Positions 1-40,046 of a DNA stretch of 40,046 nt are shown here, piece by piece; the first letter of the stretch is position 1; every line of letters begins with the position of its first letter. Source of the stretch: Halobacteriovoraceae bacterium (lineage in GTDB: Bacteria > Bdellovibrionota > Bacteriovoracia > Bacteriovoracales > Bacteriovoracaceae); contig PAKC01000007.1 in assembly GCA_002706205.1 (NCBI GenBank), forward strand, positions 1-40,046, read 5' to 3'. The notes under the pieces were generated by a model. That model was not told the origin of the DNA. It saw only the letters and a list, made by a program, of their open reading frames with translations, and did not search any database. The position numbers and the translations under genes were made by a program.

Positions 1-114
1 TTTGGATACAAAACAAACAAGACTGGTTTAGGATTGGGTACATCCTTTGAATATTTAAAACTCTTAAACTTTAAATTCATCATTTCCTCACAGGTTATCA
101 TTTCTTATCTCTAA
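1..114 (+). CDS. 3' end of a probable sensor histidine kinase (partial)
   Basis: An open frame enters the window at base 1 and stops with TAA at 112-114, giving 37 residues. The segment KTGLGLGTSFEYLKLLNF resembles the G2 box of a HATPase_c domain (GLGLG, then a helix, then a beta strand ending in SS), which lies near the C-terminus of sensor histidine kinases. Only the tail is visible, so the sensor and the rest of the kinase cannot be judged. A terminator hairpin follows at 148-164, which fits a gene end. Chance similarity is possible in so short a piece. Confidence 0.35.
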   Translation, partial: FGYKTNKTGLGLGTSFEYLKLLNFKFIISSQVIISYL

Positions 115-147
115 GACTACCAAGTAAGGATTAAGGAAATGTAAAAA

Positions 148-164
148 GGGAGCTTATCGCTCCC
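148..164. terminator. Bidirectional intrinsic terminator
   Basis: GGGAGC (148-153), a five-base loop and GCTCCC (159-164) form a perfect six-bp stem, with a run of A before it and a T-rich stretch after it. It can terminate the rightward gene ending at 114 and the leftward symporter gene ending at 196. It is the only clear terminator seen between two convergent genes in this window. Confidence 0.75.
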
Positions 165-195
165 TAAATTTTACTAAAATAAGTATGAAAATATC

Positions 196-1533
196 TTAAT
201 TTTTCCTGCTCATCACAAAGTGTGGCTCATCAGCATCTGAAAGATGAGGCTCTCCAAGTTGACCTTCCTGATTTGCAACTAAAACACATACAGCTGCATC
301 TCCCGTCACATTAACAGTAGTCCTTAACATATCTAATATTCGATCAACCCCCAAGATTAAAGCAATACCTGCACTAGGTACACCAATCGCCTCTAAAACA
401 ATAAGCAGCATAATAATACCAGCACCAGGTATTGCAACTGTACCAACAGAGGCTAAAACTGCTGTAAAAATAATTGTCAGTTGATTTCCAAATGTTAAAT
501 CAATTCCTGTTGCTTGAGCAATAAAGACTGCCGCCACTGCTTGATAAAGAGCTGTACCATCCATATTTATTGTTGACCCTAAAGGCAAAACAAAAGAAGT
601 TACTTCTTCTTCAACACCTAGATTTTTTTCACATCTTTCCATTGTTACTGGTAACGTTGCTCCACTTGAACTTGTGGAAAAGGCCAATAATTGAGCTGGT
701 CCAATTCCTTTAAAAAACGTTTTTAACTTCATTGGGGTCAAAAACTTTATAATCAAAGGAAACGTGACTCCAGCATGTAATAACAAAGCCAGGACAACAA
801 CAAAACAGTAAAAGCCTAATGCCGATAAAAGCTCACCAATTTGGCCAATATCATCTCCAGCAACTGAAACAATAGTATTGGCCAACAAAGAGAAGACTCC
901 AAAAGGAGCTAATAACATCGCCATATCAACTACTTTTAAGACAACTTCATTGGCATTATCTAAAATACTCACAAGTTGGTCAGACTTTGAGTTCTCAATT
1001 TGAATTAAAGCAATTCCAAATAAAATGGCAACAATAACCACCTGAAGCATATTTCTATTATTACCAGCTGATTCAACAATATTTTCAGGAACCATTTCTA
1101 CAATGGGCTGCAAAGGTCCTCTTTCTTTTGCCTTTTTTGCATTTGATTCTTTGTCGGCCACTTTGGCCTGATAACTTTTTTGAAGCTTATCTGTAAGCTC
1201 TTTTGGAATACTTTTCCCTGGCTGTAATATATTTACAGATAACAGCCCAATCGTTACAGCAATTGCAGTGGTACATAAGTATATAAGAATCGTTTTTCCA
1301 CCCATTCGCGATAGTTTCTTAATATCTGATAATGAAGCGACACCTACAATGAGAGATGTTAAGACTAAAGGAACAGCAATAAGCTTGAGCATATTAATAA
1401 AGATTTTTCCCCAAGGACTGATCCAATCGATCGTAAACTGCTGCCACCCCATAACTGATGCTAAAATCCCCCAGCCTAAACCAAGAATCATACCGATAAT
1501 AATTTTCCAATGCAGTTTTTGATACCACTTCAT
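196..1533 (-). CDS. Dicarboxylate/amino acid:cation symporter (SDF/DAACS family)
   Basis: An inner-membrane secondary transporter expected to take up acidic amino acids or C4-dicarboxylates with Na+ or H+. The 445-residue length is normal for the family. Visible hallmarks are the serine-rich re-entrant loop (STSSSGATLPVTM), followed by the second hairpin and TM7 motif GSTINMDGTALYQ, and a late TM8 stretch around VDRILDMLRTTVNVTGDA, which contains the substrate-binding Asp, Arg and Asn region. Multiple hydrophobic helices run from residue 10 onward. A hydrophilic insert rich in Lys and Glu lies near residues 105-140. The gene stands alone: its 3' end faces the terminator at 148-164, and the aminotransferase gene is divergent. 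Family assignment is secure; substrate and coupling ion are not. Na+ coupling would suit the nqr genes further along. Confidence 0.93.
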   Translation of the reverse strand: MKWYQKLHWKIIIGMILGLGWGILASVMGWQQFTIDWISPWGKIFINMLKLIAVPLVLTSLIVGVASLSDIKKLSRMGGKTILIYLCTTAIAVTIGLLSVNILQPGKSIPKELTDKLQKSYQAKVADKESNAKKAKERGPLQPIVEMVPENIVESAGNNRNMLQVVIVAILFGIALIQIENSKSDQLVSILDNANEVVLKVVDMAMLLAPFGVFSLLANTIVSVAGDDIGQIGELLSALGFYCFVVVLALLLHAGVTFPLIIKFLTPMKLKTFFKGIGPAQLLAFSTSSSGATLPVTMERCEKNLGVEEEVTSFVLPLGSTINMDGTALYQAVAAVFIAQATGIDLTFGNQLTIIFTAVLASVGTVAIPGAGIIMLLIVLEAIGVPSAGIALILGVDRILDMLRTTVNVTGDAAVCVLVANQEGQLGEPHLSDADEPHFVMSRKN

Positions 1534-1661
1534 ATTTTAACCTCACAAAAATTAATCTATATTTAAGTTTAAAAAATCTGTGCATATACTTCAAGAAATC
1601 ATTGTAATTATTTTTCATATTTAGATAAAATAAGACAAAATTCAAAATAAGGAAGTTTCCA

Positions 1662-2948
1662 ATGCCTGAAATTCAAATTAATAAAAATGTACTCAACGTA
1701 AAAGAAAGTGCAACTTTGGCGATCAACCAAAAAGCAAAATACCTTAAATCAAAAGGCAAGGACATCTACCACTGGGGCTTTGGACAATCTCCTTTTCCAA
1801 TACCGCAAGCGATTCAAGAAGAATTAAAAAACAGGGTTTCCCATAAAGAATATCTTCCCACACTTGGGCTAGAAGAATTAAGAAAGACAGTAGCCGACTA
1901 TTACTCTCAGGAATTTTCTTTCCCTGTAAACCCAGAAAATATTTTCATTGGACCAGGAAGTAAGGAACTCATTTTTCAACTCCTTTACCTTTTAGAGGGA
2001 AAAGTCATCATTCCTGCTCCAAGTTGGGTCAGTTATGGCCCCCAAATTGACCTAAAAGGTGATGTTGGTAGCATTCTTTTAACTCAAAGAAAAAATGATT
2101 ATAAAGTTCAACCTCAAGAATTAGATGATCACTGTAAGAAACTTAAGTCAGTACAAAAAATCCTCATTTTAAACTCGCCTTCAAATCCGACAGGGCAAGT
2201 TTATTCTGATGATGAACTCGCAGAGTTGGCGATTGTCCTAAGAAAGCATAAAGTCCTAGTTATCTCCGATGAAATCTACGGCCAAATTAACTTTGAACAT
2301 CAACGCTCAACAAGTCTGTCTCGCTTTTATCCTGAAAGAACAATTGTCACAGGAGGTCTTTCTAAAGCTCATTCTGCTGGGGGCTATAGATTAGGCTACA
2401 TGATCATTCCCCATCAAATCTCAGAGATCATTTCTCCACTTAAGGCGATGATTAGCGAAACATTTAGCGCTGTCGCAGCCCCTATCCAATATGCAGCGAT
2501 CAAAGCCTGGGATAAAAGTCCTGAGGTTATTCAAGAAGTAAAAATTTATACAAAAATTCATAAAGCATGCGGGCATTATTTTTATGAAAGACTTAAAGCA
2601 ATGAATATTGACTCTCCAAAACCTCAAGGTGCTTTTTATCTTTTTATTTCCTTCGATTACTATAAAAAAGAACTATCTAAACTAGGAATAAAAACAAGCC
2701 TAGACCTTTGTAATTATCTTCTAGAAAATTACCAAATTGCTGTTCTTCCTGGAGAGGATTTTTATTACCCAAAAGAATCTTTAACAGCAAGAGCTGCTTT
2801 TGTAGACTATGATGGAGCTAAGGTTTTAGAGGCGGCTAAAAAATCCAAACAAATAGATAAATACTTTGTTGAAGAAAATTGCCTTCAAATAAAGAATGGA
2901 TTAGATCAGCTTGAAAAATTTCTTCATTCACTAAGTTCAACGAAATAA
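1662..2948 (+). CDS. Class I/II pyridoxal-phosphate aminotransferase
   Basis: A fold-type I PLP enzyme that transfers an amino group between an amino acid and a 2-oxo acid. Motifs are in order: NSPSNPTG at about residues 171-178, SDEIYG at 202-207, the PLP lysine K235 in GGLSKAHSAGGYRLGYM, and R243 just after it. The C-terminal domain carries the usual PQGAFYLF stretch. At 428 residues it is slightly longer than typical AspC-like enzymes; the tail after residue 395 is an extra charged helix. The start has a good ribosome site (AAGGAA) eight bases upstream. The 3' end overlaps the convergent lipoprotein gene by 25 bp. Substrate cannot be read from the sequence; aspartate/aromatic-type or methionine-type are both possible. 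Confidence 0.9.
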   Translation: MPEIQINKNVLNVKESATLAINQKAKYLKSKGKDIYHWGFGQSPFPIPQAIQEELKNRVSHKEYLPTLGLEELRKTVADYYSQEFSFPVNPENIFIGPGSKELIFQLLYLLEGKVIIPAPSWVSYGPQIDLKGDVGSILLTQRKNDYKVQPQELDDHCKKLKSVQKILILNSPSNPTGQVYSDDELAELAIVLRKHKVLVISDEIYGQINFEHQRSTSLSRFYPERTIVTGGLSKAHSAGGYRLGYMIIPHQISEIISPLKAMISETFSAVAAPIQYAAIKAWDKSPEVIQEVKIYTKIHKACGHYFYERLKAMNIDSPKPQGAFYLFISFDYYKKELSKLGIKTSLDLCNYLLENYQIAVLPGEDFYYPKESLTARAAFVDYDGAKVLEAAKKSKQIDKYFVEENCLQIKNGLDQLEKFLHSLSSTK

Positions 2949-3538
2949 CCGTTTTGATGAGCTTCGGTAATTGTATATTGTGTAAGATCATTAATGATCC
3001 CATCACGTGCATCTGAAGCTGTGGCAAAAGGCATAGCAAATAGCATAAAAAATTGATGCCAAGTAACAATAGACTCCATTTTCTCTACCATACCTAATAA
3101 CTGTTTTTTCTTATCTATAAACTTTGTATTAAAAACAAAAGTTCTTTGAGTTTTCCTAGGAATGAGATAAAGAGTAAAAGCCGTTAAAAATGTCATTGCA
3201 GTATTGCTCTGAAATCTTTCCGTTACCGAAATTTCTACAGTAATATCTTTGCTTGGACTATCCTCATCGACCAAGTTAAAAAGTTTTGATTCTCCATAGA
3301 GAGTTTTCATTTGATCTAATAGTTTTTTCTCTTCTTCCCTATTCGGTTCTTTTTCAACCTTTTTCCCATTTTCATAAATATCATACCGAGTTAATGACAG
3401 ACTTATATTTGGACGACCAGATAACTCTTTAATCTCATCTGGAATTGCAGTATACTCTGAAAAATTCTCAGATCTCCACGATGCACACGAGAACAATAAA
3501 AAATAAACAGATATCAAAGTAAAGAATTTCTTTTTCAT
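2924..3538 (-). CDS. Hypothetical lipoprotein
   Basis: The N-terminus is a lipoprotein signal (MKKKFFTLISVYFLLFSC) with Cys18 as the lipidated residue, so the product should be anchored to a membrane on the periplasmic side. The mature part of about 186 residues has a charged region followed by segments predicted to alternate strands (ITVEISVTERF, FVFNTKFIDKK). A hydrophobic stretch near residues 115-128 (MTFLTAFTLYLIPR) and another near 158-172 are too short or weak to call membrane helices. I do not recognise the family. It is transcribed toward the aminotransferase gene and overlaps its end by 25 bp. No partner gene is obvious. Confidence 0.8.
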   Translation of the reverse strand: MKKKFFTLISVYFLLFSCASWRSENFSEYTAIPDEIKELSGRPNISLSLTRYDIYENGKKVEKEPNREEEKKLLDQMKTLYGESKLFNLVDEDSPSKDITVEISVTERFQSNTAMTFLTAFTLYLIPRKTQRTFVFNTKFIDKKKQLLGMVEKMESIVTWHQFFMLFAMPFATASDARDGIINDLTQYTITEAHQNGYFVELSE

Positions 3539-3598
3539 GCTAGAAATTTACCACTCAGTTTGATAAATGTCATATAAAACTCAACATAGAGAAAAATA

Positions 3599-4396
3599 AT
3601 GAATAAAGACTTCTCAAAAGAAAAGCTTCACTCTTTTTCTGAAAACAAAATTATTAAGATTCTCTATGATTTAGCCGGCTTTATTGAAAAAAATCAATTC
3701 GATTTTCAATCAAAGCCTTTATTCAAGCTCAAAAAATACCATGATTACCTCAATGACTTTAATAGTGACCGTATTCAAAAACTAAACAAAGAGTTCTTTA
3801 AAGTAAAATCAATGGGTTATCAATATCAGATTTATCTAATGCATCTCGAAAGGGCTTTAGGACAAACCAAAAAAGATTACCAGTTTTTAATAAAAACAGA
3901 AGATAACCAAAAGCCTTTAGAGAGACAAACCAAAAATATTATCTGCATTCTTGACTCTGTACGCTCTGCACATAATATTGGAGCCATTTTTAGAAATGCC
4001 GAATGCTTTCAAATAAATAAAATTATTCTCACTGGCCTCAGTGCTACGCCAGACTCAGTGCATGTCAGCAAAACAGCGATGGGTGGTGATCTATTAATTA
4101 ACTGGGAATATCAAGATCATATTATCGACTCCATTAAAGAATTAAAATCAAATGGATACACGGTTTATGGTATTGAAACAGCTAAAAATGCCACTTATTT
4201 AGAAGATTTAATCTCCACTCCTGAAAAAATTGCCCTCGTTTTTGGACATGAGCAGTTTGGGATTTCTTATGAAGTCCTACAAGAATGTGACCAATTAATT
4301 TCTATTCATTTAGTTGGCAGAAAAAACTCTTTAAATGTTGCTGTCGCTTGTGGGATTGTCTTCCACCAAGTAACCTATAGCGGAGTCCAAAGATAA
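3599..4396 (+). CDS. SPOUT (TrmH/SpoU-family) RNA 2'-O-methyltransferase
   Basis: A knotted SPOUT methyltransferase expected to methylate a ribose 2'-OH in tRNA or rRNA using S-adenosylmethionine. The three family motifs lie in the C-terminal half: motif 1 ILDSVRSAHNIGAIFRNAEC with the conserved Asn and Arg, motif 2 ALVFGHEQFGIS, and motif 3 VGRKNSLNVAVACGI. The first 110 residues or so are a charged, mostly helical domain unlike the common L30e-like RNA-binding domain of RlmB. The gene is the first of a tight rightward group: nine bases separate it from the VOC gene, and that gene overlaps the next one. The RNA target cannot be told from sequence. Confidence 0.88.
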   Translation: MNKDFSKEKLHSFSENKIIKILYDLAGFIEKNQFDFQSKPLFKLKKYHDYLNDFNSDRIQKLNKEFFKVKSMGYQYQIYLMHLERALGQTKKDYQFLIKTEDNQKPLERQTKNIICILDSVRSAHNIGAIFRNAECFQINKIILTGLSATPDSVHVSKTAMGGDLLINWEYQDHIIDSIKELKSNGYTVYGIETAKNATYLEDLISTPEKIALVFGHEQFGISYEVLQECDQLISIHLVGRKNSLNVAVACGIVFHQVTYSGVQR

Positions 4397-4405
4397 GGAG
4401 GACAG

Positions 4406-4759
4406 ATGTCTATAATACAAGAATTATCCTTTGGTGAGTTTAGTTTAAGTCTAGGTGTAACAGACCTACAACGCTCATTAGTCTTCTATGAAACCTTAGG
4501 TTTTGAAGTCATTAAAGAAAATAAAGATCAAGGTTGGTTAATCTTAAAACGTAAAGAGCTAAAGTTGGGCTTATTTAACTTTTTTAAGACTGGTCCCTCT
4601 GGTATGACATTTCATACAGACAATGTTGATTTTATTTATCAAAATCTTAAAAACTCAGGACTTAATTTTAAAGAAACTCCAGAGGAAGATAACAAAGAAC
4701 ACCTTACAATTCTTGACCCAGATGGGAACTGGGTTCTTTTTGATAAACTACAAAAATGA
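4406..4759 (+). CDS. VOC (glyoxalase/bleomycin-resistance) superfamily protein
   Basis: A small vicinal-oxygen-chelate protein of 117 residues, the size of a single two-module VOC unit. The first module starts with SLSLGVTDLQRSLVFYETLG, a classic beta-alpha-beta entry, and the last strand has the usual LDPDGNWVLF ending. The metal ligands are not fully clear: a His near residue 71 (FHTDNVDF) and the preceding strands could supply some. Members act as isomerases, dioxygenases or antibiotic-binding proteins, so no reaction can be assigned. A strong ribosome site (AAGGAGG) precedes the ATG. Its stop overlaps the next start as ATGA, suggesting translational coupling. Confidence 0.85.
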   Translation: MSIIQELSFGEFSLSLGVTDLQRSLVFYETLGFEVIKENKDQGWLILKRKELKLGLFNFFKTGPSGMTFHTDNVDFIYQNLKNSGLNFKETPEEDNKEHLTILDPDGNWVLFDKLQK

Positions 4760-5667
4760 GATATCATCTTCTCTTTTTCCTTTTACTTACTTTGCTTTCC
4801 GAGTTGTCTTGGGGACAAAAGAGCTTAACAATTTTAGAACGCTACCAGTTACAAATTGATGAAATTTCTGGAATGTGCTGGATAAATAATGAGGAAAAAA
4901 AGAACCTCATTTTAGTAAGCGATAAAGACAATATCCTCTATTTTGTTAACTGGGAGGATAGAAAGCACACCACCCAAATCAAAAAACTTTCGATTGAGGA
5001 TTTTCAATCAATCCCTCATAATCTCGAAATGGGCCAATGGGAAAGTCTTTATTGCCATAAACACTTAATCTATCTTGTGCAAGAATCGACGGCAAAAATT
5101 TTGATTTTAAATTTAAAGACCTATTCCTTTGTTAAGCTCTTGGACTTAAAAATGAATCCAGAACTTCAGGATAATATTCAGTGGGGAGTTCATCTAAACT
5201 CTCAAGCAGAAGGCTTTCTTCCTCTCAACACAGGAAACTTTATTATTGCAAAAGAAAAAAAACCGGCAATGTTAATAGAATTTTCAAATAATACGAATCA
5301 TATCTTTGGTCTTACTGAAGATTTTCTTCTTCGCCCCAATGAGAACTTTATATCTAAATATCAAACCTTTTTTCCTGTAAAACACTGGAAGATTCCTCTT
5401 GATACTCATTTTGATATTAGTGAAATCTTTTATGAAAAGAGTTCTTTATACCTTTTAAGTGATAAAGCGAATCAAATACTACAACTCTCCTCCTCACTTC
5501 TGACTAGTGAGGAGGAGATTGAAATCATTAAAAGACATTATCTTCCCAAAGAAATTAAAAAAGCAGAAGCAATTCTCTTTGATCAAGACGGTAATATTCT
5601 CATTGGGGTTGATGAAAAAGGGTTGCAAGACTTTAATCTTTTTTTACTTAAAAGACCAAGTTTCTAA
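4756..5667 (+). CDS. Exported beta-propeller-like protein (SdiA-regulated/phytase-esterase-like, tentative)
   Basis: A signal peptide covers about residues 1-20 (MRYHLLFFLLLTLLSELSWG), so the protein is secreted or periplasmic. The mature part has repeated short strands with ISGMCW, LILVSDKDN, IYLVQES, QAEGFLPL and GNFIIAKE. This pattern resembles the SdiA-regulated and esterase-like phytase propeller families, but the match is by eye and weak. It starts inside the VOC stop codon (ATGA) and its own TAA overlaps the stop of the convergent gene by four bases. The coding sequence contains a perfect 11-bp inverted repeat at 5487-5517. I assign no enzymatic activity. Confidence 0.75.
   Translation: MRYHLLFFLLLTLLSELSWGQKSLTILERYQLQIDEISGMCWINNEEKKNLILVSDKDNILYFVNWEDRKHTTQIKKLSIEDFQSIPHNLEMGQWESLYCHKHLIYLVQESTAKILILNLKTYSFVKLLDLKMNPELQDNIQWGVHLNSQAEGFLPLNTGNFIIAKEKKPAMLIEFSNNTNHIFGLTEDFLLRPNENFISKYQTFFPVKHWKIPLDTHFDISEIFYEKSSLYLLSDKANQILQLSSSLLTSEEEIEIIKRHYLPKEIKKAEAILFDQDGNILIGVDEKGLQDFNLFLLKRPSF
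5487..5517. repeat. Perfect 11-bp inverted repeat inside a coding sequence
   Basis: CTCCTCCTCAC (5487-5497) and GTGAGGAGGAG (5507-5517) are exact reverse complements with a nine-base loop. It lies within the gene at 4756-5667, in the part that encodes LSSSLLTSEEEIE. No T-run follows, so it does not look like an intrinsic terminator. The mRNA arm GGAGGAG also resembles a Shine-Dalgarno sequence that the hairpin would hide. Confidence 0.7.
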
Positions 5668-6278
5668 ACATCTGATCGGTCAGAGCAACTATAGATAATT
5701 CGATAAGAATTCCCTCCATGCTCAGTAATCTTTTCCTCAATAATAAGCTTTTTCTGATCTTTTGTTGGAAACAAGTTGTACTCCAACTTCTGCGTTAACT
5801 TCTCACCAATATTATAGCTTGTTTCTATGCTAGCTTTAAGAACATCTTGAGTTCGAACTCCCTGCCAAAAAAGATACCTATCTTCACCACGATTAGCATC
5901 AAAATGAGAATAAATGGCGTGATTAAATTCCATCGTAGCTTTCTCACAACTTATCGACACTTTTTCTACTTGAGTATGACCGGAACTCCCTAACGGTAGT
6001 TCATTTGTCACAGTACCACCTAACTTACCCGAAATGCTTAATTTATCATAAAAACTTCCCAACTCAATCTGAGCTGTCTTTTTTTGGAGTTTCACTGTAA
6101 TATCACTTTGAAAAACATATCCAGCACCATTTTGATAGCGTTCAGTACTTGTTTGCCCGACCTCATCATAATTGATTGCTTTTTGACAAAAAAAGTACTT
6201 ATCTTGTTTAAATTTTGGACATTGAGCATTGGCCATAAAAATCGTTGCCAGAGAAAGCATAAAAACAGTTATCTTCAA
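5664..6278 (-). CDS. Secreted hypothetical protein
   Basis: Starts with TTG; a strong AAGGAG lies seven bases upstream, which decides this start. The signal peptide is about residues 1-18 (cleavage likely after ANA), leaving a mature protein of about 186 residues with several Cys (C20, C28 or so, C111, C198), which could form disulfides. The pattern of alternating strands (DITVKLQKKTAQIELG, VEKVSISCEKATMEF) suggests a beta-rich fold. I do not recognise the family. Its stop shares CTAA with the stop of the convergent gene. Thirty-nine bases upstream of the start lies a 12-bp sequence that also occurs 41 bases upstream of the GNAT gene at 9413. Confidence 0.78.
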   Translation of the reverse strand: MKITVFMLSLATIFMANAQCPKFKQDKYFFCQKAINYDEVGQTSTERYQNGAGYVFQSDITVKLQKKTAQIELGSFYDKLSISGKLGGTVTNELPLGSSGHTQVEKVSISCEKATMEFNHAIYSHFDANRGEDRYLFWQGVRTQDVLKASIETSYNIGEKLTQKLEYNLFPTKDQKKLIIEEKITEHGGNSYRIIYSCSDRSDV

Positions 6279-6316
6279 AGTAAACTCCTTGATTTTTTGT
6301 ATGAGACATTCACAAC

Positions 6317-6328
6317 ATACATAAGTGT
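6317..6328 (-). promoter_or_regulatory. 12-bp motif shared with the 9413 promoter region (copy 1)
   Basis: Read on the minus strand the sequence is ACACTTATGTAT, 39 bases before the TTG start of the secreted protein gene. The identical 12-mer occurs at 9454-9465, 41 bases before the GNAT start, in the same orientation. The inner TATGTAT could be a -10 element, or the whole could be a protein-binding site. A 12-bp match alone is not rare in AT-rich DNA; the equal position is what supports it. Confidence 0.35.
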
Positions 6329-6451
6329 ATTTAGTATATTCAGAATAATTTTTAATATCTATTATAATGAATTTTTTACAAGGCTTAAGCTATGAATGTT
6401 TATAAGGAAACATATAATTTTTCGATAAATTTAACTATAGTTAGAAAAAAG

Positions 6452-6480
6452 TTGATCATCTCTTACTTGCCAGATAAAAT
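6452..6480 (+). promoter_or_regulatory. Sigma70-type promoter of the XRE regulator
   Basis: TTGATC at 6452-6457 and TAAAAT at 6475-6480 are separated by 17 bases, a good match to -35 and -10 consensus. Transcription would begin near 6487, about 20 bases before the GTG start at 6508. Confidence 0.5.
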
Positions 6481-6507
6481 CCCGACTAGATTAATAAAGG
6501 TAAAATT

Positions 6508-7284
6508 GTGGAAAAAGAATATAATTTCTCAGTCGGAGAGATTTTTCAGGCCATTCGAAAGATAAAAAAATTAACCCAGGTTGATTTATCACGTTCACTC
6601 GGAGTGGTTCAATCGACAATATCAAAAATTGAAAGTGATGTATTTGAAGACGTTCCTTTTCAAGTCGTCTCTAATGTCTCTAAAACTTACAAGATTCCGA
6701 TTCATTATTTTCAAATAGGTCACCTCCCAATTGCTAAAAAGTATCTATCAAAAAAAGTCATTCCTGAGAAATATGTGGCAGATGGTGTTTTTGATGCGAA
6801 AGCTGTTTTTATTATACTTTCAACCCTCGCTGAAAAAGATAAGGAAATCTATAAAAAGATAAAGATCCCCTATGTTTTACTCTCTTTATCCAGAGTAAAA
6901 TATAACTACAGATTTATAGAAGAAGTCTACAGCATTGCAAAAAACAGCTTTATAGATATAACTGACCGCTATTACAGAGATAGTGCAAGAATGAACAAGG
7001 TCGAAGAAATTAAGCACTATATTCAAGAAATGAATAAAATTACTTTAATTGATGTACAACAATTAAGTCAAAGTAAGAACAATAACCTATCTCTAACAGT
7101 ATTTTTTGACTCCCCAACAAGGGAGCTTAATCCTATATACGCCAAATTTCTTGAACTTGAACTCAAAGTCTTATTTGGTGGAATGTTTAAAGTCAACACA
7201 GTTGAAATTGATGGTTATATTGAAAAATCATTACAAGATTCAAAGAAAAGCTCTTTAAAAAAGAAACTAAAAGATTGTCATTAA
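6508..7284 (+). CDS. XRE-family transcriptional regulator with a novel C-terminal domain
   Basis: A DNA-binding regulator. The N-terminal helix-turn-helix of the Cro/C1 type spans about residues 8-70 (IRKIKKLTQVDLSRSLGVVQ, then STISKIES). The remaining 190 residues are not recognised; the end is lysine-rich. The GTG start has an AAGG ribosome site eight bases upstream and a good promoter just before it. The stop overlaps the stop of the convergent 7281 gene within TTAA. It lies between the secreted protein gene (divergent) and the acyltransferase/oxidase pair, and the promoter regions of those two minus-strand units share a 12-bp motif, so it could control them. That link is inference. Unlike small phage repressors, the long C-terminal part suggests ligand sensing or oligomerisation. 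Confidence 0.85.
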   Translation: MEKEYNFSVGEIFQAIRKIKKLTQVDLSRSLGVVQSTISKIESDVFEDVPFQVVSNVSKTYKIPIHYFQIGHLPIAKKYLSKKVIPEKYVADGVFDAKAVFIILSTLAEKDKEIYKKIKIPYVLLSLSRVKYNYRFIEEVYSIAKNSFIDITDRYYRDSARMNKVEEIKHYIQEMNKITLIDVQQLSQSKNNNLSLTVFFDSPTRELNPIYAKFLELELKVLFGGMFKVNTVEIDGYIEKSLQDSKKSSLKKKLKDCH

Positions 7285-7967
7285 TTAATTAATCGCAATT
7301 TCCCCTTTAGCTCTTTTACTGAAATAATAGTTAAATATCCTACTGGAACATCGACAATATCATCAAAAACACAAGCGAGTTTTACCATTTGATACTTAAA
7401 CTTTCTCTTGGTTTTAATCTCTGTAAGGATATGATGAGAGATTTTTGGTACTAAATACTTTATTTCATAATCTAAAACCATATCTATCGTTTTAAACATA
7501 ATATCGTCGTTAGAAATTGATCTATGAAACAATTCATCCCATGGTGAAAAAGTAAGCTCAGATAAGGTATACCCACTCATTGAAAAAAAATTTGCCGACC
7601 GAAACAATTGCTGATGCTTAGTCGAATAAACCTCAACAAGATACTCATCTGTCAAACCATCAAAAACTCTTTGATCAACCCTTAAACCCCACTTATTTAA
7701 GAACTTTTTTAAATGTCTTTTATTAACGCTAGATATCGACTCACCCTTGGACGGTAAAGAGGCAATGATTTCATTATAGCTTTCAAAGCTTATACATATC
7801 TGTCTCAAAGTCTCTAAGTCAACGTTTTGTATTCGATCAAAAATGGTTTTATCATCAAAAGAACTTCCCTTCTTCGTATGATGGCCATATAAACCAATGA
7901 GAAAGGCCGTTCTTTGAAAAACTTCATTTACTCTGCTAAGATTCTTCACGACATATTCATATTCCAA
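7281..7967 (-). CDS. Hypothetical protein, possibly with a PAS-like C-terminal half
   Basis: A soluble protein of about 228 residues with no signal peptide or membrane segment. The first 110 residues are charged and helical. The second half has SANFFSMSGYTLSELTFSPW, reminiscent of the PAS pattern in which a helix-turn with GY..EL is followed by a Trp, and it ends in strands (VPVGYLTIISV). This similarity is weak and judged by eye. The start is a TTG with no clear ribosome site; a start a few codons inside is possible. It converges on the XRE gene, their stops sharing TTAA. It is separated by 122 bp from the oxidase gene upstream, in which I see no clear terminator. Function unknown. Confidence 0.65.
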   Translation of the reverse strand: MEYEYVVKNLSRVNEVFQRTAFLIGLYGHHTKKGSSFDDKTIFDRIQNVDLETLRQICISFESYNEIIASLPSKGESISSVNKRHLKKFLNKWGLRVDQRVFDGLTDEYLVEVYSTKHQQLFRSANFFSMSGYTLSELTFSPWDELFHRSISNDDIMFKTIDMVLDYEIKYLVPKISHHILTEIKTKRKFKYQMVKLACVFDDIVDVPVGYLTIISVKELKGKLRLIN

Positions 7968-8089
7968 GAATAAGAGAATTGCAAATCATAAAAAAAGTAA
8001 CCTTCAAACGGCCCTAATCATCCCAAAAATTTTATCTACCAATCCCACAAGAGAAAGCTCAAACTTACAACCAGAAGCTATTTAAGTAA

Positions 8090-8725
8090 TTAAGCAGCAT
8101 GTTTTTCTGCAAAGAGTTGAGCATTTTCTTGCACTTGTCTCAATACAAGATGATAAAGATCAGCTGTCTGAAAAAAATTATCCCAAATTTCTTTTTGTTC
8201 AGGCTCTGAAAGCTTAGCAATCTCTTCTAAAGCTTTATCCACATGACTTGGATCTTCTTCGACATGAACTTTTAAAAACTGACTTTTTTGTCTTCCATAT
8301 GTTTCAAATAACCTACCAACCACATTAGGAAAGCAATGAATAGCGATAGCTTCCAAATATAAAATATATCCTAACAAAGCCGTTCCCTTAGATTGCTCAA
8401 TTTTAAAATACTGAGACTCATAAAAGGCGGAAGTTATGGCATATTTTTTATATGAATCGATTTCTCTGCCTAATTTTTTTAAATCAGAAAGAGCTATTTT
8501 TTCATGATTATCTTCATCTGAGATATGGTCTTTAAACCTTTTATAAAGATCATCCTTATCATTGACATGAAAATACGATAAAGACCTTCCCAAGAGCCTA
8601 GTCGAGTGACAAACAAAATAATACGTTTGGGCCAAATAGTCAGCATAGAAATCTTCATTTTCCCAAGGAAGGTTCTCTATAAACTCTTTTGATGTTTCAA
8701 GCTGTTTCTCTAAATGTTCTTTCAT
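8090..8725 (-). CDS. Heme-oxygenase-like di-iron oxidase (iron-containing redox enzyme family)
   Basis: An all-helical protein of 211 residues with the ligand pattern of heme-oxygenase-like di-iron oxidases (HDO; relatives include UndA and the central domain of SznF). Candidate iron ligands are H40 in YYFVCHSTRL, E71 and H74 in DEDNHEKIAL, E125 in YLEAIAIHC, and the D158-x-x-H161 pair in EEDPSHVDKA. TenA and CADD-like proteins share the fold but lack this full set. Known members oxidise or cleave small amines and fatty acids with O2; the substrate here is unknown. The start lies 29 bp inside the end of the upstream GNAT-like gene, so the two are probably co-translated. Exact ligand choice is my inference. 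Confidence 0.75.
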   Translation of the reverse strand: MKEHLEKQLETSKEFIENLPWENEDFYADYLAQTYYFVCHSTRLLGRSLSYFHVNDKDDLYKRFKDHISDEDNHEKIALSDLKKLGREIDSYKKYAITSAFYESQYFKIEQSKGTALLGYILYLEAIAIHCFPNVVGRLFETYGRQKSQFLKVHVEEDPSHVDKALEEIAKLSEPEQKEIWDNFFQTADLYHLVLRQVQENAQLFAEKHAA

Positions 8726-9413
8726 TTTTTTCTCTCCATTTATCTATTCTGTTTTCCCATAAGGTTTTAAATGACTTTGAAAAATATCGTTCTTTTAATA
8801 AAATATCAGTCGGATTCATCTGAATTAAATCAACATCAACTCCATGATCAACACTACTCATTATTTTTGTTCCACCAGTATTTAAGATGAGCTTATTAAC
8901 CCCCCTATTATTTCGTGTTGTTCCAAAACCCATATCATAACCATACTCAATAATGATTTTGGCATAAATCTCCATTACAACCTGTCCTAAATTGATAGGA
9001 TAGTTGGACTTTGATCTTCTAAAGTCAGGGTGGACAGCTAACCAACTAGGCATTAGTCCATTTTGACATTCTCTGCCTATTTTACTTACAAGTTCCTTAG
9101 GCCATGCATCAAACCATGAGTCTTCTTTTCTAACCTTCAAAGAAAGATTTATAGAGCTATAGCAAAAAAGTCCAACAGCAATATCATCTTTCATGATGAC
9201 ACTTAAAAATTCATGTCGAGTAAACTCGTTTGACTTTAACTGCTTTACTCCATCAAGCTCGAATAAGGTTTTTGACCACACTAAATTCCACAAATCATAT
9301 GCAGCTTCATACTGTTTCACACATACAGAAGGAATAGGTTCTGAACAGGGAATAATATACAATTGTAGTTTGTCTAGTTCACGCTTGGTAGCTAGTTCTT
9401 CATTTAAATTCAT
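8697..9413 (-). CDS. GNAT-like acyltransferase
   Basis: A 238-residue protein whose central part follows the GNAT fold: a strand (IAVGLFCYSSINLSL, about 78-92), then PSWLAVHPDFRRSKSNYP (122-139), where beta4 and the acyl-CoA pyrophosphate loop are expected, a helix, and a strand with GYDMGFGTTRNNRGVNKL (157-174). The Arg-Asn-rich loop is typical of the later part of GNATs. Its length and extra N-terminal region recall N-acyl amino acid synthase-like GNATs more than small acetyltransferases, but I cannot confirm this. It is the first gene of a two-gene unit, overlapping the di-iron oxidase gene by 29 bp. A 12-bp motif 41 bases upstream is shared with the secreted protein gene at 6278. Confidence 0.68.
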   Translation of the reverse strand: MNLNEELATKRELDKLQLYIIPCSEPIPSVCVKQYEAAYDLWNLVWSKTLFELDGVKQLKSNEFTRHEFLSVIMKDDIAVGLFCYSSINLSLKVRKEDSWFDAWPKELVSKIGRECQNGLMPSWLAVHPDFRRSKSNYPINLGQVVMEIYAKIIIEYGYDMGFGTTRNNRGVNKLILNTGGTKIMSSVDHGVDVDLIQMNPTDILLKERYFSKSFKTLWENRIDKWREKNERTFRETA

Positions 9414-9453
9414 TTTTTCACCATTTTTAGTTTAATTGTATATGCCTCAAGGA

Positions 9454-9465
9454 ATACATAAGTGT
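9454..9465 (-). promoter_or_regulatory. 12-bp motif shared with the 6278 promoter region (copy 2)
   Basis: Minus-strand ACACTTATGTAT, identical to 6317-6328 and placed 41 bases before the GNAT start. It is either part of a common promoter type or a binding site of one regulator. The flanks of the two copies are not otherwise alike beyond a few bases. Confidence 0.35.
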
Positions 9466-9602
9466 GATTCTAGCAAAATAAAAATTAATTTCACCATGCT
9501 TTTTTTTGCCTGTTGAAAGTTTTGAAATTTACTGTATTTAAAGATTTATTAATCCACCTAGTAGGGTGAGGAGAGAAGAGAGAAATTTTTTTCAATTTAA
9601 AA

Positions 9603-9679
9603 TGGCGGGGCGTGAGGGATTCGAACCCCCGACCAAATGGTTCGAAGCCATCTACTCTATCCAGCTGAGCTAACACCCC
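9603..9679 (-). tRNA. tRNA-Arg (anticodon UCG)
   Basis: The minus strand folds into a full 77-nt tRNA with encoded CCA. The acceptor stem pairs GGGGTGT with ACGCCCC, discriminator G. The D arm is GCTC/GAGT, the anticodon stem GATGG/CCATT with loop CTTCGAA (anticodon TCG), the variable loop has five bases, and the T arm is GGGGG/CCCTC around TTCGAAT. The anticodon UCG reads arginine CGA/CGN codons. The first 23 bases overlap the end of the PopT coding sequence, whose stop codon lies within the tRNA D arm, so the tRNA is probably cut from the same transcript. No convincing terminator is seen within the following 150 bp. Confidence 0.96.
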
Positions 9680-10595
9680 GTCGATGATGAGAAATCTTCT
9701 CAATAAGAAACACTAATCCTACACCAGAAAACATAAAGACAAAAGCAATTATCTCCTGAGTTGTCATAGCATTTGGAAAATATATCGCATCCTGTAAAAT
9801 ATGAACTTTGCCACGAATTATTTTTTGTTCTACCACTTCACGCCAGGGCCAAATCTTTCTTAAAGAGCCAATCATAAAGCCCGTCAAAATGGCCATCATA
9901 ACCCTATGATAGTTTTTAAGTAGATAATTTAAAATTTTAGAAAAAGTTAATAAGCCAACAAGGCATCCCCCACAAAACACCCCAATTGTTATTATATTAT
10001 TCATCACAAAAGGATTTTTTAATGCTGATGTAATAAAAAGATACTTACCAAGTATTAACAAAATAAATGATCCACTGATGCCTGGCAAAATCATGGCGCA
10101 AATAGCAATCGCCCCAGAGGCAAAAATCATAAGAGTAGAATTGGCGGTATGAACAGGTATTGCAGTCACCACCATATAACCAAAGCATGCTCCCATAACC
10201 ACAATAATGATATTCTTTACTTGAAAAAAGCTTTCAATCGTTCTTGCGACATAAATAATTGAAGCAAGTATTAGTCCAAAAAATATTGACCATGTGTACA
10301 AAGCATATTCATTCATAAAAAAATGCATGAGTCTTGACATTAAAATGATTGCAGTCAAGATTCCAATAAAAAGAGGAAGTAAAAAATGACCGTTAACATG
10401 CTCAAATGCCTGCTTGATTTTCAAGTGTAAAACCAACGACAAAAACTTTTTATTAACTGAGCTTATAGAGGAGATAAGCTCATCATAGATACCTGTTACC
10501 AAAGCAACAGTTCCTCCAGAAACGCCAGGAACAATATCTGCCATCCCCATGGCATAACCCTTAAGAAGAATTAAAAGACGCTCTTTTGTTAGCAT
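9657..10595 (-). CDS. popT: DUF368 membrane protein (PopT-type undecaprenyl phosphate translocase)
   Basis: A polytopic inner-membrane protein of 312 residues. The N-terminal signature MGMADIVPGVSGGTVALVTG is the DUF368 hallmark, and a second half-repeat carries ICAMILPGISGSFILLILG; the duplicated PGxSG motifs fit the inverted-repeat fold. DUF368 proteins (PopT) have been shown to flip undecaprenyl phosphate back to the cytoplasmic face, recycling the lipid carrier for peptidoglycan and O-antigen synthesis. The start follows the stop of the LysM gene directly (TAA then ATG), so it is the third gene of a coupled operon. Its last seven codons and TAG stop are encoded by the 5' part of the tRNA-Arg gene. 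Confidence 0.9.
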   Translation of the reverse strand: MLTKERLLILLKGYAMGMADIVPGVSGGTVALVTGIYDELISSISSVNKKFLSLVLHLKIKQAFEHVNGHFLLPLFIGILTAIILMSRLMHFFMNEYALYTWSIFFGLILASIIYVARTIESFFQVKNIIIVVMGACFGYMVVTAIPVHTANSTLMIFASGAIAICAMILPGISGSFILLILGKYLFITSALKNPFVMNNIITIGVFCGGCLVGLLTFSKILNYLLKNYHRVMMAILTGFMIGSLRKIWPWREVVEQKIIRGKVHILQDAIYFPNAMTTQEIIAFVFMFSGVGLVFLIEKISHHRRGVSSAG

Positions 10596-12839
10596 TTATT
10601 CGGTTTCCTCTTGAGCATTTAAAAGTTCATCAATTTCTTCAATATCAAACTCTGTTAAACCGTAAGGGTTTTCTTTATCATTTAGGTCTTCGTCTAAATA
10701 GCGCTTACCAAAATTTTCCTCTAATTCATCTAAAGATTCTTGTTGCTCAAGAGCAAAGTTATTTTCTACTTGATTAAGATCTTGATTTTCAAGGAGTTTA
10801 TCTTCATCTAGCCTAGCTTCATTAAGCATTTTCTCAGCCGTTTCCAATTCACCTTCAAGTCGTTCCAATGCTCTTAAATCTTTTTCATTTTCACTCAAAA
10901 GTGACTTTTCTTTTTCTTGTCTTTCAATTTCTGCAAGTTCATCCTCAGTAAATTGAATTTTATCTGCTTTATCTAACAAAGAGTCATTAAGATCATCCAA
11001 ATTAAGCTCAACATCAAGTTCTTCAACAGCATTGGCAGACATTTTTGCAGCTGAAGAAGATGATAATTGGTTTTTCAGTTTTGCTGTTCGCGCAGCTGAC
11101 TCTTTTGTCTTAGTAATAGCGATATCTCCAATAACAAAATCTCTTCGAGACTGAGTCACTAATGCTGTAGAGAAATTTTCAGTGACAGTGATAACAGTCA
11201 ACTCTCCATTCTTATAGGTTGGATTCGTCGTAATGAATTTATCAGTTGCTCTATCTTTAAAACCATAAACCTCAAAAACATTTCCGACTTCAACACCATC
11301 GGCCCTTCCTCGATCAAGATAAACCACATCACCAAAAGAGGCATATAATTGAAGACTCTTAAATGAACTCATAACAACAGCTTCTATCAATCTTGCATTG
11401 AAAGTTTTTGTTATTCTTTCAATCTTTGGAGTATAAACTGTTATTCGATCTCCTCTTGCAACCGTACCTGAAGACTCAATAATCTTACATTCCCATAGAC
11501 CATCGTGTTTTTGAATAGTTTCAATACTGCCCGTAATCGTATATTGATATCCCTCTCGGTCAGAGTTCTTATGTGTTTTCTTTCCACCTGTAGTATAAAT
11601 AGAAAATTTATCACCAACAATAACATCAATCTTTTGATCAAAGCGCACATAAATCTTATCATGTGTCGTAAAGATTGATTTTTCTTCAATTGCAGAATCT
11701 ACCTTTCCATAATCTTGGACAATATTATCTGATATAAATGTATTTAGATAAAAGCCTTCCTTAAAATTAAAGCTGACTTTTGCATTTTTATCAAATCCAC
11801 TTTCATCAAATTCATCCTGAGGAATCCCAATATCAAAGTCGACTTTTGGCGGTTCATAAACTTCATAGTCCTTAATCAAACCCTGTTGACCGATAATCTT
11901 AAGATCTTCTTTTGTGTCTCCACTGGAATATTGAATATAAACTCCATCATCTTTTAACTTTTCTCGCTCTTCAATCCACTCAGGCTTGGTATCATCTCCC
12001 CATTTTTGGAACTCTGATAAAACTTTTTGCTCTTTAAAAAGTTTCTGTCTTGCTTTTTTAAGATCTAGGGAAGGTAAACTATTATCACTCCCAGTTGAAA
12101 AAGAAAGAATCATCCCTGGCTCTATTTCATGTGGGTTTGTAATAAAAGGATTTAATGCCCATATTTTTGAATAATAAAAACCTGAACCAAAAATTTTCTT
12201 AGAAATTTTCCACAGCCAGTCACCTGTAACAACTTCATAAGTCCCACTGGCAGACTGTCCAGCAATTTCATTCCATTCATCGTTGGGAATTTTTCCTTGC
12301 ATATTTTTGGCCATTTCTAATAAGTCTTTTTCCAACTTTCCAATATCAAAAATAAGCTTCGCTTCCTTCGTTGAAATATCATCACTTTGTTTTATGATCT
12401 TCACTTTATTATTTTTTTGAGTTTTCCCAGGAACAACAGATGTTTGAACTTTATCAAGTTCATTTTCTGATTGCTCTTTATTTTCCGCTTGATCAATTAA
12501 GTCTTTATCTGCTTCTGGAAGGGTAAACTCAATCTCTCCCAAATCCTCCATCAAACTATCTAAGTCGTCGCCTTTTTGAGTTTGTTGCTCAGAAAGCTCC
12601 TTCTCATCAAAGTTCATTTCTTTAATTTCTTGCTCAAGACCACCAACACTGTCCAAATTCATATTCTCTTCTTGAGCCGTCTCAAGAGATTCACCAACTT
12701 CAGAATCGAGCTCCTCCATCAAAAGATCAATATTTTCGGGGTCTTCAAGATTTAAATCAACATCCTGTGCCGTCACAAAATTTGACAGAAGAAATAAGCA
12801 TAATATGAGATAAAAAATTTTCTTTATTAAGATCATCAA
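10596..12839 (-). CDS. Large acidic periplasmic LysM-domain protein
   Basis: A 747-residue exported protein. The signal peptide spans about residues 1-24 (cleavage near VTAQ). Residues 25-135 are very rich in Asp and Glu. A LysM domain lies at about 200-247 (YEVVTGDWLWKISKKIFG and the ending IEPGMILSF), expected to bind peptidoglycan. The region 340-580 is beta-rich, with VVYLDRGRADGVEVGNVFEV, a pattern seen in FlgT-like C-terminal modules that follow LysM domains. Residues from about 605 to the end are a long acidic coiled coil. It overlaps the upstream lipoprotein gene by ATGA and abuts popT. A structural or scaffolding role in the envelope is inferred; no catalytic site is visible. Confidence 0.85.
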   Translation of the reverse strand: MMILIKKIFYLILCLFLLSNFVTAQDVDLNLEDPENIDLLMEELDSEVGESLETAQEENMNLDSVGGLEQEIKEMNFDEKELSEQQTQKGDDLDSLMEDLGEIEFTLPEADKDLIDQAENKEQSENELDKVQTSVVPGKTQKNNKVKIIKQSDDISTKEAKLIFDIGKLEKDLLEMAKNMQGKIPNDEWNEIAGQSASGTYEVVTGDWLWKISKKIFGSGFYYSKIWALNPFITNPHEIEPGMILSFSTGSDNSLPSLDLKKARQKLFKEQKVLSEFQKWGDDTKPEWIEEREKLKDDGVYIQYSSGDTKEDLKIIGQQGLIKDYEVYEPPKVDFDIGIPQDEFDESGFDKNAKVSFNFKEGFYLNTFISDNIVQDYGKVDSAIEEKSIFTTHDKIYVRFDQKIDVIVGDKFSIYTTGGKKTHKNSDREGYQYTITGSIETIQKHDGLWECKIIESSGTVARGDRITVYTPKIERITKTFNARLIEAVVMSSFKSLQLYASFGDVVYLDRGRADGVEVGNVFEVYGFKDRATDKFITTNPTYKNGELTVITVTENFSTALVTQSRRDFVIGDIAITKTKESAARTAKLKNQLSSSSAAKMSANAVEELDVELNLDDLNDSLLDKADKIQFTEDELAEIERQEKEKSLLSENEKDLRALERLEGELETAEKMLNEARLDEDKLLENQDLNQVENNFALEQQESLDELEENFGKRYLDEDLNDKENPYGLTEFDIEEIDELLNAQEETE

Positions 12840-13525
12840 ACCCTTACTTCAAAAAAGTCACGTAAAATTGATTCATACTGAGCTTGTTTATCTTGCAATC
12901 CCAGTTTTTCACTACACTTTGCTGCATACTCTAGAGCTGTTATGACTATCCCAGAGTAAGAATTTTTTCGAATAATACTTTCATATACCTGAAGAGAAAG
13001 ATCAAATTGCTTTTTAGAAAAATATATTTCTCCAATATGCTTTTTAGCGCGGACGCTAATCTGTTTTGTGGGTGATTTTTCTAAAAACTGAAATATTTTT
13101 AAGGCTTCGTCAATTCGACCATTTTGTTTTAAAGCAAGCCCTTTCTTATAATAAGCTAATTGCTGACCAACATCAGCTTCAACCTTATCTGAAAGAGCAA
13201 CTTGTGTTCCTGCTTGATCATCTTCTTTGAAAACATCTATTGTTTCTGTAGAGCCTTGGGCCAATTCATTGGCCTGATCAAATCCTTTTCTTTTCTCTAA
13301 AGATTCTTCTTTCAAAGCCTCATATCTATCTGATAATGACTTATATCGCTCCATCAGCTTATCATATTGATCTTTACTTACCCATTTAACTTCTTGTTTT
13401 GTCTTTTGGGGTTTATCACCTTCTAACAAAGACTTTCTCGTCGAATCAACTAAGCTGGAACATCCTGGTAATAAACTAGAGATAACTGTTAAGGGAATAA
13501 TAGCTAGAAAGAGTCTTTTACGCAT
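12836..13525 (-). CDS. TPR-containing lipoprotein
   Basis: The signal peptide ends in LLPGC, with Cys22 as the lipidated residue. Residues 45-75 form a charged helix (YDKLMERYKSLSDRYEALKE), probably coiled coil. From about 120 to 220 there are tetratricopeptide-like helical pairs (ALKIFQFLEKSPTKQISVRA, IYFSKKQFDLSLQVYESII). TPR lipoproteins usually act as assembly or docking factors in the envelope. It is the first gene of the operon that continues with the LysM protein and PopT, with an ATGA overlap. A sigma70-like promoter precedes it (13578-13607). The specific partner is likely the LysM protein; that is inferred from linkage. Confidence 0.85.
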   Translation of the reverse strand: MRKRLFLAIIPLTVISSLLPGCSSLVDSTRKSLLEGDKPQKTKQEVKWVSKDQYDKLMERYKSLSDRYEALKEESLEKRKGFDQANELAQGSTETIDVFKEDDQAGTQVALSDKVEADVGQQLAYYKKGLALKQNGRIDEALKIFQFLEKSPTKQISVRAKKHIGEIYFSKKQFDLSLQVYESIIRKNSYSGIVITALEYAAKCSEKLGLQDKQAQYESILRDFFEVRV

Positions 13526-13577
13526 TTGTCCTCCGTGACAAAGTCTTTGACATTTATATAGAATGCACTACATTAAT

Positions 13578-13607
13578 ATTTTATGCCTTGTGCATATGCT
13601 AAGTCAA
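13578..13607 (-). promoter_or_regulatory. Promoter of the TPR lipoprotein-LysM-popT operon
   Basis: On the minus strand TTGACT (13602-13607) and TAAAAT (13578-13583) are 18 bases apart. Transcription would begin near 13570, about 45 bases before the ATG. It overlaps the divergent promoter for 13641, so the two may compete. Confidence 0.45.
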
Positions 13608-13616
13608 TGTTATTAA
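13588..13616 (+). promoter_or_regulatory. Promoter of the DUF4911 gene
   Basis: TTGTGC (13588-13593) and TATTAA (13611-13616) are 17 bases apart; the start would be near 13623, giving an untranslated leader of about 18 bases. It interleaves with the leftward promoter and includes a GCATATGC palindrome in the spacer. Confidence 0.4.
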
Positions 13617-13640
13617 AAGAAAAAACTAAACCGGCCAATT

Positions 13641-13898
13641 ATGTATACTAAGACTAAAAAACTGATCAAGTTTGTATTAAGAATGCCCAAGGAAGAAACA
13701 AGCTTTTTTTATTTCATTTTAGAGTCTAATGAAAACATAGCTTTTTACTCGACATTAGATTTTGAAAAAGGTCAAGCTTATCGAGATATCATTGTGTTTA
13801 CCACACCTGAACTCCTAGAGTACCTCAACAAGATACTTGACCATTTAGGTAAAAAGCTTCACATTGAAACTCTCAACATCCAAGAAATCTCAGACTAG
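13641..13898 (+). CDS. Small DUF4911-like protein
   Basis: An 85-residue cytoplasmic protein. The middle, FYFILESNENIAFYSTLDFE followed by a strand and an amphipathic helix (LLEYLNKILDHLGKKL), resembles DUF4911, a small alpha-beta family of unknown role; the assignment is from memory of the pattern. No clear ribosome site precedes the ATG, but a short leader from the promoter just upstream fits. The stop overlaps the end of the convergent bcp gene by nine bases. Confidence 0.6.
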   Translation: MYTKTKKLIKFVLRMPKEETSFFYFILESNENIAFYSTLDFEKGQAYRDIIVFTTPELLEYLNKILDHLGKKLHIETLNIQEISD

Positions 13899-14369
13899 AT
13901 TTTCTTTAATATAATTTAAAACATCTTCGTTATGAGTTTTAGTTTTAACTTTCTCTATAATTGTTTTTAAGCGTCCATCCTTACCCACAATAAATGTTTG
14001 TCTAAGAATTCCATCATATTCCTTACCCATAAATTTTTTTGGACCCCATGAACCATATTTATCAGCAACTTTATGGTCCTCATCTGACAATAAATCAAAA
14101 TTAAGTTTGTCACGCTCTTTAAATTTTTTAAGTCTTTCTGGGGAGTCAGGACTAATACCAAAAACAACGGTATCAACTTTTTTGAATTCTTTGCTATAAT
14201 CTCTAATACCACAGGCTTGGACTGTACATCCTGGAGTCATGGCTTTTGGGTAAAAATAAATCACAATATTTTTTTCACCTCGATAATCTTTTAAAGCTAC
14301 TTTTTCTTCATTTTGGTTTTTTAAAGTAAAACTTGGCGCCATGTTGCCAATCTTTGGTAATGTGCTCAT
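13890..14369 (-). CDS. bcp: Thioredoxin-dependent peroxiredoxin (Bcp/PrxQ)
   Basis: A thiol peroxidase that reduces hydrogen peroxide and organic hydroperoxides in the cytoplasm. Peroxidatic and resolving Cys are in TPGCTVQACGIRDY, five residues apart, as in atypical two-Cys PrxQ/Bcp enzymes; FYPKAMTPGC replaces the more usual FYPKDNTPGC. The C-terminal RQTFIVGKDG strand is typical. An upstream in-frame ATG at 14387 exists, but GAAGGAGAG lies just before the ATG at 14369, which gives a product of 159 residues starting MSTLPKIG, closer to the family. With this start it begins 12 bp after the gloB stop and is likely co-transcribed with it. Confidence 0.93.
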   Translation of the reverse strand: MSTLPKIGNMAPSFTLKNQNEEKVALKDYRGEKNIVIYFYPKAMTPGCTVQACGIRDYSKEFKKVDTVVFGISPDSPERLKKFKERDKLNFDLLSDEDHKVADKYGSWGPKKFMGKEYDGILRQTFIVGKDGRLKTIIEKVKTKTHNEDVLNYIKENLV

Positions 14370-14380
14370 AAACTCTCCTT

Positions 14381-15112
14381 CTACCAATTATCTCTAAGTT
14401 TTCTTATTTCTAAAAATTTTTCTTTCTCACTTAGATTGTCGCGCCATTCAAACTCAGAGCAAAACAATCTAAAAAAAGGATTATACAACTTTTCTTCACC
14501 TATAGTTGTTAAAATAAACTCATTTCTACTCTTAGCATCCTGAACTTTATTTAAATATTTTTTAGTATTCTCATTCTCTGGTTCTATACTGAGAGCAAAG
14601 TTAAGATTTGTTTCAAAGTAGTCATGACTAGGATAAATCACAATTCGATCATCAAGGGGAAGAAAAATATTACGAATTGTTTTATACAAAGTCTGTGGAT
14701 CGCCACCATTCTTACAGTTTCCCACTCCAGCTTGGAAAACAGTATCTCCACTTATCACTCCAACTAATTCATCATGCTCATATAAAAAATAGCAATAATG
14801 ATCCATGACATGACCCGGTGTGTAGCGACACTCTAGCTTCTCCGTCGCACTTAATTCAAAAAATTCTCCGTCCTGCAAAGTTATTTTTTGTGTGTTAGGC
14901 AAATTCAAAAACTCTTTATTGCCTTTTATATGATCAAAATGTTGATGAGTATTTAAAAGATATTTTGCTTGAAGTTTATGCTTAGCAACTTCATCTAAAA
15001 CCATATTAATCTCTGTGGGATCAAAGATAATTGCCTCATTTGTTTTTTCACTGTATAAGATATAATTGAAATTTCTAAGAGGGTTGTTAATATATACTTG
15101 AAGAACTTTCAT
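14381..15112 (-). CDS. gloB: Metallo-beta-lactamase-fold hydrolase, glyoxalase II (GloB)-like
   Basis: A binuclear metal hydrolase. The THQHFDH motif (about residues 56-62) supplies the metal ligands, a further His lies in YTPGHVMDH, an Asp in GDTVF, and a His in YPSHDY. The segment HDYFETNLNFALSIEPENEN matches the C-terminal hydroxyacylglutathione hydrolase region, where the loop binds glutathione, so S-lactoylglutathione or a related thioester is the probable substrate. Length 243 residues is normal. It is followed closely by bcp, giving a small detoxification unit. Persulfide dioxygenase-like activity is a lesser alternative. Confidence 0.85.
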   Translation of the reverse strand: MKVLQVYINNPLRNFNYILYSEKTNEAIIFDPTEINMVLDEVAKHKLQAKYLLNTHQHFDHIKGNKEFLNLPNTQKITLQDGEFFELSATEKLECRYTPGHVMDHYCYFLYEHDELVGVISGDTVFQAGVGNCKNGGDPQTLYKTIRNIFLPLDDRIVIYPSHDYFETNLNFALSIEPENENTKKYLNKVQDAKSRNEFILTTIGEEKLYNPFFRLFCSEFEWRDNLSEKEKFLEIRKLRDNW

Positions 15113-15136
15113 AAAATACCAAATTAGGAAAATACT

Positions 15137-16390
15137 ATGCTAAATGCCGATCTCATCTATTATTCTTTTTATATCTTTTTCACAATAACAATTCTTACAA
15201 AAGCTATTTTATTATTTCTCAATATGAAAAATATAAAAAGCCACTTTAACCAAGTTCCTGCGCAATTTCAAGATCACATAAGTCTTGAAGATCACAAAAA
15301 AGCTCAGAACTATACTTTGTCTAAGAATAAACTAAACCTTACAAGTCTTTTTCTGCAGGCGATTTTCCTTATTTTATGGATTGAAGCAGGTTGGCTAGAC
15401 CTCTTGCACCAATCACTTACAACTCAATTTGAAAGTACTATTATGACAGGCGTCATGTTTCTAATTTCCTTTAGTATTATAAACTCTCTACTGTCTTTAC
15501 CAGAGTCAATTTATGGAACTTTTGTTCTCGAAGAAAAATATGGATTTAATAAAACAACTCCAAAAATATTTTTAGTAGACATGATAAAACAATTCGCGCT
15601 TTCTTTAATTATAGGTGCACCATTCCTTTATTTTATTTTAAAGATCCTTTATACAGTTGGGCCATTATGGTGGCTCTATACTTGGTTTTTTATAATGGCC
15701 TTTCAATTTATAATGATCTGGGCCTATCCCAAGTTTATTGCTCCCCTATTCAATAAATTTTCTAAATTAGATGATGAAGATCTAACGCAAGAAATAGATA
15801 AACTCTCCAAGCGCTGTGATATCAATTTTAAGGATTATTTTGTAATGAATGCTTCCCTAAGAAGTTCACATGGAAATGCCTATTTCACGGGATTTGGAAA
15901 AAATAAAAGGATTGTTTTCTTTGATACTCTCCTCAAATCACTAAATGTTGACGAAGTGGTTTCCGTTTTGGCCCATGAACTTGGTCATTTAAAGAAAAAA
16001 CATATTATTAAATCTATAATTATGAGTTCTGCTTTTCTCTTTATAGGTTTATTCATTTTAGGTCAACTCTACAACAGCCCAAAGCTATTTGAAGCTTTTT
16101 CTCTATCTACAAATGAAGCTTATATGGCCTTACTGCTTTTTGTTCTCATTGCTCCCTATTATACCTTTCTTCTTACTCCATTAATGTCATGGCTATCTCG
16201 AAAAAATGAATTTGAAGCTGACGAATTTGCAGCAACTCATGCAAGTGCTAAAAAGCTTATTACTGCTTTATTAAAAATGTACAAGGACAACTCTTCTAGT
16301 CTTACTCCTCATCCAACATATTCAAAGTTTTATTATTCGCATCCGCCAGCAAAAGAAAGAATTGATTTTTTAAAAAAATTTTCCACATAG
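15137..16390 (+). CDS. Ste24-type M48 zinc metalloprotease
   Basis: An integral membrane peptidase with about seven hydrophobic segments, the first near residues 5-27 and the next in 70-165. The zinc site is HELGH in VSVLAHELGHLKKKH, with the third ligand Glu in RKNEFEADEFAATHA. The N-terminal domain and NGNAYFTG-type strand (SSHGNAYFTGFGKNKRIVFF) place it with the CAAX protease 1 (Ste24) subfamily rather than HtpX or BepA; the length of 417 residues agrees. In bacteria such enzymes are thought to cleave misfolded or stalled membrane proteins. Its TAG stop abuts the stop of the convergent hydrolase gene with no intervening base. Confidence 0.92.
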   Translation: MLNADLIYYSFYIFFTITILTKAILLFLNMKNIKSHFNQVPAQFQDHISLEDHKKAQNYTLSKNKLNLTSLFLQAIFLILWIEAGWLDLLHQSLTTQFESTIMTGVMFLISFSIINSLLSLPESIYGTFVLEEKYGFNKTTPKIFLVDMIKQFALSLIIGAPFLYFILKILYTVGPLWWLYTWFFIMAFQFIMIWAYPKFIAPLFNKFSKLDDEDLTQEIDKLSKRCDINFKDYFVMNASLRSSHGNAYFTGFGKNKRIVFFDTLLKSLNVDEVVSVLAHELGHLKKKHIIKSIIMSSAFLFIGLFILGQLYNSPKLFEAFSLSTNEAYMALLLFVLIAPYYTFLLTPLMSWLSRKNEFEADEFAATHASAKKLITALLKMYKDNSSSLTPHPTYSKFYYSHPPAKERIDFLKKFST

Positions 16391-17233
16391 TTAGAATAAA
16401 AGTGAATCCTTAAGAAACTTAAAATATGGCTCACGATATTTTTCAATTTCGTTATGAATTTCGTGATATGCCCCAGTTGCTTTATACAATGTAGAATTTT
16501 TTTCAATTGAGGTAAAATACTCAACAACGGCTTCACTATCGACTAAAGCATCAGACATAGCAACGGCACAAAAAAGATCACACTCTATTCTCAGAGGTCT
16601 ACTAAAGACTTTCTTAGACTCTTTTAGTAATTCAAAAAAGAGTTTTGTCTGTATTTTTAAGGTATTAAGTGGGTCTTGAATATAGTTCTCATAGACTCTA
16701 GGATCATGTGATAATTTGCTAATATCTAACAAACCTTCTAGGGCCACAGAAAAAGGGATATTTGATAGAGTCCCAATAAAAGGCAGAGGTGTAAATTGAA
16801 ACAACTTCCCCAAACATCCAGCACCAGCAACAGCAGGCCCTGATAAGAAGACCTTCTGTGGATACAAATGCTTTGAAACTGTATTTTGCATGAAAGAGGC
16901 CGTTATCAAACCTCCCATAGAGTGCCCAAATAAAACGTATTTATCCATTTCATATTCTAGATGTAAATAATCAAGCACCTCTTTTAGGTCCTCAGAGTAT
17001 TCCTGAAAGCTATCTATGTGACCTCTCTTGCCACTAGACCTGCCATGTCCTCTTAAATCGTATAAACATATATTAAAATATTGTGAAAAAATTTTTTCAA
17101 GGTACTCATGCCTTTGTCCATGCTCACCCAGGCCATGAGTCACAATAAGCCAAACAGGATTCCCTCTTTCATATATTTTTGCATGCAAAGAAATATCATC
17201 AGAAATAAAAATCTTTTTTTCTTCACCTATCAT
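16391..17233 (-). CDS. Alpha/beta hydrolase, monoacylglycerol lipase/lysophospholipase-like
   Basis: A serine hydrolase of 280 residues in the hydrolase_4 family. Oxyanion-hole motif THGLGEHGQRHEYL, then DLRGHGRSSGKRGH, nucleophile elbow GHSMGG (Ser about 98), an acid residue in the CAVAMSDALVDSEAV region, and catalytic His in GAYHEIHNE. These match monoglyceride lipases and PldB-type lysophospholipases. No signal peptide, so it is cytoplasmic. The gene is divergent from the small CxxC gene with 57 bp between them. The likely role is membrane lipid or monoglyceride turnover. Confidence 0.88.
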   Translation of the reverse strand: MIGEEKKIFISDDISLHAKIYERGNPVWLIVTHGLGEHGQRHEYLEKIFSQYFNICLYDLRGHGRSSGKRGHIDSFQEYSEDLKEVLDYLHLEYEMDKYVLFGHSMGGLITASFMQNTVSKHLYPQKVFLSGPAVAGAGCLGKLFQFTPLPFIGTLSNIPFSVALEGLLDISKLSHDPRVYENYIQDPLNTLKIQTKLFFELLKESKKVFSRPLRIECDLFCAVAMSDALVDSEAVVEYFTSIEKNSTLYKATGAYHEIHNEIEKYREPYFKFLKDSLLF

Positions 17234-17276
17234 CTTAAAATCCTTTTATTATTGTGTTCACAAGTCCTAATTTTTT

Positions 17277-17290
17277 GATACTATAGTATC
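17277..17290. promoter_or_regulatory. 14-bp palindrome directly before a start codon
   Basis: GATACTATAGTATC is a perfect palindrome ending one base before the ATG at 17291. There is no Shine-Dalgarno sequence. It may contain the -10 element of a nearly leaderless promoter (GATACT) and/or be an operator. A second short inverted repeat (TTGTG-TT-CACAA) lies about 20 bp upstream. Confidence 0.5.
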
Positions 17291-17674
17291 ATGTATTGTC
17301 CAGTTTGTTTTAATGATACCTTAAAAATTGCCTCAAGTGGAGTTGTAAAACTTCTCTTTAATGGCAAGGCAAAATCAACCAGCCAGTTTTTCTATAATCT
17401 TTCACAAGACAAAGATGAAGAATTGCTGCAAAAAATTGAAGACGTAGTAAAAGACTACTTTATCTACTACTCTGGCTTTCAAAATAAAGACCCCATCGAA
17501 AATATTGATGCTTACTCTATTGATTTTAAATGTGAAAATAAATGCGTGATCAATATCAACCATAAGGTCAATGTCATAGGACTTCTTTTTTCACAAGATG
17601 AATTAAATGAAATTGTGGAAAGATTAGCAAAAAAATACAATATTCCAATCGATCTAAAAGACTTAAAGAGGTAA
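17291..17674 (+). CDS. Small hypothetical protein with an N-terminal CxxC
   Basis: A 127-residue cytoplasmic protein. C3 and C6 (MYCPVC) and a later pair in FKCENKC could bind one zinc ion. The segment STSQFFYNLSQDKDEELLQK and the C-terminal LNEIVERLAKKYNIPIDLKD are helical. I do not recognise the family. The ATG follows the palindrome at 17277-17290 with no ribosome site, so leaderless translation is possible. Its end overlaps that of the convergent lipoprotein gene by 12 bp. Confidence 0.72.
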   Translation: MYCPVCFNDTLKIASSGVVKLLFNGKAKSTSQFFYNLSQDKDEELLQKIEDVVKDYFIYYSGFQNKDPIENIDAYSIDFKCENKCVININHKVNVIGLLFSQDELNEIVERLAKKYNIPIDLKDLKR

Positions 17675-18994
17675 AGAAAGCTCAACTTCGATTTCAATAA
17701 ATCCATGGAAGGTAAAATCATTCCTCACCAATTTATTTAACCCAAGGTATGTATCAATAAATATCTGAGGACTTTTTTCCAGAAAAGGGATTAAATTAAG
17801 CCCTGTGCCTTTTAAGTCCAAACAACTAAAATAATCACATTGATTAACATGAACTTCTCCAAAATCAGCAAATTGCTGTTTCGCATTTTCAAGTCTTTCT
17901 TTAAAAAAAGATACATACTCCTCTTGCTGAAGCTCAATATAAAGAATATTACCGACTAACGAGATATCATTAAGATATTGAGAATAAGCTTCTTCATAAA
18001 TCTTCTTTAATTCCAACGCATTCTTTTCCACCTTAACCACAAGCATATTTTTTTGAACACTTGAAGTTGACTCTAAGATTGAGCGTTTAAGTTCATCAAT
18101 TTGCCCACGCTTTCGCAACTCAATTAAAATACCATTCGGTCTCTTGCGATAAAGCTCATATGAACGAGAATTAAGTATTGGCCGAGAATGAACATGTCTT
18201 ATATAAGGTTTAAATTTATCTCCCTTCAAGTATTGAGTTATGGCCGCTTTATCATTGCTAACCTTAAGACGATACAGTTTATTATCGGTTACATGCTTAA
18301 GACGACTCACATCGATCAGTGGAGGAGGATTTCTCATTCTTAAAAGATTAATATGACGATAATTATCTTTACTAAAAAGTTCCTTTTCATAATCTACAGC
18401 TGTTTTAACAAAAGCTTTCCTTGAAATATCTTCAAACTCATCATAGTCTAACTCATTTATCATAAATGAAGCTCCCCTTAACGTTTGATGTGCACTTGCA
18501 ATATTAACGAACAAGCTATCAATAAGAGAAAAGCCAGACCTTTTATTGCCATTACAATCCTTTAAATCTGAATGACACTTATCTGTGGTAAAAATGACTC
18601 TTTTAATTTTCGCAGACTTCACATATTCAGAATCAACCTCTGGCAAATCAAAGTATGAACGAAACATCACATGATTTCTTCTGCCCATTTTGACCCACAT
18701 ATTATAAAAAGAGTACTTAAAAGAATCATAAACTTTTTTTATTAATCTCTTGTCTGCTGCATCTAAATTCTCATTACCTAAAATTTCTTCAACTTCATAA
18801 TAGCCCAAAGTATCTTGAGTCAATGGTATTTTGAAATTAAGACTTAACCTCTGCCCATCACCAAATTTTTCCACTAATGTTTCAGAAGAAGCAAATGGTT
18901 TTACTTGTGAAGTTGACCTAAAACCATTATCACTCAAGTCCTTAACGAGACATGCTTGAAACAAAAATAAAAATACAATAAAAATCATTTTCAA
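17663..18994 (-). CDS. Hypothetical lipoprotein
   Basis: An export signal with lipobox FQAC lies at the very N-terminus. The frame is open from a TTG at 19012, but AGGAG (about 19002-19007 on the complement) lies eight bases before a TTG at 18994, giving MKMIFIVFLFLFQAC; an ATG at 18988 is the alternative. The mature part is about 430 residues, mixed alpha-beta, lysine-rich, with a pair of Cys in FTTDKCHSDLKDCNG and another in NQCDYFSCLDLKG that could make disulfides. I recognise no domain. It is divergent from the beta-barrel gene at 19171, sharing a 158-bp promoter region. Confidence 0.75.
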   Translation of the reverse strand: MKMIFIVFLFLFQACLVKDLSDNGFRSTSQVKPFASSETLVEKFGDGQRLSLNFKIPLTQDTLGYYEVEEILGNENLDAADKRLIKKVYDSFKYSFYNMWVKMGRRNHVMFRSYFDLPEVDSEYVKSAKIKRVIFTTDKCHSDLKDCNGNKRSGFSLIDSLFVNIASAHQTLRGASFMINELDYDEFEDISRKAFVKTAVDYEKELFSKDNYRHINLLRMRNPPPLIDVSRLKHVTDNKLYRLKVSNDKAAITQYLKGDKFKPYIRHVHSRPILNSRSYELYRKRPNGILIELRKRGQIDELKRSILESTSSVQKNMLVVKVEKNALELKKIYEEAYSQYLNDISLVGNILYIELQQEEYVSFFKERLENAKQQFADFGEVHVNQCDYFSCLDLKGTGLNLIPFLEKSPQIFIDTYLGLNKLVRNDFTFHGFIEIEVELSLPL

Positions 18995-19170
18995 AAAAAG
19001 CACTCCTACCAAATATGGATTCTCTTACTTTACAAGAAATTGCTTAGGGAAAAACCCAAAAAGAGTGCACCGTGTCATTTTTACATTTCTTTTCTTTTCT
19101 TCTGAAATAAAAATGCTTTGCAGTTAAAATCTTGTGAATAATAAATATAAAAATTAAGGGATTCAATATT

Positions 19171-20403
19171 TTGAGAGCACTATTTCAAATAAATTTATTT
19201 TTAATTTTATTGCTTTCTTGCCTCCATGCAAATGCTCAATACTACAAGACTCTTCCAAAGGGAGTCAGACTCCTTAACACAAGATATATCAAATCCAATA
19301 TTTCGTCCTCATTTAATCGCTCAAAATCAGAATCTCCTTATCAGTATGAAATTCAAGCTGATACACAACAACTTGAAAGTATTAATAATCAAACCCTCAA
19401 TGATGCTCTTGAGGTCCTACAAGAATATCCTGAAGCCTACGATAAATTTACCCTAGGAACTCACAAGCTTGACGCCAATGCTGATGTCAACGTAGAAGTT
19501 CTTGGTTTTGCCTACGGAATATCCAGCCAAGTCACTGCGTATGTGGGTATTCCTATCTACCAAGCACATGTAAAACTTAACTACTCCCGCCCTCAAGACA
19601 GTACTCAACAAGAAGTCGCCCAAATCCTACAAAGTGAATACGGTGATAATTGGGCACAAACTGTTGGTAATATTCTTGAAAAAATTTATCAAATCGATCA
19701 AGCTGCTATACAAAGTACTCTCGTCAATCATTACGGATATCAAGAATTAGGTGATTGGAATGGAACTGGCCTTGGCGATATTGAGCTAGGTTTCATGTAT
19801 AACTTTAAAGAAACAAAAACCTATGGACTCAAATCAACAATTGGTTTTATTGCTCCTACAGGCTATACAGACGATCCCGACTTGATTCAAGACATAGGGT
19901 TTGGCGATGGACAATGGGACATTTTTTTTGAATTTGGAAGTGGGATTAGAGTCGCTGATAATACTTACTTTAACATATGGTCACGTTATACATATCAAAT
20001 GGAGACGACGAAAGAACTAAGAGTTCCTTATGATGAAGATATCTTTATTTCAAGTGAGAAAACCACTTTCCGTGAAAAGCTAGGTAATCAAATAGAGCTA
20101 AATTTAAACCTCGGTCATGCCTTAAATGATTGGTTCACACTCACTCCTGAGCTCAACTTTAACTTTACTGAGGCTGCAACGTACTCATCTGATCATCATG
20201 AGGCGAACGACATCCTTGCAATGAATACAGAATCTTATTCTCAAAACTTTAAAATAGCCGCAAATTTTAGTAGTATTGAGCTTTTTCAAAAAAACAGTTT
20301 TCTATTACCAGCTCAACTTAATCTCTCCTATCAAACGATGTTAACAGGAAAAAATACACCAAAGGTAGACCTACTAGAAATTGATTTTAGATTATTTTTC
20401 TAA
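19171..20403 (+). CDS. Outer-membrane beta-barrel protein
   Basis: TTG start with AAGGG ten bases upstream. Signal peptide about residues 1-22 (LLSCLHANAQ). The mature protein alternates strand and turn, with repeated aromatic-girdle patterns such as GLGDIELGFMYNF, YGLKSTIGFIAPTG, YFNIWSRYTYQ and QIELNLNLGHALNDWFTLTP, and ends in LEIDFRLFF, with the terminal Phe recognised by the BAM machinery. The layout resembles MetA-pathway/phenol-degradation type transporter barrels, but function is unknown. The stop overlaps the stop of the response-regulator gene through CTAA. Confidence 0.82.
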   Translation: MRALFQINLFLILLLSCLHANAQYYKTLPKGVRLLNTRYIKSNISSSFNRSKSESPYQYEIQADTQQLESINNQTLNDALEVLQEYPEAYDKFTLGTHKLDANADVNVEVLGFAYGISSQVTAYVGIPIYQAHVKLNYSRPQDSTQQEVAQILQSEYGDNWAQTVGNILEKIYQIDQAAIQSTLVNHYGYQELGDWNGTGLGDIELGFMYNFKETKTYGLKSTIGFIAPTGYTDDPDLIQDIGFGDGQWDIFFEFGSGIRVADNTYFNIWSRYTYQMETTKELRVPYDEDIFISSEKTTFREKLGNQIELNLNLGHALNDWFTLTPELNFNFTEAATYSSDHHEANDILAMNTESYSQNFKIAANFSSIELFQKNSFLLPAQLNLSYQTMLTGKNTPKVDLLEIDFRLFF

Positions 20404-21062
20404 ACAAGTTTGTAACCTTTCCCCCAAACGGTATCAATATAAAGGTCAGCTTGTTTGATTTTTTTTCTTAAGGAAAAAACATGGACATCAATGTTTCTCA
20501 CCGTCATTTTCTCATCATTTCTAAAACATTCTATAAGCTCTTCTCTAGTAACAGCTTGTGAAAGTTCATTATAAAGCTTTTCAAAAATAATATATTCTCG
20601 ACGGGTTAAAGTGACTGTTTTCCCTTTTTTTATAAAGGCACAGGCTTCAGGTAGCAGTTGAAAATCAGTTGAAACAAGTTCTTCATTAAGATGGCGAAAC
20701 TTAGCTTGGGCGTTTTCAATCCTGGCCAACAATTCCTCTAATGAAAAAGGCTTCGTTATATAATCATCAGCTCCTGCTTTTAAACCAGTAACAATCTCTT
20801 CGTTTTTTGTGTAAGCCGAGACCATAAATATTGGTGAATATTTATCTGTTTCTCTTATTTTCTCAATGATTTTAATTCCAGGATCCCCTGGCAAATTCCA
20901 ATCAACAATATATAAACCTTTAAAGTCTTTTTTGATGTTTTTATGAAAATCTTCAGCATTATTAAAACTTACCACAGAATAGTTTTGAGCTTCTAAAAAG
21001 GTTGTTAAAGCTTCAACAATATCCTTTTCATCTTCAATAATACAAATCCTTCCTAGCTCCAT
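20400..21062 (-). CDS. OmpR/PhoB-family response regulator
   Basis: Receiver domain at residues 4-118 with the acidic pair D10/E11-D11 region (IIEDEKD), phosphoacceptor D54 in LYIVDWNLPGD, S82 and K104 in YITKPF. A winged-helix DNA-binding domain follows at about 130-220, with LTRREYIIFEKL, RNIDVHVFSLRKKI and the ending VWGKGYKLV typical of the OmpR group. No sensor kinase is adjacent, so it is an orphan here. It is divergent from the ATP-grasp operon across a 359-bp region that holds repeats of a kind such regulators bind, which makes control of that operon plausible but unproven. Confidence 0.93.
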   Translation of the reverse strand: MELGRICIIEDEKDIVEALTTFLEAQNYSVVSFNNAEDFHKNIKKDFKGLYIVDWNLPGDPGIKIIEKIRETDKYSPIFMVSAYTKNEEIVTGLKAGADDYITKPFSLEELLARIENAQAKFRHLNEELVSTDFQLLPEACAFIKKGKTVTLTRREYIIFEKLYNELSQAVTREELIECFRNDEKMTVRNIDVHVFSLRKKIKQADLYIDTVWGKGYKLV

Positions 21063-21421
21063 ACAACCTCACACCTAACAAACGAAAGAAATAAAATTTT
21101 TATTTTTTTTCTTAATTAATATAGTAGCTTATGTCATCTTAAAAACAAGCGAAAATATCAAAACAACCCACTGCAAAAAATGTTTAAATTTTATTCATAT
21201 ACCCCACAGGAACTAACTTTTAGGCTAAGTGACTAATTTTTAGACAATTTCTTATGGAATTTTTTACTCATTTCTATGGAAATGTCTAAAAATTTTTCTC
21301 ACTTGAAAGAAAATGTAAAAAATTCTTGCAGCGGGGCGTCATTTTTAGTATATTGATGGTTAAATTTATTAAAGTCATGAGCGAAGGAATGCACATACTG
21401 TAAAAAATCAGAGGTGCAAAC
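21063..21421. other. Divergent regulatory region with palindromes and direct repeats
   Basis: No gene is seen in these 359 bases. They hold CTAA-N3-TTAG palindromes at 21213-21223 and 21233-21243 (20 bp apart), a 12-bp inverted repeat AATTTTTAGACA (21235-21246) with its complement at 21283-21294, and a direct repeat TATGGAA at 21253-21259 and 21275-21281 (22 bp apart, two turns) inside the larger units ATTTCTTATGGAA and ATTTCTATGGAA. A sigma70 promoter follows at 21326-21354. These look like operator sites between a response regulator and its likely target. Confidence 0.5.
21326..21354 (+). promoter_or_regulatory. Sigma70-type promoter of the ATP-grasp operon
   Basis: TTGCAG (21326-21331) and TATATT (21349-21354) with a 17-bp spacer that is unusually GC-rich at its start. 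Transcription would begin near 21361, leaving a leader of about 60 bases before the GTG at 21422. Confidence 0.6.
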
Positions 21422-24400
21422 GTGAAACAAACTAAAAAAGGTCAGGAAAAACATTACAATCCTAATCTAGGTTTTATTGGAAATTCAGAAGTGAAAGTTT
21501 CCAACTACCTATTTTCAAACCAGAGACTTAGAAAAGCTTACGACCATGCTAAGCCTATAACTGATAGGCTTATGAATGAAGCAATCTCAAGTCACTATAC
21601 AGAGAGTAAAAAATTAACAAAGTTTCTAAAAAATAGAGATTTAACATTCTCCAAAAAAACCTCTAGCGGTGAATACAAAACGTTTACAGTTCCTTGTACA
21701 ACGACTGTTGTTCCTCTAGAGAAGTCTTTATTTAATGAAATTGAAGTTGCAGCTCAAAAACTAATGATTTCCTTACGTGGAGTTATCCAAGATATTTACG
21801 GGTCAAAAAACTTGGAGTCATCTAAGTTTATTCAAAGTCTACCAACACATGTGAGAAGTATCTTTATAGAGGCAATACAAACATCTGCTAATTATTTTCC
21901 CCAACTTCATCACCCTAACATGAAAGATTATCCCTTTTTAGATAATGTTGGTTTGGATCTTGTTCTTGTTGAAGATTACCTTCAAAGGTCTGAAGAATTT
22001 CCTCACCTTATTTCAAAAAAGAAAAAAGAAGAGCTACCAGGCTTACCTTTTAGAATTCTAGAAATTAATGCTGGCTCCCCATCAGGAGCATCTAATAATA
22101 TGAATGTCCTCGAGGGAATTTATGCTCAAAACCCAGAGATCTTAGACTCTCTAGGTAAAGTTATGCCAAATGATCATTTTGAGATACTTGGTAGAACTTA
22201 TAAATCTCTAGGTGAAAGCTGGACTAATAAGAAAAACGGTGTCCAAATTCTTCTTCCACCTGGAGGACAAAATGGAGCAGCACCAGAAATTCATCAACTA
22301 GCCGCATATTCTGGATTAATCTATGCTGAAGCCGATCAGCTTTACCAAGATAACGAAGGAAATATTCGTCTAAGAACAGTTGAAAAACATAATCCTATTG
22401 TGACTGCTATATATTCTCGTGTAAATGCTGACTCAGCTCTATACGATCCTGATAAAAATATTTTTATGAAGGATCCCGACTCTGCAGAGCCACTTTATTT
22501 AAGAGATAGTTTTATAAAAGATGAAGAGGGTGAAGGTAAAATTATTCTTGATGAAAAAGGAAAACCTCTTCCTCAGCAGTCTTCATATGCCATCCCTGGC
22601 TTAGTTGATGCCATCATTAACAAGAAGATCTATATGGGAGGACTAAACCGAATACTTGATAACAAAATTATCTTGGCGACGTTAACTCATTACGCTCCTA
22701 AGTTTTTCAAACAAAGAATTGAAAAAGCAGGATTAAAATCTTTTGGAGCCAAGATTCTTCCTCCTCAAACATTACCACCAACAAAAGAGTCTGTAGATAT
22801 TATTCTCAAGAACCCAGATGAGTGGGTTGTTAAAGCTCCTTCTCTTGCAGGTGGACAAGGTGTCTATATTCTTAAGACAATGCCCAAAGCTCAAAAAGAG
22901 GAAATTCTTAAAGAAATTCAGAAAAAACCGCAAGACTATGCCTATCAGCAACTTGTTAAGATTGCCCGAATCCCGGTAGCTGTTCAAAGAAAAGCTGAAG
23001 GTTATAAATTTGCGAACCTTGCCGCAGATATTAGAACGTGGGTTTTCTTTGGAGGAGGAAAAAATGCCATTCCTCAAATGTCACACAATGCCCTAGTAAG
23101 ATATGCCCCCCAAGAAAGAGGAAAGATGAGCTCTATCGTCAATACCTCAGCCGGTGGAGGCTATGCCCCTTTTGTCATTGTCGATAACACAAATGACCCT
23201 AAATCCGTTTTGGCCAAAGAGCTAATAAAGCCAAAACAGCCCTTAGTTTTTAATACTTATATGCCTGTCTTTGTTGCAGCTCAAATGGTTCAAATTTCAA
23301 GAATGCTTAATGAATCAAGAAGGCTTTTAGAAGAAGAAAAGACCTATGCTTTTGACTTATTAAATCTTATTCATGAACTAAAAAAACAAGTAAAAGAAGT
23401 TCTTTCTTATCTTCATCCACGAGCCATTGGCGATATCTACAAGATATTAGATATCCTCGAAACAAGAGTTAGCAAAACAGAGAAAAAGGAATATGAAAAC
23501 TTTATTCTTCAAAATCAACTTGAATTAGTTTCTTTGCTCAGAAAATACGATAATCACAAAGATATAAAAGAAATTAGAGATATTCTTGATAATATTAGAG
23601 TTCTCAATATAGAAAAAACTCAAAGTACATATACACAAGAAGAAAAATCGCTTGATCTTATTTTGGTTGATGATTTAATTTCTTTCACTGAAAGCTTAAA
23701 GGATAAAGATTTAAAGAATGAAATATTTAAGTTAGTCAAAATAATAAAGTCATCTGTAAACAAGGATACGCCTAACGTCTTGCTAGGACCAATAACGAAG
23801 AAAACAATTCTTAAGCATTTAAAAAGTTTTTGTGCTAAATCTAAGAAAAGACTTGAAGGTTCACCAAAGCTCGCAAACTTTTCAGAACTTTTTCAATTGG
23901 ATGCTAATGTTACAAAACTACGTTTTGAAACACTCTACTTAGGCGAAAGAGATCATGACAAAGAAATTTCTGTGGCCACTCAATATGAGATGAGAACTGG
24001 ACAATCACTTATTGATGACTCGTTTTTAGCTGATGATCTCGTTCGAGCTCGGCAAGAATGGAAACAAGTTCTTGCTTTGGCCAATACGATTACAAATGAA
24101 AAAAAGAAAAAGGATTTTATTGAACAAAAAAGGAATGAACATTTTGGAAAATTTCCAAGACTCAAGCATTTTCAAAACATCATTAATAAGCCAAATGCGA
24201 ATAAAGATGAGCTCATTGAACTCCTTGAGGTCGTACCTTATGCAAAGTTTAATATTGAAAGTTTTGCTAAAAGTCTTAATTTGTCGGTCAGAGAAGTTTT
24301 TACCAATAGACTCAAAGAAGATCGAATTTCTTTACTGAGTTCTCCACAACTAAAAAAGCATAAACTAGAGCACCGTGAGTTTGCAGGAGAATGCTTTGCT

Positions 24401-25162
24401 AAAAAGAAGGCTTCACATGGTCTATACTCAAATAGTGAAATCTACATCTGGATTAGAAAAGAAATAAATCCTTTTGTGATGCTTTACACGGCTGGACATG
24501 AGCTTATACATTATCAACAAATAAAAAACTCAATGAAAGCAGAAAAAAGAGCTCTTAAAGATGGGGGACTTTCAATTGCAAAGTTTTTAAATTATTATGG
24601 AAATTTTTTAGGAGCGAACAATCGCTCTGTTGATAAAATTGAATTTGATTTAAAGATCAACAGAAAAACGCTCTATGGTTATAGTGACCACCTTTATTCT
24701 CATGATAAGTCTGATAAGCCTATTATCAGTGAACTTGACCAGGCCATTCGTACAAGTGATCAAGCTTGGGATCAAAAGCTAGATGAATTTGGATCTTTGC
24801 TTAACTATATCATGAATAGTGATAGTGGGGATAAGGTCAAGGCCCTTCAAGAAGTTCTTCCTGCACTAGAAAATGCTAAGAATATACTTTTTGCCCAAGA
24901 GTTAGGACTTGAGATTAATGTTAACCCAGTTGCAGCTGCGATGCCATCAGCAAATGCTAACCAAGTTAAATATTATGAAGATGATATCATAGCTGCTTGT
25001 AAAACATCGGATCCTATATGGGAATCACTAAGAATTATTGCTTCTCATCAATATCATGGTGTCAATTTTTCAAGAGGTGATAATGACCGTTTAAGTACGA
25101 CGCTTATGCCTCGCTTAAGAGCAGTAGCAATGGGAAGTAGTTATAACCAAACACAACAATAA
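21422..25162 (+). CDS. Circularly permuted ATP-grasp protein fused to a HExxH metallopeptidase-like domain
   Basis: A 1246-residue cytoplasmic protein. Residues of about 170-600 follow the circularly permuted ATP-grasp family (DUF404/407 type): ILEINAGSPSGASNNMNVL, GVQILLPPGGQNGAAPEIHQ, IYSRVNADSALYDPD, YAIPGLVDAIINKKIYMGG, and the nucleotide-binding strand WVVKAPSLAGGQGVYI with IRTWVFFGG later. Such enzymes join a carboxylate to an amine using ATP. Residues 620-900 are helical and lysine-rich. A zinc-binding HELIH lies at 1026-1030 in YTAGHELIHYQQ, preceded by a strand (EIYIWI), as in gluzincin peptidases; the third ligand is not identified. Usual partners of this ATP-grasp group (alpha-E, transglutaminase) are absent. 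GTG start after GAGG. First gene of a three-gene operon. Confidence 0.82.
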   Translation: MKQTKKGQEKHYNPNLGFIGNSEVKVSNYLFSNQRLRKAYDHAKPITDRLMNEAISSHYTESKKLTKFLKNRDLTFSKKTSSGEYKTFTVPCTTTVVPLEKSLFNEIEVAAQKLMISLRGVIQDIYGSKNLESSKFIQSLPTHVRSIFIEAIQTSANYFPQLHHPNMKDYPFLDNVGLDLVLVEDYLQRSEEFPHLISKKKKEELPGLPFRILEINAGSPSGASNNMNVLEGIYAQNPEILDSLGKVMPNDHFEILGRTYKSLGESWTNKKNGVQILLPPGGQNGAAPEIHQLAAYSGLIYAEADQLYQDNEGNIRLRTVEKHNPIVTAIYSRVNADSALYDPDKNIFMKDPDSAEPLYLRDSFIKDEEGEGKIILDEKGKPLPQQSSYAIPGLVDAIINKKIYMGGLNRILDNKIILATLTHYAPKFFKQRIEKAGLKSFGAKILPPQTLPPTKESVDIILKNPDEWVVKAPSLAGGQGVYILKTMPKAQKEEILKEIQKKPQDYAYQQLVKIARIPVAVQRKAEGYKFANLAADIRTWVFFGGGKNAIPQMSHNALVRYAPQERGKMSSIVNTSAGGGYAPFVIVDNTNDPKSVLAKELIKPKQPLVFNTYMPVFVAAQMVQISRMLNESRRLLEEEKTYAFDLLNLIHELKKQVKEVLSYLHPRAIGDIYKILDILETRVSKTEKKEYENFILQNQLELVSLLRKYDNHKDIKEIRDILDNIRVLNIEKTQSTYTQEEKSLDLILVDDLISFTESLKDKDLKNEIFKLVKIIKSSVNKDTPNVLLGPITKKTILKHLKSFCAKSKKRLEGSPKLANFSELFQLDANVTKLRFETLYLGERDHDKEISVATQYEMRTGQSLIDDSFLADDLVRARQEWKQVLALANTITNEKKKKDFIEQKRNEHFGKFPRLKHFQNIINKPNANKDELIELLEVVPYAKFNIESFAKSLNLSVREVFTNRLKEDRISLLSSPQLKKHKLEHREFAGECFAKKKASHGLYSNSEIYIWIRKEINPFVMLYTAGHELIHYQQIKNSMKAEKRALKDGGLSIAKFLNYYGNFLGANNRSVDKIEFDLKINRKTLYGYSDHLYSHDKSDKPIISELDQAIRTSDQAWDQKLDEFGSLLNYIMNSDSGDKVKALQEVLPALENAKNILFAQELGLEINVNPVAAAMPSANANQVKYYEDDIIAACKTSDPIWESLRIIASHQYHGVNFSRGDNDRLSTTLMPRLRAVAMGSSYNQTQQ

Positions 25163-25178
25163 GAAGGAAAGGTATCAA

Positions 25179-27248
25179 ATGGTTAGTGCAAATGCAGTAA
25201 CTTATGTTTCAAACCTCGTGATGAAGCAGGCCATGACTCTGGAAGAGCGATTGGCCTGCCTTTTATCTCAAAATGGTGGGCGAAACGAATTAAAGGACAC
25301 ATCTATTTCAGTTGTCGATGTCCATGCTTATAATGGTCTATGTGGCTACAACTACTGGGATGGAGAAACATTAATTGGTCAACTCTATATGGGGACTCTT
25401 CAAAGTGGAACCTACGTCATTTACAAAAGAACGTACATTGATGAAAAAATAACAGAAGCTTATGATTATTATGACCCGGCCGGAAACTTTTTTTATGCTT
25501 CAAGTAGTCTAGATGGCTCATGTATAACTTATGAATCCATCTTAATGGATCCAACCAATCCACTTATTAATCATATCTATAATATTCTTTATGTTGAATA
25601 CGGTGGGACGACCTATAATTACGGAAATACCTCACGCATAAAGTTTTTAGAACAAATTCTCAATACTTTCTATAAGTCTGAGCAGTATTTTATTTCCGCA
25701 GAGAATAAGCTCAAAGACACAGCGATTTTGAAAATTTCAGAAGAAATACTTAGGGTGGAAAATGACCCTGTTTTAAAATGGACAGAAAGACAAATTATTT
25801 ACAAACAGCTAAAACAAAAACGTTCAAAGATTTTAAGTACAAAAAGACGGGCCCATAACTTTCATTATATGCTTTATGACTTTATAGTCATGTTTGGAAA
25901 TATTAAGTTAAAATATCAAACTTTTAAAAGGCGTCCTCTCAATAATCTTTCGGGTACTTTTTATCGCCACACTCTCGGCCACTTTTTTTGGTTTGTAAAT
26001 ACTGTTCGCAATAATTTAGGCTACTCTATTGCCATGGCGATTTACGGCCCTTTTACGTTTTATTTTATCACTCAACCAATGAACCCTCACGCCATGTGGG
26101 CCGTTGGTAAAGTTCGTAACGCCTATATTGAAACCATGAAAAGTGTTTCAGATGATGATAAAAATGATAAGGCTGACACTAAGAAGCAATTAAAAATTAT
26201 TGAAGATCAAGTTAAGACACAAAAAGCTGCTCCCAAATTGCTTGTATATCCAACTCAAGATATTTCTTGGTCTGAGAGAATGGGCAATTTTAAGGCCATG
26301 CAAATTGCTTATGAAGAAGCGATGGTCTTTGCTGAAAGAATGGGAAGATTTGAACAATTTGAAACTCAGCTTAATTTTCCGCTTACAGCAGAAGCGGCTT
26401 GGATGGAAATGGAGCTTTACCTTGAAGATTTAAATGGTAAGTTAGACTACTTCAAAAATCTTGATCAACGTCTCGTAAAGTTTCTAAAAAATGAGAAAAA
26501 AAGAACCCTTGAATTACAATTTTATATTTGGCAAAAAATGGGACAGTTTTTTATCGATTACCCTTATATTGTTGTCGATCAAGAAAATGAACAGACACAA
26601 AGAAATTACTACCTAGGTCGTCAATTCGTTTTTTTTGAAAAAATATCTAAAAAACTATCTGCTCTAGGCATGGCCAGCTCACCAAAAACTCATAAAAATG
26701 TGATTGCCCTTGCCAATCGTTTTAAAAAAATGAAAATTGAAGGAAATACAGTCCTCGATACCTTAAGAAAAAACTCCAAAATTTTTCAACAAAAAAACTT
26801 TCTTAGCTCCGAAGAACACAGAGATTATATGAAAAGACATTGGGAAGTTCTTTTTATGCAACAAAACAAAAAACAAGAAGCTTCCTCATTTTCTCTTCAA
26901 GCCTATACATGGTCCGTTAGAAATGCCATTTGGTTACTCCAAACGATATATTCGGCTAAAAGAAGTGAACTGTATAAATTTGTGGCCAATTACAACTTAG
27001 ATAATATGAGTAGTGAAAAAGAGCAAGCCTCTGATGCCATGAATGAATATTTGGCGAATATGTTTAATAATTTAGTGATGGAATACGTTTCAATCAAAAA
27101 AGAAATGGTTGAAAATCTTCCCGGAGATCCAGAGTTTCGCCTTCGAGAAAATGTTATCCATAATATAAAGGCCTATTTAACTGAGCGAGATAAACTTTTT
27201 AACCAAAATATTTATGCTTCAAAAGAAAGTAAGGGCACGAGAATATAA
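25179..27248 (+). CDS. Large helical protein of unknown function with one probable membrane segment
   Basis: A 689-residue protein without signal peptide. Residues 40-150 are strand-rich with many Tyr and Gly (YNGLCGYNYWDGETLIGQLY). From 155 onward it is helical and basic. A hydrophobic stretch at about 280-298 (GYSIAMAIYGPFTFYFITQP) could cross or dip into a membrane. The region 330-680 is a long array of helices. I do not recognise any family; it does not show the start motif of alpha-E proteins, although a remote helical relation cannot be excluded. It follows the ATP-grasp stop by 16 bp with a strong AGAAGGAAAGG site, and its TAA overlaps the next ATG by one base. A partner of the ATP-grasp enzyme is the natural inference. 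Confidence 0.8.
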   Translation: MVSANAVTYVSNLVMKQAMTLEERLACLLSQNGGRNELKDTSISVVDVHAYNGLCGYNYWDGETLIGQLYMGTLQSGTYVIYKRTYIDEKITEAYDYYDPAGNFFYASSSLDGSCITYESILMDPTNPLINHIYNILYVEYGGTTYNYGNTSRIKFLEQILNTFYKSEQYFISAENKLKDTAILKISEEILRVENDPVLKWTERQIIYKQLKQKRSKILSTKRRAHNFHYMLYDFIVMFGNIKLKYQTFKRRPLNNLSGTFYRHTLGHFFWFVNTVRNNLGYSIAMAIYGPFTFYFITQPMNPHAMWAVGKVRNAYIETMKSVSDDDKNDKADTKKQLKIIEDQVKTQKAAPKLLVYPTQDISWSERMGNFKAMQIAYEEAMVFAERMGRFEQFETQLNFPLTAEAAWMEMELYLEDLNGKLDYFKNLDQRLVKFLKNEKKRTLELQFYIWQKMGQFFIDYPYIVVDQENEQTQRNYYLGRQFVFFEKISKKLSALGMASSPKTHKNVIALANRFKKMKIEGNTVLDTLRKNSKIFQQKNFLSSEEHRDYMKRHWEVLFMQQNKKQEASSFSLQAYTWSVRNAIWLLQTIYSAKRSELYKFVANYNLDNMSSEKEQASDAMNEYLANMFNNLVMEYVSIKKEMVENLPGDPEFRLRENVIHNIKAYLTERDKLFNQNIYASKESKGTRI

Positions 27249-28231
27249 TGAACAAAAAAATTCTTCATACTCTTTTTTTTAATATCATATTGAGTTCCCT
27301 AGCACTGGCCAATACTAATGATATTTTTATCAACCAAGAAATTTCCAAAGGCTCAATAAAAACACAAGATATAAAGCGTAAGATACTTAAAAATATCAGG
27401 GCCAGTTATGGATTAAAAGTTTTGGGCCCAAGCCTAGCAGGAACTCACCAAGATGGAGCAACATACAATCGCTATAATTCAGGTCAAGACTGGAAAAATG
27501 ATGATTTAGACGCAACAAGTTCGCAACAAATTTACCATGCATTTAGTTTGGGTTACCAAGTCACTCCTGATGTTCAAGTTTATTACTCTAAAACTTTTCA
27601 AGATGATTATAATGATAATATTCAATATGAAACTTATAATGCTGATGGATCAATTTACAAAATTAATGAAAGAGAAACTGGAATCAGCCACAATAATGAA
27701 AGAATAAATGCCTTTATCACTAATATATATTCAAACCAGTACTTTTTTGTCATGGCCAACATCTATTACGAAATTCCAACATCAGAATTATCAAAACAAG
27801 CCGATATGCAATACGGTATTGGAATTCAACCAACAATCGGTATTTTTTCTTCTGTTTATGGTCTTTATCATGGACTTCACTTTTCACTCGCAAGGGATTA
27901 TTACAAAAGACAAGAATATGAATATAAATGCGGAGGATTTACCTGTAATCAAAAATACCAAACATCTCGTCAAAGTATCTCAGCTTATATTGGCTATAAT
28001 ATTACAGACAAACTTAACCTTAATATGGAGCTCAGCTTTGACTGGGATCAAAAAGGTGATCAGGCTCAAGCACTTAATGAATTTAATAAAAACATGGATG
28101 ATATTATTGAAATTGGCCCCAATTATTCCCTAACAAATAATATTTATCTAGGAGCAAGAGTTCAATATGCTCTTACAAACGCAGAAGCTGAAAAATCGGC
28201 TTTAATAGGAACAATGAATCTCAGTTTATAA
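27248..28231 (+). CDS. Outer-membrane beta-barrel protein, last gene of the ATP-grasp operon
   Basis: Signal peptide about residues 1-21 (cleavage after SLALA). The mature part of about 305 residues has repeating amphipathic strands with aromatic ends: IYHAFSLGYQVTPDVQVYYS, YFFVMANIYYEIP, GLHFSLARDYYKRQ, SISAYIGYNITDKLNLNMEL and NIYLGARVQYALTNAEAE, a typical 12- to 14-strand barrel. A single CGGFTC pair may form a loop disulfide. Its ATG shares an A with the preceding stop (TAATG), so it is translationally coupled to the orphan protein. This places an outer-membrane component in the same expression unit as a cytoplasmic ligase. Sequence is not similar to the barrel at 19171 beyond general style. 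Confidence 0.82.
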   Translation: MNKKILHTLFFNIILSSLALANTNDIFINQEISKGSIKTQDIKRKILKNIRASYGLKVLGPSLAGTHQDGATYNRYNSGQDWKNDDLDATSSQQIYHAFSLGYQVTPDVQVYYSKTFQDDYNDNIQYETYNADGSIYKINERETGISHNNERINAFITNIYSNQYFFVMANIYYEIPTSELSKQADMQYGIGIQPTIGIFSSVYGLYHGLHFSLARDYYKRQEYEYKCGGFTCNQKYQTSRQSISAYIGYNITDKLNLNMELSFDWDQKGDQAQALNEFNKNMDDIIEIGPNYSLTNNIYLGARVQYALTNAEAEKSALIGTMNLSL

Positions 28232-28328
28232 CTAAGATGCCTCATTGCTCAGTTTGAGTTTTCTCTATCATTAATGAGAAACGTTAGTAAAAAATCTTAA
28301 AATATTCTTAAGGTCATTTTTTTCAAAA

Positions 28329-28366
28329 AATAACTTAATCTCAAGTTATTGAACTCCGATAACTTA
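28329..28366. promoter_or_regulatory. Structured leader before the receiver gene
   Basis: AATAACTT (28329-28336), a six-base loop and AAGTTATT (28343-28350) form a perfect eight-bp stem; ATAACTTA recurs at 28359-28366, 29 bp after its first copy at 28330. The ATG at 28386 follows 20 bases later with GGAG as ribosome site. Could be an operator or a terminator-like element for the upstream operon; no T-run follows. Confidence 0.35.
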
Positions 28367-28385
28367 TTAAATAACGGAGAATAAT

Positions 28386-28757
28386 ATGACCGAAATTGCC
28401 TATATCGATGATAATAAAGATTGCCTGCTTGTAGTTCAAAAAGCCTTTCACGAAGTAGGTATTAAAATCGATATTTATGATGATCCCATCCAGTTTTATC
28501 ATATAAAAAAGCAATACAAACTAATCATCTCTGACTTTGATATGCCAAACCTCAATGGACAGGATTTTCTAAAGCTTATTAGAGAACGCCACCCCGGAGT
28601 TAAAACTATTATCTACTCAGGTATGGTTGAAGAAATAAAAGACCTCAATTTAGATATAGACTCATTTTTATCTAAACCAAGTCAATTTGAAAGCTTATTA
28701 AAAATAGCAAAGTTTCTACTCTATGAATATAATAACGAAAATAAACTAAAAGCTTAA
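28386..28757 (+). CDS. Single-domain response regulator (receiver only)
   Basis: A 123-residue CheY-like receiver without an output domain. Acidic residues D8 and D9, phosphoacceptor D50 in ISDFDMPNLNG, S78 in IIYSGM, and K97 in LSKP are all present, so it should be phosphorylated. Such proteins act by protein contact or as phosphorelay intermediates. It follows the ATP-grasp operon by 154 bp and may have its own promoter. Its stop shares TTAA with the stop of nqrM on the other strand. Confidence 0.92.
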   Translation: MTEIAYIDDNKDCLLVVQKAFHEVGIKIDIYDDPIQFYHIKKQYKLIISDFDMPNLNGQDFLKLIRERHPGVKTIIYSGMVEEIKDLNLDIDSFLSKPSQFESLLKIAKFLLYEYNNENKLKA

Positions 28758-28981
28758 CAACTGGTTTTTGAACAATCTTCCTCAGTACCTTCTTCACAAA
28801 TTTCTCGTCCAGAAGACTCACAAGTTGACTTCATAGCACAAATATCGCAAGCCGATTTTCCCATTAAACTTCCAATACCACCACACGAGCCCTTAATCAC
28901 TTTATCAGAAATGATTACACCAACGGCCATTCCCATAAAAGCTATTAAAAAGACTGATATTGTTACTAATAATGTATCCAT
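28754..28981 (-). CDS. nqrM: NqrM, Na+-NQR maturation factor
   Basis: A 75-residue protein with one N-terminal membrane helix (residues 3-25) followed by IKGSCGGIGSLMGKSACDIC, the DUF539/NqrM signature; four conserved Cys are expected to deliver iron for the Fe centre between NqrD and NqrE. An extra Cys-rich, acidic tail (CESSGREICEEGTEEDCSKTSC) is longer than in some relatives. It is the last gene of the leftward nqr cluster, 13 bp after apbE. Confidence 0.92.
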   Translation of the reverse strand: MDTLLVTISVFLIAFMGMAVGVIISDKVIKGSCGGIGSLMGKSACDICAMKSTCESSGREICEEGTEEDCSKTSC

Positions 28982-28994
28982 AAATATCCTTGTC

Positions 28995-30017
28995 CTATTG
29001 AGAAGTCTTCAAGTACTTATCAAAGTATGATGAAGCTTTATACACTATTTTATCACCTTCTTTAACCTGAAAAAACACTGCTAAACCATTTTTATCAGCA
29101 ATGTCTAAACCTTTTTCAGCTCCCATACTCATTAAAGCTGTCGCCCATGCATCAGCATCTGCACAATAATCATGCACAACACTAACCGAAATAGTTTTAT
29201 GCTCAACTGGCATCCCCGTATGTGGATCAATAGTATGAGAAAAAACTTTATCACCATACTTTAGATAGTTACGGTAACTCCCACTTGTGGCCATACTCTT
29301 ATTTTTTAAAGGAACAACTTTGATTATACTGGCCCCTAAGCTTTCATTTGGTCCTTCAATTCCCACTTTCCAAGTCGTTTGGTCAGCTTTATGGCCTCGG
29401 GCCCTTAGTTCTCCACCTATCTCCACTAAGAGATTAGCGTATCCCTGATATTCTAAAAACTTAACTAGCTCATCCACGCCATAACCTTTGGCAATGGCCG
29501 AAAAATCTAACTCCATACCTTTGAGATAATAAAGTCTGTCATCTTTCACTTCTAATTTATTAAAGCCAACTTTTTTTATGGCCTGTTCAATGACTCTCTT
29601 TTCAGGAGCTGATTTAACTTTATGAGGTCCAAAACCCCATAAGTTCACTAAAGGAGCAACTGTCGGATCATAATACCCATAAGACTTTCTTGAAATGTTT
29701 TGAGATAGCTCGATAAGCTTTTTCATTGAGTCTGATATTTTAATTTGATCAAATTTATGTTTGTTGATTTTTGAGACTTCAGAGTCTTCAATATATGTAG
29801 AAAAGACTTGATTAAATAATCGTAAAAATTTATCAATATCTGCTTTAAGTTTTTCCTTACTCTCACTTGAATATAGCTGTACCCGATAATAAGTCCCCAT
29901 AGTTTTTCCCTCTATAGAAACAAATTTTTTCTCTGAGCTACAAGCTATAAAAAAGAACATCAACAAAAAGGTTCCAGCAGACTTGTGGAGGTGCGGAGTG
30001 TAAAAAAAACTACGCAT
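28995..30017 (-). CDS. apbE: ApbE, FAD:protein FMN transferase (lipoprotein)
   Basis: Attaches FMN covalently to threonine in NqrB and NqrC on the periplasmic side. Family motifs: GKTMGTYYRV near the start of the domain, LDFSAIAKGYGVDEL, ATSGSYRNY and HTIDPHTGMPV (Mg/FAD site). A lipobox FFIAC precedes CSSEKK. The frame is open back to an ATG at 30074 that overlaps nqrF by 17 bp, but no ribosome site is present there. I chose the ATG at 30017, which gives a 25-residue signal peptide; the ATG at 29960 would leave too short a signal. The whole 5' end lies within an 82-bp inverted repeat (29966-30047), so its initiation may depend on that structure or on coupling to nqrF. Confidence 0.93.
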   Translation of the reverse strand: MRSFFYTPHLHKSAGTFLLMFFFIACSSEKKFVSIEGKTMGTYYRVQLYSSESKEKLKADIDKFLRLFNQVFSTYIEDSEVSKINKHKFDQIKISDSMKKLIELSQNISRKSYGYYDPTVAPLVNLWGFGPHKVKSAPEKRVIEQAIKKVGFNKLEVKDDRLYYLKGMELDFSAIAKGYGVDELVKFLEYQGYANLLVEIGGELRARGHKADQTTWKVGIEGPNESLGASIIKVVPLKNKSMATSGSYRNYLKYGDKVFSHTIDPHTGMPVEHKTISVSVVHDYCADADAWATALMSMGAEKGLDIADKNGLAVFFQVKEGDKIVYKASSYFDKYLKTSQ

Positions 30018-30047
30018 AGCTAAACCACAAGTCTGCTGGAACCTTTT
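29966..30047. repeat. Perfect 23-bp inverted repeat spanning the nqrF-apbE junction
   Basis: Arms 29966-29988 and 30025-30047 are exact reverse complements (AAAAGGTTCCAGCAGACTTG and three more bases), separated by 36 bases that contain a further imperfect stem (GCGGAGT near 29993 with ACTACGC near 30009). Arms are about half G+C, higher than the surroundings. On the transcript strand the A/T flanks resemble an intrinsic terminator. It lies ten bases after the nqrF stop and includes the apbE start at 30017. It may be an attenuator between nqrF and apbE, or a small inserted repeat element that the apbE reading frame has absorbed. Confidence 0.9.
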
Positions 30048-30057
30048 AATATATTTA

Positions 30058-31281
30058 TTAACCACCGAAATCATCTAGCATGATATCTTCTCTTTCTACA
30101 CCAAGATCAAGAAGCATATTAATTACACATTGGTTCATAATTGGAGGGCCACACAAATAATACTCACAATCCTCAGGAGCAGGGTGATCTTTCAAATATT
30201 CATCGTAAAGAACATTATGGATAAAGCCAGTATATCCATCCCAATTATCTTCAGGTAAAGCATCAGAAAGAGCACAATGCCAAGTGAAGTTTTCATTTTC
30301 TCTCTGGATCATATCAAAATCTTCAACATAGAACATTTCTCTTTTTGATCTTGCTCCATACCAAAAAGTCACCTTACGATCAGTCTTAATTCTTTTAAAT
30401 TGATCAAATATATGAGAACGCATAGGCGCCATTCCGGCTCCCCCACCGACAAACACCATTTCTTTGTCAGTGTCTCTAGCAAAGAACTCTCCAAATGGTC
30501 CTGAGATAATACACTCATCACCTGGTTTTAGATTATAAATATAAGAAGACATTTTCCCAGGAGGAACATTAGGTTTACTTGGGGGTGGAGTGGCAATTCT
30601 AACATTTAGCATAATCATCCCTTTTTCCTCAGGGTAATTGGCCATAGAATAAGCTCTCACAGTTTCATCATCTACCTTGGATTTATATTGCCAAAGATTA
30701 TATTTATCCCAATCTTCTCGATATTCATCTTCAATATTAAAATCTTTAAAATCAATTTCTAATCCTGGAGGTCTTTCAATTTGAATAAAACCACCAGCTC
30801 TAAAAGGAACTGACTCACCTTCGGGAAGTTCAAGCACAAGTTCTTTAATGAAAGTCGCAACTGAGTCATTGGACTTAACTTTACACGTCCACTTTTTAAC
30901 TCCAAAAACTTCTTCAGGGACTTCAACCTTCATATTTTGCTTACAAGTTACCTGACAGGCCAGTCTCCAACCATCTTTGGCTTCTCTTTTAGTTAAATGA
31001 GACATCTCAGTAGGAAGAACATCTCCTCCACCTTCCATCACCTTTGCCACACATTGCCCACAGGTTCCCCCTCCACCACAGGCAGAAGAAAGAAAAAGTT
31101 TTTCATTTGCAAGAGCACCAAGAAGTTTTTGTCCTGGAGAGACTTTCAAATCTTTCTCACCATTCACATTGATATTAATATCACCTTGAGGTACTAGCTT
31201 TGAACGTGCAATAAGAATCAATACTACTAATAAGAGTATGACTCCTGTAAACATTGCAACACCTAAAATTACTACATTCAT
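30058..31281 (-). CDS. nqrF: NqrF, NADH-oxidising subunit of Na+-NQR
   Basis: The electron-input subunit. One N-terminal membrane helix (about 3-24), then a 2Fe-2S ferredoxin domain with Cys in [12 protein letters not shown] and CQVTC, then an FAD domain with RAYSMANYP, and an NADH-binding domain with [12 protein letters not shown] and the YLCGPPIMN ending. The length of 407 residues matches the family. It is sixth in the operon, 24 bp after nqrE, and is followed by the 23-bp inverted repeat. Confidence 0.97.
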
Positions 31282-31305
31282 TTTATTATCCTTTAATTAA
31301 CTTTC

Positions 31306-31917
31306 TTAGAGAGAAATTCCTGCAAATGCCATAAAAACAATGGCCAGCAATCCACATGTCATAAAGGTCATTCCTAAACCTCGTAAACCTTTTGGAGGAT
31401 CAGAATAATCCATTTTTTCAGTTATTCCAGCAAGTATAGCAATTGCCAAAGCCCATCCAACACTGGATCCAAATCCATAAGCAACAGACTCGCCAAAATT
31501 ATAATCTCTTTCTACCATAAATAAAGACCCTCCAAGAATTGCACAGTTGACGGTAATCAAAGGCAAGAAGATCCCCAAAGAATTGTACAAAGCCGGGAAA
31601 AACTTATCTAAGGTCATTTCTAATATTTGGACCATTGCTGCAATAACACCGATATAAGAAATCAAACCTAAAAAAGAAAGGTCCACATCAGGGTAACCGG
31701 CCCAAGATAAAGCTCCTGCCTTCAAAAAGTAGGTATATAAAAGGTTATTTGCAGGAATCGTAATTGTCTGAACGACAATAACTGCAACACCTAAACCTAG
31801 TGCAGTTGATACTTTTTTCGATACTGCCAAAAATGTACACATCCCTAAAAAGAAGGCCAGTGCAAGATTTTCTATAAAAATTGCTTTTACAATTAAACTT
31901 AAATAATGTTCAAACAT
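31306..31917 (-). CDS. nqrE: NqrE, membrane subunit of Na+-NQR
   Basis: A six-helix membrane protein homologous to NqrD with opposite topology. Cys in [10 protein letters not shown] and VNCAILGG provide two of the four ligands of the iron centre shared with NqrD. Together they carry electrons across the membrane and take part in Na+ transport. Length 203 residues, start ATG, eleven bases after nqrD. Confidence 0.97.
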
Positions 31918-31928
31918 ATCAACTGCTC

Positions 31929-32543
31929 CTACTCTTCAATTTGAGATGGGTCTTTTGTTCTTATAGCCCAAATAATTAAACCAATAATAAAAAATGCACT
32001 TGGTGGAAGTAGCATCAAACCGTTGGCTTGATACCAGCCACCATCTTTAGTTAAATCAAAAATGGTAAAACCTAAGAGTTTCCCAGATCCAAACAACTCT
32101 CTAAAAAACCCTACAACGATAAGAATAAAAGAGTAGCCTAAACCGTTTCCAATTCCATCAAAAAAAGATTCCACGGGGCCATTTTTCATTCCAAATGCCT
32201 CAGTTCTTCCCATTACAATACAGTTTGTAATGATAAGACCAACGTAAACGGCCATCGTTTTCCATTGATCATAAACATAAGCTTTTAAAAATTGCTCAGC
32301 GATAATAACCAAGGAGGCAATGATCGTCATTTGCACAATAATTCGAATCGAACTTGGTACATGATTTCTGATTAAAGAAACGCCTAAGTTAGCAAAAGCA
32401 ATAACCATTGTAACTGCTGCACACATAACGAAAACATTTTTAAGCTGGACTGTTACAGCTAAAGCCGAACATATCCCTAGTATTTGTAAAGCAATTGGGT
32501 TATTTGAAATGATAGGTTCAACAACTAATTTTTTGATGCTCAT
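31929..32543 (-). CDS. nqrD: NqrD, membrane subunit of Na+-NQR
   Basis: A six-helix membrane protein of 204 residues. Cys in LGICSALAV and [14 protein letters not shown] are the expected iron ligands complementing Nqr[17 protein letters not shown] and the ending [13 protein letters not shown] are characteristic. One base separates it from the nqrC stop. Confidence 0.97.
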
Positions 32544-32544
32544 A

Positions 32545-33306
32545 TTATAACTCCCCAGCTTTAACAGTTTCTAATAATTGAGCATACCCATGCTCTCCAA
32601 ACCAGTACTCAATAGAGTCAGAGACACCGTTAGCCGTAATGGTAGCTCCAGAAAGACCATCAATTTCATACTGACCTTGGCCTTGTCCCTTTACAACTTC
32701 TAAAGCAACTTCACCTTCTTCATTATAGATTTTTTTTCCAACCCATAAATTTTTCCACTTGGGATTATCAACTTCTCCACCTAAACCAGGAGTTTCACCT
32801 TGAGAATAATAACCAAAGCCTTTGACTGTATTCATATCAGGCCCTAAAGCAATAAAGCCATACATTGTCGACCACAGTCCTTTCCCCCACTGATTAAGAA
32901 TAAGTGTATTAATTTTTCCTGTCTCATCTCTTTTTAAATAAACCTTAGCAAGTTTAGATCTACGAGATAAACCTGCAACATCTTTTGAAGCTGGTATCTT
33001 GACACTTTTCTTTGGATTTTTTGAAGCTTCAACCTGATTGAAGTCTTCAACATCTGCATTTTCAACTCTTTTACCTGTCTGCATATCAACAACAACAGTT
33101 TCGATTGATTTAAATGCTTGGTTAATATCATCGCCTTTTTCGATTAAGCCTGCACTCATCAAAATATTCTTTTTCATGTCCAACTCTGCATTTTCAGCTT
33201 GTTGTGGCCTTAGTGTCACAACAACAACAGAAACGAGAACGGAACAAACAAAACATAATAATCCGGCAACTACTAATGTTTTCACGGTTTGATTCTGCTT
33301 AGACAT
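32545..33306 (-). CDS. nqrC: NqrC, FMN-carrying subunit of Na+-NQR
   Basis: A subunit with one membrane helix (residues 10-32 from the chosen start) and a large periplasmic FMN-binding domain. The covalent flavin site is the Thr in [13 protein letters not shown]. The open frame begins at 33354, but that places 16 residues of nqrB-overlapping sequence in front; the ATG at 33306 begins [13 protein letters not shown] as in relatives and has AAGGATGG shortly upstream. With this start it overlaps the nqrB stop by eight bases, suggesting coupling. ApbE in the same operon would attach the flavin. Confidence 0.95.
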
Positions 33307-34498
33307 CTCTTGCCATCCTTCTTTTAATATTTTTATCAACAACAAAATAATCAATTAATGGTGCACAAGCATTCATAAATAAAATAGCTAGCATCCATCC
33401 TTCAGGATAAGCCGGGTTAACTACTCTAATCAGAACTCCAAGAACACCGATCAAAAATCCATAAATATACCTTCCTGTATTTGTCATAGCTGCACTAACT
33501 GGATCTGTGGCCATAAAAACGCAAGCAAAAGCAAAACCACCTAAAACTAAATGCCAAGCAGGTGTTAAAGCAAATAAAGGATTTGAATCACTGCCGATCA
33601 TATTAAAAGTAAGGCTCATTAAAGCCATTCCAATTAGCATTGAAAGCATAATTCTCCATGAGCCAATTCCTGTTAAAATAAGATAGGATGCTCCCACTAA
33701 ACAAAGCAAAGTTGATGTTTCACCCATTGAGCCAGGAATAAAACCAATAAAAGCATCATTCCAAGCGACAGTAATTGCATCTAGCCCACCAGCGGCTGCT
33801 TGAGCAAGTGGTGTAGCCCCGGTATAACCATCAACGGCAGTCCATACTGCATCTCCTGAAATTTGAGCTGGATAAGCAAAAAACAAAAAAGCTCTTGCGG
33901 TCAAAGCTGGATTAAAAATATTTTTTCCCGTACCACCAAAAATCTCTTTTCCAATGACAACACCAAAAATAATCCCAACAGCAACTTGCCACAAAGGTAT
34001 TGTTGGAGGAAGGATTAACGGATACAATAAACCTGAAACTAAAAATCCCTCATTAATTTCATGCTTTCTTATAACTGAAAAAATTAACTCACAAGTCCCC
34101 CCTGCAATTTGGGTCACCAAAAAGACTGGGAAAAACCACATAAAACCATGAAAGAAATTATGAAGCATATTAGAGGGATCAAATCCCAGACCAATTGCTC
34201 TAATAAGGTCTGCTCTCCATCCTGTAGCTTCAAGACCTGCACTTGCCAAGGCATTGTTTGCTTGCAAGCCGGTATTGTATAAGGCCATAAGAACAATAGG
34301 TCCTAACGCCATAGCAACAGTAATCATTGTTCTTTTTAAGTCAATTCCATCTCTAACGTGAGTATTACCTTTAGCCGTCTCCCCAGGAGTGTAGGCAAAA
34401 GTATCAATTGCTTCATATAAAGGATAGAAAAGTTCAAACTTACCACCCTTATGAAAGCTCGGCTCTAATTTATCAAGGGTATCTCTTAAAAACTTCAT
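33299..34498 (-). CDS. nqrB: NqrB, main membrane subunit of Na+-NQR
   Basis: A subunit with about ten membrane helices that holds covalent FMN and riboflavin and forms the Na+ channel and quinone site. The flavin attachment site is the Thr in [12 protein letters not shown]. Other hallmarks are [19 protein letters not shown] and [16 protein letters not shown]. Length 399 residues. Its ATG overlaps the nqrA stop by one base. Confidence 0.97.
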
Positions 34499-35829
34499 TA
34501 CCCCTCCTTCTCAATTTCAGTTAAATTCTCTCTCAACTTGATAGCAAAGTCATTTTTACAAGGGTCAACAAATGTACACAAAGATAAATCTTCTTCATCC
34601 AACTCTAAAGCTCCAAGCTTGACACACATATCTGTGTTCCCACTCATTAATGCTCTTGTTAAAAATGTAGGCAAAATATCTAATGGCATAACCTTTTCAT
34701 ATGAGCCAATTGGAACAATTGATCTAAGTGAGCCATTTGTATCTGTATCAAAAGCAAATTTCTTAGAAAAAAGTTTAGAGAGATAGATTGGCTTAACTGA
34801 AAACTTATCAAATCCAGGGCTATGCCAGCCAAGTAGTTCTCTGTGTCCACCTTCAGCTAATAAAGAGACTTGATTGTGAAAACGACCTAAATAGCCAAAA
34901 CTATCTTTAGCATTTCTTCCACCGAAAACTGATCCAGAAATATATCTTACTTTATCAAATTTAACTTCATCCTTACAAAGCTCGTTAATTGCCGCTCCCA
35001 TTCTGGTTTTTAAAAGCCTAGGGTTTTTCGCCGCTGGCCCGGCCAAAGCAATCACTCTATCTGTGAAGATTTCACCATTTTCAATCAGTTTACCCAGCGC
35101 AATAACATCTTGATAACCAATATGCCAAACAAACTTCTTCTCACCAACTGGATCTAAAAAATGAATATGAGTCCCTACCAAGCCTGCAGGGTGAGGGCCA
35201 GAAAACTCTTTCTTAGTTACACCCTCTTGAGGCTGAACTGTTGAGCCTTGAGCCGTACACAAGAAAACTTTTTCACAAAGTTTTTTTAAAACTTTAATAC
35301 CTTTAGCAAAAGCTTCTTCATTATTTTTAATAATCAAAGCAGGATCTGGACTTAGGGGGTGAGTATCAATAGCTGTTACAAAAATTGAACTCGGTGTTTC
35401 ATCGGGCTTCGCAACTTTAGAGAATGGTCTACGACGCAAAGCAGTCCACTGTCCTGACTCTATTAGTAAATCTCTAACATCTTGAGAGTTGTACTGTGAT
35501 AAATCTGAACCTTTATAAGACTCAAAACTTACATGATCCTCACTCTCAACCTTGATAACCAAAGACTCAAAAGCTCTTCTCGCTCCTCGGTTAATCTCAA
35601 GGACTTCTCCAGCAACTGGGGCCGTATACTTCACTCCTACAGTTTTTTTATCAGAGTACAACAACTGCCCTTTTTTAACTTTATCTCCAACTTTAACTTC
35701 CATTGTTGGTTTCATTCCGACTAAATCATCACCCAACAGGGCAACTCGAGTAACTTTTGGGCCATCATCAATTTTCTGCTGAGGTTCCCCCTCTATAGGC
35801 AAATTAAGACCCTTTTTTAGTTTAATCAT
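34498..35829 (-). CDS. nqrA: NqrA, peripheral subunit of Na+-NQR
   Basis: The cytoplasmic subunit, 443 residues, without membrane helices or cofactors. The N-terminal barrel-sandwich region has [12 protein letters not shown] and a [17 protein letters not shown] pattern, and later [14 protein letters not shown] and [21 protein letters not shown] are typical. First gene of the operon; AAAGGA precedes the start. A weak promoter candidate (TTTCAT, 18 bases, TATGAT on the minus strand) lies within the 141-bp divergent region; confidence in it is low. Confidence 0.97.
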
Positions 35830-35970
35830 TGGTACAAAATCCTTTGTAAAATATTAAATTTAAATTTGGATATGCGTAATGAATATCATATTCTTAAAGA
35901 TAATGACAATGAAAGTCAGCTCACTTGTTAAAAAAAATTAAGAAATTAATCTGTGCATAGGTTTTGATAT

Positions 35971-36696
35971 ATGAGTGTTAAAGAAAAAATCTTAGAGGGT
36001 AAATATAATTATTTTAATGAAGGCCATGTCTACACAGAAGAAATTTTTCATGTCGAGCGAGAAACAGGAATTCAAGGCAACTTTTTTTTTAACGCAGAGG
36101 TTTTAAGCCGTGTTAAAACTGGTGAATTTTTAAAAATATATACAGAATATGAAGTTAATAAAAACTTTGATCCTGTACACGTCAAAATTACTCGTCAACT
36201 GGGAGCTCAAACCAGTCAAGAAGACTTCTCAATCGATCTAAAAACCAAAGTCACTCATTATAAATTTACTTGTGATGAAAAGGAAAACCGCTTTGAAAAA
36301 ATTCTTATGAGCACCCCTCATATTGCTGCTCCTTGTTTTCTTACTTCAATGATAATGGTTAACCAGAAAAAAATAGATCCGGTTCAACGAACACCATACA
36401 CTCTCATCAGCTCAAACAATATCTGGAAATACAAAGGACCTTTTTTTGAACATGAGACCTATCTTGAACTTGAAGAACTAGAACCACAAAAAATTATTAT
36501 TGACGGCAACGAGCTCAAAGCAACGCACTGCAAACTACTGCAAGTAGACTCAAATGGTTCTATTAATAGTGCTGGCCGAGATATTTGGTTAAGTAAATAT
36601 TATTATATTCCTTATTTAGCTAAATTCGATAAAAATCTTGAAATTAGAATTGAAACGCTTAAAAACTTAGAAAGCAAAACAACTAATCAAATCTAA
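35971..36696 (+). CDS. Hypothetical protein
   Basis: A 241-residue cytoplasmic protein with no signal peptide or membrane helix. It appears beta-rich with repeated strands (NFFFNAEVLSRV, FLKIYTEYEVNKNF, VTHYKFTCDEKENRFEKIL, TYLELEELEPQKIIID), like a half-barrel lipid- or ligand-binding fold, but I cannot name a family. Poor ribosome site. Divergent from nqrA; its stop shares CTAA with the stop of the convergent helicase gene. Confidence 0.75.
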   Translation: MSVKEKILEGKYNYFNEGHVYTEEIFHVERETGIQGNFFFNAEVLSRVKTGEFLKIYTEYEVNKNFDPVHVKITRQLGAQTSQEDFSIDLKTKVTHYKFTCDEKENRFEKILMSTPHIAAPCFLTSMIMVNQKKIDPVQRTPYTLISSNNIWKYKGPFFEHETYLELEELEPQKIIIDGNELKATHCKLLQVDSNGSINSAGRDIWLSKYYYIPYLAKFDKNLEIRIETLKNLESKTTNQI

Positions 36697-39554
36697 ACTA
36701 AAAAATCTCTTGTTTGTGTACAAGCTTCCTCTAACTTAACCATTTGAATATCATAAGGGGCCATCATTTCTTTAAACGTTTCCAAGGTTCTTCCTTTCCA
36801 ACGAGAAAGTCTTGAATCAGTAATAATTATACATCCTTTGTCACTCTCTCTTCGCAGTAATCTCCCCAGCTTTTGATGCAACGCTCTTGTTCTATGAGCA
36901 AGAAAATAATCATTAAACTCATTTCCAAAATTAGCTTCATAAAATTGTCTGCGTTTTTGCGTCACTAAGTCTTGTCTTAAATCTGGAACCTTATCAATAT
37001 ATACAAATTCTAAATTATTTCCGGGAATATCAATTCCTTCTCCGAAAGACTCCATCCCAACTAAGATTCCCTTATCAGACTTTTTAAACTCATCGACAAC
37101 ATTTTGACCAAGGCCCTGGATAAAAACAGGAATTTCTCCTTCAAACTCTTTTAATAAAATCTCACAGGCCTTATCAAAGCGAACCCTGGCCGAAAATAAA
37201 AGTAGTGACCTTCCCCCTAGGTCTCTAATCAGGGGGACAATTTTTTCTAAGGTTAAAGGCACAAAGCTTTTGTCATATAACGAAGGCGTATCAGTACATA
37301 AATAAACTTTAGCCTGATTTTTGTAATCATAATTGTTTTGCAAAAAGAAGCCGCTTTTAAAACGTTTTTTAGCATCCAAGAGATTATATCCTGTCATCCA
37401 TTCAACCTGGGGCATTCCCTTCGACCCATCATGATTCGCCAAAGTTGCTGAAGTAAAAACGACAGACTCAGCTGTTTTCATAACTTGATCATAAAAAATT
37501 TCTCCCACATTGATGGGGGCACTTATTAACTGATAGCCAAGCTCTTCATGATACTTAATAGAGCCAGACCTCTGTTCTGAATGCTCCAATAAATTTGTCA
37601 AAGTGCTCAAGGTATCTTCAACATGTGTCACAAATGACTCGAATAATGTAAAGGCTGTGATTTGGTTTTCTTCACTTAAAGTATTTAAATTCCACTTTGC
37701 CAATAGAGGAAAAACGACATCGTAAACGCCTTTAAAAATATAGCGTAATGAGTCGATATGATTAAAAATTCCAACTTCAACAGAATTATTCATCTTATCT
37801 TCAATAATCATTGGAAACTCATTCCAATAAATATCAGTAAATCTTGGTAATTTTTTTGCGTATCTCTCAATTAAACTTGCTAAGCCTTGGATATTTTCTT
37901 CAATGGCCTTAGCTGCAGAAGTCGTTTCAGACTTTACCCTTTGAACAATTTCTTTAGCCTTATCATCATCTCCCAAAAGATAATAAACAGGTGCTACCAT
38001 AGAGGGCATATTTTTTGCGAATCCTTCTAGATCTGATTGAGTCACTTCTTGAGTAAAGGCTTGAGTTGATTCTCCCTCAAGCTTATGAGCTTCATCAATG
38101 ACTATGTATTGAGGGCGCTCCATTGACTTGGGCCAAGATAAAAGTAAAGAATGATTACCAACTATAATATCTGCATCTTTTGATTTTCTTAAACCTTGAA
38201 AGTAAGTACAATTATGCCTATACGGACATTTATTGCCAGTGCAGGCCCTAAAGTCGACCTGAATCTCTTTGTCTTTATCAGCAAACTCTATAAATTTTCG
38301 TTTAAAGACAAAGGGAATGGACTCTCTTGTAATAATTTTTGAATAATCTTCTACTCTTCGATTATAAAAGAAGAGAGTTTCAAAATAAGCATGAGTAAGC
38401 CTTTCTGGAAAACTTCTCAAATCAAGCATACTTTCTTTTTGATTAGCATCATTTCGATACAAAAGTTCACAATAATGATTCTTGGACCCAACCAGTCTAA
38501 TGACATTTAAATCATTCTTACCTAGTCCCAGCATTTTAAACATTAGAGGAATGTCATTTTCCATCGCTTGGGTCTGCAGAGCTTTTGTTCCTGTCGATAT
38601 CATAACCTGCTGCTGCTGGCCTTTGGCCAACAATACGGCCGGTAACAAATATCCTAATGTCTTTCCAGTACCTGTTGGTGCTTGAATCAGGGCATGCACT
38701 CCATTAGCAAAAGATTGACCAACTCTTAAGGCCAGTTCCTCTTGAGACTTTCGATATTTATAGGCTTGAAGCTCATTCTGAATATGAGTTTCATCTCGAA
38801 GAATTTTTTTAATCTTCTCTCCTGAGAACTCCCAAGAAGATGTATTTGATGAGTAAGGACTTATTTCTCGCTCAAGATGTTTTTCTCTATAATAAAGATA
38901 AGCCTCTTCGACATCAAAATTTATTTGCTGTGCTATCTCAATCAATTCACTTTGATCTAACTGAAGAAATTGTTTAAACCAAAATTCTTGAGAGGTAAAA
39001 TTCTCTAATTGCAAGTTTAAAAAAGCTTCAAACTCTTTATCCATTTTAACTAAATAAGTTGCCAAGAGCATCACTCTTAAAAGATCCTTTGAATCGGCCA
39101 ATCCACGATGCTCTTCTTTAGTTGCAATTTTTAAATCTATTAAGAAACTTTCTAAATTGAGTGAACTTCTCTCAGGAAAAATAAGAGCAAGAAAAAAGAT
39201 AGAATCTTGATATGTCTCACCTTCCCTATCCTGAGCTAAGGATTCAAAGTACTGACTTAAAAACTTTTCTTCAAATTCTGCGTTATGCGCAATTAAAGCA
39301 TGCCCATCAAGACTTAATAATTCAGGCTCAACCTTAGACCAATGAGGAGCTTTATCAATTTGAGCTTGCTTAATTCCCGTCAACTTTTGAATAAACTGAG
39401 AAAGTTTAATATCAGAGTAAACTAAAGAAGAATACTCTCGAACAAGTTTTGTCCCATCAAACTGCAAAAAACCAATATCAATTATATTATCATATACAGC
39501 ATCAATTCCCGTCGTCTCAATATCAATTAATGCCCATTGTCCAAGTTCTGCCAT
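36693..39554 (-). CDS. dinG: DinG-family helicase with N-terminal DnaQ-like exonuclease domain
   Basis: A 953-residue DNA repair/replication enzyme. Residues 5-175 are a DEDD exonuclease: DIETTG (11-16), then HNAEFE and an HRGLADSKD third motif. The superfamily 2 XPD-like helicase follows, with Walker A APTGTGKT (about 290), DEAH (about 487) and C-terminal motifs SFGEGIDIPG and the QKLGRLLRR arginine finger. Four Cys (NHYC near 356, and ACTGNKCPYRHNC near 437-449) can hold the 4Fe-4S cluster, which some exonuclease-containing DinG proteins of Gram-positives lack. It should unwind 5'-tailed duplexes and R-loops. The exonuclease active site seems intact, so nuclease activity is plausible. Confidence 0.93.
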   Translation of the reverse strand: MAELGQWALIDIETTGIDAVYDNIIDIGFLQFDGTKLVREYSSLVYSDIKLSQFIQKLTGIKQAQIDKAPHWSKVEPELLSLDGHALIAHNAEFEEKFLSQYFESLAQDREGETYQDSIFFLALIFPERSSLNLESFLIDLKIATKEEHRGLADSKDLLRVMLLATYLVKMDKEFEAFLNLQLENFTSQEFWFKQFLQLDQSELIEIAQQINFDVEEAYLYYREKHLEREISPYSSNTSSWEFSGEKIKKILRDETHIQNELQAYKYRKSQEELALRVGQSFANGVHALIQAPTGTGKTLGYLLPAVLLAKGQQQQVMISTGTKALQTQAMENDIPLMFKMLGLGKNDLNVIRLVGSKNHYCELLYRNDANQKESMLDLRSFPERLTHAYFETLFFYNRRVEDYSKIITRESIPFVFKRKFIEFADKDKEIQVDFRACTGNKCPYRHNCTYFQGLRKSKDADIIVGNHSLLLSWPKSMERPQYIVIDEAHKLEGESTQAFTQEVTQSDLEGFAKNMPSMVAPVYYLLGDDDKAKEIVQRVKSETTSAAKAIEENIQGLASLIERYAKKLPRFTDIYWNEFPMIIEDKMNNSVEVGIFNHIDSLRYIFKGVYDVVFPLLAKWNLNTLSEENQITAFTLFESFVTHVEDTLSTLTNLLEHSEQRSGSIKYHEELGYQLISAPINVGEIFYDQVMKTAESVVFTSATLANHDGSKGMPQVEWMTGYNLLDAKKRFKSGFFLQNNYDYKNQAKVYLCTDTPSLYDKSFVPLTLEKIVPLIRDLGGRSLLLFSARVRFDKACEILLKEFEGEIPVFIQGLGQNVVDEFKKSDKGILVGMESFGEGIDIPGNNLEFVYIDKVPDLRQDLVTQKRRQFYEANFGNEFNDYFLAHRTRALHQKLGRLLRRESDKGCIIITDSRLSRWKGRTLETFKEMMAPYDIQMVKLEEACTQTRDFLV

Positions 39555-39614
39555 CTTGCCTTCCTATAGATTATTTGGAAAAATAACCCTACAATCTTAC
39601 TAAAGGATAATCAA

Positions 39615-39989
39615 ATGTCATCGGCCATATTTCAGGTTCAATCTTTTCTTATCGTCATGCTCATGATTTATGGTGTTTATAACCGTAAAATTCGCTTCAA
39701 ACATGTTAAGATCATGAAAACCGTCATTATCTGGGATCTCTTACTAGTTGCACAAATTGAATTAACGAGAAGTGCAGTTCTCAAAGCATCAAAAGTGGTA
39801 AGTAACCCAGCAATACTAAATATCCACGTCAGTTTGGCCGTAAGCACCGTCATTTTATACGCCTTCATTTTTTATACTGGTAATAAATTAAACAAAGGTG
39901 ATGAAAAAATTCGAAAATGGCATAAACCACTAGGCTTTGTCACATTGACGACACGTATCCTAACCCTTATAACTAGCAACCTAATATAG
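39615..39989 (+). CDS. Small four-helix membrane protein (DUF420-like, tentative)
   Basis: A 124-residue protein with hydrophobic helices at about 5-21, 35-50, 70-88 and 104-122. The loops carry conserved-looking His residues (FKHVKIMK, NIHVSLAV, KWHKPLGF), a pattern like DUF420/CtaM membrane proteins linked to cytochrome oxidase assembly; the match is from memory and could be wrong. AAAGGA lies nine bases before the ATG. It is divergent from dinG and followed 13 bp later by the next gene, so the two may be co-transcribed. Confidence 0.7.
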   Translation: MSSAIFQVQSFLIVMLMIYGVYNRKIRFKHVKIMKTVIIWDLLLVAQIELTRSAVLKASKVVSNPAILNIHVSLAVSTVILYAFIFYTGNKLNKGDEKIRKWHKPLGFVTLTTRILTLITSNLI

Positions 39990-40002
39990 GAATGAGGTAG
40001 CA

Positions 40003-40046
40003 ATGAATCCACTAGAAGAGGTAAAACAACTTATTGAAAGTAAACT
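40003..40046 (+). CDS. 5' end of a gene, possibly BolA-family (partial)
   Basis: ATG at 40003 with GAGG six bases upstream opens a frame of 14 complete codons to the window edge (MNPLEEVKQLIESK). A short acidic helix of this type at the very start is common in BolA/IbaG proteins, but too little is visible to be sure. Confidence 0.45.
   Translation, partial: MNPLEEVKQLIESK

Follow-up and report, generated by a model that had tools for sequence, protein, structure and literature searches.

The three genes described here, p1, p2 and p3, lie head to tail on the forward strand of the window, by which we mean the whole stretch of 40,046 nucleotides that was analyzed, and their features are collected in Table 1. 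The three open reading frames, the gap of 16 bp between p1 and p2, and the TAATG junction between p2 and p3 were all found where the original prediction had placed them.

Table 1. Features of the p1-p2-p3 module, with nucleotide positions in the window and residues of the encoded protein
Feature	Positions	Residues	Strand	Description
p1	21422..25162		+	Predicted CP ATP-grasp ligase + HExxH domain + C-terminal glutamine tail; 1246 aa, GTG start
CP ATP-grasp domain	22049..23053	210-544	+	PF14403/PF04174 over cut-off; aligned to PDB 3n6x; residues invariant
C-terminal region	23255..25159	612-1246	+	Confident model; fold without PDB match
HELIH (HExxH) motif	24497..24511	1026-1030	+	H, E and H invariant in 31/31
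Tail YNQTQQ	25142..25159		+	Abuts stop codon; 40/40 intact non-redundant members end in QQ
p2	25179..27248		+	689 aa; no known family
p2 hydrophobic segment	26016..26072	280-298	+	Mean hydropathy 1.19; strongly conserved
p3	27248..28231		+	327 aa; predicted outer-membrane protein with signal peptide

Profile searches bore out the claim that p1 fuses a circularly permuted (CP) ATP-grasp domain to an HExxH motif in a single chain. Both CP ATP-grasp models were matched above their cut-offs, with 69.2 bits for CP_ATPgrasp_2 (PF14403; cut-off 32) and 35.7 bits for CP_ATPgrasp_1 (PF04174; cut-off 23.1), a similarity far above chance, and the Pfam search returned only circularly permuted ATP-grasp models and none of the RimK type. 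The domain carries the motifs LEINAGSPSGASNN, WVVKAPSLAGGQGVYI and DIR, followed by VNTSAGGG at residues 573-580. In a 30-member p1 alignment, E214, N216, D413, K415, K471, G477, G478, G480, D536, R538 and N574 are invariant, and the K, GGxG, D-R and N-S regions can be aligned with 3n6x, a putative glutathionylspermidine synthase and the sole PDB sequence match of p1. Enzymes with an ATP-grasp domain of this type form amides by way of an activated carboxylate, and the p1 domain would likewise couple a carboxylate with an amine at the expense of ATP.

In the C-terminal region, H1026, E1027 and H1030 are unchanged in 31 of 31 family members, while their surroundings are only ~25-60% conserved. 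Although the motif alone would be insufficient, its invariance amid such variable sequence argues that it is not a chance occurrence; the ATP-binding and HExxH residues, on which the original prediction had staked itself, are thus both retained across the family. E1041, E1144 and E1150 are also invariant, which makes each a candidate third zinc ligand, and 30 of 40 p1 members show a weak, below-cut-off but recurrent similarity to DUF6782, a putative metallopeptidase family. The AF2 model of the region is confident (pLDDT 89.7, pTM 0.90); Foldseek returned no match at E<=0.001 in the PDB or in a viral library, including no solved peptidase fold of the zinc HExxH (gluzincin) type, and a profile search of the PDB was likewise negative. 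Structure prediction, to which the original prediction had pointed, gave a confident model here and a model of p2, and neither has a PDB match. The motif suggests hydrolysis, of a peptide or isopeptide bond in our proposal, with no structural match to back a working peptidase.

The p1 of the window ends in SYNQTQQ, and we found that 40 of the 41 non-redundant p1 members carry two to eight glutamines right before the stop codon, every one of them after a Y[NH] motif. The single member without a tail (L153) is an apparently frame-broken p1 on a contig titled Nonlabens. When the run comprises at least three glutamines, it is written with both CAA and CAG in 18 of 21 cases; these mixed codons imply that the tail is selected as protein sequence, and we reject a DNA repeat artefact. 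We also reject a general feature of these genomes, since only 1 of 712 ORFs sampled from two of them ends in QQ. AF2 predicts the last 15 residues with a mean pLDDT of 75-83.

The second gene remains as unrecognized as it was first described to be: p2 has no match in Pfam, NCBIfam or the PDB, the last of which was searched by profile and by structure. Its AF2 model (pLDDT 82.5, pTM 0.50) starts with a beta domain at the N-terminus, continues with a moderately hydrophobic helix of 46 residues (253-298) in part, and ends in a helical C-terminal portion. Residues 280-298 are a possible transmembrane segment, with a hydropathy that is borderline for this assignment. A further p2-like gene, comprising the N-terminal part only in a 358-aa open frame, lies away from p1 in another genome (L247; G328 contig C238), and a weak p2 match in G035 was discarded because of internal stop codons. 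For p3, originally called a beta-barrel, an outer-membrane location is predicted from its signal peptide and from the F that ends 45 of 59 closed members, whereas its Pfam matches were sub-threshold only.

To what extent do the three genes belong together? Of 369 Bdellovibrionota genomes, 58 encode a canonical p1, and precisely these also encode p2; 43 of them are among the 129 genomes of the class, and the other 15 fall into two further families of the phylum. Both p1 and p2 are found at 40 non-redundant loci, as a tandem pair spaced by -44 to 44 bp at 31 of these and as a divergent pair at the other 9. A p3 comes after p2, at a distance of -29 to 20 bp, at 33 of 34 loci; in G058, p2 is not followed by a p3. 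The suggestion that the three genes travel together is therefore upheld, with p1 and p2 tightly linked and p3 nearly always next, and p1-p2-p3 is a real, lineage-specific module of Bdellovibrionota. The named relatives are all metagenome-assembled genomes, most of them titled Bacteriovoracaceae, Halobacteriovoraceae, Bdellovibrionales or Oligoflexia. Contigs titled Nonlabens (L153) and Nitrosovibrio (L179) carry a Bdellovibrionota-typical p1 and are probably mis-binned or mis-named. At another locus (L129 6678-7433), part of the p1 C-terminal region persists in degenerate form and without HExxH beside two transglutaminase-like genes, possibly as the remnant of a decayed module.

Within 10 kb of the 41 non-redundant p1 genes, we found 28 transglutaminase (PF16683) and 14 glutamine deamidase (PF18626) genes, or 42 genes in 627 kb of flank where genome-wide counts lead one to expect about 3 (~1.5 transglutaminase and ~1.1 deamidase). 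Neither these neighbors nor the glutamine tail had formed part of the original prediction. The loci concerned belong to freshwater members of the window's family and to families f22 and f26; the 10-kb flanks of p1 in the window and its marine relatives contain no transglutaminase or deamidase, and the window's genome has four matches to each, all away from p1. In f22, the deamidase adjoins p2-p3 and lies between them and p1, and in G058 only 40 bp separate p1 from the end of a transglutaminase gene upstream of it. The likely catalytic residues are kept in these partners (the transglutaminase Cys in 17 of 18; the deamidase C, H and D in 9 of 9), and 52 of 73 begin with a clearly hydrophobic segment that resembles a signal peptide. 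Genomes with p1 have a median of 8 transglutaminase matches, compared to 1 in genomes without it; a genus-level comparison of these counts, which corrects only partly for kinship, gave P = 0.0003. Since relatedness inflates the neighbor counts, which are not phylogenetically independent, we regard the link between p1 and these enzymes as strong but not proven.

The original prediction had also stated that the usual alpha-E and transglutaminase partners are missing here. This holds for the window's genome, a 92%-complete assembly in which we found no alpha-E gene and no classical transglutaminase (Bact_transglu_N), but not for the relatives, with their PF16683 and PF18626 neighbors. At one locus (L118 4484-7410), a transglutaminase overlaps a DUF2126 amidoligase, divergent from p1, and this is the sole locus that resembles classical amidoligase systems. 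The module shares with the peptide-synthesis operon of CP ATP-grasp, alpha-E, transglutaminase and Anbu genes its CP ATP-grasp domain and, in p1 relatives, a transglutaminase-type partner and once the amidoligase; on the other hand, its transglutaminases are PF16683, its HExxH domain is fused, and p2 and p3 are added.

A signal peptide was predicted in 12 of 14 distant CP ATP-grasp relatives but not in p1 itself, and the genomes of these relatives lack p2 except in one case (G000). Among those with an HExxH motif, four of six retain a terminal QQ, as does one split gene: the tails of the signal-bearing proteins read QQQQ (L077, L079) and SQQ (L121, L122), and that of the split gene QQQ (L076). 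The other two (L123, L124) combine a signal peptide, ATP-grasp and HExxH yet have no QQ tail, and the distant relatives without HExxH have no glutamine tail. One distant relative has a transglutaminase 25 bp downstream. When the HExxH region of p1 was compared to that of the exported relatives, hhalign aligned the HExxH stretch only, so the second domains may have no common origin or may have diverged too far for a longer alignment. Three further proteins were noted in passing. The G000 genome encodes a second CP ATP-grasp protein of 660 aa (L080 9092-11074, contig C83) that has no HExxH, glutamine tail or visible signal peptide; a 596-aa protein (L245 2521-4311) with a signal peptide and HEKGH resembles the second domain of the exported relatives and has neither ATP-grasp nor a glutamine tail; and a 923-aa protein (L246 2670-5441) has a HEFQH domain at one end and an apparent MutS/ABC-type ATPase at the other.

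We propose, with a probability of roughly 0.4, that p1-p2-p3 is a module of Bdellovibrionota that makes and edits amide bonds in the envelope and that the glutamine tail serves as a handle for the transglutaminase and deamidase partners. The occurrence of the tail beside genes for these enzymes suggests that it is their substrate: a secreted transglutaminase would couple the tail to an amine, or, alternatively, a secreted deamidase would convert its glutamines to glutamate. Since p1 has no signal peptide and always occurs with p2, and since signal-bearing relatives stand without p2, p2 and p3 may replace the Sec signal by taking p1, or what it makes, through the envelope. On the other hand, a p1 without a signal peptide may simply stay in the cytosol with ATP, which counts against the export reading. 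The proposal is further weakened by the lack of transglutaminase and deamidase genes near p1 in the window and its marine relatives, by the two signal-bearing relatives without a tail (L123, L124) and by the borderline hydropathy of the p2 segment. Envelope modification and peptide secretion, both raised by the original prediction, are likewise inferences.

The alternative that survives best is a self-contained cytosolic device in which the ATP-grasp domain extends the glutamine tail of p1 itself or of a partner, the HExxH domain trims it, p2 acts as a scaffold, and the transglutaminases are incidental. It would resemble the pair of RimK, an ATP-grasp enzyme that lengthens RpsF at its C-terminus, and RimB, a peptidase that trims this extension (PMC12239564, PMC10092738). 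Ligase, peptidase and a C-terminal homopolymer tail are indeed united in p1, the missing signal peptide fits a cytosolic protein, and p2 is at hand in every p1 genome. However, RimK and RimB are separate proteins that act on a poly-Glu tail added after translation, while p1 is one chain with glutamines encoded in the genome and a CP ATP-grasp domain on another branch than RimK. Tailed relatives also bear signal peptides, and the enrichment of transglutaminases and deamidases would be left unexplained, which makes this device rather unlikely in our view.

The envelope reading has a more far-reaching form, which we rate as unlikely and a little below the cytosolic device. Here, the exported chain would be ligase, peptidase and substrate in one; secreted transglutaminases and deamidases would act on its poly-Gln tail, through which it is coupled, and p2 and p3 would be its dedicated export route; p1 would tag itself or be cross-linked into its own or the prey's envelope and release itself by cutting.

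Less probable again is an enzyme of small-molecule metabolism, in which the ATP-grasp domain makes a peptide-polyamine-like conjugate, the second domain hydrolyzes it, and p2 and p3 import or export the compound. The model is E. coli GspSA, a single chain that both makes and cuts an amide bond. This precedent means that the novelty originally claimed for a make-and-cut chain was overstated. The small-molecule reading gains weight from 3n6x, which is annotated as an enzyme of this kind. GspSA, however, cuts with a CHAP domain, and a Pfam search found no CHAP-type amidase domain in p1, where HExxH takes its place; the glutamine tail, p2, p3 and the transglutaminase neighbors have no counterpart in GspSA, and an invariant tail near protein-glutamine enzymes would go unexplained. 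Finally, we consider it improbable that the tail is a chemically unmodified sorting, docking or autoinhibitory segment, read by p2 or lodged in the zinc cleft: it does accompany the HExxH domain, is absent from relatives without one and is predicted more confidently than a loose tail would be, but a run of two to eight glutamines is odd for a fixed docking peptide, and p2 cannot be its sole reader since relatives without p2 retain it.

Returning to the amide-bond module that we favor, there are known examples of CP ATP-grasp proteins that have transglutaminase partners, of ligases paired with a peptidase and of make-and-cut chains. In pupylation, a C-terminal glutamine of a protein can be deamidated and then ligated. 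The likeness to Pup, Dop and PafA, which is an analogy only, lies in the modifiable C-terminal glutamine, but Pup is a separate small protein and its ligase has a glutamine-synthetase fold. The Pseudomonas rlo operon (RloA/B/C) likewise combines an ATP-grasp protein of the cytosol with a peptidase and a protein of transglutaminase fold at a single locus tied to the envelope; its peptidase, RloA, is secreted and of the aspartic type, and the transglutaminase RloB is inactive (PMC12239564). In contrast, the peptidase candidate of p1 is a fused HExxH domain, the Pfam matches of p1, p2 and p3 include no retropepsin-like aspartic peptidase, and the transglutaminases near p1 keep their near-invariant Cys. 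In the part of the literature that we covered, we found no description of the fused HExxH domain, the encoded glutamine tail, p2 or the three-gene module. If the proposal is right, bacteria would have a new way to couple proteins, through a selected, encoded poly-Gln C-terminus on an amide-bond ligase that is linked to secreted glutamine-acting enzymes. Three genes and a short peptide would suffice for a direct test of what this orphan ATP-grasp branch does. Since the Bacteriovoracaceae and their kin include known predators, the module may bear on how predator-related cells build their own envelope or remodel that of their prey.

A phage or defense origin of the locus was rejected, with only marginal PHROGs matches and none from PADLOC. 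Downstream of the module, window positions 28995-35829 encode ApbE, an NADH-reductase-like protein (Fer2/FAD/NAD), Rnf-Nqr membrane subunits and NqrA. Together they form an operon for a sodium-pumping NADH:quinone reductase, which is kept in close marine relatives and is unrelated to p1-p2-p3. On the other side, two proteins that match no Pfam family (449 aa, 17663-19012, and 410 aa, 19171-20403) are kept beside p1 in marine relatives (L065-L070) but not elsewhere. Between these and p1, and divergent from it, lies an OmpR-type response regulator (20400-21062); several of the distant relatives have similar regulators, in some cases with a kinase, in the vicinity of p1, and such regulators may control it.
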